The translations under genes and the position numbers were made by a program. A stretch of DNA of 64,000 nucleotides, taken from Opitutia bacterium. Its GTDB lineage: Bacteria > Verrucomicrobiota > Verrucomicrobiia > Opitutales > UBA953. Shown here piece by piece: positions 1-64,000 of this stretch. The stretch is from contig BGOI01000008.1 in assembly GCA_003569165.1 (NCBI GenBank), forward strand, positions 1-64,000, in the 5' to 3' direction. Every line of letters starts with the position of its first letter. The stretch's first letter is position 1. The notes under the pieces were generated by a model. That model was given only the letters and a program-made list of their open reading frames with translations. It did no database searches and was not told where the DNA came from.

Positions 1-536
1 GGGCCGCCCAAGCTGGCGTCAAGCTCCTCGCCCAAGGTAAATCCAGCGGACAACCCAACCGTGCCGTCGCCACGCTCTTCGCGACCGATGCCAAGACCTT
101 CGTCGCCGATGGCTCACTGCAGGAAGAGATCTTTGGCCCAAGCTCGCTCGTGATCTGGTGCGCCGACCAACGCGAAGTCGATGTGGTCCTCGGAGCCCTG
201 CACGGTAACCTCACCGCGACGGTACACGGCACCGACGCCGAGCTCGGCCAGCAGGCTGCACTCATCGCCCGACTTGAGGCCGTCGCCGGCCGCGTGGTGG
301 TCAACGGGTTCCCCACTGGCGTCGAAGTCTCGCACGCCATCGTGCATGGCGGACCTTATCCTTCACTATCCGACGGACGCACGACCTCCGTCGGCTCGAA
401 CGCCATCTACCGCTTCACCCGCCTGGTCTGCTTCCAGAACTATCCCGACGCCGCCCTGCCCACCGAGCTGCAGAACGCCAACCCCCTCGGCCTCTCCCGC
501 CTCGTCAACGGCACCCGCTCCAACACGGCGATTTGA
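1..536 (+). CDS. 2-oxoglutarate semialdehyde dehydrogenase, C-terminal part (cut by window edge)
   Basis: This is the last ~178 codons of an NADP-type aldehyde dehydrogenase. The frame is open from base 3 to the TGA at 534-536, and the true start lies to the left of the window. The motif [10 protein letters not shown] near the start of the visible part is the conserved ALDH segment after the catalytic cysteine. The end ([18 protein letters not shown], then ...[18 protein letters not shown]) is the C-terminal signature of the 2,5-dioxovalerate/2-oxoglutarate semialdehyde dehydrogenase subgroup. This enzyme oxidises the product of the next gene, KdgD, to 2-oxoglutarate, so the position fits a glucarate catabolic operon. 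The catalytic Cys and Glu are outside the window and cannot be checked. Confidence 0.88.
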
Positions 537-579
537 GCGACCCTACCCCCCGCCCCCAGCCCTATCCCTCTTTAGTCCC

Positions 580-1494
580 ATGTCCCCCCTCGAACTCCAG
601 AAGGTCCTCTCCTCCGGACTGCTCTCCTTCCCGATCACCGACTTCAAGGCCAACGGTGACTTCGACGCCCCGAGCTACGCCAAGCGACTGCAATGGCTCG
701 CGCCCTACGGAGCGACCGCGCTCTTCGCCGCAGGGGGCACGGGTGAATTCTTCTCCCTCGAGCCGAAGGAATACTCTTCGATTATCAAGACCGCGGTTGA
801 TACCTGCGACGGCCTCGTGCCGATCCTCGCCGGTGCCGGTGGCCCGACGCGCGTGGCGATTCAGTATGCGCAGGAAGCCGAACGCCTCGGCGCCAAAGGC
901 ATCCTACTCCTTCCACACTACCTGACTGAGACCAACCAGGACGGCGTCGCTGAGCACGTCGACCAGGTCTGCAAGTCGGTCAAGATCGGGGTCGTCGTCT
1001 ATAACCGCAACGTCTGCCGCCTCCTGCCGCAACCACCTCGAAAAGCTCGCCGCGAACAATCCGAACCTCATCGGTTACAAGGACGGCTTCGGCGACATCG
1101 AACTGATGGTCTCCGTCCGCCGCCGCATGGGCGACCGATTCAGCTACCTCGGCGGCCTGCCCACCGCGGAAGTCTACGCTGCCGCCTACAAGGCCATGGG
1201 TGTGCCGGTCTACTCGTCCGCCGTCTTCAAACTTCATCCCGCAGACCGCGATGGACTTCTACCACGCCGTAGCGAAGGACGACCACGCGACTCAGAACCG
1301 CCTGCTCGATACGTTCTTCCTGCCTTACCTCGAACTCCGCAACAAGAGCGCGGGCTATGCTGTCAGCATCATCAAGGCTGGCGCCACCATCGTCGGGCAC
1401 GGTGCGGGGACCCGTGCGCGCTCCGCTGACCGACCTCAAGCCGGCCGAAATCGAACAGCTCGCCGCCCTCATCGCCAAAGCCGGCGTCAAGTAA
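580..1494 (+). pseudogene. kdgD: 5-dehydro-4-deoxyglucarate dehydratase with three +1 frameshifts
   Basis: A DHDPS-superfamily protein that dehydrates and decarboxylates 5-dehydro-4-deoxy-D-glucarate to 2-oxoglutarate semialdehyde, CO2 and water. The ATG at 580 starts [20 protein letters not shown], and the family segments [25 protein letters not shown] (Schiff-base lysine in YKDG) and [10 protein letters not shown] are all present, but spread over three frames. The frame moves 1 to 2 at about 1009-1030, 2 to 0 at the AAA run 1229-1231, and 0 to 1 at the GGGG run 1406-1409. The last shift restores the original frame and the protein ends at TAA 1492-1494. Undoing three one-base insertions gives an intact ~304-residue protein of normal family length. 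Insertions in short homopolymers suggest sequencing error more than true decay. It sits 43 bases after the dehydrogenase and 6 bases before the permease. Confidence 0.85.
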
Positions 1495-1500
1495 GCCCCC

Positions 1501-2794
1501 ATGAGCGAGTTCACCGCCGACCATGCAGGATTCCTGAACGACGCCGTCACGAAGGTGAAGCGGCGTATCCTGCCGTTGTTCATCGTGATGTTCATTGTGA
1601 ACTACCTGGACCGGGTGAACGTCGGCTTCATCCAGCAGCACCTTAAGACGGACCTCGGACTCGACAGCGCCGCCTATGGCTTGGGCGCCGGCCTGTTCTT
1701 CATTGGCTACGCAATCTTCGAGGTCCCATCGAACATGCTGCTGCAGAAGTTTGGTGCCCGCGTGTGGCTGACGCGCATCACCATCTCCTGGGGGGTCGTG
1801 GCTTCACTGATGGCCTTCGCTCGGAACGAGAATGAATTCTACTTCCTCCGCTTCGCCCTCGGCGCGGCCGAAGCCGGCTTCTTCCCCGGCGTCATCTATT
1901 ACTTCACCCGCTGGCTCCCGTCCGCCGAACGCGGCAAGGCCATCGCGCTGTTCCTGAGCGGATCGGCGATCGCCTCGATTCTCTCCGGACCTTTATCCGG
2001 AGCGCTCATGAAAACCTCGCTGCTCGGCCTGAAGGGCTGGCAGAGCATGTTATTTCGTGGAAGGACTCTTCTCCGTCATCATCGGTATCGGCGCTTGGTT
2101 CTGGCTGGACTCCCTCCCCCGCGACGCCCGCTGGCTCTCCGTGCAAGAAAAGGAGGCACTCGAATCGACCATCGAGGCCGAGCAACGTGAGCGTGAGGCC
2201 AATCAGACTGAACGGCCCAGCATCTTCCGGCTCCTGCGCGACCCGCAGATTATCCTCTTCTGCGTCGTCTACTTCGCCATCCAGCTGACGATCTACGCCG
2301 CGACGTTCTGGCTGCCTAACATCATCCGAAAAATGGGCGACCTCACCGACCTGCAGGTGGGCTTCCTAAACTCGGTACCATGGACAATCTCCATCCTCGG
2401 CATGTATCTCGCCGCGGCCGGAGCGGCCCGCTGGAAACGTCCGCAGCTCTGGGTGGTCGGCGCCCTGGTCGTGGCCGCGACAGGGATGTTCATGTCGACC
2501 ACCGGTGGACCAGTTTTCGCGTTCGTCGCCATCTGCTTCGCGGCGCTGGGCTTCAAGTCAGCCTCGTCCCTCTTCTGGCCGATCCCCCAAGGCTACCTCG
2601 ATGTCCGCATCGCCGCGGCCGTCATCGCGCTCATCAACTCTCTCGGTAATCTCGGCGGCTTCGTCGCCCCGACGGTCTTTGGGCACCTCGAGAAGGCCAC
2701 TGGCTCCGTCCAATATGGACTCTACGGTCTCGCCGGCAGCTCGATCATCGCCGCCGCCCTAGTCTTCCTCGTCCGCACCAAGCCTAAGGCTTAA
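1501..2794 (+). pseudogene. MFS permease, ACS family (glucarate/sugar-acid uptake), one +1 frameshift
   Basis: An inner-membrane major facilitator protein of the anion:cation symporter type, as in the glucarate/galactarate/tartrate permeases. The N-terminal half shows the typical [10 protein letters not shown] segment in TM1 and FALGAAEAGFFPGV in TM4. The frame breaks near 2056: an extra C in ttatttCgtggaag separates ...GWQSMLF (frame 1) from VEGLFSVIIGIG (frame 2), which runs on to the stop at 2792-2794. Without that base the protein would be ~430 residues with 12 membrane segments, the usual length. The start ATG is 6 bases after the kdgD stop and no Shine-Dalgarno site is visible. The substrate is inferred from the operon. 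Confidence 0.85.
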
Positions 2795-2829
2795 GCCCGA
2801 CCCCTGCCCCTATCCCTAACCCTTTTGTA

Positions 2830-4155
2830 ATGTCCTCTCCTCTGATTCAATCCATCCGCGTCGTGCCAGTCGCCGGCCACGACAGCATGCTCCTCAACCT
2901 GAGCGGTGCGCACGGGCCGTTCTTCACCCGCAACATCGTCCTCATCACCGACAGTTCAGGCCGTACCGGCCTCGGAGAAGTTCCCGGCGGCGAGAAGATC
3001 CGACAGACCGTCGAGGATTCCGCGTCATTACTCATTGGAAAAGAAATCGCTGATTACAAAAAGCTCCTCGCTGCGGTCAGCGCCGCCTTCTCCGACCGCG
3101 ACGCCGGTGGCCGCGGCCTCCAGACGTTCGACCTCCGCGTGACCATCCACGCTGTCACGGCGATCGAGTCCGCCCTGCTCGATCTCCTCGGCCAGTTCCA
3201 GTCTAAGCCCGTTGCAGCGCTCTTGGGCAAGGGCCAGCAGCGCACCGAGGTCGAGATGCTCGGCTACCTCTTCTTCATCGGTGACCGCCGTAAGACCACC
3301 CTCGGCTATCGCGACGAAGCCGGCTCCGCGCACGCTTGGCGTCGCCTCCGCAACGAAGAAGCCCTCACTCCCGAAAGCATCGTCCGCCAGGCCGAAGCCG
3401 CGCAGGAACGTTTCGGCTTCCAAGACTTCAAGCTCAAGGGCGGCGTCCTCAGCGCGGCACGCGAGATCGAGGCTGTCCGCGCCCTCGCCGCCCGCTTCCC
3501 AAAGGCCCGCATCACGCTCGACCCCAATGGCGCTTGGCTGCTCAAGGAAGCCGTGGAGGTCTGCCAGAACCTGAAAGGCGTGCTCGCCTACGCCGAGGAC
3601 CCCTGCGGCGCCGAAGCCGGCTTCTCGGGCCGTGAGATCATGGCCGAGTTCAAGAAAGCTACCGGCCTCCGCACCGCCACCAACATGGTCGCCACCGATT
3701 GGCGCCAGCTCGACCACGCCCTGAAACTTCAGGCGGTCGATATCCCCCTCGCTGATCCGCATTTCTGGACCATGCAGGGCTCGGTCGAGGTCGCGCAGGT
3801 CTGCCAAGAACGCGGCCTCACCTGGGGCTCCCATTCCAATAATCATTTCGACATCTCCCTCGCGATGTTCACGCACGTCGGCGCGGCCGCCCCAGGCGAT
3901 GTGACCGCCATGGATACGCACTGGATCTGGCAGGAAGGCCAGCGTCTCACCAAGGAGCCGTTACTCATTACTGGCGGGAAGATCGCCGTCCCGCAGAAAC
4001 CCGGGCTCGGCATTGAAATCGACCCCGCCCAGCTCGAAGCCGCCCACCAGCTCTATCTGAAGCTACCCTCCGGCTCGCGCGACGACGCCGTGGCCATGCA
4101 ATTCCTGCTCACGGGCTGGAAATTCGACCCAAAGAAGCCCTGCTTGGTCCGTTAA
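2830..4155 (+). CDS. gudD: Glucarate dehydratase
   Basis: An enolase-superfamily enzyme that dehydrates D-glucarate (and L-idarate) to 5-dehydro-4-deoxy-D-glucarate, the substrate of KdgD. The 441-residue protein is full length for the family. Visible active-site elements are the K201-L-K203 pair, metal-site region D231/N233, E256 in YAEDPCG, N285 in ATNMV, and the diagnostic stretch [20 protein letters not shown] with H339. The C-terminus [11 protein letters not shown] is also typical. It is the last gene of the dehydrogenase-kdgD-permease-gudD operon, with 35 bases of C-rich spacer before it (CCCTATCCCT at 2808-2817) and no ribosome binding site. The frame is intact, unlike the two genes before it. 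Confidence 0.95.
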
Positions 4156-4205
4156 GCCCGATTACGTATTCGCCAAACGGGGACAGGGACGACTAACGTG
4201 CGTCC

Positions 4206-4742
4206 ATGAAGAAAACCTCGCTGTTCATCACCATCGCCTTCTGCGTGGCGATCGGCTTCTTAGTCGCCCGTTTCATCACCCCTTCCGAAGCGCCTCTGCC
4301 AGCCAAGGTCGAGCCCACCGTCGTCGCCCCGACGCCGACCCCTAAGCCCGCACCAGTCGTCGCGGCCAAGCCGGCTGTACCGACACAGGCCAAGCGCCCG
4401 CCGATGGACGAGGCCACGAAGGCCCGTTACAAGGCCTTCGGGGAAGAGACGCGAAAAATCGCGATGGACCTCGCTGGCGGAGACGAAAAGAAACTCGGTC
4501 AGGCGATCCGCAACGGCATGCTGGACCCCTCTTCGCAGGAAATCCTGAAGCGCGGACGGGAAATCGGCGAAGCCTTCCGCGCGGCCGAGACCGACGAACA
4601 ACGTGCTGCGTTGGAAACCGAAGTCATCGCTTTGCGCGAACAAGCCATGTCCGCCCTCAAGACTCAACTGGATAAGCTCGACGCCCCAGCCGCGGCACCG
4701 GTCGTCCCGGCGCCCGTCATCCCCACACAGGGGCTGATGTGA
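4206..4742 (+). CDS. Small membrane-anchored protein of unknown function
   Basis: A 178-residue protein I do not recognise. Residues ~5-23 form one hydrophobic segment (signal anchor, MKKTSLFITIAFCVAIGFLVARF). Then come a proline/alanine/valine-rich linker (~27-65), a charged helical region (~68-155) that may form a coiled coil, and a short P/A-rich tail. With lysines before the anchor, the bulk should lie outside the cytoplasm. It starts 50 bases after gudD, and the spacer may hold its own promoter. A hairpin terminator at 4751-4782 follows. No catalytic motif is visible. Confidence 0.72.
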   Translation: MKKTSLFITIAFCVAIGFLVARFITPSEAPLPAKVEPTVVAPTPTPKPAPVVAAKPAVPTQAKRPPMDEATKARYKAFGEETRKIAMDLAGGDEKKLGQAIRNGMLDPSSQEILKRGREIGEAFRAAETDEQRAALETEVIALREQAMSALKTQLDKLDAPAAAPVVPAPVIPTQGLM

Positions 4743-4750
4743 CCAAAGAA

Positions 4751-4782
4751 AAAGCCGCCGACCCGCAAGGGCCGACGGCTTT
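4751..4782. terminator. Hairpin between convergent genes
   Basis: AAAGCCGCCGACCC and GGGCCGACGGCTTT form a 14-base-pair stem with two mismatches around a short GCAA loop, with A-runs on one side and TTTGCTTT on the other. It lies between two genes that point at each other, so it could terminate both. Confidence 0.6.
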
Positions 4783-4802
4783 GCTTTCAAGCTAAGCGAG
4801 GC

Positions 4803-5327
4803 TTAGAACTTGTAGCGGACGCCGAGGCTCCACTGGTTCGCGTCGGCGGCGCCGTCGCGGTTGATCCAGGAGTAGCCGAGGTCGGCCGAGACGTTGCTGA
4901 CGATCATCTTGCTGAGCACGACGCTGACATCGTGGCCAGCGGCATTGTTCTCGTAGGAAGCCCAAGCGCCGAAACCGCCGCCGAGGGCGCGGTGGAGAGC
5001 GATGCCGTAGGTTTCGTTCGAGCCAGCCGTGAGGGCCACGTCGGCAATCGAGGCGACGTTCTTGAAGCGGTAGCCGAGGGAGACGGCATCAGCGCCATTG
5101 CCGAGGTCGCCGCCGACCGAGGTCTGGGCGTTGACGAAGGCGTCGGACTTGCCGAGGTAGGCGGTGGCGGACAGCTCCCAGCCATTGAGATGGCCGGCGA
5201 TGCCGTCGGTGGACTGCTGGACGTAGCTGACTTCGACATTGCTGGCGAAGAGGCTGGACGGAGCGGAAGCCGCGAAAGCGGAGGCCGAGCCGAGGGTGAG
5301 GAGACAGACGTAGGGTAGGTGCTTCAT
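4803..5327 (-). CDS. Small outer-membrane beta-barrel-like protein
   Basis: A 174-residue exported protein. The start was set at the ATG at 5327 (MKHLPYVCLLTLGSASAFAAS), which gives a clean signal peptide cleaved near residue 20. Longer versions of the frame would run into the neighbouring gene. The mature part alternates hydrophobic and polar residues with many Gly, Asn, Tyr and Ser (for example LGYRFKNVASIADVALTAG, LGYSWINRDG) and ends in WSLGVRYKF. A terminal Phe is the usual C-terminal signal for outer-membrane barrels, and 8 strands would fit this length. No close family is recognised. TATTAT at 5338-5343 lies only ~10 bases upstream on this strand, so the message may have almost no leader. 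Confidence 0.72.
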   Translation of the reverse strand: MKHLPYVCLLTLGSASAFAASAPSSLFASNVEVSYVQQSTDGIAGHLNGWELSATAYLGKSDAFVNAQTSVGGDLGNGADAVSLGYRFKNVASIADVALTAGSNETYGIALHRALGGGFGAWASYENNAAGHDVSVVLSKMIVSNVSADLGYSWINRDGAADANQWSLGVRYKF

Positions 5328-5382
5328 AGGGTACGCTATAATAAACACCCATAAGCAGACTAAGTTCCAGCCAAAATTCAGG

Positions 5383-8300
5383 CTACTTGCTGATGGGCTG
5401 CGAGATGCGGAGGTAAGCGAACAGGTCGCGCAACTGCTGTGGCTCCATACCATCAAGGAGTCCTTCCGGCATGAGGCTGCGGCCCATGGGAGTGAGCAGA
5501 CGGATGTCGGCCTGACGCAGAGTGATATCCTCCCCTTCCAATCCGCGGAGAACCAAGATCTGCGCGTCGCGCTCGACCAGGAAGCCGCTGAGCGATCGCC
5601 CATCGTTCGTGGTGACGGAGAAATACTGGAAGCCTTCCCGGATTTCGATGTTAGGATTCACGACGCTGATGAGCATCGTGCCGAGGTTATCACGCTGGTA
5701 CGCGGTGAGTTCCGGGCCGATCTTCCCGCCCTTGAAGAACAGCTTATGGCAAGGGGCGCACCTTTCCATGTAGATGGGCTCGCCCGCATAGGGATTGCCC
5801 GTGCCGGCCTTAAGCTTGGCTTCGACGTCAGCGATCTTGGTGATGAAATCCGTCACGCCGGCGGCCGGTTTGACCGGATAGAGTTCGGCCAGCAGCGACT
5901 GCAACTGCTTGGGTTCGTGCTGGCGCATGCGTTCCACCATGTCACGCGGAACGGTGTTGGCACCGATCTGGCCGGACTTGACGGCCTGCAAGAGCTGCTG
6001 CGACCATTCGGCGCGGCTAGCGAGCAGGGCCAACGCAGCGAGACGGATATCTCCCGCACTCGTCTCGACAATGGCGACGGTCTGAGTGCCGACTTCAGGC
6101 TGACCGTAGGTCATCAGCGAGATGAGCGCGGCCTTGCGCAACGCAGCAGACTCAGCGGAGCCGGCGATCGCCAGCAAGATGGCCTGCGCCTCGGGGTGTC
6201 GTACTTCGCCAAAGACACGGACCTGGTTGAGTCGCTCGGTCGCATCCGCCTTCTTATTCGCGATGAGGGTCAGCGATTCCTTGATGGCCACTGGATCGCC
6301 CTGGCGCACACGAAGAATCAAGGGCGCCTTGCCGGAAGCCGCCATGGCCTGGAGGAGTTCGTCGGGCAGGCCGGCGAGTTCGCGTCCGCGGTAGGCATCC
6401 TCGAAGCCCTTCATGAGATGCACACTGTGAGCGGGCGTCGGGGCGAGACGGAGAAGCTGAGCGCAGACGAGCAGATCGGCCCGGCGGCCTTCCGTGGCAA
6501 AGCGACGCATCAGGCGAGGCAGAAGATGCTGCTGGACGAGCGGGCGATCCCAGACGGCCGGATTCTTGGCGAAGCCCACGACGGCCTCGCGATCGAGCGT
6601 CACGTGGGATTCCAGCGCGAACCAGAGCAGCAGCGGGATATAGGCGTCCGGGGCGTCCTCATCGCGGGAAGCGAGGGCCGTGACAAGTTTGAGCATCTGG
6701 TCGGTCGGCAGACGACGTGCCGAAGAGGCGAGCTGTGAGCGGACTTCGGCATCGGGTTCGACCCGTGCGCGAGCGAGGATGGCGGTAAACACCTTGGCAG
6801 GGAGTTCACGAGCTCCCTTGGATCCCACACCCGCGACGCCGAGGCCGCGGTTGACGCCATATTTATCGCCAAGGAAACGCGTGGCCCAGAAACGGACCGG
6901 AGCGTAGGCATGGGTCAGCGCGGCGACAGCCCGGGCGTCCGTGAGCGCATCGGCCTGATAGAGGGACCAAAGAGAACCGAGGGCTCCCCTGCCCTTGTCG
7001 GCTGCGAGCTGCGCGTCGAGCAAGGCGATCGCCTGCGGGTCGCGGCGTTCGGCCAGGAGCTGCAACGAAGCCGTGCGGTGGAACTTGTTCGCGTGCCCGA
7101 GTAAGGCCACCAGCTGGGCGGTCGTCTTGCCTTCGAGGTTCGTGTCGGTCTCGAGCTTAGCGTCTTTGTCGCGGAGGCGATACATGCGGCCAGTCGTGGG
7201 ATCGATCTGGTTCTGGTAGTGCTGGCCGTGCGCGATGTAATATTCATACATGTCGGACACAAAGAGCGAGCCGTCGGGGGCGTTGGCGCTGTAGAGCGGA
7301 CGGAACCCGACGTCCTCGGACCACATCGCGATACCCTTGTCGGTCGTCACATAGGTCGCACCCTGTGGAATACGCTCAGAATCAGTGACGGTATTATGCA
7401 GCGGATCTAGGGAGAACAGGTGGCCTTGATACTTCGAGGCCATGGCCGTGCCCTCGATGAACGAACCGAAGTGCGCAAAGCGAGGGACCTTGGTGAGCGT
7501 GCCGAGGATCGGCAACTGTCCGAAAGTGTAGGGCGTCCGCGCAGGACCAAACTTGCCCGGATCGACACCTTGCTTGAGATAGATGCCGCCCTGGACGTAG
7601 TGCCAGCCGCGGGTGTTGCCGCCGTTGTGGCCGGAGTACATGCGTCCGTCGCCGTCAAACTCGAGGCCGAAGGGGTTGCCTGAGCCTTCGCTAAAGATGT
7701 CGTACTCGCGGGTCTTCGGATGGTAGCGCCAGACCATGCAGCCTTCGAAATGGACCGGGGCGGCGTCGGCGGAATCGAAGCCGGGGCGGACGACGCGCGA
7801 GGAGGACGTGCTCCCGTGCACGCCGTAAAGCCAGCCATCCGGACCAAGGATGATACCGTTACCCACCGAGTGGGTATCCTCGAGACCGAAGCCGGAGAGA
7901 TGCACCACGGGCGGGCCGTCGGGAACGTCGTCGCCATTGGCGTCGGGATAGAATAGCAGGTAAGGCGGGTTCATCACCCAGACGCCGCCATTGGCGCGCA
8001 CGGCGGAGTTGGCCATATTGAGGCCATCTTGGAAGACCGTGTGCTTGTCGTAGACACCGTCGTGCTTGGTCGACTCGTGGATGGAGACGATGTCGGCGCC
8101 GCGGTCATGGTGGGGCGGAGCCGGGGGGACGCGGTCGTAGTGCGAGCGGTAATACTTATCGCGGCTGATCATGTTGACGCCTGCGGGATAAGGATACTGC
8201 CGATACTGCGTAATCCAGAGGCGGCCGCGGGTGTCGAAGCTGAAGTGGGTCGGTTGGGCGACGAGCGGCTCGGACAGCAATAGGTCAATTGCTAGATCAG

Positions 8301-8895
8301 GCGTCGCACGCATCTTCGCATAGGCATCGGCTGGCGAAAGCTTAGGGCCATGGAACTGTTCGGCGCGACCCAGCACCCGGTTCGATTCACGGAACTTCGA
8401 GAACGAGGAAGAGGTCGGCTGAACCTTGAGCGAAGGACCAGGGACCAACGGCGTCGCGGAATATTCCCAGCCGCCTTCGAGGACGCACTCCATGAAGTAG
8501 TTCATGATGAACGGCGCTTCGCCGAGGAAGCCGCCCTTCCCTGCGGGCTGCTGAACGCGGAAGACGATTTCATTCCACTCGCCCTTCTTTAACGTTCCTA
8601 CCGGGACCTTATGGCGGAAGACCTCGCGACCTGACCCGGCGCCGACCTTCACGCCGTTGACGAACGCCTCATGCGTCCCGACGAGGTCGCGGAAATGTAC
8701 GCCGACCGATTCCTCGAATAGGTTGCGCTCGTGCTTGGTGAAAAACGAGTCGTCGACCTTGACCCAAGTGCGGAGCCAGAACTCGGGCGCAACGGCGGGT
8801 CGCGATGCGGGTGAAGGCACGGGTGTGGTCGGCTGAGCGGACGCGATTGCGACGCCCAGCAGAAGCGTGGCCAGCCAGAGACGACGGAGGGACAT
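5383..8895 (-). CDS. PVC-type heme-binding CxxCH protein (membrane-bound dehydrogenase-like, HEAT repeats, cytochrome c)
   Basis: A 1170-residue exported protein of the large multidomain family typical of Planctomycetes and Verrucomicrobia. A signal peptide (residues 1-20, cut after ASA) is followed by a ~150-residue region, then a beta-propeller-like region (~180-600) of the putative membrane-bound dehydrogenase type (FDTRGRLWITQYRQYP, DGWLYGVHGSTSS, VSDMYEYYIAHGQ). HEAT-like helical repeats follow (~610-1010). The C-terminal heme domain has CAPCH at 1046-1050, and the downstream IGPELT and NPNIEIREGF stretches are typical of its Pirellula/Verrucomicrobium variant. It probably oxidises a sugar or similar substrate in the periplasm and passes electrons to heme c; the substrate is unknown. 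It is a single gene, with an adjacent beta-barrel gene downstream on the same strand. Confidence 0.9.
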   Translation of the reverse strand: MSLRRLWLATLLLGVAIASAQPTTPVPSPASRPAVAPEFWLRTWVKVDDSFFTKHERNLFEESVGVHFRDLVGTHEAFVNGVKVGAGSGREVFRHKVPVGTLKKGEWNEIVFRVQQPAGKGGFLGEAPFIMNYFMECVLEGGWEYSATPLVPGPSLKVQPTSSSFSKFRESNRVLGRAEQFHGPKLSPADAYAKMRATPDLAIDLLLSEPLVAQPTHFSFDTRGRLWITQYRQYPYPAGVNMISRDKYYRSHYDRVPPAPPHHDRGADIVSIHESTKHDGVYDKHTVFQDGLNMANSAVRANGGVWVMNPPYLLFYPDANGDDVPDGPPVVHLSGFGLEDTHSVGNGIILGPDGWLYGVHGSTSSSRVVRPGFDSADAAPVHFEGCMVWRYHPKTREYDIFSEGSGNPFGLEFDGDGRMYSGHNGGNTRGWHYVQGGIYLKQGVDPGKFGPARTPYTFGQLPILGTLTKVPRFAHFGSFIEGTAMASKYQGHLFSLDPLHNTVTDSERIPQGATYVTTDKGIAMWSEDVGFRPLYSANAPDGSLFVSDMYEYYIAHGQHYQNQIDPTTGRMYRLRDKDAKLETDTNLEGKTTAQLVALLGHANKFHRTASLQLLAERRDPQAIALLDAQLAADKGRGALGSLWSLYQADALTDARAVAALTHAYAPVRFWATRFLGDKYGVNRGLGVAGVGSKGARELPAKVFTAILARARVEPDAEVRSQLASSARRLPTDQMLKLVTALASRDEDAPDAYIPLLLWFALESHVTLDREAVVGFAKNPAVWDRPLVQQHLLPRLMRRFATEGRRADLLVCAQLLRLAPTPAHSVHLMKGFEDAYRGRELAGLPDELLQAMAASGKAPLILRVRQGDPVAIKESLTLIANKKADATERLNQVRVFGEVRHPEAQAILLAIAGSAESAALRKAALISLMTYGQPEVGTQTVAIVETSAGDIRLAALALLASRAEWSQQLLQAVKSGQIGANTVPRDMVERMRQHEPKQLQSLLAELYPVKPAAGVTDFITKIADVEAKLKAGTGNPYAGEPIYMERCAPCHKLFFKGGKIGPELTAYQRDNLGTMLISVVNPNIEIREGFQYFSVTTNDGRSLSGFLVERDAQILVLRGLEGEDITLRQADIRLLTPMGRSLMPEGLLDGMEPQQLRDLFAYLRISQPISK

Positions 8896-9058
8896 GGGGT
8901 ACCCTTAAGACAAGCGAACGAGAGAAAAGTCCCCAGCAGATAAGGCCGCGGGGCCTTAATATTTAAACGAACGATGTCTGGCATGAAGTCGCGGGGCGAT
9001 GACACACGCCGAGCCAAGCAGGGCTGGCCTTCCGGGATGGGAGGGCCAACCTCGGTAC

Positions 9059-9860
9059 ATGCTCGGAGCCATCGCCGGCGACATCATCGGATCGGTCCAC
9101 GAATTCAGCCGCAACGAAGACCAGGGTTTCCCTCTCTTCGCCGAACGCTCCTGCCCCACCGACGACTCGCTGCTCACCTGGGCGGTGGCCGAGACGATTC
9201 TCAAAGGCGAGCGCGACTATAAGCCACGGCTCGTCGGGATGGTCAGCTACTACGAAAAGAACGGTCACCTGGCCCCTTTGTCGGCGGCTTTCGGCGGCGG
9301 CTTCCTCGGCTGGGTCTACGACGGCGCGCCCGGGGAACGTGATTCCTTCGGCAACGGCGCGGCCATGCGCGTCTCGCCCGTGGCATGGGCGTTCGATGAC
9401 CTGGAGAGCGTCCTCGAGCACGCGACGTTGAGCGCCCGGCCTTCGCACGCTCACCCCGAGGGAATCAAGGGAGCCCAAGGTCGTGGCGGCGGCAATCTGG
9501 ACCGCACGTAAAACTCGCAACCCCGCCGCCGTCCGCGCTGTCGCCGAAAACTTCTACGGCCCCCTACCCGACCTCGCGGAAATCCGGAGGACCCACACCT
9601 ACAACGAGACCTGCCAAGGTTGCGTGCCAGAATGCCTGGCCATCGCCATCGGCACCCCCGACTTCGAGTCCGCGGTCCGCTTTGCCGCCTCGATGAGGGG
9701 GGACGCCGACACCCTGGCCGCTATCACCAGATCGATCAGCCAAGCCCTCTGGGGCGTACCTAGGGCCATCCGTGAGCAGTCCCTGGCCATCGCCGCCCGC
9801 TGCTACCCCGGAATGGAGCGCACCGTAGCCGAGTTTGAGGCCAAGTTCGGCGGATATTGA
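9059..9860 (+). pseudogene. ADP-ribosylglycohydrolase family protein, one +1 frameshift
   Basis: A DraG/ARH-type hydrolase that would remove ADP-ribose from a modified protein or small molecule using a two-magnesium site. The start ATG at 9059 gives MLGAIAGDIIGSVHEF, the standard N-terminus. TDDS in SCPTDDSLLTWAVAE matches the first metal-binding motif, and DADTLAAITRSISQALWG near the end matches the second. The frame breaks at about 9476-9479: HPEGIKGAQ ends in frame 2, and VVAAAIWTARK continues in frame 0. Removing one A or G there restores a ~266-residue protein of normal size, so a sequencing insertion is likely. The gene runs towards lexA and ends 66 bases before it. Confidence 0.85.
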
Positions 9861-9888
9861 GGTTTATATGGCCTTTTGGCCTGACGAC

Positions 9889-9926
9889 TTGACAGTGAAC
9901 AAGTTTTCATAGAACATGCGTTCACT
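9889..9926 (+). promoter_or_regulatory. lexA promoter with two tandem LexA boxes
   Basis: TTGACA at 9889-9894 is a perfect -35 element. GAACATGCGTTC at 9912-9923 is a perfect GAAC-N4-GTTC dyad, the SOS box form known from Bacillus and relatives. GAACAAGTTTTC at 9897-9908 is a second copy with one mismatch, 15 bases away centre to centre. The second box ends 3 bases before the lexA start codon. LexA bound here would cover the promoter, which implies autoregulation. No Shine-Dalgarno site fits between the promoter and the ATG. Confidence 0.78.
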
Positions 9927-10586
9927 ATGGAAGAACTGACCAAGAAGCAGCGGGCCATCCTCGACTACATGAAGGCCCACGTCGCCGAGCACACCTACTG
10001 GCCGAGCATCCGCGATATCCAGGCCAAGTTCCGCTTCGCCTCGACCAACGCCGTCTTCGGCCACCTTCAGGCCCTCGAGCGTAAGGGCGTCCTCCAACGC
10101 ATCCCCGGCGCCGCCCGCGCCTACAAGATCGTCCCCGAAGTCCTCAGCGACACCTCCGAGACGGTCATCCGCTACGAAGGCCCCGGCGATGACGCCATCG
10201 CCTTCGAAAGCGTCAAGTTCGCCGGCTCAATCGCGGCCGGTTTCCCCGACTACACCGAATCCTCCGGCGTCCTGGATGCGATGCAGGTCCCGATTTCAGC
10301 TAGTTCCCGTCGTCGTGCCCCCGAAGCTTTCGCTCTCCGCGTCCGCGGCGATTCAATGATCGACGCCGATATCAACGACGGTGACACGGTCATCATCGAA
10401 CCCGGCTCGCCGAAGCATGGTGACATCGTTGCCGCTCTCATCGACGGAGAGACGACCCTCAAGCGCCTCATCAAGCAGGGCTCGAAGGTCTACCTCAAAG
10501 CCGAGAACCAGAATTACCCGGACCTCATCCCCACCACCTCTCTCACGATCCAGGGGATCGCGAAGTCGGTGATGAAGCGGATCTGA
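9927..10586 (+). CDS. lexA: LexA SOS repressor
   Basis: A 219-residue LexA: DNA-binding repressor of the SOS regulon that cleaves itself when RecA is activated. An N-terminal winged helix (~1-65, MEELTKKQRAILDYM to GVLQRIPGAARAY) is followed by a linker and an S24-type latent protease. The predicted cleavage bond is A104-G105 in SIAAGFP. The catalytic dyad is S143 in RGDSMIDADI and K179 in ETTLKRL. The recognition-helix region (FRFASTNAVFGHLQAL) departs from the E. coli form, in keeping with the GAAC-N4-GTTC operator seen just upstream. The ATG at 9927 matches the usual start position of the family. It converges on a methyltransferase gene. Confidence 0.95.
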   Translation: MEELTKKQRAILDYMKAHVAEHTYWPSIRDIQAKFRFASTNAVFGHLQALERKGVLQRIPGAARAYKIVPEVLSDTSETVIRYEGPGDDAIAFESVKFAGSIAAGFPDYTESSGVLDAMQVPISASSRRRAPEAFALRVRGDSMIDADINDGDTVIIEPGSPKHGDIVAALIDGETTLKRLIKQGSKVYLKAENQNYPDLIPTTSLTIQGIAKSVMKRI

Positions 10587-10607
10587 GGCTTGGTGCGCAG
10601 GCCTCAG
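10583..10607. terminator. Possible hairpin at the lexA/methyltransferase junction
   Basis: CTGAGGC (10583-10589) and GCCTCAG (10601-10607) form a 7-base-pair stem with an 11-base loop across the stop codons of two convergent genes, followed by GCTTTGC. The stem is short and the T-run is weak. Confidence 0.35.
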
Positions 10608-11404
10608 GCTTTGCGCAGCACCAGCAAGACGTCCGAGTAGGCCATATCGATCTTACGGGTCGACGTGAGGTCGTAATGGAAATCATGGCAGACGACCAGT
10701 CGTAGCGATGGCACCTTGGCCAGCAAGGCCTTGAGCTCAGCAGGCGAATACGTCCGGAAATCCCAGTGGGTCTCTTCGACGCGGGTCTTACCCTTCTCGG
10801 TGATGCGCATGCGCGTGCGCATAGCCTCCGTGCGGGACTTGCGGTCGGCCGGGGCGGACCAAGTATCACTGACCACGCGTATGCCGGGTTTACGGCCGAT
10901 CCAGCGCTCATGGTCGGGCGGTGTGTTCTTATAATCGGTCAGGTGCAGGCCGAGCAGAAGCAGGCCGCCTGGACGCAAGGACGCGGCCATGCGACGCAGT
11001 GCGCTCACTGCACCCGCTTCGGTATCGATATACTTGAACGTGCTGACGAAGCAGTGGGCGACGTCATAGCGGGCGCCTTTCGGGAGGCTAAAATCCTGCA
11101 AGCGATCGCGCCAGACCCTGCCCTTTAGGCCCTTGGCTTTGAGTCGGTTCTTTGCGAAGGCGACCTGGTGCTTGTTCAGGTCAAAGCCATGGACGACGTG
11201 ACCGCGCGCTGACAGCGACTCAAGTAGGCGACCGGACCCACAGGCCGGCTCGAAGACCCGCATGGGGCCATCTAGCACTGGCCCATGCTTCTTCATGATA
11301 CCCTCGATGAAGCGCGTCTCCTTCGGCGTATAGTCCGCATAGACCATGTCGTAATACAACGGCGAGTCGTACCACGCCGTGGCGGATTGTTTCTTCAGAG
11401 ACAC
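10604..11404 (-). CDS. Class I SAM-dependent methyltransferase
   Basis: A 266-residue cytoplasmic methyltransferase. Motif I is VFEPACGSGRLLESL (~50-64), the acidic residue of motif II is in VHGFDLNKHQVAFAK, and the motif IV region is YDVAHCFVSTFKYI, with LRPGGLLLLGLHLTDY after it. The N-terminal part (YDMVYADYTPKETRFIEGIMKK) is like that of small-molecule methyltransferases. The substrate cannot be told from sequence. The longest frame starts with GTG at 11404, only 5 bases from a large inverted repeat, so the true start could be an internal codon. It lies downstream of thiC on the same strand but is probably separated from it by that repeat. Confidence 0.82.
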   Translation of the reverse strand: MSLKKQSATAWYDSPLYYDMVYADYTPKETRFIEGIMKKHGPVLDGPMRVFEPACGSGRLLESLSARGHVVHGFDLNKHQVAFAKNRLKAKGLKGRVWRDRLQDFSLPKGARYDVAHCFVSTFKYIDTEAGAVSALRRMAASLRPGGLLLLGLHLTDYKNTPPDHERWIGRKPGIRVVSDTWSAPADRKSRTEAMRTRMRITEKGKTRVEETHWDFRTYSPAELKALLAKVPSLRLVVCHDFHYDLTSTRKIDMAYSDVLLVLRKA

Positions 11405-11408
11405 AGCG

Positions 11409-11491
11409 GTTGGCGGTTAGCGGATAGCGGTTGGAAACGGCAAGAGGTGCGGCGTGGGTTTTACCCCAACCGCCAACCGCTAACCGCCAAC
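11409..11491. repeat. 26-base inverted repeat built from GCGGTTAGCGGTTGG-like units
   Basis: The left arm 11409-11434 and right arm 11466-11491 are reverse complements with 2 mismatches in 26, around a 31-base loop. Each arm is itself repetitive (GGCGGTTAGCGG units). It lies between the thiC stop and the methyltransferase start. It could form a long RNA hairpin that ends thiC transcription, or be a copy of an interspersed palindromic element. Confidence 0.75.
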
Positions 11492-11503
11492 ACCTAAAAC
11501 CTA

Positions 11504-13591
<2,088 letters not shown>

Positions 13592-13662
13592 GAACGTGCT
13601 TATGAAGGTGGAAAGTCTCCAAGTAGCAAGTGGCAACCCCCGGCGACTTCCCACCAAAAGGA

Positions 13663-13686
13663 AGGGCCCGACACACGTCGGGCCCT
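13663..13686 (-). terminator. Rho-independent terminator after dnaA
   Basis: AGGGCCCGAC and GTCGGGCCCT form a perfect 10-base-pair stem with a 4-base loop (ACAC on the plus strand). On the minus strand it is followed by TCCTTTTGG. It lies 26 bases past the dnaA stop and ahead of the thiC leader. Confidence 0.85.
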
Positions 13687-13711
13687 GGTTGGCATCACTG
13701 ACAACCGTAAA

Positions 13712-15073
<1,362 letters not shown>

Positions 15074-15461
15074 GAGAAAGGGGGAGGGTTGAGAAAGGTT
15101 GTTCACAGGCTCTTTGGAAGCCCGAAAGTAAGATATTTTCGTAAAAGGGATGTTAATGAAACGACCTTAAGGTTTTAACTGCTTCACCGCCAAATAAGTG
15201 ATCGGCGATAGGTGCAGCGTAAGTCGTTGTTGGGTGGGCGTTTGAGAGGTTAAAAATTGGATTCCACCGTATAACGTCCGGCGGAGGGGCTGGGGTCGAT
15301 CCACGGGGGGCGAATCGGATGGCATTTGTGAACGCGCGGTGACGAGGCACAAGAGCAAGCCCTGCACAGGTTATTAACAGGACCCCTGTAGATAAGAAAA
15401 TGAGGTTTCTGTTGCACGTCCGTAACACCATCACCGTCCCCTTGCGAATAGGGGTTTTAAT
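15074..15461. other. Candidate replication origin (non-coding region upstream of dnaA)
   Basis: A 388-base region with no convincing gene. It holds near-matches to the DnaA box TTATNCACA: TTGTTCACA at 15099-15107, TTATTAACA at 15371-15379 and TGTAGATAA (reverse TTATCTACA) at 15387-15395, plus a weaker TGTGAACGC at 15327-15335. An AT-rich stretch at 15127-15180 stands out from the GC-rich surroundings and could be an unwinding element. A 93-residue open frame on the minus strand here has no protein-like features. The call rests on position and imperfect boxes, so it is tentative. Confidence 0.42.
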
Positions 15462-16466
15462 TCACTTCACCGATTCTGCGAGGTGCTCGTCGCGGAGCCG
15501 TCGCAGGTCGTCCAAGGTCAGGCAGTGACGGAGTCGGTCGCGCAATTTTCGTGAGCCAGGCAGCCCGTGGGTCAGCGGATGCATCCGATCGAGCATCCAA
15601 CGCACGTCGCGCGTGCCCAGGCGCGAGGCATGCACCTCGATGGTGAGCTCGGCCAAGCGAATCATACAATCCCAGCGCTGTTGCATGCCGATTTCGGCCG
15701 CGGAGCCTTCCCTGCCCTCCATCGCTGCCTTAATCTGGGCAAATATCCAGGGGTTACCCAGGGCGGCTCGGCCGACCATCAACCCAGAGACACCGGTCTC
15801 CCGATGTCGAAGAAGAGCCGAAGCTCCGTCCTTCACGTCGCCATTGCCGATCACGGGGATATCCACGGCGGCGGCGACCTTGGCAATCCAGCCCCAATGG
15901 GCTTCGCCGGAATAACCCTGCTCCTTGGTACGTCCGTGGACCGCCAGGGCCTCGACGCCGAGCTCTTGGAGACGACCCGCTACCTCTACGGCCACGATGG
16001 TGGCGTGATCCCAACCGAGACGCATCTTGGCGGTGAGAGGGATATCTGGAATCGCATCCTTCACGGCCTTCACGAGATCGTAAAGCAACGGCGTGCATCG
16101 CAGCAGCCCCGAGCCGGCATTCTGTTCGATGACCTTATGCGCGGGGCAGCCGAAATTGAGATCAAGGAAGTCAGGCTTCACGCGATCGCAGACCAGCCGG
16201 GCGGCCTTGGCCATCGAGGCGGGCGTGGCACCGAAGATTTGGACGCCCATCGGACGCTGGGCTTCGGTGAAATCGACCATCTCCCAGGCTTTGACGTTAT
16301 CGCGGATGAGGGCCTCGGACTGCACGAACTCCGTGACCATCACGTCGGCACCCTGCTCTTTGCACACCTGACGGAAAGCCACGTCGGTGTGGCGGGCCAT
16401 CGGGGCGAGGTAGAGCGGGAACTTACCCGGGCCGAACCACGGCAGACGTGGCGCGACCTTACTCAC
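15462..16466 (-). CDS. dusB: tRNA-dihydrouridine synthase (DusB-like)
   Basis: A flavoprotein that reduces specific uridines in tRNA to dihydrouridine with NADPH. The FMN-barrel start is PLYLAPMARHTDVAFRQ. The catalytic cysteine is C107 in DLNFGCPAHKV, and the flavin phosphate-binding end is GNGDVKDGASAL with GLMVGRAALGNPW. The length of 334 residues fits DusB. Its start overlaps the stop of rarA by 4 bases, so the two are co-translated. The exact Dus subclass is inferred from overall resemblance. Confidence 0.92.
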   Translation of the reverse strand: MSKVAPRLPWFGPGKFPLYLAPMARHTDVAFRQVCKEQGADVMVTEFVQSEALIRDNVKAWEMVDFTEAQRPMGVQIFGATPASMAKAARLVCDRVKPDFLDLNFGCPAHKVIEQNAGSGLLRCTPLLYDLVKAVKDAIPDIPLTAKMRLGWDHATIVAVEVAGRLQELGVEALAVHGRTKEQGYSGEAHWGWIAKVAAAVDIPVIGNGDVKDGASALLRHRETGVSGLMVGRAALGNPWIFAQIKAAMEGREGSAAEIGMQQRWDCMIRLAELTIEVHASRLGTRDVRWMLDRMHPLTHGLPGSRKLRDRLRHCLTLDDLRRLRDEHLAESVK

Positions 16467-17821
16467 GGGCGTCCGTCCTTCTTCTTCAGGCCGGCCTTGA
16501 GCTCGCGCCAGCGGGCGAGGCGCTCAGCGATCTGCGGCTCGGCGCCAGCGTCACCGGGATGATAAAGCGAAAGCGGACGGCTCAGGTATTCCTGCCCGCT
16601 GATGGCTTCCGGGTAATCATGGCTGTAACGATAGGTACCACCGTTACCAAGGCTCTTGTTCACGCTGTTATGAGCGTCCTTCAGGTGCAGCGGCACCTCC
16701 TGACGCGGCATATTGCGCACGGCGTCCTTAGCCTCAGAGATGGCCACGGTGGTGCTATTGCTCTTGGGCGAGAGCGCCAGGAAGAGCGTCGCATGGGCGA
16801 GCGCGTATTCGCATTCGGGCATCCCGACCATCTCGCAGGCCTGGAAGGCGGCGGTGGCAACGCCGAGGGCACGTGAGTCCGCCAGACCAACATCCTCGGA
16901 GGCGCAGATGACGAGACGTCGCGCGATGAAGCGGGGCTCCTCCCCTCCTTCGAGCATCAGGAAGAGCCAATAGAGCGCGGCATCCGGATCGCCGCCGCGG
17001 ACGGACTTAATGAAGGCCGAGGCGGTGTCGTAATGGTCGTCGCCGCCGTCGTCATAACGAATGCGACGTTCGCGGGCGAAAGAAGCCACGGCGTCGTCGG
17101 TCACGATGCCGAGCGCGGGCGCGGAAAGGACCAAGGTCTCAAGGCAGTTCAACGCGCGTCGTAGGTCTCCTGAGGCCATCTCAGCGACCTGCTGCAGGAC
17201 TTTCTCGGAAGCCTTGATGCCGAGCGCGCCAAGACCTCGCTCCTTGTCCGCGAGCGCCGTGCCGAGGAACGTGGCAATCTCTGGCGGCGACAGCGGATCG
17301 AGCCGAAAGAGATGACTGCGGCTCAGGAGGGCCGGGACGACGTAGAGGCCAGGATTATGGGTCGTGCAGCCGATGAGGCGCACCACGCCAGCTTCGACAT
17401 CCGGCAATAACAGATCCTGTTGGGCCTTATTGAAGCGGTGGATCTCGTCGACGACTAGCACGGTCTTCCGCGAAGGCTGGCGACGGGCGTCCGCGAGGAT
17501 CTCGCGCAGTTCCGGCGTCCCCGAGAGCACGGCGTTGACGCGGACGACGAAGGACTGCGTCTCGGCAGCGATGACCTCGGCCAAGGTGGTCTTGCCGCAA
17601 CCGGGAGGACCGTAGAAAAGCAACGAGCCGAAGTTGTCGGCCTTGATGAGGCGCGGTAGCAAGGCCTCGGGCCCCAGGAGACCCGCATGACCGACGACCT
17701 CTGCGAGATTCCGCGGACGCATGCGCGAAGCCAGCGGACGACGGCGCTCCGGGATGGCATCAGGCACCCCCTGACCAAGACCAGGCAAGGCGTCGTCCGA
17801 CCGAAGGCGCCGTTCAGCCAC
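16463..17821 (-). CDS. rarA: Replication-associated recombination protein A (AAA+ ATPase)
   Basis: RarA/MgsA, a clamp-loader-like ATPase that acts at stalled replication forks. The N-terminus SRMRPRNLAEVVGHAGLLGP is followed by Walker A YGPPGCGKTT and Walker B VLVVDEIHRFNKAQQD, the arginine-finger region and the C-terminal tetramerisation domain (HYDTASAFIKSVRGGDPDAALYW). The C-terminus has the typical GYRYSHDYP-like stretch (GTYRYSHDYPEAISGQEYL). Its 452 residues are normal. It sits 3 bases after msrA and overlaps dusB by 4 bases, forming an msrA-rarA-dusB run. Confidence 0.95.
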   Translation of the reverse strand: MAERRLRSDDALPGLGQGVPDAIPERRRPLASRMRPRNLAEVVGHAGLLGPEALLPRLIKADNFGSLLFYGPPGCGKTTLAEVIAAETQSFVVRVNAVLSGTPELREILADARRQPSRKTVLVVDEIHRFNKAQQDLLLPDVEAGVVRLIGCTTHNPGLYVVPALLSRSHLFRLDPLSPPEIATFLGTALADKERGLGALGIKASEKVLQQVAEMASGDLRRALNCLETLVLSAPALGIVTDDAVASFARERRIRYDDGGDDHYDTASAFIKSVRGGDPDAALYWLFLMLEGGEEPRFIARRLVICASEDVGLADSRALGVATAAFQACEMVGMPECEYALAHATLFLALSPKSNSTTVAISEAKDAVRNMPRQEVPLHLKDAHNSVNKSLGNGGTYRYSHDYPEAISGQEYLSRPLSLYHPGDAGAEPQIAERLARWRELKAGLKKKDGRP

Positions 17822-17824
17822 GAC

Positions 17825-18436
17825 TTACTTCTCTTCCGCGAAGGGCACCAGGTGACAGTAGGGCTTCTTGCCGCGCAGCTGGTAATACTTCTGGTGATAT
17901 TCTTCGGCGCGCCAGAACTTCGGAGCGGCCTCAATCTGGGTGGCGATCGGACGGCTGAAGGTCTTGGCGAGTGTCAGACCAATCTTCACGTCGTCCGCGA
18001 CCTTCTTCTGCTCGGGAGAGTGCGTGAAGATGACGGAGCGATACTGATCGCCGATATCCGGACCCTGGCGGTTGATCTGCGTCGGGTCGTGCATCTTGAA
18101 GAAATACTCGACCAGCGTGCGGTAGCTCACCTTGGCCGGGTCGAAGGTCACTTCGATGACTTCGGCGTGCCCGGTACCCTTGTTGCAGATATCCTCATAG
18201 GTCGGATTCAAGGTCTTGCCGCCGGCATAGCCGCTCTCGGCCGAATGGACGCCGGGGATCTTGGCATATTGATATTCGACGCCCCAGAAACAGCCGGCCC
18301 CGAAGGTGGCTTTCTCGAGCTTAGGAGGAGTGGTCATGGTCTTATCGGTGGAAGGCTTGAGGTCGGCCGCAAGGAGGAGACCGCAGGCGGCGCAGGCGAC
18401 GAGGCCGGACTTCAGGAGGGTGAGCAGCTTATTCAT
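17825..18436 (-). CDS. msrA: Exported peptide-methionine (S)-S-oxide reductase
   Basis: Reduces methionine S-sulfoxide in proteins. The active-site cysteine is C49 in FGAGCFWGVEYQY, and downstream MsrA blocks include YAGGKTLNPTYEDIC, GHAEVIEVTFDP and HDPTQINRQGPDIGDQYRS. A hydrophobic N-terminal segment (residues ~5-24) makes this an exported or lipid-anchored form; LVAC around residue 12-15 could be a lipobox. It ends in YCHLVPFAEEK with no MsrB fusion. It is the first gene of the msrA-rarA-dusB run. Confidence 0.94.
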   Translation of the reverse strand: MNKLLTLLKSGLVACAACGLLLAADLKPSTDKTMTTPPKLEKATFGAGCFWGVEYQYAKIPGVHSAESGYAGGKTLNPTYEDICNKGTGHAEVIEVTFDPAKVSYRTLVEYFFKMHDPTQINRQGPDIGDQYRSVIFTHSPEQKKVADDVKIGLTLAKTFSRPIATQIEAAPKFWRAEEYHQKYYQLRGKKPYCHLVPFAEEK

Positions 18437-18491
18437 GGCGGGACGGAACTACTTTGGGCGATTCCCCGACCGAAGCAAGGTGGGACGACGC

Positions 18492-21173
18492 TCAGGACAC
18501 CACCCCGCGCAAGACCTCCGCCAGGGCTTCCGGCGGATGCGGGTCGCGGGTGAGGCCGCGCTCGGGCGTCAGGTAGAAGGTATCGATGGCAAAGCCCTGC
18601 TCGGTCGCGATATTGGCGAAGGTAATGGCGTAGCCGGCCTCCCGGATGGCGCGTCCGAAGCGGAACAGCAGACCGAGGCGGTCATTGCACTGGATCTCGA
18701 TGACGGTGCGGGCCAGGTCCACTTCATAGTAGACTTCGACCTTGGCGGCGAGCGGCACGAAAGCCTTACGGCGAGGAGCGGTCAAGTGGGCGTGCTGCTC
18801 CACGGCCGCGATGTCATCTACGAGATCCGTACCTTCGAGCAGCGACTTTGCCAAGGCCGCCGTGAAGCGTTCCTTGGAAGCGGCCTCCTTGCCGACAGGT
18901 AGGACGACCTTGAAGAAGTCGATCGCGACGTCGTCGTCGCGCGAAAAGGCGCGGCACGAGACGATATTGATACCGGCCACGGCGAAGGCACCGGCCATCC
19001 GACTGAAAAGTCCCGCACGGTCCCAGGTGACGACGGTCACGAGCGACTGTCCCGAACCGGCATCGTCATGCCACTCGACGATCGGACGCAATGAGACCTC
19101 AGCGTCGGCTTCCGAGACCGAAGCGATGAGGCGATGGATCATCCGCAAGTGATGCGCGGCGTCTTCAGCCGCGGCATGCAGGTAATACCCCTGCGGCATG
19201 GTGGTAAAATGGGCTTCAACCTCGTCGGAAGGAACATCCGCTCCAAGGATATCGGCCGTAGCGGAACGCAGGGCAGCCACGACGGCGCCATGGTCATGAT
19301 CCGCCTCGCCGGCCAGCTTGGCGAGGGTCCGGCGGTAGACCGTCCAATGCTGGCCGTCCTTGAATTCAGTCCAGAGATCAGGGGAAGTGGCCCGGGCGTC
19401 GCAACGCGTGTGCACGAACAAGCTTCGCAGGACCTGCTCGTCGCCCATCAGGCGGGCAAAGCGGTCGATATTGGCGGGATCATCGATATCGTGCCGCTGC
19501 CAATAAAGACCCATGACGAGGTGATGGCGGATGACGCCGGCAGCAATCTCACGCTCCCTCGCATCGAAGCCAAGACGTTCCAGCACCTTGTCGGCGATGG
19601 GCACACCGCGTTCCGCATGGCCTTCGATGCCGCCGGACTTGGCGATATCATGAAGGAACAGGATGGCGTAGAGCAACGAGGGTGCTTCGGAACCGAGGAC
19701 GACCGCGCGGTAACGCTGATCGACGTCCGTCTCGCCGGCGTAAATCGTGTCCAGTTCCATCAGGCAGCGGAGCGTATGCACGTCGGCCGTCCAACGGTGG
19801 TAGAATTCGAACTGCACGAGGCAGTGCAGCCCGGCGAACTCCGGCACGAGACGATAAAGCAGGCCGTGCTCGCGCAGGGCATTGAGCGTGCCGTAGACGC
19901 GACCGCCCTCAGTGAGCATCGCGCGGAGGGCGCTGCTGGCTTCTTCGGACGCGGCAAGCGCAGGCGTTAGCAAGTGCGCCCGCTCACGCACCAACAAAGA
20001 TAAGGCACGGTCAGGGCGAGCTTCGTGGATCTGGCAGATGCGGAACAAGCGTACCAGGCGACCGGGGTCTTCTTCGAAGACGAGGCGATGCTCGGCCGTG
20101 ACGGTGCCGCCCGGGACGACGCGTAGGCCGTCCATGATGAAAGGGGCGCCCCACCCTTCGGGCTCAGGTTCGCCCATCACCGCGCCTTCGACGATCTCCG
20201 CGCAACGCCTGACGTGGTCGGCGGCGTCGAAATACTCGCGCATCATCCCGCCGATACGTTCGGTCAGCGTGCCACGGTAGCCAAGGCCTTGGGACATGGT
20301 ATCCTGGCGCTCCAGCGAAAGCTGTTCAGTCGGACGGGTGACCTGAAAATGCAGTTCACAACGCAAGCGAAGCAAAACCTGCTTGGCTTCCTCAAACTTC
20401 TGCAGGTCGACCGAAGGAAGGAAACCAGAGGCCGCTAGTCCGGCCGGGCCGACGCCATTGCGGGCCGTGCGCGCGATCCAGATACATCCCTGGACATCGC
20501 GGAGAGCACCGACGCCGTTCTTAAGGTCAGGCTCCTGCAAGTAGGCGCTGCCGCCGGCCTTTTCGCGACGCTTACGCTGCGACTCCACGATGGCACGGGC
20601 GAACGGCTTCCAGGCCTGACCAGAGAGCAAAGCGGCGGTCTTGGCTTCGAGTTGAGCGTAGAGTTCCGCCGAACCGCACAGATGACGCGTCTCGAGCAAG
20701 GCCACATGCAGATGCAGGTCATCCTTGGCGTAGTTGGTGGATTCCGTGACCGTACGGACGGACTGTCCGACCTTCAGGCCGAGATCCCAAAGCGGATAGA
20801 GGATGGATTCGACGAGCGCCTTCGTGGCGGCTGAATGTCGGGGGACGAGCACTAGCAGGTCGACGTCACTGAGCGGACAAAGCTCGGCGCGGCCGTAGCC
20901 ACCCGTCGCGACGAGGCTGATCGCGGAAGCCGCGGGACCTGCCTTCAAAAAGAGAGCGTCAAAAAGGATGTCAATGGCGTCGGAGCGGAGCTTCGAAACC
21001 TCGCCACCGAGGACACCGGCGCGGTGGGCCGCCAACTGGGTTTCGCGGGCCTCGGCCAAAAACAGCTTGGCCCGTGGGACGAACTCTCCCTCCAAGGCCG
21101 CCTGGCCGGCTAGCCCATGCTGTAACGCCGAGCGGCGGAGCAGGACCGAGGAGGATTCGTATTCAGGCGACAT
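18492..21173 (-). CDS. glnD: Bifunctional [protein-PII] uridylyltransferase/uridylyl-removing enzyme
   Basis: The nitrogen sensor that adds UMP to, or removes it from, PII proteins according to glutamine. The order is: nucleotidyltransferase domain with GGYGRAELCPLSDVDLLVLV (91-110, metal-binding D103 and D105), a helical adenylyltransferase-like region, an HD hydrolase domain with LFLHDIAKSGGIEGHAERG (~515), and two C-terminal ACT domains (~700-890). At 893 residues it is full length. No glnB or glnA lies nearby. The start at 21173 is an ATG without a Shine-Dalgarno site, in a 79-base gap shared with the divergent dedA. Confidence 0.95.
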   Translation of the reverse strand: MSPEYESSSVLLRRSALQHGLAGQAALEGEFVPRAKLFLAEARETQLAAHRAGVLGGEVSKLRSDAIDILFDALFLKAGPAASAISLVATGGYGRAELCPLSDVDLLVLVPRHSAATKALVESILYPLWDLGLKVGQSVRTVTESTNYAKDDLHLHVALLETRHLCGSAELYAQLEAKTAALLSGQAWKPFARAIVESQRKRREKAGGSAYLQEPDLKNGVGALRDVQGCIWIARTARNGVGPAGLAASGFLPSVDLQKFEEAKQVLLRLRCELHFQVTRPTEQLSLERQDTMSQGLGYRGTLTERIGGMMREYFDAADHVRRCAEIVEGAVMGEPEPEGWGAPFIMDGLRVVPGGTVTAEHRLVFEEDPGRLVRLFRICQIHEARPDRALSLLVRERAHLLTPALAASEEASSALRAMLTEGGRVYGTLNALREHGLLYRLVPEFAGLHCLVQFEFYHRWTADVHTLRCLMELDTIYAGETDVDQRYRAVVLGSEAPSLLYAILFLHDIAKSGGIEGHAERGVPIADKVLERLGFDAREREIAAGVIRHHLVMGLYWQRHDIDDPANIDRFARLMGDEQVLRSLFVHTRCDARATSPDLWTEFKDGQHWTVYRRTLAKLAGEADHDHGAVVAALRSATADILGADVPSDEVEAHFTTMPQGYYLHAAAEDAAHHLRMIHRLIASVSEADAEVSLRPIVEWHDDAGSGQSLVTVVTWDRAGLFSRMAGAFAVAGINIVSCRAFSRDDDVAIDFFKVVLPVGKEAASKERFTAALAKSLLEGTDLVDDIAAVEQHAHLTAPRRKAFVPLAAKVEVYYEVDLARTVIEIQCNDRLGLLFRFGRAIREAGYAITFANIATEQGFAIDTFYLTPERGLTRDPHPPEALAEVLRGVVS

Positions 21174-21252
21174 GCGACGTCGCCACCGTGAGGGGAAAAA
21201 CTCCTTCGTTCAAGGCGATTGCCATCCCGGAGGATTCCTCCTTATTGGCGAT

Positions 21253-21912
21253 ATGGAATCTTGGCTGAGCGACTTCTGGTCCCACCTGCACACCGCTGAA
21301 GGGCTCAGTCAGACCATCCAAGCGGGCGGTATCAGCCTGATGTGCCTGATCATCTTCGCGGAGACGGGCCTACTCGCAGGCTTCTTCCTACCAGGGGACT
21401 CGCTGCTCGTCACCGCCGGCGTGCTGACCATCGCGAACGGCGATCGGGCGGCCTACTTCGACCCGTGGATGGTCACCGGGGCGCTGACGGTCGCCGCCAT
21501 CATCGGCGACCAGACCGGCTATTGGCTGGGACGCAAGTACGGCCACGCCATGGAAGCGAAGCCCGACAGCTGGTGGTTCAAGCGGAAGCACCTCACCGCC
21601 GCCCGCGACTACTTCGCGGAGAAAGGCCCGCTCGCCATCGTGCTCGCCCGCTTCGTGCCGCTGATGCGCACCTTCGTCCCCTTCGCCGCCGGCATGGGTG
21701 ATATGCCCGCTGGGCGCTTCCTGCGCTGGAACACGCTCGGGGGTATCCTCTGGATCAATTCACTCGTCTGGCTCGGGCACTGGCTCGGCGGCACGCCAAT
21801 GGCCGATCAGCTGCACAAGGTCATCCTCATCGTGATCGTGGTCTCCTTCATCCCCGTCGTCTGGACGGCGGCGAAGCGTCTGCTCACTTCCCGACGGGAA
21901 ACCAAAACTTGA
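21253..21912 (+). CDS. DedA-family membrane protein
   Basis: A 219-residue inner-membrane protein of the DedA/SNARE-associated family, whose members move undecaprenyl phosphate or other lipids. The start ATG at 21253 gives MESWLSDFWSHLHTAEGL. The family motifs are FAETGLLAGFFLPGDSLL, GDQTGYWLGRKYG and the conserved ARFVPLMRTFVPFAAGMGDM (the R-F-x-P and G-x-x-x-M region). An upstream palindrome GGAGGATTCCTCC at 21229-21241 includes the only SD-like GGAGG seen here, but it is ~19 bases from the ATG. The 3' end overlaps the convergent kinase gene by 29 bases. Confidence 0.92.
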   Translation: MESWLSDFWSHLHTAEGLSQTIQAGGISLMCLIIFAETGLLAGFFLPGDSLLVTAGVLTIANGDRAAYFDPWMVTGALTVAAIIGDQTGYWLGRKYGHAMEAKPDSWWFKRKHLTAARDYFAEKGPLAIVLARFVPLMRTFVPFAAGMGDMPAGRFLRWNTLGGILWINSLVWLGHWLGGTPMADQLHKVILIVIVVSFIPVVWTAAKRLLTSRRETKT

Positions 21913-23602
21913 ACGTCGTCCCGCCGGGTCCAGTGGACTCGACGATGATGTCGCCGCGATGATCGCGCATGATGCGCTTCACGATGGCGAGGCCTAGACC
22001 GGTACCGTCTTCGCGACTGGTGAAGAAAGAGTCGAAGATCTTGGGGAGGATTTCCTGAGGAATACCCGTGCCGGTGTCGGTAATGCGGACAACAACTACC
22101 TCGCCTTGCGCGCCCGGCTCGACCCCAAGGTGCAGAGACAGCAGGCCACCGCCGGTCATGGCCTGCACGCCGTTCATCATCAGATTAAGGAAGACCTGTT
22201 GAATCTGTCCGGGATTACCTTCGACGGCCGGGATGACCTCATCGCCATGGACTTCCACCTTCACGCCGAGCTGTTGCAGCTTAAGACGAAGAAGTAACAC
22301 CGCGTTCTCGGTCGCCTTCCGCAGATCGACGACCCGGAACGCGCCCGACTGAGCCTTGCTCATCCCGAGTACGCGCGAGACGACGCCCTCCATGTGGGCG
22401 ATCTTCTCACGCATGACGCCAAGGTCCTCGACCTTGGGATCATCCGGAGCCATCCCCTGGGAAAGCGTGTCCGAAAGGAGCTTCATCACCGTCAGAGGGT
22501 TGCGAATCTCATGGGCGACCTCCGCCGAAAGGAGACCGAGCGCCGTGAGGCGTTCGCTGCGACGCAGGCCCTCCTCGACCGTAAAGACCTTGGCATATAG
22601 CCGGGAGTTCTGAATCGAGGAAGCGCCGAAAGAAGAAAGCGCGGTGACGAGATGCTTATCGTCATCCGAAAATCGATAAGCTCCCATGGCCACGCACATC
22701 AGCACGCCGAAGGTATCGTCTTCGTAACGGACCGGCACGGCTAGCAGCGAAGACGATGCGACTGGTTCGGAAAGCTTGGTGAAGAGATGCTCTTCGGTCT
22801 TACCGGCAAGTGGCACGACGACCGGACGGCCGCGGCCGACGACGGTACCGAGCGAGGTCTGGTTCACGGCGATGCTCGGGGCGAGTTCACTACCGCTCAG
22901 GTCGCCGTCGAGGTGTTTGAGCAGTAAGACGTCATCGACGATCTTGTAATAGGTGCAGGCGCGAACGCCCAGTAAACCGCGGGTATGGCGGGCAAGGTCC
23001 TGCGAGATGCCAGGCTCATCGCGCTCACGGGCGAGGCCCTGCGCCGCACGGACGAGCGCTTCGAGCTGAGCCGCCTTGGAACGTAGCTGGCGGAGTAACC
23101 AGATACGGCCGACGGCCTTGGACGCCTCGTTGGTCAGGAGGGCGAGGAAAGCGACGTCCTGTTCGCTAAAAGCATCCAGTCGATCGGAATCGCAGTTCAC
23201 CACGCCGATGACATTGCCCATGAGTTCCATGGGGACGGCGAGTTCAGAGCGGATACCCTTACGGATCTCGACGTAACGCGGATCCTTCGAGACATCGGGG
23301 ATACGCTGAGGCTTGGCGTACAAAGCGACCCAGCCAGTGATCCCCTGCCCTTGCCCGATAATCTCGGAGACGGAGGCCGCATCCAGGCCATTACTCACCT
23401 CGATCCGCAGCGAACCCGTGGCGGGCTCGACGAGAGCAATCGAGGCGCTCGAGGCACCCAGCGTCCGCACCACTTCTTCGAGGATGAAATCTAGAGCCTC
23501 GCGCGGATCTTCGGTCGCATTAACGAATGCACCGACGCGATAAAGACAGTCCAGGACACGAGCATCGCCCGGGCGTTCCTGCGCTGGGCGGCTATTCGGC
23601 AT
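21884..23602 (-). CDS. Sensor histidine kinase with two GAF domains
   Basis: A 572-residue soluble kinase. It has two GAF domains (~18-170 and ~180-335), each with the typical final GVL/GVVN block (NVIGVVNCDSD, TFGVLMCVAMG). A HisKA domain follows with phospho-acceptor H364 in SAEVAHEIRNPLTVMK, then a HATPase domain with N box NLMMNGVQAM, G1 DTGTGIP and G2 GTGLGLAIVKRI. There is no membrane segment and no receiver domain. No response regulator gene is next to it, so it is an orphan kinase. The ligand of the GAF domains is unknown. It lies 3 bases downstream of cysE and may be co-transcribed. Confidence 0.9.
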   Translation of the reverse strand: MPNSRPAQERPGDARVLDCLYRVGAFVNATEDPREALDFILEEVVRTLGASSASIALVEPATGSLRIEVSNGLDAASVSEIIGQGQGITGWVALYAKPQRIPDVSKDPRYVEIRKGIRSELAVPMELMGNVIGVVNCDSDRLDAFSEQDVAFLALLTNEASKAVGRIWLLRQLRSKAAQLEALVRAAQGLARERDEPGISQDLARHTRGLLGVRACTYYKIVDDVLLLKHLDGDLSGSELAPSIAVNQTSLGTVVGRGRPVVVPLAGKTEEHLFTKLSEPVASSSLLAVPVRYEDDTFGVLMCVAMGAYRFSDDDKHLVTALSSFGASSIQNSRLYAKVFTVEEGLRRSERLTALGLLSAEVAHEIRNPLTVMKLLSDTLSQGMAPDDPKVEDLGVMREKIAHMEGVVSRVLGMSKAQSGAFRVVDLRKATENAVLLLRLKLQQLGVKVEVHGDEVIPAVEGNPGQIQQVFLNLMMNGVQAMTGGGLLSLHLGVEPGAQGEVVVVRITDTGTGIPQEILPKIFDSFFTSREDGTGLGLAIVKRIMRDHRGDIIVESTGPGGTTFKFWFPVGK

Positions 23603-23605
23603 GGC

Positions 23606-24412
23606 CTAAAGCGAGTGGTCCATGTCGAGCGCCGGGGCGTCGACGGTGGTCTGACCGATCATCACCGCAGGCACGCCGGCCACGCTGGTATGGGCGGCGA
23701 CGTCCTTGAGGACGACGGAACCCGCGCCGATCTTGGCGCCTTCGCCGATTGTGATGTTACCGAGGATCTTCGCGCCAGCACCGACCAGCACCCCCGAACG
23801 AATCTTCGGGTGGCGGTCGCCGCGGGCCTTACCCGTGCCGCCGAGGGTGACCTCGTGCAGGAAAGAAACGTTATCGGCCACGACGCTGGTCTCGCCGGCG
23901 ACAAAGCCGGTGGCGTGGTCGAGCAGGATGCCGACGCCAAAGCGAGCAGCGGGATGGATATCGACGCCGAGATGCTCGGAGACGAGCGACTGCAGATGGA
24001 TGGCGAGCTCCTTGCGACCAGCCTTCCAGAGTACATGCGCGAGGCGATGCATCGAGATGGCGTGAAAGCCCTTGTACCAAAGATACGGGATGAGCGCATG
24101 CTCCGTCGCGGGATCGCGCTCAAGCGTGGCGCGAATATCCGCGCGCATCTGCGATAGCACCTCGCGGTCGGACTCGACGGCCTCGCCGAGGACGCGGAGG
24201 ATGACCGGCAGATCCTGCCCAGTCGGCGTGATGCGTTCAGCCAGACGCTGGATGATGCCCTCGCCGAAGCTGGAACGGTCCAGCACATAACGTTGGAGCA
24301 TCGGCGCCAGGGCCGGTTCCGCCTTGGCCACGACGGACGCGCGGGCCTGCAGCTCCGCCCAAAGGGAAGCTTCATTGGCGCAAACCAAAGCGATGGAACG
24401 GGCGTCAGCCAT
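23606..24412 (-). CDS. cysE: Serine O-acetyltransferase
   Basis: Makes O-acetylserine from serine and acetyl-CoA, the first step of cysteine synthesis. An N-terminal helical domain (~1-140) leads into left-handed beta-helix hexapeptide repeats (GVDIHPAARFGVGILLDHATGFVAGETSVV, then ITIGEGAKIGAGSVVLKDV). The conserved LDHATG and LHEVTLGGTGK hold the catalytic His and substrate contacts. At 268 residues it matches the long CysE form. No O-acetylserine lyase gene is adjacent; metY, further right, handles the homoserine branch. Confidence 0.94.
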   Translation of the reverse strand: MADARSIALVCANEASLWAELQARASVVAKAEPALAPMLQRYVLDRSSFGEGIIQRLAERITPTGQDLPVILRVLGEAVESDREVLSQMRADIRATLERDPATEHALIPYLWYKGFHAISMHRLAHVLWKAGRKELAIHLQSLVSEHLGVDIHPAARFGVGILLDHATGFVAGETSVVADNVSFLHEVTLGGTGKARGDRHPKIRSGVLVGAGAKILGNITIGEGAKIGAGSVVLKDVAAHTSVAGVPAVMIGQTTVDAPALDMDHSL

Positions 24413-24571
24413 AGACGGGGGATTAATTCGGGGTTTTCAGTCAATTTGGCAACCCATGAGTCAAAACCGTGTGAAAACGCCAGGTTTCCCCTAATTTCGA
24501 TATCCTATTTTAAGCGAAGGGGTTGATAACTGTGAGCCATCCCCTCTACTAGCATCCTCCCACCCACACCC

Positions 24572-25135
24572 ATGCGTATCCTCACCTCCCTCCTCGCCTG
24601 CCTCGCGGCGGTGGCCTCTTTCGCGGCCCCCGAAGTCGGCAAAGCTGCTCCTGAATTCACTGGCAAGACCCTCGACGGCAAGACCGTCAGCCTCGCCGAC
24701 TTCAAGGGCAAGACCGTCGTCCTCGAATGGTATAACCCCGGCTGCCCTTTCGTGAAGAAGTTCTACGAAGGTGGTAAGATGCAGGAATTCCAGAAGGATG
24801 TCGTCGCCTCTGGTGCCGTCTGGCTCGTGATCAACACGGGCGGCCACAAGCTCGAGAACGCTACCTACTACCCTGGCACCGTCATCCAGGACGAGAACCA
24901 GAGCATCGGCCGCGCGTTCGACGCCAAGGTCACCCCGCACTGCTTCGTCATCGATGGTAAGGGCGTCCTCGTCTACAAGGGTGCAATCGACAGCATCTCC
25001 TCCGCTAAGTCCGCCGACATCGAGAAGGCCAACAACTACGTCCTCGCTGCCGTCAAGGCCGTGAAGGAAGGTAAGGCTCCCGAAGTCACCAGCACCAAGC
25101 CCTACGGCTGCAGTGTGAAGTACTCCAAGCTCTAA
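24572..25135 (+). CDS. Exported redoxin/thioredoxin-fold protein with a single active-site cysteine
   Basis: A 187-residue protein with a signal peptide (MRILTSLLACLAAVASFAAPE, cut near residue 18) and an AhpC/TSA-like fold: VGKAAPEFTGKTLDGKTVSLADFKGK, then LEWYNPGCPFVKKFY. The motif is GCPF, with a lone Cys where thioredoxins have CxxC, so it resembles the peroxiredoxin-like subgroup. Two more Cys occur, in THCF-like PHCFVID and in YGCSVKY at the C-terminus, either of which could act as resolving residue. It likely works in periplasmic redox defence. A strong terminator follows. Confidence 0.85.
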   Translation: MRILTSLLACLAAVASFAAPEVGKAAPEFTGKTLDGKTVSLADFKGKTVVLEWYNPGCPFVKKFYEGGKMQEFQKDVVASGAVWLVINTGGHKLENATYYPGTVIQDENQSIGRAFDAKVTPHCFVIDGKGVLVYKGAIDSISSAKSADIEKANNYVLAAVKAVKEGKAPEVTSTKPYGCSVKYSKL

Positions 25136-25154
25136 GCCGAATCACCGGCTAAGC

Positions 25155-25184
25155 AAAAGGGCGTCCGGAAGGACGCCCTTTTTT
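25155..25184 (+). terminator. Rho-independent terminator after the redoxin gene
   Basis: AAAAGGGCGTCC and GGACGCCCTTTT form a perfect 12-base-pair stem with a GGAA loop, ending in a run of T. It lies 19 bases past the stop, between convergent genes. Confidence 0.9.
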
Positions 25185-25204
25185 GTGCCCAGACCTCCAG
25201 AACC

Positions 25205-26587
25205 TCAGGCCACGCCGGTCGCCTGGAGGATCTTCGCATGCACCTGGTCGTTGCGCAGGTGTGGCGTGAAGAGCTGGGAGCCGGGTCCATAGGCGGAGAA
25301 CTCAACCATCTCGCCCGTGTGATTGTTGCTGGTCCAGCCAATCGAAGTGTACTTCATGAGCGCTTCGGCGAGCGTCTTGGTCGAAGTAATCTTGGCCCGG
25401 TCGTCGGCCTTGAACTCCAGGCCAGTGGCCTTCTCGGCCGCCGCGACGAACTCTTTCGAAGACAGGCCCTTGGTCTCAACCTTGAGCACCTCGAGCGACA
25501 TCTTGAAGCCGACGAGCCGGTCGAAGGCGGGCGTCGATTCCGAATAAGACGGAGCCAGGGAGATAAAGTCTTCGTTGCCGAGGCCGTTGACGTTGAAGCC
25601 GCCGGTACCGTGGTCGGTGGTGACGATGAGCAAGGTGTCCGGGTGCTTATCGATGAAGGCGAGCACCGTGGCGATGGTCTCATCGAAAGCGATTTGCTCG
25701 TGAATCGCGGCAGCACCATCGTTGCCATGCCCAGCGTGGTCGACGCGACCGCCTTCGACCATCAGGAAAAATCCTTCCGGGGCAGAGCTAAGGCGCTGGA
25801 GCGCGACCTTGGTCATCTCGGAGAGCGTCGGCGTGGAAGCCTTGAGCGCAGGGGAATTCAAGCGATCGATTTCAAAAGGCACGTGACTCTTGCTGAAGAG
25901 ACCCAGCAACGGAGCCTTGCCAGCGTCGGCCAGGAGCTGGTCACGATTCAAGGCGACGCCATAGCCGGCCTTGCGATAGGCGGCCAGCAGGTCCGGGCTG
26001 AAATACTGCGTACCACCACCCAAGACGACGTCGACGCCGCGCTCGAGATATTGGGCCGCGATGGTCTTCTGGTCGGAGCGAGTGGCAACGGTGGCGACGA
26101 AGCCCGCTGGGGTGGCGTGCGTGGCGGTCGTGGTGGTGACGAGGCCGCAGCGCTTACGGGCAGCGTTCATCTTCTGAACCAAGGTGACGGGCTTACGGCC
26201 GTCCTGGGTGATGTTGATCACGCCGTTGTCGATACGCTCGCCGATACCCCAGCAGCTGCCGGCGGCGGCGGAGTCGGTCACGATGCCGCTGGCGGAGTCG
26301 GTCTCGCAGAGCGAACGGACCACCGGAAGCTCGCCATACATCTTCATCCAATTCGAGGAACGCTTCTCGGTGCGGGTCAGATAGGTCTGGGCGGCGGTCA
26401 GCACCGAGAAGCACATACCGTCAGAGACCATGAAGATCACGTTCTTGGCCTGGCGCTTCGCGGAGTTGGCGGCGGCTTCGCGTCCGTCGGCGCCAAGGGC
26501 CCGAGCTGAGCCAGCGCCGAAGACGAGGCTACCGAGTCCAGCGAACTTCAGGAATTCGCGGCGGGAAGAAGAACGGGGTTGGTTCAT
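25205..26587 (-). CDS. phoA: Tat-exported alkaline phosphatase
   Basis: A periplasmic phosphomonoesterase of the PhoA type. The Tat signal is SRREFLKFAGLGSLVFGAGSARA (residues ~8-30). Metal ligand D56 is in VSDGM, and the nucleophile is S106 in GIVTDSAAAGSCWG. The other metal blocks are MVEGGRVDHAGHGND, VTTDHGTGGF and the late SNNHTGEMVEF. The length of 460 residues is usual. It has its own gap of 75 bases upstream and faces the redoxin gene. No phosphate-box sequence was recognised. Confidence 0.93.
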   Translation of the reverse strand: MNQPRSSSRREFLKFAGLGSLVFGAGSARALGADGREAAANSAKRQAKNVIFMVSDGMCFSVLTAAQTYLTRTEKRSSNWMKMYGELPVVRSLCETDSASGIVTDSAAAGSCWGIGERIDNGVINITQDGRKPVTLVQKMNAARKRCGLVTTTTATHATPAGFVATVATRSDQKTIAAQYLERGVDVVLGGGTQYFSPDLLAAYRKAGYGVALNRDQLLADAGKAPLLGLFSKSHVPFEIDRLNSPALKASTPTLSEMTKVALQRLSSAPEGFFLMVEGGRVDHAGHGNDGAAAIHEQIAFDETIATVLAFIDKHPDTLLIVTTDHGTGGFNVNGLGNEDFISLAPSYSESTPAFDRLVGFKMSLEVLKVETKGLSSKEFVAAAEKATGLEFKADDRAKITSTKTLAEALMKYTSIGWTSNNHTGEMVEFSAYGPGSQLFTPHLRNDQVHAKILQATGVA

Positions 26588-26662
26588 GACCGGGGTATAG
26601 GCTCAAAAGACCCACCCGGGCAACCTTAGTTCCCCGGGGATTCGGTTAAAACAACGTGACGG

Positions 26663-28549
26663 TCAGGCCTGAGGGGCAGCCGGGGCGGCGGGAGCAGCCG
26701 GAGCCGTCGGGACGTGCACCTTCAGGCGACGTTCGGCGATTTCGGCCGACACTAAGGCCACAAACTCGGCCAAGGTGCGATTGCCTTCGAAAGACTTGTC
26801 CGAGCGGGAACGTACATTGACGAGGCCAGCTTCCTTTTCCTTGGCGCCCACGACGAGCATGTGCGGGACCTTGGACATCTCGGCGCGGCGGATCTTGGCA
26901 CCCAGCTTGTCGGACGAACCGTCCACACTGCAGCGGATCTTAGCCACCTTGAGAATCTCGGCCATCGCTTCGCAATCGGCGTTGAGATCGTCATTGAGCG
27001 GAATGAGTCGGACCTGCTCAGGCGAGAGCCAAGTCGGGAAGTCACCCGCAAAGTGCTCAATGAGAATACCAACGAAGCGCTCCATCGAACCGAACGGCGC
27101 GCGGTGGATCATCACCGGGCGGTGCGGCTTATTGTCAGCGCCGTTGTAGGTGAGCTCAAAACGTTCCGGCAGGTTGAAGTCGACCTGCACGGTACCCAGC
27201 TGCCATTCGCGTCCGATGACGTCTTTAACGACGAAGTCGATCTTGGGACCGTAGAAGGCGGCTTCACCGGGTTCTTCGGAGAAGGCGACACCGAGGGTGG
27301 CGGCGGCGGTGCGGCAGGCGGCTTCAGCCTTATCCCAGTTCTCCGCCGTACCGGTGTACTTGGCGGAGTCGGGATTACGCAGGCCGACGCGCACGCGATA
27401 ATCGTTCAGGCCAAGCGTCTTGAGGACGATCTTGACGAGTTCGAGGCAGCCGAGGACCTCCGGCAGGACCTGGTCTTCGGTGCAGAAAAGGTGGGCGTCG
27501 TCCTGCGTGAAACCGCGGACACGGGTCATGCCGCTCAGTTCACCGGACTGTTCCCAGCGGTAGACCGTACCGAATTCGGCGAGGCGCACCGGGAGGTCGC
27601 GATAGGAATGGGGCTGGGAAGCGTAGATGCGGATGTGGTGCGGGCAGTTCATCGGCTTCAGCAGGAAGCCCTGCACGGTGCCGTCCGCGAGGCGGTTGGT
27701 CAGTTCGCCGCAACCGCAACCTTCCTTAGCAAGCATCTCCATGGCCTCGCGTTCGACGAGCGGAGGAAACTGGGCGTCCTTGTAATAAGGGAAGTGGCCC
27801 GAGGTACGGTAGAGGTCGAGGTTACCGATATGCGGCGTGAAGACCTGCTTGTAGCCGGTCTGGAAGAGACGCTCGGAGATGAAGTTCTGGAGCTCCTGTC
27901 GGACGACGGCGCCATTGGGCGTCCAGAGAATGAGGCCCTGCCCCACTTTCTCGTCGATATGGAACAGCTTCAGTTCCTTACCCAGCTTACGGTGGTCGCG
28001 CTTCTTGGCTTCCTCGGCGCGGACCATGGCCTGCTCGAGTTCGTCCTTGGTCGCGTAGGCGGTACCGTAGATGCGCTGCAGCTGCTTATTCTTCTCGTCG
28101 CCACGGTGGTAGGCGCCAGCGATGTGCAGGAGCTTGAACGCCTTGACCTGGGAAGAGTAGCGGACGTGGGTACCGGCACAGAGATCGACGAATTCGCCGT
28201 TCTTATAAAAGGAAATGGTCTCGCCGGCGGGGATGTCGCCGAGGCGGCCGACTTTGTAGGCATTCTGGCCGCGCTCGCGGAGCAGCTTCTCGGCTTCCTC
28301 GCGGGTGCACTCGAAGCGCTCGAACTTCTGGTTCTCCTTGGAAATGCGGCGCATCTCTTCCTCGATCTTCACCAAGTCCTCGGCGGTGAAGGTGTGGTCG
28401 AGGTCGAAGTCATAGTAGAAGCCGTTGTCGGTGGGCGGCCCGATGTCCAGCTGGGCCTGGGGGAACAGGCGGAGCACGGCGGCACCCAGCATATGGGCGG
28501 CGGAGTGGCGAATCTCCTCGAGGGGAGTCATCTGCGGGCGGGAAGACAT
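26663..28549 (-). CDS. thrS: Threonyl-tRNA synthetase lacking the TGS domain
   Basis: Charges tRNA-Thr with threonine. I chose the ATG at 28549 (MSSRPQMTPLEEIRHSAAHML); an upstream codon at 28564 adds only five residues. The protein starts straight at the N2 editing domain (RHSAAHMLGAAV, NGFYYDFDL, CAGTHV), so the usual ~60-residue TGS domain is absent. The class II core follows with KPMNCPHHI, motif 2 FGTVYRWEQSGELSGMTRVRGFTQDDAH and motif 3 region HRAPFGSMERF, then the anticodon-binding domain and a short Ala/Pro tail. An extra Cys-rich stretch (EGCGCGELTN) sits before KPMNCP. It is upstream of, and on the same strand as, phoA but separated by 75 bases. Confidence 0.94.
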   Translation of the reverse strand: MSSRPQMTPLEEIRHSAAHMLGAAVLRLFPQAQLDIGPPTDNGFYYDFDLDHTFTAEDLVKIEEEMRRISKENQKFERFECTREEAEKLLRERGQNAYKVGRLGDIPAGETISFYKNGEFVDLCAGTHVRYSSQVKAFKLLHIAGAYHRGDEKNKQLQRIYGTAYATKDELEQAMVRAEEAKKRDHRKLGKELKLFHIDEKVGQGLILWTPNGAVVRQELQNFISERLFQTGYKQVFTPHIGNLDLYRTSGHFPYYKDAQFPPLVEREAMEMLAKEGCGCGELTNRLADGTVQGFLLKPMNCPHHIRIYASQPHSYRDLPVRLAEFGTVYRWEQSGELSGMTRVRGFTQDDAHLFCTEDQVLPEVLGCLELVKIVLKTLGLNDYRVRVGLRNPDSAKYTGTAENWDKAEAACRTAAATLGVAFSEEPGEAAFYGPKIDFVVKDVIGREWQLGTVQVDFNLPERFELTYNGADNKPHRPVMIHRAPFGSMERFVGILIEHFAGDFPTWLSPEQVRLIPLNDDLNADCEAMAEILKVAKIRCSVDGSSDKLGAKIRRAEMSKVPHMLVVGAKEKEAGLVNVRSRSDKSFEGNRTLAEFVALVSAEIAERRLKVHVPTAPAAPAAPAAPQA

Positions 28550-28605
28550 GGCGGAATACCCCATTCGCTAGGGCTTCCCGAGGCGGAGGGCAAGGACGGA
28601 GCAAT

Positions 28606-28616
28606 CGCCCTGCCCT
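28606..28616. repeat. Intergenic 11-mer CGCCCTGCCCT, copy 1
   Basis: One of three identical copies in the window, all in short gaps between genes. This one is 57 bases upstream of the thrS start on the minus strand. Confidence 0.5.
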
Positions 28617-28619
28617 GCC

Positions 28620-30050
28620 TTACGACTTCTTCAGTTCGTAGCCGTCCTTGCGGTCCAACATCGTCCATCCGAGTGCGGCGAGATCCTTGCGGAGCTGGTC
28701 GGCGGCGGCGAAGTCCTTGGACTGCTTGGCAGCCCAGCGACGGGCTCCGAGATCGGCGACGTCGGCCGGTACGGCGACTTCGGCCTTGGCCACAAAGAGT
28801 TCAAGCCCGAGAGCGAAGAAGATCTTGGCGAGGCCGGAGATATCATGACGGGCCTGTTCGGCCGAGGGCTCATCCTTTTCGGCGAGGACGGTAAAGACCT
28901 GACCGAGGCAGCCCGGGATATTGAGGTCATCCTGCAGGACTTCCCAGGCCTTGGCGAAACGACCCCAGGAAGTCTGGACTTCTTGGGCGACCGGAGCGGC
29001 GAATTCGGCGCGGGTGAAGCCGGCGGCGGCGAGGAGGCGATCCGTGCCACGCTCAAGCTTGGCCAGGGCCGAGCGGGAGTCGTCGACGCCCTTCATGGTG
29101 AAGTTGAGCGAGCTGCGGTAATGACCGGAGATCAGCGTGTAACGGACCTCCATCGGCGTGAAACCTTTGGCGACCAGTTCGTCGAGCGTGTAGAGGTTGC
29201 CCTTACTCTTGGACATCTTCTCGCCTTCGACCATCAGGTGGGCGCTGTGGAACCAGTGGGCGGCGAAGCCCTTCACGCCAGTAGCGCACTCGGACTGGGC
29301 GATCTCGTTCTCGTGGTGAGGGAAACAGAGGTCGATACCGCCACCATGCAAGTCGAAGGTCGCGCCGAGGTGGGCCAGCGACATCGCCGAGCACTCGATA
29401 TGCCAGCCGGGACGGCCTTCGCCCCAGGGCGACGGCCAGAAGTTGGCGCCATCCTCGGGCTTACGGGATTTCCAGAGGGCGAAGTCGGAAGCCGACTCGC
29501 GTTCATATTCGTCGGCATCGTTGGCCTCGCCGGCGGAATTCTCGGACTGGGTCTCGAGCTTGGAGAAGTCGATATGGTTGAGTTTGCCGTAATCCGGGCA
29601 GGAGCAGACCTTGAAGTAGACCGAGCCATCCTTGGCGACGTAGGCGTGGCCTCGGTCGACCAGCGCCTTGATCATCGCGACCTGCTGCGGGATATGTACG
29701 ACCGCGCTCGGCTCGACATGCGGGGACAGGAGTCCGAGGGCCATGCAGTCGGCATGAAACTTGTCGGTCCACTTCTTGGTGAAGTCGCCGAGCGTCTGGC
29801 TGGCTGCCTGCGCGCCGCGGATGGTCTTATCGTCGACGTCGGTGATATTGCGGACGTGCTTCACCTTGAGACCCGCGACCTCGAGGGTGCGGCGCAGGAC
29901 GTCCTGGACGGTGAACGTGCGGAAATTGCCGATATGGGCCGGACCATAGACCGTAGGACCGCAGCAATACATGCCATAGACGTCACGGCCGGGCTTCGGG
30001 AGCAACGGCCGCTTCTCGCGGGACATGGTGTCATGCAGGAACACGGGCAT
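28620..30050 (-). CDS. cysS: Cysteinyl-tRNA synthetase
   Basis: Class I synthetase that charges tRNA-Cys. Zinc-site cysteine and HIGH motif are in YCCGPTVYGPAHIGNFRT, further zinc ligands in WHIECSAMS and HHENEIAQSE, and KMSKS in EGEKMSKSKGN. The C-terminal helical DALR-like region ends in DRKDGYELKKS. At 476 residues it is the normal length. The insert CSCPDYGKLNHIDF also fits the family. The start ATG at 30050 follows GACCCT directly. It is 70 bases upstream of thrS on the same strand, so the two synthetases may be co-transcribed. Confidence 0.96.
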   Translation of the reverse strand: MPVFLHDTMSREKRPLLPKPGRDVYGMYCCGPTVYGPAHIGNFRTFTVQDVLRRTLEVAGLKVKHVRNITDVDDKTIRGAQAASQTLGDFTKKWTDKFHADCMALGLLSPHVEPSAVVHIPQQVAMIKALVDRGHAYVAKDGSVYFKVCSCPDYGKLNHIDFSKLETQSENSAGEANDADEYERESASDFALWKSRKPEDGANFWPSPWGEGRPGWHIECSAMSLAHLGATFDLHGGGIDLCFPHHENEIAQSECATGVKGFAAHWFHSAHLMVEGEKMSKSKGNLYTLDELVAKGFTPMEVRYTLISGHYRSSLNFTMKGVDDSRSALAKLERGTDRLLAAAGFTRAEFAAPVAQEVQTSWGRFAKAWEVLQDDLNIPGCLGQVFTVLAEKDEPSAEQARHDISGLAKIFFALGLELFVAKAEVAVPADVADLGARRWAAKQSKDFAAADQLRKDLAALGWTMLDRKDGYELKKS

Positions 30051-30101
30051 AGGGTCAGTTAGCGAACCTTGCCCCCGCTGGGCGAGTCGGAACTACGTCG
30101 G

Positions 30102-30884
30102 TCAGCGCTGCAGGACTCGGACGTAATCCACCTTGAACTGGGCGGGGAAGCGAGTCTCCGCCCCGACCGGGCCGCCGAAGCCGCCGCCGACCGCGAGGTT
30201 CAGTAACAGAAAATACTTCTGATCGAACGGTGCCGGATACGGCCCGCCGGAAGAGTTCCACTCCTTCTGCTCCTGCACCTGGATCCCGTCGACGAACCAG
30301 CGGAATGATTCTCGTTCCCATTCCACGGCGAAGACATGGAAGCCCGAGGTGAAGTCGCCCTTGGGCAACCGGTAAGGCTGACCCTTATAAATATTCTTCG
30401 GCCACGGCGCCCCGTAATGGAGCGTACCGTGCACCTGGTCGGGCTCGTGGCCCTTGAACTCCATGATATCGATTTCCCCGCTCGCCGCCCAGCCGCCGTA
30501 CTTCTCCTCGGAAGGAAGCATCCAGAAGGCCGGCCAGACGCCCTTCCCTGCCGGCAATTGCGCTGACATCTCGAAACGCCCATACAGCCAGTCCGCGCGG
30601 CGCTTGGTCCGGATACGAGCGGAAGAATAATCTTTCTGCACACCGGCTACGTTCACTTTCTCCTTTCGTGCCTCGATGATCAGGTGCCCGTCCTCGACGC
30701 GCAGGTTCTGCGGGCGGTCGAAGTAATATTGTAGCTCGTTATTGCCACCGCCGTGACCGTTCTCTTCGACCGACCATTTCGTCCAATCGAGTTCCTTCCC
30801 GTTGAAATCGTCGCGCCAGACCTCCCGCCATTCGCCGGCGGACAGGGCCAAGGGGAGCAAAAGGAGGGGTAAACCTAAGCGCAT
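30102..30884 (-). CDS. Exported glycoside hydrolase family 16 (laminarinase-like)
   Basis: A secreted beta-glucanase, likely endo-1,3-beta-glucanase. I chose the ATG at 30884 (MRLGLPLLLLPLALSAGEW), which begins a compact signal peptide; a GTG at 30902 adds six residues. The fold core shows WREVWRDDFNG, then the catalytic motif E137-I-D-I-M-E142 in ASGEIDIMEFKG, and the conserved W-rich FHVFAVEWERESFRWFVDG. The end is NLAVGGGFGG...FKVDYVRVLQR. At ~260 residues it is a single catalytic domain without a carbohydrate-binding module. No polysaccharide utilisation genes sit beside it. Confidence 0.93.
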   Translation of the reverse strand: MRLGLPLLLLPLALSAGEWREVWRDDFNGKELDWTKWSVEENGHGGGNNELQYYFDRPQNLRVEDGHLIIEARKEKVNVAGVQKDYSSARIRTKRRADWLYGRFEMSAQLPAGKGVWPAFWMLPSEEKYGGWAASGEIDIMEFKGHEPDQVHGTLHYGAPWPKNIYKGQPYRLPKGDFTSGFHVFAVEWERESFRWFVDGIQVQEQKEWNSSGGPYPAPFDQKYFLLLNLAVGGGFGGPVGAETRFPAQFKVDYVRVLQR

Positions 30885-30995
30885 GCGATCATTCTCCCTC
30901 ACGGCGCGGAACGGACAAGGTCATAAAAAGGATTATGTCTTGTTTCAGTAAGCCCAAAAAGAGATAACGTAGCCCCTCCCCTCAACATCATCCCC

Positions 30996-32285
30996 ATGAA
31001 ACTAGGCACCAAATCCCTGCACGCTGGTCAAAAGGCCGACCCGACCACCGGTTCGCGCGCTGTCCCGATCTATCAGACCACGAGCTACCAGTTCCGCGAC
31101 ACGGAGCATGCCGCGAATCTCTTCGGCCTGAAGGAGCTCGGCAATATCTACACCCGCATCATGAACCCGACGACGGACGTCCTCGAGCAGCGCCTCGCGG
31201 CCCTCGAAGGCGGTTCCGGCGCGCTCGCCCACTCCTCCGGTCAGGCCGCCATCACCGCGTCCATCTTGAACATCGCCGGCGCCGGCGACCATATCGTCTC
31301 CGTGGCCCAGCTTTACGGCGGCACTTACAATCTCTTCCACTACACCCTACCGAAACTTGGCATCCAGGTATCCTTCGTCGACGGCGACGATCCCGAGAAC
31401 TTCCGCAAGGCCGTGAAGTCGAACACCAAGGCTTTCTACGGCGAAGGCCTCGGCAATCCGCGCCTCAACATCCTGCCCTTCGCCGAAGTCGCCAAGATCG
31501 CCCAAGAAGTCGGCGTGCCGCTCATCGTCGATAACACCGCCCTCTCGCCCTACCTCAACCGTCCGTTCGAGCACGGCGCGAACATCGTCGTCCACTCTGC
31601 CACCAAGCACATCGGCGGCCACGGCACCTCCATCGGCGGCATCGTCGTCGACGGCGGTAACTTCAACTGGGGTAACGGCAAGTTCCCCGGCTTCACCGAG
31701 CCCGACATGTCGTACCACGGCCTCCCGCACTGGGAAGCCTTCAAGGCCTTCGCCCCCGCCGGCGGCGCCAACATCGCATTCATCATGAAGATGCGACTGC
31801 AGTTCCTCCGCGACATCGGCAGCTGCATCTCGCCCTTCAACTCGTTCCTGCTCCTGCAGGGCCTCGAGACCCTGCACCTGCGCATGGAGCGCCATTGCTC
31901 CAACGCCCTGAAGGTCGCCCAATACCTGGAAGCGCACCCGAAGGTGAAGTGGACCAATTACCCGGGCCTCAAGTCCTCGAAGTACCATGACCTCGCCAAG
32001 AAGTACCTCACCAACGGCTACGGTGCGCTGGTCGGCTTCGGCCTCAAGTCGGGCTTCGAAGGCGGCAGCAAGTTCATCAACGCCCTGCAGCTGCACAGCC
32101 ACGTCGCCAACATTGGCGACGCCCGCTCCCTGGCGATCCACCCCGCCTCCACGACGCACTCGCAGCTCACCGCCGCGGAACGCGATAGCGCTGGTGTGAC
32201 GGACGACTACGTCCGCCTCTCCGTGGGCATCGAAGACATCGAGGATATCATCGCCGACCTCGAGCAGGCGCTGGCCAAGGCCTGA
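30996..32285 (+). CDS. metY: O-acetylhomoserine sulfhydrylase / Cys-Met metabolism PLP enzyme
   Basis: A PLP enzyme that makes homocysteine from O-acetylhomoserine and sulfide. The start [20 protein letters not shown] and the sequence [22 protein letters not shown] are typical of MetY. The PLP lysine is K204 in [17 protein letters not shown], and the C-terminal THSQL block ([11 protein letters not shown]) is present. The length of 429 residues fits MetY better than the shorter MetB/MetC. It is a single gene with a strong terminator. The 93-base leader has no SAM riboswitch that I can recognise. Confidence 0.95.
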
Positions 32286-32306
32286 GCCTCTCGCCATCGA
32301 CCGATC

Positions 32307-32334
32307 AGGGCGGGCCTTCGGGCCCGCCCTTTTT
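32307..32334 (+). terminator. Rho-independent terminator after metY
   Basis: AGGGCGGGCC and GGCCCGCCCT form a perfect 10-base-pair stem with a TTCG tetraloop, followed by TTTTT. It sits at the end of a convergent gene pair, just at the stop of the acyltransferase on the other strand. Confidence 0.92.
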
Positions 32335-34148
32335 CATGCCCGAGCCTTGGCGCCGTCGAAATCGTGATACTCCAGAAACTGGCGCGCACCTTCGTCGCCC
32401 ATGTAGGCGGCGAGGAGCTTGTGGTCCGTCTGGGTTAGATCCACGACGATGAGACCATCCAGGCAACCGCCGAAGCCTTCGTCGACGTTGAACGCGATAA
32501 GCCGACCGTTGAGTTTGAGATAATGCTTCAAGAGCACCGGCACGGACTTGGCGTCGGGCTCGAGATCGCTCACCAGACTCGAGACGTGCTCGAGATCGAA
32601 GGCACAACGTTGCAGGACGTCGAGATCGGCGTCGTGCAGGCTCATCGAACGCGGCGGATTCTTCGCCCGCACCAGCGGCAGCAGGTCGTCGGCGGAACGA
32701 TTGTTCTTCAGATAGGAAAGGATGAGTTCCTTCGAGGCCTGACCATACTCAGGGTTGATGCTCACGGGACCGAACAGCAGGTGATACTTCGGAAAACGGA
32801 CGACGTAGCGGCCGATGCCGCGCCAGAGGAGCGGCAGGCTGGTGGGCTTCCTTTGATATTCCTGCCGGATGAAGGAACGCCCCATCTCGAGCGCGGGATC
32901 CATGCGACGGAAGAAGTCGCCCTTGAATTCGAAAAGCGTCGAGGTGTAGAGCCCATGCTTACCCTGCAGAGGCAGGATGCGGTCAGTCGGTCCGAGACGA
33001 TAGCCTCCGACGATCGCCGAAGCCTTGTCATCCCAAAGCACCACCTGGTCATACCAGGCATCGAAAGCATCGAGGTCGCAATCCAGCCCAGTCCCTTCTG
33101 AAACCGAACGGAAAGTCGTCTCACGCAGGCGTCCGATCTCGCGCAGGGTGTGCGGTAGATCCTTGCCCAAGAAACGGTAGACCTTGAAGTCGCCACTGGT
33201 GAGCAGCAGGTCTTCCGCCGGTAGGCTTTGCAACTCGGCCCGCAGCAGCAGCGGATTGATCGGTGCGATAATCGGGGTCAACGGGGCCGCCGGCTTGGCG
33301 GCGGCCTTCTCACGGTCACTCCGACTGGAAAGTAGTTCGCACCGCAGGCGGAGAAAGCTCGTGGCCTCCTCGTCCTCTGGATGATCCGCCAACTGGGCCG
33401 GCGTCACGGGATTGGCGGTGCGGAGATGGATGACCTTACCGCGGTGATGCAAAAACTCGCGGAGCAGGAGCATCGTCCGCAGCTTCGGATGAATCAGGCC
33501 GAGGGACTGAAAGAGCCTAGAGTTACGTCCCTCAATCCGCATGGGAAGAATCGAAGCCCCGACCTTGCGGGCCATACGCACGACCTGCGGTGACCAGACC
33601 GGGTCGTCGACGCGACGAGACTTCAGGCGGAGACTGGAAACCTCGCCGGAGGGGAACGTCATGATGCAGCCGCCCGCACGCAGATGGGCGAGGATACGAC
33701 GCGTGCCCGCAATATTACCTGGATCAGCCGCATCCGGGCTGAAGGGATTGACCTCGATCAGCCAGGGACGGATGCCCGGGATCTGACTGAGCCAACGATT
33801 GCCCACGACCAACGCATCCGGCCGGGCACGGAGGAGGAAATCCATCGCCACCAAGCCGTCGGCCAGACCATGCGGATGATTCGCAACCACGACGAGAGGC
33901 CCCGAACGCGGGATGCGCGCGAGGCACTGATCGCTCCAAGTGTTGCACAGCCCCGCCTGCTCCATCGCGGAGGTGAAGAAGTCCGAACGTCCCGCCACAT
34001 GGATACGTTCAAGGAAGGCATCGAAGGCCCGGACCTTGAAGAAGCGGTCCAAAACGGGCTCAGCCCAGGCCAGCGGGCCGAGATTGGCCTTAAGTTCGTC
34101 GGTATTGCTGGGAGCGCGCTGCGGTGACATCTGTGGCAATGATGCCAC
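32334..34148 (-). CDS. Two-domain acyltransferase (lysophospholipid acyltransferase + GNAT-like), OlsF-like
   Basis: A 604-residue fusion. The N-terminal half (~20-270) is a PlsC-like acyltransferase with N90-H91-PHGLA-D97 (the NH-x5-D variant seen in hemolysin-type members) and FPSGEVS as the second block. The C-terminal half (~300-590) is an acyl-homoserine-lactone-synthase/OlsB-like N-acyltransferase (LRETTFRSVSEGTG, DQVVLWDDKASAIVGGYRLG, EMGRSFIRQEYQRKPTSLPLLWRGIGRYV). The same arrangement is known from OlsF, which makes ornithine lipids with both acylations in one protein. By analogy this enzyme may make an amino-acid-based membrane lipid; the amino acid is unknown. No operon partner is visible. 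Confidence 0.82.
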   Translation of the reverse strand: MASLPQMSPQRAPSNTDELKANLGPLAWAEPVLDRFFKVRAFDAFLERIHVAGRSDFFTSAMEQAGLCNTWSDQCLARIPRSGPLVVVANHPHGLADGLVAMDFLLRARPDALVVGNRWLSQIPGIRPWLIEVNPFSPDAADPGNIAGTRRILAHLRAGGCIMTFPSGEVSSLRLKSRRVDDPVWSPQVVRMARKVGASILPMRIEGRNSRLFQSLGLIHPKLRTMLLLREFLHHRGKVIHLRTANPVTPAQLADHPEDEEATSFLRLRCELLSSRSDREKAAAKPAAPLTPIIAPINPLLLRAELQSLPAEDLLLTSGDFKVYRFLGKDLPHTLREIGRLRETTFRSVSEGTGLDCDLDAFDAWYDQVVLWDDKASAIVGGYRLGPTDRILPLQGKHGLYTSTLFEFKGDFFRRMDPALEMGRSFIRQEYQRKPTSLPLLWRGIGRYVVRFPKYHLLFGPVSINPEYGQASKELILSYLKNNRSADDLLPLVRAKNPPRSMSLHDADLDVLQRCAFDLEHVSSLVSDLEPDAKSVPVLLKHYLKLNGRLIAFNVDEGFGGCLDGLIVVDLTQTDHKLLAAYMGDEGARQFLEYHDFDGAKARA

Positions 34149-34190
34149 GGATGTGCGAACGGACAGGGGCGAAACCGTGACAATGTGGTG

Positions 34191-34994
34191 TCAGCCTGTC
34201 GCGAACCCGAAGAACTCGCGGGCATTGCGCGTGGCGACCTCGGCGACCTCATCCGCCGGCAGACCCAGCAGCTCCGCGGCCTTGGCGCAAATCTCCGGCA
34301 GATAGGCGGGCGTATTTTCCTTACCACGGACGGACTGCGGAGCGAGATACGGGGCATCGGTCTCCAACATCAGGCGGGCGAGGCCCTGCGCCTTGAGCGC
34401 CTGGCGGATCTCCTCGGACTTGGCGTAGGTGATGATACCGGTAAAGGAAGCGCGCCCGCCCCGCTGATTGACCTGGCGGACCTGCTCCGGACCTTCGACG
34501 AAGCAATGGAAGACGACCTTGCGCCAATCGACGCCACTGGCGTCGATCAACCGCACGCAGTCGTCGAACGCATGCCGCGAGTGGATGACCACGGGACAGC
34601 CGAACTGATAGGCCAGCGAAAGCTGACGACGAAAGGCCTCCTGCTGCCAGCCCTTGATCCGTTCGGCTTCGGCGATGTCAGTCGGCAGGCGGAAGTAATC
34701 TAAGCCGATCTCCCCAAGCGCTGCAGGGTGCGTGTGGTCGGCAAAATACGGCGAGATCGCCGCGACGGTCTCCTCCCAACCTTCCTCGACGTGACAAGGA
34801 TGGAGACCGACGGTATGACGGAAGAAATCAGGCTGCTTGGACGCGAGATCACGGTAGTCGGACCAATCCTTCAGGTCCGTGCCGATGGCGACGACGCCTT
34901 CAACGCCCGCGGCCCTACATTCGGCCACCCAAGCGGCCAGACGGCCAGCCTTGAGGGCGTATTCGGGATGACAATGGGAGTCCAGCAGGCGCAC
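34191..34994 (-). CDS. TatD-family metal-dependent hydrolase
   Basis: A 267-residue TIM-barrel hydrolase of the TatD DNase family. Metal-binding blocks in order are LLDSHCHPEY (residues ~3-12), GLHPCHVEE, ALGEIGLDYFR, VVIHSRHAFDD, VFHCFVEG and LETDAPYLAP. Family members act as 3'-5' DNases or quality-control hydrolases. It has a small gap (42 bases) before the acyltransferase on the same strand and a divergent gap with the EVE gene. Function beyond the family level cannot be read. Confidence 0.92.
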   Translation of the reverse strand: MRLLDSHCHPEYALKAGRLAAWVAECRAAGVEGVVAIGTDLKDWSDYRDLASKQPDFFRHTVGLHPCHVEEGWEETVAAISPYFADHTHPAALGEIGLDYFRLPTDIAEAERIKGWQQEAFRRQLSLAYQFGCPVVIHSRHAFDDCVRLIDASGVDWRKVVFHCFVEGPEQVRQVNQRGGRASFTGIITYAKSEEIRQALKAQGLARLMLETDAPYLAPQSVRGKENTPAYLPEICAKAAELLGLPADEVAEVATRNAREFFGFATG

Positions 34995-35053
34995 GCGGTG
35001 ATTAGGCTATGAGGCAATGAAAGCGCAAGACCACAGCCCTGCCTTGAAAAAGC

Positions 35054-35064
35054 CGCCCTGCCCT
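35054..35064. repeat. Intergenic 11-mer CGCCCTGCCCT, copy 2
   Basis: Second identical copy, in the divergent gap between the TatD and EVE genes: 60 bases upstream of tatD on the minus strand and 14 bases upstream of the EVE start. Confidence 0.5.
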
Positions 35065-35077
35065 GCACGTTGGCCGC

Positions 35078-35539
35078 ATGCACCACTGGCTAATGAAGTC
35101 CGAACCTGACGAGTTCTCCTTCCAGGAACTCGAACGCAAGGGCAAGGAACCGTGGACTGGCGTACGTAATTATCAGGCGCGTAACTTCATGCGCGCAGCC
35201 AAAGTCGGCGACCTCGTCCTATTCTATCACTCCAACTGCGACGAACCCGGCATCGTCGGCGTGGCCAAGGTCTCCAAGGAAGCTTTTGACGACCCCACGC
35301 AGTTCGAACCGAAGTCAGATTACTACGACGCGAAGTCGACCAAGGATAACCCGCGCTGGAGCTGCATCGAGGTCTCGTTCCACCAGGGCTTCAAGCGGCT
35401 CGTCAGCCTGCCTGACCTCCGCGATGCTGCGGCGCTCAAGGAAATGCTGATTCTGCGCCCAGGTAACCGTCTCTCCGTCACGCCCGTGACCGCCGCTGAA
35501 TTCAAGGCGATCGCCGGACTAGGCGGCCTCAGGAAGTAG
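35078..35539 (+). CDS. EVE domain-containing protein
   Basis: A 153-residue single-domain protein. The start HHWLMKSEPDEFSFQELER and the block WTGVRNYQARNFMRAAKVGDLVLFYHS are the hallmarks of the EVE fold, a PUA-like module that binds modified bases in DNA or RNA. Later blocks PGIVGVAKVSKEAFDDPTQF and RWSCIEVSF agree. The bacterial stand-alone members have no proven role. The last 11 bases overlap the convergent MFS gene. Confidence 0.93.
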   Translation: MHHWLMKSEPDEFSFQELERKGKEPWTGVRNYQARNFMRAAKVGDLVLFYHSNCDEPGIVGVAKVSKEAFDDPTQFEPKSDYYDAKSTKDNPRWSCIEVSFHQGFKRLVSLPDLRDAAALKEMLILRPGNRLSVTPVTAAEFKAIAGLGGLRK

Positions 35540-36788
35540 CCTCTTCGGTCGGCAGCCACATCGCCAGGATGGCGGCGGGCAGGAAAAGGATCGAAGCATA
35601 GAGCAGTACCGAGCTGAAATCGGAGGGCTTGGCGAAGATGCCGAAGAACACCGTACCGACCGCGGCGAAGACGCGGCCGATATTATAGCTGAAGCCCGCG
35701 CCGGTCGTGCGGAGCAGGGTCGGGAAGAGCGGCGGGAGCGCCATCGTGAAGAGACCAAACACACCCTGACAGAAACCCACGCCGGCATAGAGTGCATAGG
35801 TCGCGCCGAGACTCCAAGGAGTGGCGAAGGTCAACCCCATCAGAAGGAAGTAGACGCTGAAGAACGCCGCCAAGGCGCGACGATAACCGAAACGGTGCGC
35901 GGCCCAGCCAGAGGCGAAGTTCCCGACCACCGAAGCCGAGATGACGCAGAAGAGCGCCGTGGCGACGACCTCGGCCTTATCAAGCGAACGGGCGATCACT
36001 TCCGGATGGGAACGAATGAAGGCCTGTTGCCAGAACATGAAGCACCAGTGGCCGGTCAGCGAAATCGCGCAAAGCGTAGAGGCGATGAGGGTAGTGCGGC
36101 GGATATCGCTTCCGAAAAGCCCCATTATCGAGGGAGCCTCGCGTTTGCCTTTCTCGGCCGTCCACTCAGCGGTCTCCGGGACCTCCTTACGGATCCAGAG
36201 CGTCACGAACGCCGGCAAGACACCGATCAGGAAGACCCAGCGGGGCTCATAACCTTCGACCTTCTGCAGGAAATAGACCGCGAGGATGGCGGCAATGATG
36301 CCGAAATTCACGGCACACTGCAGCACGGCGGCGATCCAAGGGCGCCACTTCTTCGGCCACGTCTCGGAAAGCAGCGAGGCACCGATCGCCCATTCACCAC
36401 CGATACCCAGCGCCGCCAGGAAACGGAAGATCATCAACTGCCACCAGTTCTCCGCGAAGAACGATAGGCCGGTAAACAGCGCGTAGGTCAGGATGGTCAG
36501 GACGAGCGTACGACTGCGGCCGAGGCGATCGCCAATGATGCCGAAGAAAGCGCCACCCAAGGCCCACCCGAGCAGGAAGGCCGCCTGGATGTACGAACCA
36601 TACCGCCCGACATCGGGGTCGGTGTCTTTGACCATCAGCAGCTCGGCCACGAAGACAGTGGCGACGAGCGTGTAGAGATGCAGGTCGAGGCCGTCGAAGA
36701 ACCAACCGAGCCAGGCCGCGAGGCCGGACTTCTTCTGGTGCGAGGAAAGTTCGCTGAGCTTCGTGGCTTCGGCGGGGGTATCGCGCAT
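35529..36788 (-). CDS. MFS transporter (organic/aromatic acid or sugar porter-like)
   Basis: A 419-residue, 12-segment inner-membrane permease. TM1 has WLGWFFDGLDLHLYTLV. The A-motif is GIIGDRLGRSRTL, and FRFLAALGIGGEWAIGASLLSETWPKKWR resembles the sialate/aromatic-acid:proton symporter branch. TM7 begins the second half at about residue 235. It heads towards the EVE gene and lies next to the ThuA-like and enolase-type genes, so it may carry a substrate of that cluster. The start follows CTCCCC directly. Confidence 0.88.
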   Translation of the reverse strand: MRDTPAEATKLSELSSHQKKSGLAAWLGWFFDGLDLHLYTLVATVFVAELLMVKDTDPDVGRYGSYIQAAFLLGWALGGAFFGIIGDRLGRSRTLVLTILTYALFTGLSFFAENWWQLMIFRFLAALGIGGEWAIGASLLSETWPKKWRPWIAAVLQCAVNFGIIAAILAVYFLQKVEGYEPRWVFLIGVLPAFVTLWIRKEVPETAEWTAEKGKREAPSIMGLFGSDIRRTTLIASTLCAISLTGHWCFMFWQQAFIRSHPEVIARSLDKAEVVATALFCVISASVVGNFASGWAAHRFGYRRALAAFFSVYFLLMGLTFATPWSLGATYALYAGVGFCQGVFGLFTMALPPLFPTLLRTTGAGFSYNIGRVFAAVGTVFFGIFAKPSDFSSVLLYASILFLPAAILAMWLPTEEATS

Positions 36789-36817
36789 GGGGAGACAGTT
36801 GAAACCGCCTAGAAATT

Positions 36818-36847
36818 AGCAAGGCGGGCTTTGTGGCCCGCCCTGCT
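36818..36847 (-). terminator. Hairpin after the ThuA-like gene
   Basis: AGCAAGGCGGGC and GCCCGCCCTGCT form a 12-base-pair stem with one non-Watson-Crick pair and a 6-base loop. On the minus strand it is followed by AATTTC, a weak T-run. It lies 8 bases past the stop. Confidence 0.75.
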
Positions 36848-36854
36848 TGAGGAC

Positions 36855-37799
36855 TTACTTCTTCTTGGCTTCGGCTTTCTTGGCCGGCGCCTTGGCCTTA
36901 GGGGCCGGCGTCGGGGTATAGGGCTGATTCGTCATGGCGCCCGGGGCGACCTTGAGAAGGTTCGGGGACATGTCTGGAGCCTTGGCATCGCCATTGGCCC
37001 ACTTGAGACCACCGACCAGGATCTGCTGGAAGGTTGGGTTGGTCCAGACGTCCTCACGGTGCCCCATGGCGGTATAGAAGACGCGTCCCTTGCCTTCGTA
37101 CTTAGCCCAGCAATTCGGGTAAGGCGGGCGCTTGTAGTCGTCACCTTCAAGGGCGGGATCATTAAAGACGGTCAGGACGTGGATCTCAGGACGGAAATCC
37201 TTTAGGGTGTACCATTCTTCCTCGAAGGAGAAGGCATCACCGACCTTCTCGAAGCCCGGAAAGGTCTTATCGATGACCTTGTTCGTGCCGACCTGCTGCT
37301 TACCGTGGCGGATGAATTCAGCGCCGAGGAAACAGACATAGGCGTCAGCCTTGTCACCATGGTTGGTGAAACGCGCGGGGCCCTTCACGGCCTCGTTGTC
37401 AGTGTGAAAGGTGTCGGCGGCGGAGTGCGTGCCCACGAAGCCCTTACCAGACTTCACGTAGTCGAAGAGGGCCTGCTTACCGGCCATGGACATCGGCGGA
37501 TTCTTGTCACCACCTTCGGAGCAGAGGTCGCCGGTGGTGTAGAACATCACCGTGTCGAACTGGGCGAGGTACTCGGGCGAGAACTTCGAGCCATCCTTGG
37601 AGAAGACGAACTCGATGTTATTGGCGGCGCCCATCTCGAGGAGCTGCTTCTCGGCGAAGCTGGGCTGACCCTTCTTATAGGAGATCACCTCGTGCTCGTA
37701 ACCCGAGGACTTGGTGAAGAAGAGGACCTTGCGCTTGGGGGCGTCGGCGGCGAACGCGCTGAGCGACAGCAGGCAGAGGAGGAGCGAGCGGAGCATCAT
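36855..37799 (-). CDS. Exported ThuA-like domain protein
   Basis: A 314-residue exported protein of the ThuA/trehalose-utilisation fold (class I glutamine-amidotransferase-like). I chose the ATG at 37799 (MMLRSLLLCLLSLSAFAADAP), a clean signal peptide; the frame runs further upstream only through non-coding sequence. Fold blocks are KVLFFTKSSGYEHEVISY, DTVMFYTTGDL, GFVGTHSAADTFH and GRVFYTAMGHREDVWTNPTFQQ. The C-terminus is a Lys/Ala/Pro tail (PKAKAPAKKAEAKKK). Such proteins are abundant in PVC bacteria and linked to sugar degradation, without a proven reaction. It lies 58 bases downstream of the enolase-type gene and on the same strand. Confidence 0.88.
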   Translation of the reverse strand: MMLRSLLLCLLSLSAFAADAPKRKVLFFTKSSGYEHEVISYKKGQPSFAEKQLLEMGAANNIEFVFSKDGSKFSPEYLAQFDTVMFYTTGDLCSEGGDKNPPMSMAGKQALFDYVKSGKGFVGTHSAADTFHTDNEAVKGPARFTNHGDKADAYVCFLGAEFIRHGKQQVGTNKVIDKTFPGFEKVGDAFSFEEEWYTLKDFRPEIHVLTVFNDPALEGDDYKRPPYPNCWAKYEGKGRVFYTAMGHREDVWTNPTFQQILVGGLKWANGDAKAPDMSPNLLKVAPGAMTNQPYTPTPAPKAKAPAKKAEAKKK

Positions 37800-37824
37800 A
37801 GGGGTAGTGTCCCGTGACCAAACC

Positions 37825-37835
37825 CGCCCTGCCCT
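37825..37835. repeat. Intergenic 11-mer CGCCCTGCCCT, copy 3
   Basis: Third identical copy, 26 bases upstream of the ThuA-like start on the minus strand, in a 58-base gap. Confidence 0.5.
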
Positions 37836-37857
37836 CCACAGGCAAGCCGATTGGGGC

Positions 37858-39264
37858 TCAGCGTCCGGCAGAACGACGGACTGGAGGCAATTCGCGGCTG
37901 ATTTCAGCGAGGCGATACCCGAAACCAGGACCACGCAGGCTGGAACCATCGACCTGACCCTCGCGACGCGAATAGAGCAACGGATGCACCTTGGCCTCGG
38001 CCGCGGAAGCCGCGGGATAGAACTGCATCCCATTGGTCTCGACGCCGGCGATGGTCGGGGCGTGGGCGGCCAGCAGGACGTGCGTCATCTGTGCCATCAT
38101 GGGATTGGTAAGATCCTGCACCATCAACTGCATGCCATGGGCGCGGGCCCAGCAGAGGCTGAGGAGCGCCCCGGTCTGCGTCTTGCAGGTCTTGAGGGCC
38201 ACGCCAGTCCAGCCGAGTTCGCGACCGAGGCGGACGATGCGCCAGTCATGCGCGCTCTCATCGAGGAAGAGCGGCATACGTTGGCTCACGGAGTGCACAT
38301 CGATGGGATGCTCTTCGAGCTCATACGGGAAAGGCTGTTCGACATAACTGAGACGTTGCCAAAGTTCAGGCAGCTCGGCCTTCACGCGATCGAGGACGCC
38401 GTTCACGTAGGCCGGATCCATCACCGTGCAATTAAAGTCGGCGGTGAAGAGTTCGACACCAAGCGGCAGGCCGATCTCGGCGATACGCTTCAGGCGTTCG
38501 AAATCCCAGGGGGCGTCGTTGCCACGGAGTTTGACCTTCAGAGCCTTCAGGCCGTCGGTCGTAATCCATTCGTCGAGCGAGGACGGATAGCCGTCGGCGA
38601 CCTTGTTCGCGCCGGCTTCGGCGAGCGTGAGATAATCCAGGCCGCCCACGAGATGCCAGGCGAGGAGCTTGGACGTCACCGGCGAGCGGAAATAGTCGGC
38701 CGGGTAACGGCCAGCGAAGGAGACGTCCTTGGCGTCGGCGGCGGGCGTGACGAACGACGACAGGTCACGATTCATCCACGGGGCGCAGTAGGTCGAGTAG
38801 GTCGGCACGGCATGGGCCACGCCATAGGCGTCGTGCAAGGCGAGGTCGAAAGGCGAACAGCAGACCAGCGCGGCGAGCGTGGGGATAGCGACGCCTTCCG
38901 GCAGGCTGCCGTTAAACTGCTTCAGGATACCTGGCAGCGCTTCCTCCAGGAAAGCGTGGCCGATCTCCATCGGATGGCCGCGGGTGCCGAAAGCCGCATA
39001 GGCCTCGGTCAGTGTATCACAGAAATCATGCAGCACCTTCGAGCGGACGTCATAAGGCACCGGCGAAGGCCAGACCCACTGCACGCTGAGCGGTGTCTCG
39101 CCCCACCCTTCGGCACGGGAGCCATCGGCTTTCTCGACCGTAACGCACACGCGGGCGCAGACCACGCTCGTGACCGTCTCATGGCCGAACTTAAGCGGAA
39201 GTCTTAGGGTGACCGGCAAGGCATGCCAGCGCACCGCGCTGATCCGGATATCGCGGGGATTCAT
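37858..39264 (-). CDS. Enolase-superfamily (mandelate racemase/muconate lactonizing-like) enzyme
   Basis: A 468-residue enzyme with the superfamily layout: an N-terminal capping domain and a barrel with K243-V-K245, metal-binding D276/N278 in ELFTADFN, E309 in YVEQPF, D335 in PLFLDESAHD, and a second lysine K358 in ALKTCKTQTGA. This KxK...K pattern points to the MLE-like or related subgroup, which abstracts a proton alpha to a carboxylate. It is longer than the usual ~370-400 residues, with extra sequence in the N-terminal half. The substrate is unknown. It is 6 bases downstream of the MFS gene and clearly co-transcribed with it. Confidence 0.87.
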   Translation of the reverse strand: MNPRDIRISAVRWHALPVTLRLPLKFGHETVTSVVCARVCVTVEKADGSRAEGWGETPLSVQWVWPSPVPYDVRSKVLHDFCDTLTEAYAAFGTRGHPMEIGHAFLEEALPGILKQFNGSLPEGVAIPTLAALVCCSPFDLALHDAYGVAHAVPTYSTYCAPWMNRDLSSFVTPAADAKDVSFAGRYPADYFRSPVTSKLLAWHLVGGLDYLTLAEAGANKVADGYPSSLDEWITTDGLKALKVKLRGNDAPWDFERLKRIAEIGLPLGVELFTADFNCTVMDPAYVNGVLDRVKAELPELWQRLSYVEQPFPYELEEHPIDVHSVSQRMPLFLDESAHDWRIVRLGRELGWTGVALKTCKTQTGALLSLCWARAHGMQLMVQDLTNPMMAQMTHVLLAAHAPTIAGVETNGMQFYPAASAAEAKVHPLLYSRREGQVDGSSLRGPGFGYRLAEISRELPPVRRSAGR

Positions 39265-39270
39265 CAGCGG

Positions 39271-40587
39271 TCAGTCCTGCAGCGCCTGACCGGAGGTTTC
39301 CTTCCCGAGGAATGCGACGAGCAAGCCGACTCCGTAGACCAAAGTAATCGCGGCCGCGGCCTGCTGGTAGCCACCGAGGCTCTCCACGAGCTTTCCGCTC
39401 AACAAGACGAACGGCACTGCGACGAGACGCCCGGTGTTATAGCAGATGCCCTGCCCCGTCGCGCGGACGCGGGTCGGGAAGAGTTCCGGCAGATACAGCG
39501 GGAAGAAGCCGAAGAAGGCCGTAGCCGCCATGCCCAGTACGAAGACCTTAGCGGCCATCACATAGGGGAAAATTCCGAAGAGCATGTCGCCGGACCAATC
39601 TGCCGGAGTGCGGTAGATCCAGAGCGTGGCGGCCAAGGCGAATAGGCAAAGCAGCTGATAGCCTCGCCGACGCGGCTGACCCGCCAGCAGCAGCGGCGCG
39701 ATGAACGTGCTCGTGCAGGCGCCGACGGACACGATGACCATCGCGAGGGCCTTGGCGCGCGGGTTATCCGGACCGGCCAGTTCGCTCACCCACAACGGAA
39801 TCCACTGCACCGCACCCCAGGTACCGACGAAGACGACGGAGACCATGAGGATGCCCGCGATGGTCCCACCGCGAAGCTCGCCGCCGAAGACCTCACCAAT
39901 CTTGGAGCGAACGGGGGCCACCGAAGCGGCCTCCTTAGCCGCTGAGCGTTCCCATTTCTCGGACTCGGGGACGAATAGACGAATCAGCAAGGTCAAGATG
40001 GCCGGCGAAGCGCCGATCAAGAAGTGGATCCGCCACGACTCGCCGTCCGCAGGATAAGCCAGCGCCATGCATCCGACCAGGACCATGCCGAGATTGGCCG
40101 CCATACCGATGGCACCCGCCATCTTGGAGCGATGCCGTTCCGGCCACGCTTCCATCACGAGCGCCACGCCGAGGGCCCATTCGCCGCCCATACCGAGGGC
40201 CGCCATGAAACGCGCGGCGGCGAGGTGCGTTGGGTCGGTCGCGAAATAGCAAACCCCACTGAAGACGGAATAGAAGAGGATACTCCAAGCCATCGCCTTC
40301 ACCCGGCCGATGCGGTCACCCAGCCAGCCAAAGGCCGCGCCCCCGAGGGCGGCGCCGACAAGGAAAGCGGCGGTGATGATACCCATCCAGCCGCCGACCC
40401 AGCCATTAATCGCCTTGGTGCCGAGCGTCGCGATATCGGCAGGCACCATGCTCTTCAGGGCCGGTCCGGCGAGCGTCGGGAAGAGCGCCTGTTCGTAACC
40501 GTCCATCATCCAACCCAGGAAGCCGGCGAGCAGCGTCATCTGCATGCCCTTGGTGATCGCATCGCGGGTGTCTTTGGCGTCGTGCAT
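39271..40587 (-). CDS. MFS transporter of the catabolic cluster
   Basis: A 438-residue permease with 12 predicted membrane segments. TM1 GFLGWMMDGYEQALFPTL carries the D-G-Y pattern of organic-acid symporters, and the A-motif is GWLGDRIGRVKAMAW. FMAALGMGGEWALGVALVMEAWPERHR follows in TM4-5, and FFPLYLPELFPTRVRATGQGICYNTGR in the second half is also typical. It starts a minus-strand unit (permease, enolase-like enzyme, perhaps ThuA) that diverges from the DHDPS-like/OYE pair across a 117-base gap, so it is the likely importer for the cluster substrate. Confidence 0.88.
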   Translation of the reverse strand: MHDAKDTRDAITKGMQMTLLAGFLGWMMDGYEQALFPTLAGPALKSMVPADIATLGTKAINGWVGGWMGIITAAFLVGAALGGAAFGWLGDRIGRVKAMAWSILFYSVFSGVCYFATDPTHLAAARFMAALGMGGEWALGVALVMEAWPERHRSKMAGAIGMAANLGMVLVGCMALAYPADGESWRIHFLIGASPAILTLLIRLFVPESEKWERSAAKEAASVAPVRSKIGEVFGGELRGGTIAGILMVSVVFVGTWGAVQWIPLWVSELAGPDNPRAKALAMVIVSVGACTSTFIAPLLLAGQPRRRGYQLLCLFALAATLWIYRTPADWSGDMLFGIFPYVMAAKVFVLGMAATAFFGFFPLYLPELFPTRVRATGQGICYNTGRLVAVPFVLLSGKLVESLGGYQQAAAAITLVYGVGLLVAFLGKETSGQALQD

Positions 40588-40704
40588 GGGGATAGCCCCA
40601 TCAGAAGGACTTACCCCAAGCCTTCAAGGGGCGAATTCTGTCTGAACGCCGGAAGTGCAACTAATGTTTTCAAGCGGTCAATTACCTGCTAAGCCTTTCG
40701 CCCC

Positions 40705-41823
40705 ATGAAGCCGTTGATCGACCGTCCCGAGGACCTGCTCCCAACGACTCCTTGGGCCGCGACGAAATGGGCCTGGACGGCCGAGGAAGCCCTCGTCGAC
40801 CACCGCACCAAGGCCCGCCTGTGCTCGGCGGTGCTCCTGCCCTTCCAAGACGGCCAGCCCGACTGGAAGAGCTTCGTGTCCGAGATCCGCTGGCAAAAGG
40901 CCGCCGCCGATCATTACGGTGTCGAACTCGTGCCGGTACTCAACGCCGACACAGGTTACATCTTCGACCTAGATGACAAGATGTACGCCGAAGTGCTCCG
41001 TCAGTTCCGGCTGGCCTTCCCGGACATGCGCTTCATCGCGGGCATCACCGCCCGTGGCGCGCAGGACGACACCTCCTTCAAAGCCGAGCGCTACCGCGCG
41101 CTTCTGGACCTCGTTCAGGCGCATGACAACTGCGAGGTGATGATCATGACGTCGAAGTGGCTAAACTCGCTCGACCCCGAGCGACGCCGTGACGGCTACT
41201 ACCAGATCGCCGAGTGGCTCGTCCGCCCCGGTATCGTGCACGCGCTCGAACCTTCCTTCGTCTCCTGGGCCACCCCGTATGAGCCGTGGTTGCTCCATCA
41301 ACTCGCCATCCACCCGAAGTTCGTGGGCGGCAAGGTGAGCACGCTCGACGAACCGCACTTTCTCTACTGGGCGGCGATGTGCAAGGACCTGAAGCTCGAT
41401 TTTGCTCCGCACAGCGGCGACGACTACGGTATCGCCACCGCGATCAAGACTGGCCTGCCGCTTCTGATCGGCGCCGCCAGCAGCGCGGCTCCGCAAATCT
41501 GCGCGGCGAAGGACATGTGGCTCGACGATGGTACCCCGGGAAAGAAATTCCCTACGGGCACGGGGCGCTTCGATACGCGAGTCTACAAGGTCTTTGAAGC
41601 CATCCAGTCGCTGGAAGACCAGGTCTTCCGTCTCGATGCCAAAGGCAGCGCTGCCGCCTACAAGCACAGCACCGCCCACCTCCTCCATCAGCTCGGCGTG
41701 ATTGTTTCGCCTGAACCCCACCCAGCCTGCAAGGACGTCCGAGGCGCCGACGAGGCCGCCCGTATGACCGAAGCGATGCTCCGCACCCGCCGTATTTCCG
41801 AACGCCTGAACATCCCTCGCTAA
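40705..41823 (+). CDS. DHDPS/N-acetylneuraminate lyase-like aldolase
   Basis: A 372-residue barrel enzyme remotely related to dihydrodipicolinate synthase. The N-terminal substrate-binding block is altered (ARLCSAVLLPFQDGQPDW). The Schiff-base lysine is likely K210 in FVGGKVSTLDEPHF, and PLLIGAASSAAPQICAAKDMW follows. It is ~70 residues longer than typical DHDPS. Together with the OYE-type enzyme 8 bases downstream it makes a two-gene operon divergent from a permease and an enolase-type enzyme. It would cleave or dehydrate a 2-oxo acid; the substrate is unknown. The start follows GCCCC directly. Confidence 0.78.
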   Translation: MKPLIDRPEDLLPTTPWAATKWAWTAEEALVDHRTKARLCSAVLLPFQDGQPDWKSFVSEIRWQKAAADHYGVELVPVLNADTGYIFDLDDKMYAEVLRQFRLAFPDMRFIAGITARGAQDDTSFKAERYRALLDLVQAHDNCEVMIMTSKWLNSLDPERRRDGYYQIAEWLVRPGIVHALEPSFVSWATPYEPWLLHQLAIHPKFVGGKVSTLDEPHFLYWAAMCKDLKLDFAPHSGDDYGIATAIKTGLPLLIGAASSAAPQICAAKDMWLDDGTPGKKFPTGTGRFDTRVYKVFEAIQSLEDQVFRLDAKGSAAAYKHSTAHLLHQLGVIVSPEPHPACKDVRGADEAARMTEAMLRTRRISERLNIPR

Positions 41824-41831
41824 AACACTTC

Positions 41832-43319
41832 ATGTCTACCCCCTTCAAACTCACCCGCGTCGCCTCGCTCAAGACCGTCGCCGATTTCCGCACCCATTGC
41901 GCCAGCGTCGGCGCCGACCTGCCGCTCGAGGACACCATTGAAGCCGGCGCCGGCAACCCCCTCTCGCAGCCAATCGAACGCACGAAGGTCAACGGCAAGA
42001 CCATCGGTAACCGTATCGCCATCCATCCGATGGAAGGCTGGGACGGTACCACGACTGGCGGCATCTCCGAAGAGATGAAGCGACGCTGGCAACGCTTCGG
42101 TGCGAGCGGCGCCAAGCTGATTTGTGGCGCCGAGGCCATGGCCGTGCGCGCCGATGGCCGCGCGAACATGAACCAGCTGATCATCAATGAGGCGAACCAG
42201 GCCGGCATCACCGAACTCGTCAGTATCCTCAAGGCCGAGCACCTCGCTCGCTGGGGTTCGGTCGACGACCTCGTCATCGGCTTCCAGTTGACTCACTCCG
42301 GCCGCTTCTGCCGTCCGCATGACAAGAAGCGCTGGGAATCCCGCGTGGCCTACCGCCACCCGATCCTTGACAAGAAGTTTAACGTCACCTCTGACGATCA
42401 GGTCCTGACCGACGCCGACGTCGAGGAGCTGATCCGCTGCTACGTGAAGGCCGCCCGCGTGGCCCGTGACAGCGGCGCCGACTTCGTCGACATCAAGCAC
42501 TGCCACGGCTACCTCCTGCACGAATTTCTGAGCGCCCACTCCCGTCCAGGCAAGTTCGGCGGCTCGTTCGAGAACCGTACCCGCATTTTGCGCGACATCA
42601 TCGCCGGCATCCGAGCCGACGGCAACGCCATCGACATCGGCGTGCGCCTGAGCCTGTTCGATATGGTGCCCTTCCGACCAGACCCTGCGCTCAGCGTGCC
42701 GGGTAAACTCGGCCCCGGCATCCCTGAAGAGCATGCCCACCTCCTGCCCTACCATTTCGCCTTTGGAGTGAACGCGCAGAAGCCCACCGAGATCGACCTG
42801 ACCGAGACCTTCGCCTTCGTGAAGATCCTCGGCGAATTAGGCGTCAAGATCCTCAACACCACCGCCGGCTCGCCCTACTATAACCCGCACCTCCAACGTC
42901 CCGCGGCCTATCCGCCCAGCGACGGCTACCAGCCTGCGCATGACCCGCTCATCGACGTCGCGCGTCAGGTACGCGTCGTCCGCGAGGTCCGCGCACAGGC
43001 CCCCACCGGCATGATCATCGTCAGCTCAGGCCTCAGTTACGTGCAGGAATACCTCCCGCACATCGCGCAGCATATTCTGCGCACCGAAGGGAGCGACGCC
43101 ATCGGCGTCGGCCGGGCGGTGCTCAGCTATCCGGCCATGCTCGCCGATGCCGCGAAGAACGGCGCGATGGAGACCAAGTTCATTTGCCGCACTTTTAGCG
43201 ACTGCACGACCGCGCCGCGTAACGGCCTGATCTCCGGGTGCTACCCGCTCGACAGGTATTACACCGCTAAGCCCGAGTTCCAGCAGCTCAAGGACATCAA
43301 GAAGAGTGTCGGTGCCTGA
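41832..43319 (+). CDS. NADH:flavin oxidoreductase (old yellow enzyme family)
   Basis: A 495-residue FMN enzyme. The barrel begins with GNRIAIHPMEGWDGTTTGGIS. Substrate and FMN-binding blocks are GFQLTHSGRFCRP, VDIKHCHGYLLHEFLSAHSR with the H-x2-Y-L pattern, and SFENRTRILRDII. The end has GVGRAVLSYPAML and a cysteine-containing tail (FICRTFSDCTTAPRNGLISGCYP), which resembles the start of the iron-sulfur region of 2,4-dienoyl-CoA reductase-like members. An ~80-residue N-terminal region and a mid-barrel insert make it longer than plain OYE. It likely reduces an enone or related intermediate of the cluster. Confidence 0.87.
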   Translation: MSTPFKLTRVASLKTVADFRTHCASVGADLPLEDTIEAGAGNPLSQPIERTKVNGKTIGNRIAIHPMEGWDGTTTGGISEEMKRRWQRFGASGAKLICGAEAMAVRADGRANMNQLIINEANQAGITELVSILKAEHLARWGSVDDLVIGFQLTHSGRFCRPHDKKRWESRVAYRHPILDKKFNVTSDDQVLTDADVEELIRCYVKAARVARDSGADFVDIKHCHGYLLHEFLSAHSRPGKFGGSFENRTRILRDIIAGIRADGNAIDIGVRLSLFDMVPFRPDPALSVPGKLGPGIPEEHAHLLPYHFAFGVNAQKPTEIDLTETFAFVKILGELGVKILNTTAGSPYYNPHLQRPAAYPPSDGYQPAHDPLIDVARQVRVVREVRAQAPTGMIIVSSGLSYVQEYLPHIAQHILRTEGSDAIGVGRAVLSYPAMLADAAKNGAMETKFICRTFSDCTTAPRNGLISGCYPLDRYYTAKPEFQQLKDIKKSVGA

Positions 43320-43325
43320 AGGCGC

Positions 43326-44066
43326 TCAGGGCTTCTCGAAGATCATCAGGTGCTGCCACGGCAGGTCCGGCTTGTTCACCAAGAACCGGAAGCCCGCGGC
43401 TTCGAATTCCTTGCGGGCCTGCGCCTCGGTCATCTTGTGGTGCGGCTTGATCGGGACGTTGTCGTCCTCCGCGCGATACTCCAAGAGGTAGATGCGGCCC
43501 TTTGGCTTCAGGGCCGAACGGAGCGAGGCCAGCATTTCCACTGGATGGTCAAACTCATGGTAAGCATCGACCATCAGGGCGGCGTCGATTGAGGCCGGCG
43601 GCAACTTCACGTCGTCGATCGCACCCAGGTGAGGCTGGACGTTCGTCACGCCCAGCTTAACGGATTCCGTCTTTAGGAAATCGAGCATCTCCGGCTGGAT
43701 ATCCACCGCGACGACCTTGCCCCGGGGCAGTTTACGGGCGATACGGAAGGAGTAGTAGCCTGAGCCGGCACCGATATCGGCCAGGACGGCGTCTGGCGCC
43801 AACTCCAGCAAGGCGATGGCCTTGGAAGGCGCCTCCTCCTTCTCGCGGTCGCTGCGCTCCAGCCAGCCGATACCGGGATGGCCCATCACCTGTGAAATCT
43901 CACGACCCATCCAGACCTTGCCAATACCGTCCGGCGAAGCGGCGCGGGCTTCGTATTTCGCGGGAGCCGCGACGGGCGCAGCAGAGACCGGACGTGACCA
44001 GAAGAAAAGTCCAACCGCTCCGCCGAGGAGCAAGACGGACGACAGAACAGGGTAACGCTTCAGCAT
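43326..44066 (-). CDS. Membrane-anchored class I SAM methyltransferase
   Basis: A 246-residue protein. Residues ~7-29 form a hydrophobic segment after MLKRYP, and cleavage or anchoring would place the rest in the periplasm by the positive-inside rule. The following domain is a clear Rossmann methyltransferase: motif I VLADIGAGSGYYSFRIA, motif II VVAVDIQPEMLDFL, DAALMVDAYHEFDHP and LKPKGRIYLLEYR. A linker block GIGKVWMGREISQVMGHPGIGWLERSDRE precedes it. The substrate and side of the membrane are unresolved. It converges on the OYE gene with 6 bases between. Confidence 0.85.
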   Translation of the reverse strand: MLKRYPVLSSVLLLGGAVGLFFWSRPVSAAPVAAPAKYEARAASPDGIGKVWMGREISQVMGHPGIGWLERSDREKEEAPSKAIALLELAPDAVLADIGAGSGYYSFRIARKLPRGKVVAVDIQPEMLDFLKTESVKLGVTNVQPHLGAIDDVKLPPASIDAALMVDAYHEFDHPVEMLASLRSALKPKGRIYLLEYRAEDDNVPIKPHHKMTEAQARKEFEAAGFRFLVNKPDLPWQHLMIFEKP

Positions 44067-44118
44067 AGGGATAGACTGCGGTGTGACCGGACGTTCGCAA
44101 GCGCGACCGCGCGGCGCG

Positions 44119-44334
44119 TTACTTCTTTACCGGCTCGTTGCAATGATCGCAGACCTTGTTGACCTTGGCGGCCTTGACACAGCAAGGGTGATTGCATTTG
44201 TCGCCCCGCTTCGTCGCCTTATCGCAGCAGCTACCTTCCTGGTATTTCGGTGCGACCTTCGCGGGCGCCGCGGCCGGTTTGTCGGCGGCGAAGAGGCAGA
44301 CCGAGGAGAACAGGAGGAACGGAAGGTATCGCAT
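44119..44334 (-). CDS. Small secreted cysteine-rich protein
   Basis: A 71-residue protein with a signal peptide (MRYLPFLLFSSVCLFAADK) and about 53 mature residues holding six cysteines in pairs (GSCCDKA, KCNHPCCVKA, VCDHCNE) and many lysines. The CxxC and CC spacing could bind a metal or a cluster. I recognise no family. The signal peptide and paired cysteines make it a likely real gene. It lies between the anchored methyltransferase and another small secreted protein, all on the minus strand. Confidence 0.68.
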   Translation of the reverse strand: MRYLPFLLFSSVCLFAADKPAAAPAKVAPKYQEGSCCDKATKRGDKCNHPCCVKAAKVNKVCDHCNEPVKK

Positions 44335-44382
44335 GCCTTCGCATCGTACGAAGCGGCGGCCGACGACAAGCGGAAACAGAAA

Positions 44383-44404
44383 GGGCCGGACGAATGTCCG
44401 GCCC
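44383..44404 (-). terminator. Hairpin between the two small secreted-protein genes
   Basis: GGGCCGGAC and GTCCGGCCC form a perfect 9-base-pair stem with a GAAT loop, followed on the minus strand by TTTCTGTTTC. It follows the stop of the 84-residue gene. Confidence 0.85.
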
Positions 44405-44427
44405 CTCGGGCGATCGGTACTAACTGT

Positions 44428-44682
44428 TTACTTCTTAAACGGACGCTTGGAGTCGTCGCACTTTTTCTCAGGGGCCTTGGGCGTCACCTTCTTCTTCTCG
44501 TCGCTCTTCTTGTCATCGCGCTTCTTGTCATCGCACTTCTTATCCGGGTTCTTAGGAACCGGGGGCTGGCTAACCGGGGGAGTCACCGGAGGCGTGGGCG
44601 GCACGGTGCCACCACCAGCAGCGGCGCCGAAAAGAGAAACCGAGGCGAAAAGGAGGGCGGTAGCCAGGAGCGAGGTTTTCAT
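44428..44682 (-). CDS. Small secreted Pro/Lys/Asp-rich protein
   Basis: An 84-residue protein with a signal peptide (MKTSLLATALLFASVSLFGAAAG), a proline-rich stretch (TVPPTPPVTPPVSQPPVP) and a highly charged tail with repeated KKCDDKK-like units (KKCDDKKRDDKKSDEKKK, KKCDDSKRPFKK). Two cysteines lie in matching units. No family is recognised. The signal peptide and the following terminator support it as a gene. It is divergent from the first giant cassette gene. Confidence 0.65.
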   Translation of the reverse strand: MKTSLLATALLFASVSLFGAAAGGGTVPPTPPVTPPVSQPPVPKNPDKKCDDKKRDDKKSDEKKKVTPKAPEKKCDDSKRPFKK

Positions 44683-44743
44683 GACCCAACCACCCTACGC
44701 CCACGTCAGGGGCCTGAAAACACTTATTTTATATCAATTATCT

Positions 44744-44851
44744 AAGGTTACCTTGTCACCTTCCCGGCAATTGTCCCGGCTGGAGGCAAAAGGTGACACT
44801 TGCCTGACTCAAACAATGAGTAATAATACTCATACCACCACCCTGGTGGTA
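44744..44851 (+). promoter_or_regulatory. Row of four inverted repeats before the first cassette gene
   Basis: In the 173-base divergent gap, four dyads follow one another: AAGGT-T-ACCTT (44744-44754), TGTCACCTT...AAGGTGACA (44754-44762 with 44790-44798), ATGAGTA-ATAA-TACTCAT (44816-44833) and TACCACCA-CCC-TGGTGGTA (44833-44851). The last ends 4 bases before the ATG. An AT-rich stretch at 44719-44743 (ACACTTATTTTATATCAATTA) could hold the promoter. They may be repressor sites or hairpins of a leader RNA. Confidence 0.6.
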
Positions 44852-44855
44852 CGGC

Positions 44856-47800
44856 ATGAAACACAGCAAACGTAGCTCCGGTTTCAGCCTCATCCTGTCC
44901 CTGACGGTGATGGCGGGAATCGTCATGCTGCTGGTCACCCTTTCCGCCTTTATGACGGTCGAATCTCGGGCCGTCATGAATCAGCAACTGGCGACGCGCG
45001 CCAAATTGAACTCCATCGTCGCGATGCGCCTCGCCCTCGCGCACCTCCAGCAGGAGGCCGGAGCGGACCGACGTTCCACCGCGCGAGCCGATATCACCCA
45101 GCCCGCCGCCACCGCCAGCACGGTGCGAAATCCCATGTGGACCGGCATCTGGCGCACCGACCTACCCGATCTTCCGCCCGCCTGGCTCGTCTCCGGACGC
45201 GCCGATCAACCCGCTGGCACCCAAGCGGTCTCGCTCTACTCGACCAGCCTCACCCCAGATTATCACGTTGGCTATTGGGCACCATGGCAGTCCGGCTACA
45301 CGCCGTCCGCAGATCAGCTCGTCACGCTCGTCGGCCTTGGCAGCGCGTTGAGTCAGGACGGCTCCACACCGAGCGGGCTCGTCTCGCTCCCGAAAATCGC
45401 GCTGCCCGACGACGATGTCGTCGGCTCCTATGCCTATTGGGTCGGTGACGAAGGTGTGAAGGCGCGCCCCAACCTCATCGACACACGTGCAAAGAGCGAC
45501 ACGAACAGCGCCGATCAGCTCATCTCCGTCCGTAGCCCCGTAACCCACGGGCTACTAAAGGACCTCCCGAACCAGTCTCAAATAACGGCACTTTCCCGAA
45601 TGAAGGATGCGCCCCTCCTCACCAACTGGGACCCCATCATCACCGGCGGTGCCCCGCTCGATACGCGCAAGTTTTTCCACGACATCAGCCTCGTCTCGGC
45701 AGGAGTGCTGGCCGACCCCGTCAACGGCGGCCTCAAGCGTGACCTCTCCGTCGCCTTCGAACTCAGCGACGCGCAGTTCGCCATGACCGAATTCGGCGGC
45801 GGTGCGACGGGCGCAGCCGGTACCGCAACCGAGAATGGCGTGGAAGCTTTTCCCGTTTCAGAAAAAATGCCGGTACTGATGAAAGGAAGCGCGAAGACCA
45901 CTGCTGAGCCCATCTTTAGCCGCACGGTCCCAGACGGACAAGTCCGCGGCCCGACCTGGTGGGCATTGCGCGATTACCACCGCCTCTACAAACAGCTCGG
46001 CTGGAGCTCGGGCGGTTCTGGTGCTCGCGCGACAACCACCCCTACCCTGCTTGCCCGAACGCTTTGGCCCAACGTCGCCGCCGCGCACCCGTCTGGCACT
46101 CCGGCGAGCAGCGGCCTTGCGAATAATAGCCTTCGCAATCGAATCTACGGCTACTCGGACATCTACAACGGCGACCTGCCCACGCCAATCAACCCCAACG
46201 CCTCCGACCTCCTCAACGGAGACTCCGGACGACTCATCACCCGCCCGCTCAACGTCGCCGCCACGCCCTACGTGCAGCGAGTCTCACTGGCGTTCAGCGT
46301 AAACAAGATGCAGTGGTTCATCTGGAAATCCATCAAGATTGGTAAGAACGTAATGTGGTATCAGGAAGAGTGGGTCGACATCCGCCTCAACATCACGCCG
46401 ATCGTCGTCATCCATAACCCGTACAATGTGCGGATGACCTGGCAACCTGGCACCACCGGTGCCACCGGCACGAAGACACCCTATGCGGCGGCAATCTCGT
46501 TCTCTGATCTCGCCGGCTGGAAGTTCCGCTTCAAGCAGTATCAGGCCGGCACGATGAGCGGCCCGTCCACCTACGAAACCCCGCTCTCCGATTTCTTCAG
46601 CCTCCAGAGCGGTAACAGCGACAACGAGGACTCGTTCCGGCTCTACCTCTCCAAGGACAACAATGCGGCCATCACCCTCGAGCCCGGCGAACACCGCGTC
46701 TTCTCCTGCGAACCGGTCATCGGCGAATGGGCCAAGTCTATCGTCCTAAACAATACCTATGACACCCGCGGCGGCTACCGCGATAACGTCTGGGACTGGG
46801 GCTTCGGCGTCGATGCGACGGACAACTTTGACATCAACTCGCCGATTGCGTTCGAGATCATCCCTGGGGGCAATATGCGGATGCGCCACGCCGTTGCGTG
46901 TTGGCCGGACGACCAGCTCTACCTGAACAGCAGCCCAGGTAATTCCGACAAAAATGACTTCTTCTACAATAGCAGCGAGGTCAACGAAGTGGTCTTTACC
47001 GACATCAACCAGATAAAGTATCCAAGCCCCGGTGAGAAGTTCTTTGCGAGTTGGCGTCACGTGCGCGACAAGTATCCGCGACCGAACCCGACCTACGATG
47101 GCAGGATCCCCTACCCCACGCCGACCTCTCCGCCGCTCGAACCCGATCTGGTGAACGTAATTGATATCTCCGTCAAAACGGCGGACGCGGAAGGCGCACC
47201 CTTCGCCACCCTCGCACTTTCCAACCCGCTCGCCGCCACGCAGCGCGCCAGCGCTTCCGGACGCATAGGAGCAGGCACCGGCGCCGGCGCGCGCGGAGCC
47301 TCACCGAGCTACCAGATCACCGTTCGCAATGGCACCTGGCTCAATGTGCTGGCGAACGCCGACAGCGGACGGCTCGCCTTCGGTGGTAACTCGACCTCGT
47401 CGTACGGTGCCCCGAAAGCCATCCTCACGGAACTACCGTTGGTCCAGCCGATTACGCTCGCCCAATACGCCCACGCTAATTTCGGCGTCCGCGACCAACA
47501 ACCCCTGCTCAGCATCGGCAACAGCTTCGCCTCCCCGTACGTCGATGCCAGGAAAGTCCTACAGACAAACGGCGCCAACTGGTCTGAGTTCGACCAGACT
47601 TACCTGCTCAACGCAGCGCTCTGGGATGGCTACTTCCTGTCCAGCCTCGCGCCCTGGATGAAGACCGGTGCAACCGGGGCGATTGCGCCCACGATACCCA
47701 CGCCGACGAACCCCAACGCCACGGCCACCACGATCGATCCCAACGAAGCTAAGAGCCTCACTCAGGTCATCGACGATTTCGTCAATAATGACACGCCACT

Positions 47801-48854
47801 GGATAACCCACGCTTCTCGATCGAACGCTCGACCCTGAGCGCAGCTGAAACCGCAAAATCCCTCGCCGACTACCGTCGCTCCGCCGCCGTGCTGCTCAAC
47901 AAGGGAGCATTCAACGTCAACTCGACGTCATCTGTCGCTTGGCAGACCTTCCTCGGCTCCGCCAAGAAGTTGGCGATCGCCGATAAAGGCCCCTCGATCC
48001 CCGACGACAAGAGCAACGCGCGCTTCCCCCGGGTACTCGCCAAGGCAACCAGCAGCGTCGCCGCCAATAATTTCGACGACCCCTCCAACTGGTCCGGCTT
48101 CGCCAACCTCACCGATGCTCAAATCACCAGCCTAGCGAACGCTATCGTTGCCGAGAACAAGGCGCGCTTCGCAATCCAGATACGCGGCGAACGCGATCTG
48201 ACCAAGGCTCCCGGCGCCCGGCTCTTCGGTGGGCTAACCAAGCCAGCCACGCCTTACCTCGGGCTCTCCGAGTTCATCAACCGCTTCCTCAACCCTGATA
48301 ACATGGCCAGCCGCTCTGGCGCCCTGCAGGCGGCGATCCTGCGAGCCGACCAGACGTTTAATGCCGGACTCAGCGACCGCCTCTTCGCCAATGCCACCGA
48401 TCGTATCCTGACGCAGGCCTCACTTCAGACGGCCACCGCCGGCTTCTTCCCGAACCCGGAGAACATCGAGGTCATCGCCCAGAACGGAACTAGCCGAGCC
48501 CACTCTGCGATGGGTGCGCCCGGTAATCTCCTGCAGTCCGACCTCCTCCAGAGCCTCGGCTCAGCCCTCGCGAGCCGCTCCGATACCTTTACCCTGCGCT
48601 GCTACGGCGAAGCCTCCCAGCGCAGCGGCGAGACCGGCTCCGCCTGGCTTGAAGCCGTCGTGCAGCGCCTCCCCGAGTTCGTCGACCCGACTAATGCAGC
48701 TGAGACCGGCAACAGCGCTCCCAAACCGCTGAAAATCGCCCCGTCCACCAGCACGGATGCATCTGTCAGCACCGCCCTCACTTCGGTTAACAACGTGCTC
48801 GGCCGTCGCTTCAAGATCATTTCCCTTCGCTGGCTGAAAGCCGATGAACTTTAA
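44856..48854 (+). CDS. Giant prepilin-like protein, Verru_Chthon cassette A-like, copy 1
   Basis: A 1332-residue protein. The N-terminus MKHSKRSSG-FSLILSLTVMAGIVMLL reads as a type IV prepilin leader with cleavage after G9, followed by a ~25-residue hydrophobic helix. The usual Glu at position 5 of the mature protein is Leu. A conserved helical stretch (AMRLALAHLQQEAGADRR, ~56-73) follows, then a very large mixed region with SYAYWVGDEGVKARPNLID (~190) and a C-terminal block RSDTFTLRCYGE...WLEAVVQRLPEFVDP. It resembles the Verru_Chthon cassette protein A family, of unknown function, found in Verrucomicrobia. The B, C and D cassette proteins are not next to it. It overlaps the next gene by 11 bases. 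Confidence 0.85.
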   Translation: MKHSKRSSGFSLILSLTVMAGIVMLLVTLSAFMTVESRAVMNQQLATRAKLNSIVAMRLALAHLQQEAGADRRSTARADITQPAATASTVRNPMWTGIWRTDLPDLPPAWLVSGRADQPAGTQAVSLYSTSLTPDYHVGYWAPWQSGYTPSADQLVTLVGLGSALSQDGSTPSGLVSLPKIALPDDDVVGSYAYWVGDEGVKARPNLIDTRAKSDTNSADQLISVRSPVTHGLLKDLPNQSQITALSRMKDAPLLTNWDPIITGGAPLDTRKFFHDISLVSAGVLADPVNGGLKRDLSVAFELSDAQFAMTEFGGGATGAAGTATENGVEAFPVSEKMPVLMKGSAKTTAEPIFSRTVPDGQVRGPTWWALRDYHRLYKQLGWSSGGSGARATTTPTLLARTLWPNVAAAHPSGTPASSGLANNSLRNRIYGYSDIYNGDLPTPINPNASDLLNGDSGRLITRPLNVAATPYVQRVSLAFSVNKMQWFIWKSIKIGKNVMWYQEEWVDIRLNITPIVVIHNPYNVRMTWQPGTTGATGTKTPYAAAISFSDLAGWKFRFKQYQAGTMSGPSTYETPLSDFFSLQSGNSDNEDSFRLYLSKDNNAAITLEPGEHRVFSCEPVIGEWAKSIVLNNTYDTRGGYRDNVWDWGFGVDATDNFDINSPIAFEIIPGGNMRMRHAVACWPDDQLYLNSSPGNSDKNDFFYNSSEVNEVVFTDINQIKYPSPGEKFFASWRHVRDKYPRPNPTYDGRIPYPTPTSPPLEPDLVNVIDISVKTADAEGAPFATLALSNPLAATQRASASGRIGAGTGAGARGASPSYQITVRNGTWLNVLANADSGRLAFGGNSTSSYGAPKAILTELPLVQPITLAQYAHANFGVRDQQPLLSIGNSFASPYVDARKVLQTNGANWSEFDQTYLLNAALWDGYFLSSLAPWMKTGATGAIAPTIPTPTNPNATATTIDPNEAKSLTQVIDDFVNNDTPLDNPRFSIERSTLSAAETAKSLADYRRSAAVLLNKGAFNVNSTSSVAWQTFLGSAKKLAIADKGPSIPDDKSNARFPRVLAKATSSVAANNFDDPSNWSGFANLTDAQITSLANAIVAENKARFAIQIRGERDLTKAPGARLFGGLTKPATPYLGLSEFINRFLNPDNMASRSGALQAAILRADQTFNAGLSDRLFANATDRILTQASLQTATAGFFPNPENIEVIAQNGTSRAHSAMGAPGNLLQSDLLQSLGSALASRSDTFTLRCYGEASQRSGETGSAWLEAVVQRLPEFVDPTNAAETGNSAPKPLKIAPSTSTDASVSTALTSVNNVLGRRFKIISLRWLKADEL

Positions 48855-49659
48855 AGCCCTCCTGCTAGCGCTTCTCGTCGGTGCGCCCTTGCTGCTTCCC
48901 GCCGCCGACTCGCCAGTTGTTGAGGCTCGCCTCAAGTTAATCTCCACCACCCGGCCCCTCGTCGGCGTCGGCTTCGCCCGCGGTAAGAAGGCCGAAGGTA
49001 TCGTCATCCCGACCGACATGTTCTCGGAGGAGATCACCTACCGCGGCCCGGCTCGGTTCGAACTCTTCGAGCTGAATACCGTGGCCAAGCCGACGGAGTC
49101 GATCCCGACGACATCGGAAAAAGAAGGCTCTTCCGCGAAAACGCGCCCCGCCCGCGGCATCAAGGCGCGTGAACCGTCCCACGAGTTCGTCCCCAGCGGC
49201 AGGCCGCCACTGGCCTGGATCGACCTACCGGCGAACCAAGGCCGCCTGAATCTCATCCTGCTCATCACCCCCGGCAAGGATAACGGCATCACCGCACTCA
49301 ACGACGCGCCTGGCTCATTCCCTCCTGGCAGCAACCGTTACTTGAACCTCTGCGGCTTCCCCGTTGTTGTGAAGACGCCATCAGGCGAGCAGGCCATACC
49401 GCCCGGCGGCACCAAGGTCATCCGCCCCGGAGCCAAGGACAACGACTACTACGACCTGCAGCTCGTGACCAAGACCGACGGCGCCGACCGCCTCGCCTTC
49501 TCTAGCCGCATCTTCCACATGGAATCCATCCGGAAGCTCTACCTGTTAATCCAGGCCCCTGGCGACAACGCCCGCCTGATCGTCCGCGACATCGAAGACC
49601 GGCCGCCTTCCGCCAAAGGGGGGACGCTCACGACGGTCGGCCCCAAGGGCGGCAAGTAG
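48844..49659 (+). CDS. Secreted partner of cassette protein, copy 1
   Basis: A 271-residue exported protein (signal peptide MNFKALLLALLVGAPLLLPAAD). Its ATG lies inside the end of the giant gene (11-base overlap), which points to translational coupling. I recognise no family, but it shares a pattern with the partner of the second module: EITYRGPARFELFEL after a VIPTDMF-like block, FPPGSNRYLNLCGFPVVV in the middle, and RKLYLLIQAPGDNARLIVRDIEDRPPS at the end. The fold looks beta-rich. It probably interacts with, or is secreted alongside, the giant protein. Confidence 0.8.
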   Translation: MNFKALLLALLVGAPLLLPAADSPVVEARLKLISTTRPLVGVGFARGKKAEGIVIPTDMFSEEITYRGPARFELFELNTVAKPTESIPTTSEKEGSSAKTRPARGIKAREPSHEFVPSGRPPLAWIDLPANQGRLNLILLITPGKDNGITALNDAPGSFPPGSNRYLNLCGFPVVVKTPSGEQAIPPGGTKVIRPGAKDNDYYDLQLVTKTDGADRLAFSSRIFHMESIRKLYLLIQAPGDNARLIVRDIEDRPPSAKGGTLTTVGPKGGK

Positions 49660-49737
49660 GTCAGGAGTTTACATAACTTTGATATAACGGAAGGGGACGG
49701 GGCTTGAGCACGCTCGGGCCGACCCCAGACTGAGGCC

Positions 49738-52700
49738 ATGGCCCCCGACACCGAGACGCTACCCCGCCGCCTGCGCCCCGGCTTCAGCCTCGTGCTGTCG
49801 CTCGTGGTGATGTCCATCGTACTGATGACGGTCATCACGGTGGCTTCGTTCGTGACCATCGAGTCGCGCCTCTCGGCGCAGCACCAGAACTTCCAGCGGG
49901 CGAAACTCAACGCGGCCGTCTCGCTCCGCCTCGCCCTCGCACACCTCCAGCAGGAAGCTGGCCCCGACCGGCGCATGACCGCGCGGGCCGATATCCTGGC
50001 CAACACCACGCAGCCGGGCTGGACCTGGAACACGATCCGCAATCCGCTCTGGACCGGCGTCTGGCGCAGCGACCAGCAACTCCAGCCGCCCTCCTGGCTG
50101 ATTAGCGGACGACACGACCAGCTACCCGGTACGCAATCGGCGAACCTCTTCGGCCAGGAGGACTTCTACATCGACCAATGGGTCCCTTGGCAGAACGACT
50201 TCACCATCCCGGCCAACCTGCTCGTGCCTTTGGTAGGAAGCACCTGCGCGAGCGCCGCCGAACTCGCCACGGCCACCAGCCCAGGGAAACCCGACGGCCG
50301 CATCGCCCTGCCCCGTATCGCCCTGCCCGATAGCGATGCGAATGGCTCTTACTGCTACTGGATCGGCGACGAAGGGGTCAAAGCACGCATCAATCTCACT
50401 GACCCGCGACTGACTCCGGCTATCGGCATCACGACGCCTCAGCTGCAGCAGGAAGCACTGCGCGGTACCGCACGCTCGGGGACCGGCATCCTGGCCGGAC
50501 TCGAGAATATGCCCCTCAGCGGGGTCGACCCGCGTATCACCCAGATGCGCGAAATCCCCTTCCTGACGAATACCGGACTCGGACTCGCGGAAACCTCCCC
50601 GCCGACCCGCGCCAAGCGCCTGTTCACTGAAGCTACGCTATGGTCGCGCGGCGTGAACTGCGACTCCCTCTGGGGCGGGCTCAAGGTCGACCTCTCGCTG
50701 GCCTTCGAGAAGACGGACGCCGAATGGAAAGCGTCCGAGTTCGGCGAAGGCGCCGCCCCGAAGGACTCCGCCGGAGCGCAGCTATCCGGGGTCACCTACA
50801 CCTTCCATCCGAACGGCGTCACCACGCGCAGCGCCTACGCCGACGCCAAGGTCACCGTCCGGCATGACGGCGCCTCCCGCAACATCGCGCCGCTCTATTC
50901 CTTCTCGAACAGCGGCACGACGCGCGGCCCGACCTGGGAATCCCTCCGCAGCTACCACCAACTGTACAAAGAAATCAATTGGTTCAATCCGGTGGCGCCG
51001 GAACTCAACGCCCGAGCGCACTTCCCCAACGCGGCCGCTCTCGCCGCCTCGGCCTATGGAGATCGCACCCATTACGGGCGTTTCTATAACCGTGCCGACT
51101 CGACCGGCGATTTCCTCAACGCCACTAGCATCAACGGACTTCCCCCACCCAAGCCGACCAAGGTGGCGGTCTCCCCTTACGTCTGCCGACAGATGCTCGT
51201 CTGGGGCCTCCAGGAAGGCGGTGGCCTCCTCCGACTGACCGTTTCGCCGGTGATCGTGCTGCATAATCCTTACAACGTCAGCCTGCGGCTCGCACGCGAT
51301 AACTCCTCCTCGGAGAATTCCGCACTGCGCCTTTCCTTCCGTAACTGGGAGACACTGCAACTGAAGTTCCAAAAGAACACCGACACCTGGACCCGGAGCA
51401 TCGGCGAACTTGCCGCTGGTGCCGACACCTCCGTCAACTCAGTCGAAAGCTTCCGAGCCTACGTCGGTGTCGACATCGTACTGCAACCCGGCGATCTACG
51501 GGTCTTTTCCTATGCCGCTGAAGGCCCTCCGCCGGGATTCCCGAGCACGCGTCGTTTCATGCGTGACCCGGTCACGACGAGTGTGCCGGTCGTCCCCCTG
51601 ACTGTCGATAAGGGAATGGATACGCGCGGCGGTTTCTGGATGAACTGCACCGACGCGACTGGCAACCCGCTGACCGTGATGAATGGAATCGGCGGGGAGG
51701 CCATCACCGTCAGCCTCCAGAACAGCGGCGTCTTCGAGGCACGGGTGCTGCTGAGCTCCTGGCCAGGAGACCGCCTCACGAGCCAGAATAACAACAGTCT
51801 CAGCTCAGCCTACAACACCTGCAGCGAACTGAATACCCTCATGGCCACGAATCTTAGCCGCAGCGGTGGGGTCGTGACCTTGACCGTAGGCGGCACCGGA
51901 CTCGACGTGCCGGACGCCTTCTCGGAACCTAAAATCCTCGGCATCTTTGATTACGGCCTCCGCTGGCCGAAAGACGCGCTACCCTTTCCCGTATTCTCGC
52001 ATTCCAACCCGATGGCGGCCGTGACCCGCGGCGACGCCAACGGCATGTCCAGCTCCAAAACGGCCTCGTTACCTATGAAAGACGGCTACGCCTTTACCTC
52101 GCCGAGCTACAAAATGGTGCTCCGCCCGGCCAACAACTGGAACGATGTCATTGAGACGCCGGTCGGCGACACCCGCGCCTTCGGCGGCCTCAGCGCGACC
52201 TCCGGGCTCGGCGGCGTGACCTCGGCGGTTTATACGAGCGTGCCGCTCTCGGCGCCCCTGTCCCTCGCCCAATATACGCATGCGAATTTTGGCATTCGCG
52301 ACCAGGAGCCTCTTTTCCAGATCGGCAACAGTTTCGCCTCACTGAGCAACAATATCGCCAGCGCCTACACCACGGACGGGGCTTGCGGGGTCAGCAACCA
52401 TGATCAGTCTTGGATGGCCAATTCAGCCCTCTACGACCGGTTCTTCCTCTCGGGCGCAGCCCCGATCATCAGCCGGGCGGCGGTCATCACGGAGTCCAAG
52501 ACCTTAAGCACCGTCCTCGATGAATTCGCCGCCGGCACCGGACGGCTTGCTAATCCACGCACCCGTCTCTTCCCAACGCGAGACCCGGTCACCGTACGCG
52601 CCATGCTCGGCGACCATCGTCGCATCGCCGGGACGATCCTGACTGACGGCACTTTCAACGTTAACAGTACTTCGGTGGACGCCTGGGCGGCCCTCCTGGC

Positions 52701-53616
52701 CACCGCGAAGCGTAACGTGATGGGCGCGGCCACCGAGCTACTGCCTGGTACCGATAAGAACGCCCGTTTCCCGCGAGCCGCCCGAGCCGACCCCGTGGAC
52801 TATAACTATAAGACTGCGTTCAACGACAAGAAGGCCTGGACCGGCCTGGCGACCTTGGACGACGCGCAGATCAAACTGCTGGCCAAGTCGATCGTCGACG
52901 AGACACGCATGCGCATCCGGCAAAACCATCGCTACCCATACGGCATCAAGAATGGCCTCAACGTCCACTACGTGATCAAAAACCGCGGCGTCGAAGTCCC
53001 GCTGCCTTACATCGGACTGGCCCAGTTCGTGAACCGCTTCAACTGCGGCATGTACCCCAACCAGGTCGCTTGGCAGGGCTGCCTCCAAAACGCCATCCTG
53101 CGGGCCGACGTCGACGGAGCCAACCTCTCCAACCGTAGTTCCCCCCTGACCGCGGCGCCCGCGTACGATGCGTCGAAGCTCACAGTAAGCACCGCTAATT
53201 CTGGCCCGGGCCTGATTCCCTACGTATTCCTGCCCAGCAATGTCGTCGCCACCGACCCCCGGACGAGCAGCACCAAGAGCCACTCGCTTCGGGCGGCACC
53301 GACTTCGTTGATGCAATCCGATATTCTCGAAGCCGTCGGCTCATCGCTGAGTACGCGCTCCGACACCTTCGTCATCCGTTGCTACGGTGACTCAACGGAC
53401 CCGCTTGACCCGTCCCGAACCCTGGCCGGCTGCTGGATCGAAGCCGTCGTGCAGCGTATCCCAGAATTCTGCGACCCCAGCCAGCCACCCGAAACCGAGG
53501 TAGCCAAGCTGACCGACGGACAACAGCACAACCCCTTGCTCAACCAGATCAATCGCACGCTAGGCCGGCGCTTCGTCATTCTCTCCACCCGTACGCTCAC
53601 GCAGAAGGACCTATGA
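49738..53616 (+). CDS. Giant prepilin-like protein, Verru_Chthon cassette A-like, copy 2
   Basis: A 1292-residue paralogue of the first giant protein. The leader MAPDTETLPRRLRPG-FSLVLSLVVMSIVLMTVI again fits prepilin cleavage before Phe, with Leu instead of Glu at +5. SLRLALAHLQQEAGPDRRMTARADI and SYCYWIGDEGVKARINLTD match the same positions in copy 1, as do LAQYTHANFGIRDQEPLFQIGNSFAS and the end block RSDTFVIRCYGD...WIEAVVQRIPEFCDP, LGRRFVILSTR. The middle differs, so the copies are old. It starts 78 bases after the first partner gene and overlaps the next gene by 4 bases (ATGA). Confidence 0.85.
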   Translation: MAPDTETLPRRLRPGFSLVLSLVVMSIVLMTVITVASFVTIESRLSAQHQNFQRAKLNAAVSLRLALAHLQQEAGPDRRMTARADILANTTQPGWTWNTIRNPLWTGVWRSDQQLQPPSWLISGRHDQLPGTQSANLFGQEDFYIDQWVPWQNDFTIPANLLVPLVGSTCASAAELATATSPGKPDGRIALPRIALPDSDANGSYCYWIGDEGVKARINLTDPRLTPAIGITTPQLQQEALRGTARSGTGILAGLENMPLSGVDPRITQMREIPFLTNTGLGLAETSPPTRAKRLFTEATLWSRGVNCDSLWGGLKVDLSLAFEKTDAEWKASEFGEGAAPKDSAGAQLSGVTYTFHPNGVTTRSAYADAKVTVRHDGASRNIAPLYSFSNSGTTRGPTWESLRSYHQLYKEINWFNPVAPELNARAHFPNAAALAASAYGDRTHYGRFYNRADSTGDFLNATSINGLPPPKPTKVAVSPYVCRQMLVWGLQEGGGLLRLTVSPVIVLHNPYNVSLRLARDNSSSENSALRLSFRNWETLQLKFQKNTDTWTRSIGELAAGADTSVNSVESFRAYVGVDIVLQPGDLRVFSYAAEGPPPGFPSTRRFMRDPVTTSVPVVPLTVDKGMDTRGGFWMNCTDATGNPLTVMNGIGGEAITVSLQNSGVFEARVLLSSWPGDRLTSQNNNSLSSAYNTCSELNTLMATNLSRSGGVVTLTVGGTGLDVPDAFSEPKILGIFDYGLRWPKDALPFPVFSHSNPMAAVTRGDANGMSSSKTASLPMKDGYAFTSPSYKMVLRPANNWNDVIETPVGDTRAFGGLSATSGLGGVTSAVYTSVPLSAPLSLAQYTHANFGIRDQEPLFQIGNSFASLSNNIASAYTTDGACGVSNHDQSWMANSALYDRFFLSGAAPIISRAAVITESKTLSTVLDEFAAGTGRLANPRTRLFPTRDPVTVRAMLGDHRRIAGTILTDGTFNVNSTSVDAWAALLATAKRNVMGAATELLPGTDKNARFPRAARADPVDYNYKTAFNDKKAWTGLATLDDAQIKLLAKSIVDETRMRIRQNHRYPYGIKNGLNVHYVIKNRGVEVPLPYIGLAQFVNRFNCGMYPNQVAWQGCLQNAILRADVDGANLSNRSSPLTAAPAYDASKLTVSTANSGPGLIPYVFLPSNVVATDPRTSSTKSHSLRAAPTSLMQSDILEAVGSSLSTRSDTFVIRCYGDSTDPLDPSRTLAGCWIEAVVQRIPEFCDPSQPPETEVAKLTDGQQHNPLLNQINRTLGRRFVILSTRTLTQKDL

Positions 53617-54620
53617 TCGCCCGTACCGCCCTCCTGCTGCCGCTCCTCGCGACGTCTCTTTTCGCCCAGACTACCGACAAGCCCGGGGTCAGCATCCGCT
53701 TCCGGGCCCTCGCTTTCGACGACGCAATCCCGGCTGCTAGCTACCTTGAGGGCGACACTTTGCGTCGGCTCAGTATCCCGAACAACGCCTTCACCCGAGC
53801 GATTAACTATAAAGGTCCGCCCACGCTTCGTTTCATCACCATCGACGAGGAAACCTTGAAGCCTCGGCCGCTCACACCCGACATGACGGCAGCCATCCAG
53901 CGTCTGCGCCGTGCTCAGGCTGTCGCCTTGCAGGCGTCGGACGAGTTCGCCCAGATCACCCGCCTGCTTGATACCCTCAACTTTCAGATTACAGAGAGTA
54001 TCCGTAAGCCGTCCACTGGGGATCAGGCTCAGATCGACGCGCTCAACGAAAGACTCAAGGAACTCTCCGCCATTCTCGCCGCGGCTTCCAAGGAGACCGA
54101 AGAAGCCAATCTGCTTATCCTGAGGCTGGAATCCGCGCCCCAAGAGCCGCCCAAGGACGCTCCGAAAAAAGACGGGAAGGCGCCCAAACCAATCTCCACG
54201 CCCACCGCTGAATACACGTTCCAGAAAGATGGTAATTACCTGCTGCTCTTCTCTTCGGGCGGCAATGGACACCAGATCCTGGCCATGGACGACGCCGAGG
54301 GAATCTTCCCTTACGGTTCTTTCCAGTTCATCAACCTCACCGGTAAGGGCGTCGAGTTACGTTACCCTGATCGCAAGGTCACGCTTCGTGCGAACGCGCG
54401 TATCGTCGTGAAGAATCCCGCGGCGGACCATCAATACACCGTGGCGGAAATCCACACGAAAGCTGACGACGGCTATGACCTCGGCCACGTCTACCGCTCG
54501 CTGCAGCAGCCAAACGTTCGCTCCCTCGTCTTCCTGCTGCCGATCCCCGACGAGCCGCACGCAATCCGCAGCAAGACCATCGAGGATCGACGTCCGGCGG
54601 AACCCGCCGGGACGAAGTGA
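53613..54620 (+). CDS. Secreted partner of cassette protein, copy 2, with coiled-coil insert
   Basis: A 335-residue exported protein (MIARTALLLPLLATSLFAQ signal). Its start overlaps the giant gene stop by 4 bases. It matches the first partner at INYKGPPTLRFITID, FPYGSFQFINLTGKGVEL and SLVFLLPIPDEPHAIRSKTIEDRRP. Between the first two blocks it carries an extra ~110 residues (~95-205) rich in Ala, Leu, Glu and Lys (AAIQRLRRAQAVALQASDEF, LNERLKELSAILAAASKETEEAN), probably a coiled coil, followed by a Pro/Lys linker. No family is recognised. Confidence 0.8.
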   Translation: MIARTALLLPLLATSLFAQTTDKPGVSIRFRALAFDDAIPAASYLEGDTLRRLSIPNNAFTRAINYKGPPTLRFITIDEETLKPRPLTPDMTAAIQRLRRAQAVALQASDEFAQITRLLDTLNFQITESIRKPSTGDQAQIDALNERLKELSAILAAASKETEEANLLILRLESAPQEPPKDAPKKDGKAPKPISTPTAEYTFQKDGNYLLLFSSGGNGHQILAMDDAEGIFPYGSFQFINLTGKGVELRYPDRKVTLRANARIVVKNPAADHQYTVAEIHTKADDGYDLGHVYRSLQQPNVRSLVFLLPIPDEPHAIRSKTIEDRRPAEPAGTK

Positions 54621-56333
54621 TCAGGAGGCGTAGCGCCAGTCGAGGATCTCGGCCTGCGGGATCCGGCGTCCCTGCCAGCGGTTCCACTGCAGCTTGACGG
54701 CCATCTCGATCGCCTTGCCGGGTTCGGGCATGCGGTCGGCCATACGCCAGGCGACGAAGTTTAGGCGGCGTCCGCCGCTGAGCGGCAGCTGGTGACGGAA
54801 ATTCCCTTCGCCGAAGGGCGTGGGCGGACGGTCAAAGACGAAACCCTTGAAGCCGAAGACCGGCTCGCTGTTCCCTTCGCCAAAGGGTTGCAGGAGATCG
54901 AGGTCGTCGAGCAGCTGGTCGGTCACCTCGGAGGGCTTGATCCAATGGGCAATATCGATGTCGCGTCCGTCCGCATGGACGACGCCAGCAAGACGTTGGG
55001 CCTCGACGGCGGCTGCGAAGCGCGCCCGGAAGGCTTCCACGTCGCTGACATTGAGCGAGACGCCGACGGCCATCGGATGGCCGCCATAAGTCTTCAGGAG
55101 GTCGGCACAGGCACCGAGAGCCTCGACGAGATTGGTACCGGGGACGCTACGGCCAGAGCCCTTGGCGCTCTCCCCTTCTTTACCGAGCACGATGACTGGG
55201 CGATCGAGCGCTCGGCAGATCTTGCCCGCGGCGATACCGACGACTCCGGGATGCCAGTCGCCGTGGAGGACGTAGCCAGCGAGGTCGCCCATCGCCTTGG
55301 CCTGGGCAATGGCTTCTTCGGTGACCTTCTTATCGATTTCCTGACGTTCGCGATTGATGGCGTCGAGCTGCGCGGCGTCACGTAGGCAGTCATCCACATT
55401 ATCAGAAAGCAGCAGACGCAGTGGCAACGAGGCGTCCGCGAGACGGCCGCTGGCGTTGATTCTCGGGCCGATGCGGTAAGAGACGTCGACCGAGGTCAGC
55501 GTCCCGCCCGGCTCCATGCCACTGACAGCGATGAGTGCGCGGACGCCTTGGCGACGAGCTTCGCCGAGGGCCTTGAGGCCATGGGCAGCGAGGATGCGAT
55601 TCTCGGCCCGCAGCGGCACCAGGTCGGCGATCGTGCCGAGGGCGGCGAGATCGAGGTAATCCTTTACGGCGATGTTCGTGCCGCGTTCGTCGCCGGCGAG
55701 GCGAAGGACCTTTAGTACGCCGTGGACAAGCTTGAAGACCAGTCCAGCGGTGCAAAGCGTCTGCCACGGAGCGTCCGCGGCGTCATTGACGCGCGGATTG
55801 ACCAGCGTGCAGGTCACGCGAGATTCCTTGGCCACGTGGTGGTCGACTACGATGACGTCGACCCCTTCGGCGCGCAGTCGATCGACTTCTGGTTTTGAGT
55901 TCGTGCCACAATCGAGGGCGACAAAGAGCTGCGGCTTGGCTTCGGCCAGCACGCGCTCCAGGGCGGCCATCGAAAGGCCGTAGCCCTCCTCCAGGCGGCG
56001 CGGGACAAAGTATTCCGGCTGGGCACCGAGACGGCGGAGGAAGTGGACGAGCATCGCAGTGCTCGAGACACCATCGACGTCGTAGTCGCCCAGGATGGCG
56101 ATACGCTCACCCTTGGCGGCAGCGAGCACGAGGCGTTCGGCGGCTTCGCGCAGGCCACCGACCGCAAACGGATCGGAGACATGGGCGAGCTGGGGGCGGA
56201 GATGACGCTCCGCCTCGGCCTCGTCCGTAAAGGAACGGGAGAGAACAGTGGCCAGGGGTTCGGAAACCCCCAGCGCAACCGCGATCCGTCGGGCAAGCCC
56301 GGCGTCCGCGGCCCGGTGAGACCAGGCGGCCAT
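54621..56333 (-). CDS. recJ: Single-stranded-DNA-specific exonuclease RecJ
   Basis: A 5'-3' single-strand exonuclease of recombination and repair. DHH-family motifs are ILGDYDVDGVSSTAML (motif I, ~78-93), FVALDCGTNS, VIVVDHHVAKES (motif III, DHH) and DLAALGTIADLVPL. A DHHA1 segment with YGGHPMAVGVSL and a C-terminal OB-like region follow. The 570 residues are normal. It converges directly on the second cassette partner with no gap. It is 14 bases downstream of secDF on the same strand. Confidence 0.95.
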   Translation of the reverse strand: MAAWSHRAADAGLARRIAVALGVSEPLATVLSRSFTDEAEAERHLRPQLAHVSDPFAVGGLREAAERLVLAAAKGERIAILGDYDVDGVSSTAMLVHFLRRLGAQPEYFVPRRLEEGYGLSMAALERVLAEAKPQLFVALDCGTNSKPEVDRLRAEGVDVIVVDHHVAKESRVTCTLVNPRVNDAADAPWQTLCTAGLVFKLVHGVLKVLRLAGDERGTNIAVKDYLDLAALGTIADLVPLRAENRILAAHGLKALGEARRQGVRALIAVSGMEPGGTLTSVDVSYRIGPRINASGRLADASLPLRLLLSDNVDDCLRDAAQLDAINRERQEIDKKVTEEAIAQAKAMGDLAGYVLHGDWHPGVVGIAAGKICRALDRPVIVLGKEGESAKGSGRSVPGTNLVEALGACADLLKTYGGHPMAVGVSLNVSDVEAFRARFAAAVEAQRLAGVVHADGRDIDIAHWIKPSEVTDQLLDDLDLLQPFGEGNSEPVFGFKGFVFDRPPTPFGEGNFRHQLPLSGGRRLNFVAWRMADRMPEPGKAIEMAVKLQWNRWQGRRIPQAEILDWRYAS

Positions 56334-56347
56334 GTGCGGGGTGACCC

Positions 56348-59065
56348 TTAGGCGTCCTTATCGGAGCCAGCCTCCCAGGAGTAGGTGCGCGGGAGTTCCG
56401 CGGCATCGACGCCCTTACGTTCACCCTTATGCCACCAGTAGAAGACGGGGCTCGCGATGAAGATGGAGGAGAAGGTTCCAGTGAGCACGCCGTAGATGAA
56501 GATCTCGCCGTAAAGGCGGACGTCGCCGGCACCAAAGACCCAAAGGGCGACGGCGCAGAGGAAGACCGTCGCGGAGGTCAGAATCGTACGGGAAAGCGTG
56601 CGGTTGATGGCGAAGTGGATGATGTCGCGGAGCGAACGTCCGGGATTCGACTGCAGCTCCTCGCGGATACGGTCGAAGACGACGATCGTGTCGTTGATCG
56701 AGTAGCCGATAATGAGCAGGATCGCCGCGATGAGGGTCGCGTTGAACTGCCCTCCGAAGAAGACGAAGAGTGCGATCGTCATCAGCACGTCGTGGAGCGT
56801 AGCCACCATCGCCGCCACGCCGAAGCCAGCCTCGAAGCGCAGGGAGACGTAGATACCGATGCCCAAGAGGGCCAGGACGACGGACCAGATGGCGTTGGAG
56901 CGGAGCTCCGAACTGACGGAACCGCCGATGGCTTCCTTGGAGAGCATCAGCTTGTCGGCCGAGGCCGCGCGGTCCTTGAGGATCTCGGGGTTATTAGCCT
57001 TGATGGCTCCGACGATGGCCGCGACGTTGGCGAACTCGCCCTTGGACTTGTCCTTGGTGAGTTCGGTCTCGATGCGGAGGGTCGGTTCGCCGCCGCCCAC
57101 CGGGGTCTGCACGGTGACGGTGGTGTCGGCTAGGCCGATGGAGGAAGCCAGTGCGGTAATCTTGCCGGTATCGACCTTGGCGCCCGGGGCGATGGCCACG
57201 AGGGCGGATTCGCCACCGCGGAAATCCTTACCGAAGGCTTCCTTACCCTTGTAGGCAAGTTCACCGAGGCCGAGGGCGATGATGACCCAAGAGGCGATGA
57301 AGGCGAGACGAGCGAAGTTGAGGAACGGGATATCGAGCGTCGGCTTGAAGACCGGCAGGCCGAACACGCGCGTCATCACGCCACGGGAGATCGCCAGTTC
57401 CTGCAGGCCACGGCAGGTCACGAGGGACGTGAACACCGTGGTGAAGATACCGATGGTGAGGGTGATACCGAAGCCACGGATCGGGCCAGAGCCCATGAAC
57501 ACGAGGATCAGGGCCGTCAGCAACGTCGTCAGATTGGCGTCGATAATCGTCCAAGTCGCGCGGGCGTAACCCTCGCGCAGGGCGACGGATCGGTCCTTGC
57601 CTAAGGCGGCCTCTTCTCGGACGCGCTCAAAGATCAGGATGTTCGCATCGACGGCCATACCGAGCGTGAGCACGAGCGCGGCGACGCCAGGCAACGTGAT
57701 GGTGGCACCGAAGTAGGCCAAGGCGCCGAGAATCATCACTAGGTTGAGGATCATGCCCAAGATGGCGATGAAGCCGCCCCAGACGTAGAACCCGACCATG
57801 AAGAAGACGACGAGACCGACGGCGACGAGGGAGGCCACCACGGACTTGCCTTGGGCGTCCTTCGCGAGCGAAGGGCCGACGGAGGTCACGTCTTGGGTGA
57901 TGAGCGGGAACTCGAGGGGATTGTTGAGCACGTTGGCGAGCTCGACCGCCTCTTCGCGGGAGAACGAACCGGTAATGGTCGCGCCGGTGCTACGGATGGC
58001 TTCGCGCACGGTCGGAGCAGACTGGAGCTTGCCGTCGAGGACGATGGCGAGCTGGCCAATGGAGCGAGAGTTACCTTCGGCGATCTTGGCGGTGAGGTCA
58101 CCGAACTTCTTGGAGCCCTCATCGGTGAACTTCATGTCCACGTAGAAGGAGATGCCGTCGTCGGAGCGACCGGAGGCGGACTTGATGATCTTACCGGTGG
58201 CGTCGGCGGCCTTGCGGACGTAGTAACGATTGATGGTGATCTCGCCGGTGCGGCTATCGACATCGCGGAGCGTGAGCACTTCGTAGGTCGAGATCGCGGA
58301 AGCCGCGCCGAGCATCGGGTCCACGGGCATCGAACGAAGCGAACGCTCGCGGTCGGTCTCAGCGGGACGTTCGGTGCGGTGCACCTGACGGAACTCGAGC
58401 TTTGCGGGCTTCTTCAGCGCGTCGATGACATCGGGGTTATTAGCGGCGTCTTCACCCGGGAGTTGAACCTCGAGCGAGAGAGTGCCTACAGGGCGGATTA
58501 CCGGTTCGGCGACGCCGAACTGATTGACGCGCTGTTCCATGACCTGGATGGCCTGATTGACCATGTCAGCGGGGGAAACGTTGGACTTATCGCCGGCACC
58601 CTTCTCGCCGGACTCGGCCCCGGTCGGGTCGACCTTGAGCGTGAAGGACACGCCACCCTGCAGGTCGAGGCCGAGCTTGAGTCGGCCTTGGGAGGAAACC
58701 AGTAGCTGCTTGAGGACAATGCCGTTACGCTTGGTCTGATCGGGCTCGCGCACGATTTGGGCTTCGGTGAAGAAGAACGGGCGGAAGTCGACGGGGGCGG
58801 CACGACCGCGGCCTTCGCCGATGTCACGGAGCGCCTGGAAGTAGGAGACCGACTTCTTGTCGGCGGCGACGGCGGCGTCCTTATTGTACTTCACACGCTC
58901 AAGGGCCTCGGCGTGGAGCTTTTCGAACTCGGGCTTCTGCGCGATGACCTGCGTGGGTACGAATTGGTCGAGAGGGATTGGAGCGATCGGGTGGAACTCG
59001 AACCAGGCGACAGCCAGGGCGACGAGCGAAACCGCGATCTTCCAGAACCAGGTCCTGGATGTCAT
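56348..59065 (-). CDS. secDF: Fused protein translocase subunit SecDF
   Basis: A 905-residue single chain holding both SecD (~1-570) and SecF (~575-890), which use the proton gradient to help pull proteins across the inner membrane. SecD features are a first TM at residues 7-22, periplasmic P1 with LGLDLQGGVSFTLKVD, and the TM4-6 block ATITLPGVAALVLTLGMAVDANILIFERVREE. The SecF half starts with a new TM region and has RGGESALV and GYSINDTIVVFDRIREEL. The chain is long compared with Bacillus SecDF (~740). It is 30 bases downstream of yajC, its usual partner. Confidence 0.96.
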   Translation of the reverse strand: MTSRTWFWKIAVSLVALAVAWFEFHPIAPIPLDQFVPTQVIAQKPEFEKLHAEALERVKYNKDAAVAADKKSVSYFQALRDIGEGRGRAAPVDFRPFFFTEAQIVREPDQTKRNGIVLKQLLVSSQGRLKLGLDLQGGVSFTLKVDPTGAESGEKGAGDKSNVSPADMVNQAIQVMEQRVNQFGVAEPVIRPVGTLSLEVQLPGEDAANNPDVIDALKKPAKLEFRQVHRTERPAETDRERSLRSMPVDPMLGAASAISTYEVLTLRDVDSRTGEITINRYYVRKAADATGKIIKSASGRSDDGISFYVDMKFTDEGSKKFGDLTAKIAEGNSRSIGQLAIVLDGKLQSAPTVREAIRSTGATITGSFSREEAVELANVLNNPLEFPLITQDVTSVGPSLAKDAQGKSVVASLVAVGLVVFFMVGFYVWGGFIAILGMILNLVMILGALAYFGATITLPGVAALVLTLGMAVDANILIFERVREEAALGKDRSVALREGYARATWTIIDANLTTLLTALILVFMGSGPIRGFGITLTIGIFTTVFTSLVTCRGLQELAISRGVMTRVFGLPVFKPTLDIPFLNFARLAFIASWVIIALGLGELAYKGKEAFGKDFRGGESALVAIAPGAKVDTGKITALASSIGLADTTVTVQTPVGGGEPTLRIETELTKDKSKGEFANVAAIVGAIKANNPEILKDRAASADKLMLSKEAIGGSVSSELRSNAIWSVVLALLGIGIYVSLRFEAGFGVAAMVATLHDVLMTIALFVFFGGQFNATLIAAILLIIGYSINDTIVVFDRIREELQSNPGRSLRDIIHFAINRTLSRTILTSATVFLCAVALWVFGAGDVRLYGEIFIYGVLTGTFSSIFIASPVFYWWHKGERKGVDAAELPRTYSWEAGSDKDA

Positions 59066-59095
59066 TGTGTCAGGGTCGGTAAGGGGTGAACGACC

Positions 59096-59446
59096 TTAGG
59101 CCTGGACGACGGCGTCGACGTCCTTGCCCATGATGGCGGACTTGTGGACGACCAGACGGCCGGAATCGAGCTCGAGGGTGATGCGGTCTTCCTTGATGGA
59201 GACCACGCGACCGTAGATGCCACCGGCAGCCAAGACCTTATCGCCCACGGCGAGGTCGGACTGGAGCTTTTCGAGCTCCTTCTGGCGCTTGCGCTGGGGG
59301 GCGAAGAGCAGGAAGTACATGCCCACGAAAAGCAGGGCGTACATAGCTAGGATGGTCCAGCCACCGCTTTGCTGATCGGCACCAGCGGGAGCCGCGGTCT
59401 GAGCCTGCGCAAGACCTTGATTGATAACAGTTTGGATGATATTCAT
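59096..59446 (-). CDS. yajC: Preprotein translocase subunit YajC
   Basis: A 116-residue membrane protein that associates with SecDF. I chose the ATG at 59446 (MNIIQTVINQGLAQAQ); the longer frame would extend back across the divergent kup gene. It has one membrane helix (WTILAMYALLFVGMYFLLFAPQRKRQKE) followed by the YajC core LAVGDKVLAAGGIYGRVVSIKEDRITLEL. The start precedes secDF by 30 bases in the same operon. Confidence 0.95.
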   Translation of the reverse strand: MNIIQTVINQGLAQAQTAAPAGADQQSGGWTILAMYALLFVGMYFLLFAPQRKRQKELEKLQSDLAVGDKVLAAGGIYGRVVSIKEDRITLELDSGRLVVHKSAIMGKDVDAVVQA

Positions 59447-59576
59447 TGTTCTTATTGTTTGGAAAGCGGGGAAAGGGAAAGTCTGGAGATGCGATTTAAG
59501 GCTAAAAAAGCAAGCCCCGGCGCATCCCGATTGGCTTTGATTACCCCCTAGGACCTGCCAGTGTGAATAACTCTCC

Positions 59577-61607
59577 ATGAGCCAGCCCGCCCAGGAGCCT
59601 ATCAAAGGCTCCGCCCCCGTCAAACCCCTCACCATGGCGGCCACCATCGCCGCACTGGGGGTGGTCTTCGGAGACATCGGGACCAGCCCGCTCTACGCCT
59701 TCAAGGAATGTCTACGGGTTAAGGACGGCGATTCTAACATCCTGGGCACTTCGCAAGTCGTCCCGATTCTGTCCCTGATCATCTGGTCGCTGATCTTCGT
59801 GGTGATGGTGAAATATGTGCTCCTGGTCATGGAAGCCAACGAGGACGGCGAAGGCGGCATCATGACTCTGGTCTCCCTCGCATCCGCCAAGGACAAGGAA
59901 AAGACCCAGCGGAAGCACCGGAGCTTCCTCGTCCTCCTCGGTGTCTTCGGGGCCGCCCTGCTCTACGGGGACGGTGTCATCACCCCGGCCATCTCGGTCG
60001 TCTCCGCGCTGGAAGGCGTCAAAGAAGCCAATGAACGCCTGCACGGACCCCTCTCCGCTGGCTTTCTTAAATATTTCATCCCCACCGCCGCCGTCCTCAT
60101 TCTCGTCGGCATCTTCTGGCTCCAGAAAATTGGTACCGGCCGCGTCGGTATGTATTTCGGTCCGATCACCATGGTGTGGTTCGCCGTAATCGGCGGCCTA
60201 GGAGTCCTCTCACTGGTGCTGAACCATGCGGTCCTCGGGCAGATTATGTGGGCCTTCAACCCGCTCGAAGGGCTGGGGCTACTTATCACCCACCCCGGCC
60301 TAGGCATCCTGATCCTCGGTGCGGTCTTCCTCTCCGTTACGGGTGCCGAAGCGCTCTACGCGGACATGGGCCACTTCGGCCAGAAGCCGATTCGTGCGGC
60401 ATGGTGTTTCATCGTCTTCCCCGCCCTTATCCTGAACTACCTCGGTCAGGGCGCTTGGGCTCTCGCCCACCCAGCCGAACTCCTGGAGCCCGGCTTCAAC
60501 CCCTTCTTCAACATGGCGCCGAACTGGGCGCAAATCCCGCTCGTGGTCATCGCGACGCTCGCGGCCATCATCGCCTCGCAGGCCCTCATCGCCGGCGCGT
60601 TCTCGATCACCATGCAGGCAATTCAGCTGAACTACCTGCCCCGCATGCGCATCGACCGTACTTCCGACCATGAATCAGGACAGGTCTACGTTCCGATCAT
60701 CAACTGGCTCCTCATGACCGGATCGATCTACCTGGTCCTGCATTACGAGACCTCCGAGAATCTCGCGAGTGCCTACGGTATCGCGGTGAGCCTCACGATG
60801 CTGGTGACGACGATCCTCTTTGGACAGTACCTCCGCCACAAGTTGAACATTCGTTCCGCCGGAGCCTACGCTCTCCTCACGCCCTTCATCCTGCTGGAAG
60901 TGCTCTTCGTCCTCGGCAATTCGCATAAGATTCTACCCAACGGCTGGATGCCGCTACTCATCGGTATCATCGTCTACTACCTGATGGCCGTCTGGAATAA
61001 GGGGCGTATCGCGATGAAACAGAAGCTGAGCGAAGACGAGGCGGCCGGCGACTTTGAGAACTTCCTGGACAGCGTCGAAGACCGCTTTGTCGCAGGTAAG
61101 TTCGCACGCGTAAAAGGCACGGCAATCTATCTCGCTGGTTCAACTAAGGCCGTGCCGATGGCCTTAGCTCACAACCTTAAGCATAACCGGGCACTCCACG
61201 ACCATATCATCGTCATCACGCTAAAGGTCGACGAGGACCGCGCCATCGTACCGATGTCGGATCGCGTGAGCTTCAACACCCGCGGACCGAAGTTCTGCAA
61301 GATCGATAGCCATGAGGAATTCCCGTCCGTCCTCAGCGTCACGGGCACGTTCGGCTTCCGCGAGAAGCAGGATGTCTTCCCGGTGCTGGATGCGGCTTAC
61401 CAGGAGATGGGCATCACCCCCAATCCGCTCGAGGTGACCTACTTCCTCAGCCGCGAGACGATTGTCCGCGCGACGACAGGCTTCTCGCTCAACGCCGTCC
61501 AGGAAAAGCTCTTCGAAGTGCTCAACCGCAATTCGCTCTCCGCGACGGCCTACTTCAACCTGCCGCCCGGCCGCGTGGTCGAGCTCGGCATGCAGGTCGA
61601 ACTCTGA
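59577..61607 (+). CDS. kup: Kup-type potassium uptake protein
   Basis: A 676-residue potassium:proton symporter. The start shows TMAATIAALGVVFGDIGTSPLYAFKECL, the Kup signature. GDGVITPAISVVSALEGVK, SVTGAEALYADMGHFGQKPIR and SQALIAGAFSITMQAIQLNYLPRM follow, giving 12 membrane segments up to ~470. A soluble C-terminal domain ends in VVELGMQVEL. The length is close to the family norm of ~620-690. The 130-base gap with divergent yajC should hold promoters for both genes; no Kdp-type sensor is nearby. Confidence 0.95.
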   Translation: MSQPAQEPIKGSAPVKPLTMAATIAALGVVFGDIGTSPLYAFKECLRVKDGDSNILGTSQVVPILSLIIWSLIFVVMVKYVLLVMEANEDGEGGIMTLVSLASAKDKEKTQRKHRSFLVLLGVFGAALLYGDGVITPAISVVSALEGVKEANERLHGPLSAGFLKYFIPTAAVLILVGIFWLQKIGTGRVGMYFGPITMVWFAVIGGLGVLSLVLNHAVLGQIMWAFNPLEGLGLLITHPGLGILILGAVFLSVTGAEALYADMGHFGQKPIRAAWCFIVFPALILNYLGQGAWALAHPAELLEPGFNPFFNMAPNWAQIPLVVIATLAAIIASQALIAGAFSITMQAIQLNYLPRMRIDRTSDHESGQVYVPIINWLLMTGSIYLVLHYETSENLASAYGIAVSLTMLVTTILFGQYLRHKLNIRSAGAYALLTPFILLEVLFVLGNSHKILPNGWMPLLIGIIVYYLMAVWNKGRIAMKQKLSEDEAAGDFENFLDSVEDRFVAGKFARVKGTAIYLAGSTKAVPMALAHNLKHNRALHDHIIVITLKVDEDRAIVPMSDRVSFNTRGPKFCKIDSHEEFPSVLSVTGTFGFREKQDVFPVLDAAYQEMGITPNPLEVTYFLSRETIVRATTGFSLNAVQEKLFEVLNRNSLSATAYFNLPPGRVVELGMQVEL

Positions 61608-61616
61608 GGCCAGCGC

Positions 61617-62132
61617 TCAGCGCGGCGCCTCGACCTTGAAGACGAACGCCTGCTTGCAAGGGTGGTTCTCCTCGTCCGCCATCTCGCGCGGGGTGGTGAT
61701 CACGCAGACGGCGCCGAGCTGCTCCCACGGCAGGAGGTCCGACCAGCCGAGGAGCATGATCTTGGAGCCGGGCGCCGGGCGCAGCACGCGTGAACGCACC
61801 TGTGGGCCGGGCCAGCCGTAGGAAATGAGATAGAGAGAGCGGCCATCAGCGGAACGAGTGAAGCGGAAGGAGCCTTCGACAGGCGTTGCGCCCGGCCGAA
61901 CCCCCATGACGGACTCGCCGTTCACGTCGAGCCACTCCTCGACATAGACAAACTGCTTGATGGTTTCCTCGTCGACGGGATTAACGTTCTGATACTGATC
62001 CGAGGCGGAATGGCCAGCGACAGCGTCTTCGATGAGGCGCGCCAAGGCCTCCTCGGGGGAACGCGGGGTCGACGAGGCACAACCAGCGAGGCCGAGGGCG
62101 AGGCAAAGGGCTGCAAGGAGTCGGGCAGCCAT
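61617..62132 (-). CDS. Predicted lipoprotein of unknown function
   Basis: A 171-residue protein with a lipoprotein signal (MAARLLAALCLALGLAGC, lipobox LAGC, lipid on C18). The mature part starts SSTPRSPEEALARLIEDAVAGHS, then shows a compact beta-rich region (RFTRSADGRSLYLISYGW, GSKIMLLGWSDLLPWEQLGAVCVI). I recognise no family. It lies 10 bases downstream of carA on the same strand, so it is probably transcribed with it, and it ends 9 bases from the kup stop. Confidence 0.75.
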   Translation of the reverse strand: MAARLLAALCLALGLAGCASSTPRSPEEALARLIEDAVAGHSASDQYQNVNPVDEETIKQFVYVEEWLDVNGESVMGVRPGATPVEGSFRFTRSADGRSLYLISYGWPGPQVRSRVLRPAPGSKIMLLGWSDLLPWEQLGAVCVITTPREMADEENHPCKQAFVFKVEAPR

Positions 62133-62142
62133 GACGTCGGGG

Positions 62143-63300
62143 TTACTTAGCAGCCTTGCTCTTGGCGATCAGGTCGTAGAACCGATCGAAGAGCACATCC
62201 GCATCGTTCGGGCCAGGGCCAGCTTCCGGGTGATACTGGACAGAGAAGACCGGCTTATCCTTGAGACGCAGGCCGGAGACGGTGTCGTCATTTAGGTTCA
62301 CCTCGGTGACGATGGCACCGCAGCGCTCCAGGTCCTCGCGCTTCGAGGCGAAGCCGTGATTCTGGGCGGTGATGGCCACGCGGCCTTCTTCGGTGTTCTT
62401 GACAGGCTGGTTGCCGCCGCGATGGCCGAACTTCAGCTTGTAGGTCGAGGCGCCGATGGCGTGCGTGATGATCTGATGCCCGAGACAGATGCCGAAGACC
62501 GGGTAGGTCTTGATGAGGTCCGCCACGGCTTCGTGGGCGTACTTCAGGGCGGCGGGATCGCCCGGTCCGTTCGAAAGGAAGACGCCGTCGGGATTGAAGG
62601 CGCGGATCTCGGCGGCGGGCGTGCGGGCCGGGAAAACATGGACATCGAAACCGGAGGCGACGAGCCGGCGGAAAATTGAGGTCTTGGCGCCAAAATCGTA
62701 AGCCGCGATGCGGTACTTCGTGACGCGAGCCTTGGGCTTGTTGAGGTGCGTACCGGGGACGGTGAAGGCCTCGCAATCGCCGGCGGTGGCGTTGTAATGA
62801 TAAGGCGCCTTGCAGGTGACGTCCTTGACGAAGTCGGCTCCGACGGTGCCAGTCCAAGCGCGGGCGCGCTTGAGGGCCTCCTCGTCGGTGATACCTTCGG
62901 TGGAGAGGCAGGCCTTCATCACGCCGGCGGAGCGCAGCTTCTTCGTGAGCGAACGAGTGTCGACGCCGTCGATGCCAGGGATGCCGTACTTCGCGAGCCA
63001 GGTGCCCAGGTCAGTGGTGGCGCGCCAGTTGGAGACGATGGGCGAAAGGTCACGCACCACGAAACCGGCGACATGCGGGCGGGCAGACTCGAAGTCGTCT
63101 TCGTTGACGCCGTAGTTACCGATCTGCGGGGTCGTCATGGTGACGATCTGGCCGAAGTAGGAAGGGTCGGTGAGGATTTCCTGGTAACCGGTCATGCTCG
63201 TGTTGAACACGACTTCGCCGCAAAGGGTGGCCGAGGCTCCGAACGCCCTGCCCCGAAGAATGGTTCCATCTTCAAGAGCGAGCACGGCAGGTCGGTTCAT
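62143..63300 (-). CDS. carA: Carbamoyl-phosphate synthase small subunit
   Basis: The glutaminase subunit that supplies ammonia for carbamoyl phosphate, used in arginine and pyrimidine synthesis. The N-terminal domain has [37 protein letters not shown] and [17 protein letters not shown]. The class I amidotransferase domain has [11 protein letters not shown], the nucleophile Cys in [10 protein letters not shown], and the His-Glu pair in [15 protein letters not shown]. Its 385 residues are normal. carB is not within the window. The start at 63300 has no Shine-Dalgarno site. Confidence 0.96.
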
Positions 63301-63412
63301 GAGGTCGTTTTGAATGAGGGTTCAGCCCCCGAGTGAAGCAAAAAAAGTTACCATTCGAAGATAGTGCCGGAGCGGAGCTCCGACATGAGTCCGACGGAGG
63401 GAGCCGACCTGC

Positions 63413-64000
63413 TCAGAAACCCTTGGCGACGTCGCCACCCAGAGGCGCCGGCGGACGGGCTCGGGCATCCAGACTATCGGCCGAATAGGGCTTATGGACC
63501 TGCCAGCCTGCCCGATAGGGGGCACCCCCCTGCTTCACCTGCTCGGTAATCGTCCGCAATACGGCCGGATCGGCCCGGCGCGACCATTCCGGGTGTAGCC
63601 AGACGTTAGGGCTAAGCCACTTGCCGCCCACGGCGTCGGTCCAGCGGCTAATGCTATCCGGCGCCTCGACGATGAGTTTGACCTCGTCCGCCCGGGCTAA
63701 GGCGTCGGCCAGAGGGGGCTTGGCCCACTTGGGGCTGACGGTCACCCAGGCGAAGCCTGGGGCGATCGGGTAGGCCCCGCAGGTCTCGAGGTGGACCTTG
63801 AGTCCGACCGAGGCCATGGCGGCCAGCAAAGCGGTTAAATCGTGGATGCAGGGCTCGCCTCCGGTGAGGACGACGAATTCTGGTCGGGCAGCGGCGGCCT
63901 CGTCGGCCAACTCGCCAGCCGAAGCCTTGCGGACCTGCTTGGGAACGTACTGAGGGTGCCAGGTGGACGCGGAGTCACACCAAGCGCACTTCACCGGGCA
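63413..64000 (-). CDS. queE: 7-carboxy-7-deazaguanine synthase QueE (N-terminus beyond window edge)
   Basis: A radical-SAM enzyme of queuosine and deazapurine synthesis that contracts 6-carboxytetrahydropterin to 7-carboxy-7-deazaguanine. The visible 195 residues begin at the cluster motif CPVKCAWCDS (Cys-X3-Cys-X2-Cys, first Cys encoded at 63998-64000), so only a short N-terminus is missing. FVVLTGGEPCIHD is the SAM-binding GGEP block, with HLETCGAYPI and WVTVSPKWAKPP after it, all typical of QueE. The frame is open to the right edge. There is a 112-base gap to carA without recognised sites. Confidence 0.92.
   Translation of the reverse strand, partial: CPVKCAWCDSASTWHPQYVPKQVRKASAGELADEAAAARPEFVVLTGGEPCIHDLTALLAAMASVGLKVHLETCGAYPIAPGFAWVTVSPKWAKPPLADALARADEVKLIVEAPDSISRWTDAVGGKWLSPNVWLHPEWSRRADPAVLRTITEQVKQGGAPYRAGWQVHKPYSADSLDARARPPAPLGGDVAKGF

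Follow-up and report, generated by a model that had tools for sequence, protein, structure and literature searches.

Tandem genes for giant, probably GspK/PilX-type prepilins and their exported partners in an Opitutia bacterium: putative interchangeable tips of a type IV filament

Results

Two A-B units in the window

The window, i.e., the whole stretch of 64,000 nucleotides that was analyzed, is located on contig C8 of a genome of 2.03 Mb, which is represented by 37 contigs and estimated to be 87% complete. According to the list of open reading frames (ORFs), four plus-strand genes are arranged in it head to tail as two A-B units (A1, B1, A2, and B2), with the following features:

44856..48854, plus strand: A1, 1332 aa, best read as a giant minor prepilin of the GspK/PilX type, without Glu5 (ORF; paralogue of A2)
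44880..45047, plus strand: prepilin G/F cleavage site and N-terminal helix of A1, residues 9-64, with Leu and not Glu at +5 (sequence; survey of +5 residues)
45030..45095, plus strand: A1 motif LALAHLQQEAGADRRSTARADI (sequence; alignment with A2)
45444..45467, plus strand: GDEGVKAR block of A1 (YWVGDEGVKARPNL), the equivalent of FWTDDESCKVNINT in TIGR02600 and similar to EDEsgKLPL of GspK
47910..47930, plus strand: FNVNSTS motif of A1, weakly aligned to INVNTAS of GspK (E 0.14)
48576..48608, plus strand: RSDTFTLRCYG block of A1, among the predicted C-terminal strands that would close the pilin core
48844..49659, plus strand: B1, 271 aa, partner with two beta-sandwich domains, predicted to be Sec-exported (family; structure model)
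49738..53616, plus strand: A2, 1292 aa, best read as a second giant minor prepilin of the GspK type (ORF; paralogue of A1; family profile)
49780..49947, plus strand: prepilin G/F site and N-terminal helix of A2, with Leu at +5 (sequence)
53356..53388, plus strand: RSDTFVIRCYG block of A2 (sequence; alignment of A1 with A2)
53613..54620, plus strand: B2, 335 aa, partner predicted to be Sec-exported (ORF; family)

The preliminary description of this DNA had claimed two head-to-tail units with internal overlaps of 11 and 4 bases, and the ORFs were found exactly so (11 nt for A1/B1 and 4 nt for A2/B2). A1 and A2 can be aligned from end to end with 33% identity (591 bits); the motifs said to be common to them are present in this alignment, and A1 scores 1016.6 bits against the profile of the A family. 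Both leaders are basic and contain the G/F site followed by a hydrophobic helix, while Glu at +5 is absent; the helix assigned to A1 is supported by a helix predicted at residues 19-77 of a homologue (L242). B1 and B2 have the C-terminal half in common (30% over 125 aa, E 7e-15), and in B2 an additional segment separates the two conserved parts. The overlaps, together with predicted Sec export, support the earlier view of B as an exported protein translationally coupled to A.

Distribution of A-B modules

The A-B units of the window do not stand by themselves: a third module was revealed in the source genome, and hundreds of relatives were found in the phylum Verrucomicrobiota. Cultured relatives also carry the module (Cerasicoccus, Pelagicoccus, and Geminisphaera). 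The third locus (A3 followed by B3) is located on contig C1 (L009). A3 (L009 7364-13452) consists of two overlapping frames that meet at TGATG, around position 10138, as a result of either gene fission or an assembly error; in a relative (L070) there is a single ORF of 1887 residues. ExbB/TolQ-like and ExbD-like genes (assigned by eye) are located divergently beside the third A-B locus in two genomes (L009 6335-7308; L071 1903-2852).

The A-B locus and its duplication were found again in many congeners, a recurrence which means that the locus is more than a chance arrangement. Within the genus the tandem pair keeps its place beside recJ/secDF (gene names assigned by eye), e.g., in L199. In a profile search of 388 genomes of the phylum, A was detected in 151 and B in 63, and some genomes contained tens of candidate copies of A and B. 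Other arrangements were also observed: a third module type of the genus with the reversed order, B before A, and a 4-base overlap (L069 6653-11889); two B-like genes after one A in a sister genus (L171 3914-6002; L172 5992-7838); and a similar pair of B-like genes at L071 13255-14804.

Pairing of A with B

To reveal how regularly B accompanies A, 40 B matches were sampled blind to A, and their gene surroundings were then inspected. A adjoins B at 39 of these 40 loci; B is located downstream in nearly all of them and upstream in one (L150). This survey agrees with the earlier proposal that B is a dedicated partner of A, and B without A is represented in the sample by a single orphan (L176). In this case (L176 1858-6681, and also in L192) the place of A before B is taken by an exported protein of large size that contains numerous Asp-rich repeats of the DxDxDG type.

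In named genomes the A-B junction, with start codons chosen by rule, falls within -60 to +30 nt in 61 of 68 cases, and overlaps of 25 and 4 bases are recurrent. The distances of A and B are correlated (mirror-tree Mantel r 0.82), which we do not take as proof of pairing because species relatedness inflates r. The converse rule fails: A without recognised B was found in Akkermansia-like genomes, at L072 and in some G-H-I-J-A operons. It should be mentioned that the Akkermansia-like loci L180-L184 contain paired A genes without recognised B, several of them near exported proteins of a different kind, about 260-310 aa in length.

Pairwise BLAST demonstrated that B is a genuine family, whose members have a length of 220-335 aa and are predicted to be two-domain beta-sandwich proteins. 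None of 65 B proteins matched NCBIfam, one matched Pfam spuriously, and a PDB sequence search with the B profile gave no match. The predicted structure of B1 consists of two beta-sandwich domains (pLDDT 84). In a Foldseek search this model was most similar to the extracellular tandem beta-sandwich of PepT1/PepT2 (E values from 3.8e-6 to 3.5e-5, TM about 0.45 at most), which is taken as a likeness of fold only; no enzyme or toxin fold was found. There was likewise no hint that A and B form a defence or toxin system.

A proteins as probable tip-type minor pilins

The absence of Glu5 is no oddity of the A proteins. It is the usual signature of the tip subunits GspK and PilX: the capping subunit of the HIJK tip complex has no Glu5 (PMC10191384), and both GspK and PilX are devoid of it (PMC7541494). 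Among 62 aligned A proteins, position +5 is occupied by I, L, V or M in all and never by E, and position -1 by Gly in 61, which bears out the description of A as a prepilin-like giant without Glu5. In the loci where A is accompanied by other prepilin genes (see below), Glu is present at +5 in every G, H, I, and J prepilin scored; it is absent from all the scored GspK proteins, which belong to the T2SS of genomes that also encode A.

Profile comparison of the A N-terminus, including that of A1, revealed GspK as the closest relative (E 7.5e-8), followed by I (1.1e-5), H (6.2e-5), G (1.5e-4), and J (4.8e-3). The GspK model was matched at E<=0.01 by seven of 20 A proteins (best 4.2e-5), and PilX_N by one A protein. 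The C-terminal half of A gave no significant match to the GspK profile (E 0.14); the best local match there is the NVN-S/T-S motif common to both. With the curated GspK model NF037980 (cut-off 130), A1 scored 12 bits (E 0.11), and the undisputed T2SS GspK of the source genome, with 64 bits, also stays below the cut-off. No family cut-off of Pfam or NCBIfam was reached by A or B, and a PDB sequence search with the A profile revealed no relatives. Cellobiose phosphorylase was considered as a PDB relative of A and rejected, its matches being non-significant.

The genes of the T2SS follow the order gspG-H-I-J-K. A comparable operon, G-(G)-H-I-J-A-B, with A as the last prepilin gene, was found in many named Opitutae genomes and also at L158, L169, L173, L174, L185, and L189. 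At L149 an A-B-A-B tandem is followed by an I-type prepilin gene on the same strand, which is a direct link between a tandem like that of the window and minor pilins. In the source genome the G-H-I-J cassette and A are unlinked, so that the A-after-J order is a feature of its relatives.

The structure was modelled for the L242 homologue of 1010 residues, which was aligned with A1 and A2 (pLDDT 88, pTM 0.89). The model begins with a long N-terminal helix and ends with three strands; between them lie a large insertion rich in beta structure and then helical segments. Foldseek revealed no solved structure significantly similar to it (best E 0.027). Because none matches as a whole, the pilin core was read from the order of secondary structure elements and not from superposition; this order fits a pilin core with an inserted domain. 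The core would be discontinuous and would comprise the helix, a strand at residues 170-181, and the C-terminal strands.

Taken together, these data favor the interpretation of A as a giant minor pilin of the tip type, akin to GspK and PilX. Like GspK of the T2SS and PilX of T4aP, it is the last prepilin after G-H-I-J and has no Glu at +5; it matches them in the N-terminal helix profile and is similar in the DE..K and NVN-S/T motifs and in the predicted order of C-terminal strands. It differs from them in that (i) it is two to five times larger, (ii) its C-terminal half is not significantly alignable, and (iii) it is followed by B where GspK and PilX have GspL or PilY1.

It might also be supposed that A is simply anchored in the membrane, as a surface or periplasmic protein, by an N-terminal helix that does not enter a filament. 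Indeed, the size of A exceeds that of known pilins several-fold, and most modules lie away from prepilin genes, which were found near only six of the 40 sampled A-B loci. Nevertheless, a basic leader with G at -1 conserved in nearly all of 62 sequences, an N-terminus specifically of the GspK type, and a fixed operon position after J speak against a simple anchor, and we regard this explanation as very improbable.

Relation to the Verru_Chthon cassette

A had been reported to resemble the Verru_Chthon cassette A family (TIGR02600, cut-off 332.3 bits). The resemblance itself was confirmed: the TIGR02600 and A profiles match in three colinear regions, with E values of 3.5e-9 for the N-terminus, 0.003 for the GDEGVKA block, and 0.13 for the RSDTF block. 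Membership, as judged by the cut-off, was not: A2 reached 13.5 bits over its first ~80 residues, A1 had no match, and none of 57 A relatives exceeded the cut-off. Judging by these profiles, A and Verru_Chthon A are likely sister branches of giant GspK-like pilins. Proteins above the TIGR02600 cut-off were found in seven of the 388 genomes of the phylum. At seven TIGR02600 loci examined, I/J-type prepilins were located alongside and no B was found beside the TIGR02600 genes. Verru_Chthon A, like A, is giant and prepilin-like, is devoid of Glu5, and adjoins I/J-type prepilins, whereas in most examined loci the TIGR02600 gene precedes its prepilins. A literature search for 'Verru_Chthon' returned no papers.

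The cassette B, C, and D proteins, which had been considered missing, have possible counterparts elsewhere. A G-H-I-J prepilin cassette without A was detected on contig C5 (L104 8993-12567), and its prepilins of the I, J, and G types gave weak matches, below the cut-off, to TIGR02598, TIGR02599, and TIGR02596, respectively; in relatives such genes form one operon with A-B. It is the only G-H-I-J cassette found in the source genome, versus three A-B modules.

The J-type prepilins also show weak matches to the HpsC model of Nostoc (E 3.8e-4 and 1.1e-4), as does one H-type prepilin to HpsA, a model of about 1500 residues. This would suit an operon that builds a pseudopilus for the export of surface polysaccharide, in the manner of HpsA and the hps pseudopilins. 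HpsA, like A, is very large, has a possible prepilin-like N-terminus, and is accompanied by pseudopilins. However, the HpsC match is N-terminal only, the HpsA model is not matched by the A proteins, and neither the surroundings of A-B nor those of the cassette showed any polysaccharide genes; a function of this kind therefore seems highly unlikely.

Filament machinery of the source genome

In agreement with the preliminary description, there is no pilus machinery inside the window. Cassette-like prepilins and machinery were found outside it, on other contigs of the same genome. The PilD and type II/IV genes, whose presence elsewhere had been suggested for checking, comprise a prepilin peptidase on contig C22, PilB, PilT, and PilC on contig C19 (L106), and a T2SS on contig C2 that includes GspE, GspF, a GspK of its own, and a secretin. 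The second of the two secretins of the genome is of the PilQ type; it is read in two frames and accompanied by a PilM-family protein on contig C7 (L314 10203-17802).

We take the PilM/secretin order on contig C7 to resemble the Amuc_1098-1102 region of Akkermansia, which belongs to the same phylum. The MUL2 part of that region is reported as a type IV-like pilus by which Akkermansiaceae attach to glycans (PMC13174399). The published locus does not include A and B, and any link between them and such a pilus is putative.

The presence of a T2SS in the same genome raises the question of whether A could be the tip of a secretion pseudopilus, each A pushing its own B, as cargo, through a T2SS-type secretin. 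The gspG-H-I-J-K gene order, the GspK kinship of A, and a Sec-exported B encoded beside its A fit this scheme, and GspK has been proposed to contact substrates (PMC7541494). We nevertheless consider it rather unlikely. The T2SS of the genome already has its own pseudopilins, GspK included; the fold predicted for B is not that of an enzyme or toxin; and its strict pairing with A is more like that of a structural partner. Moreover, in genomes rich in modules this scheme would require a large number of dedicated cargos, all with the same fold.

Discussion

We propose that the A-B modules form tip complexes which can replace one another on a type IV filament, and in which A is a giant tip pilin of the GspK/PilX type; we estimate the probability of this reading at about 0.6. 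According to it, A would combine a prepilin-type N-terminal helix with a pilin core carrying several hundred inserted residues. B would be exported via Sec to the periplasm and would dock on A; the overlap in translation would keep its synthesis in pace with that of A. Together with the I-/J-type minor pilins of the C5 cassette, A would start a type IV filament and stay at its tip, presenting A-B outward. Different A-B modules would then serve as alternative tips of differing specificity, attaching probably to surfaces or polysaccharides; glycans or surfaces as ligands are a natural guess from the biology of the phylum. The modules look like exchangeable tips because most of them stand alone while one G-H-I-J cassette was found. 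Since this cassette is unlinked to A in the source genome, A is assigned to its filament from the relatives.

The capping of the filament by A and the docking of B on A are proposed because precedents exist in PilX-PilY1 and CofB-CofJ. PilY1 is associated with PilX in M. xanthus, which has three such clusters (PMC7541494), and CofJ, an exported non-pilin partner, with the tip minor pilin CofB (PMC10191384). As in A-B, an exported non-pilin partner goes with a tip minor pilin in both systems, and Myxococcus likewise has several parallel clusters per genome. The differences are that B, predicted to consist of two beta-sandwich domains, showed no sequence relationship to PilY1 or CofJ, and that the bulk resides in the pilin A and not in the partner. 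A wider generalization can be put forward only tentatively: Verrucomicrobiota and Kiritimatiellota may possess one filament, made from a single G-H-I-J set, with many giant A tips, each with its own B, as a binding repertoire.

While the principle of the filament is known, the branch of giant tip subunits and the B family appear to be undescribed in the resources searched. If our interpretation is correct, a function, that of tip subunits in type IV filaments, could be assigned to many unnamed giant proteins of Verrucomicrobiota, with the uncatalogued exported family B as their partner. It would also offer candidates for the adhesin at the tip of the type IV-like pili by which Akkermansiaceae are reported to attach to glycans, as well as a case in which the use of many alternative tips by one filament can be tested.
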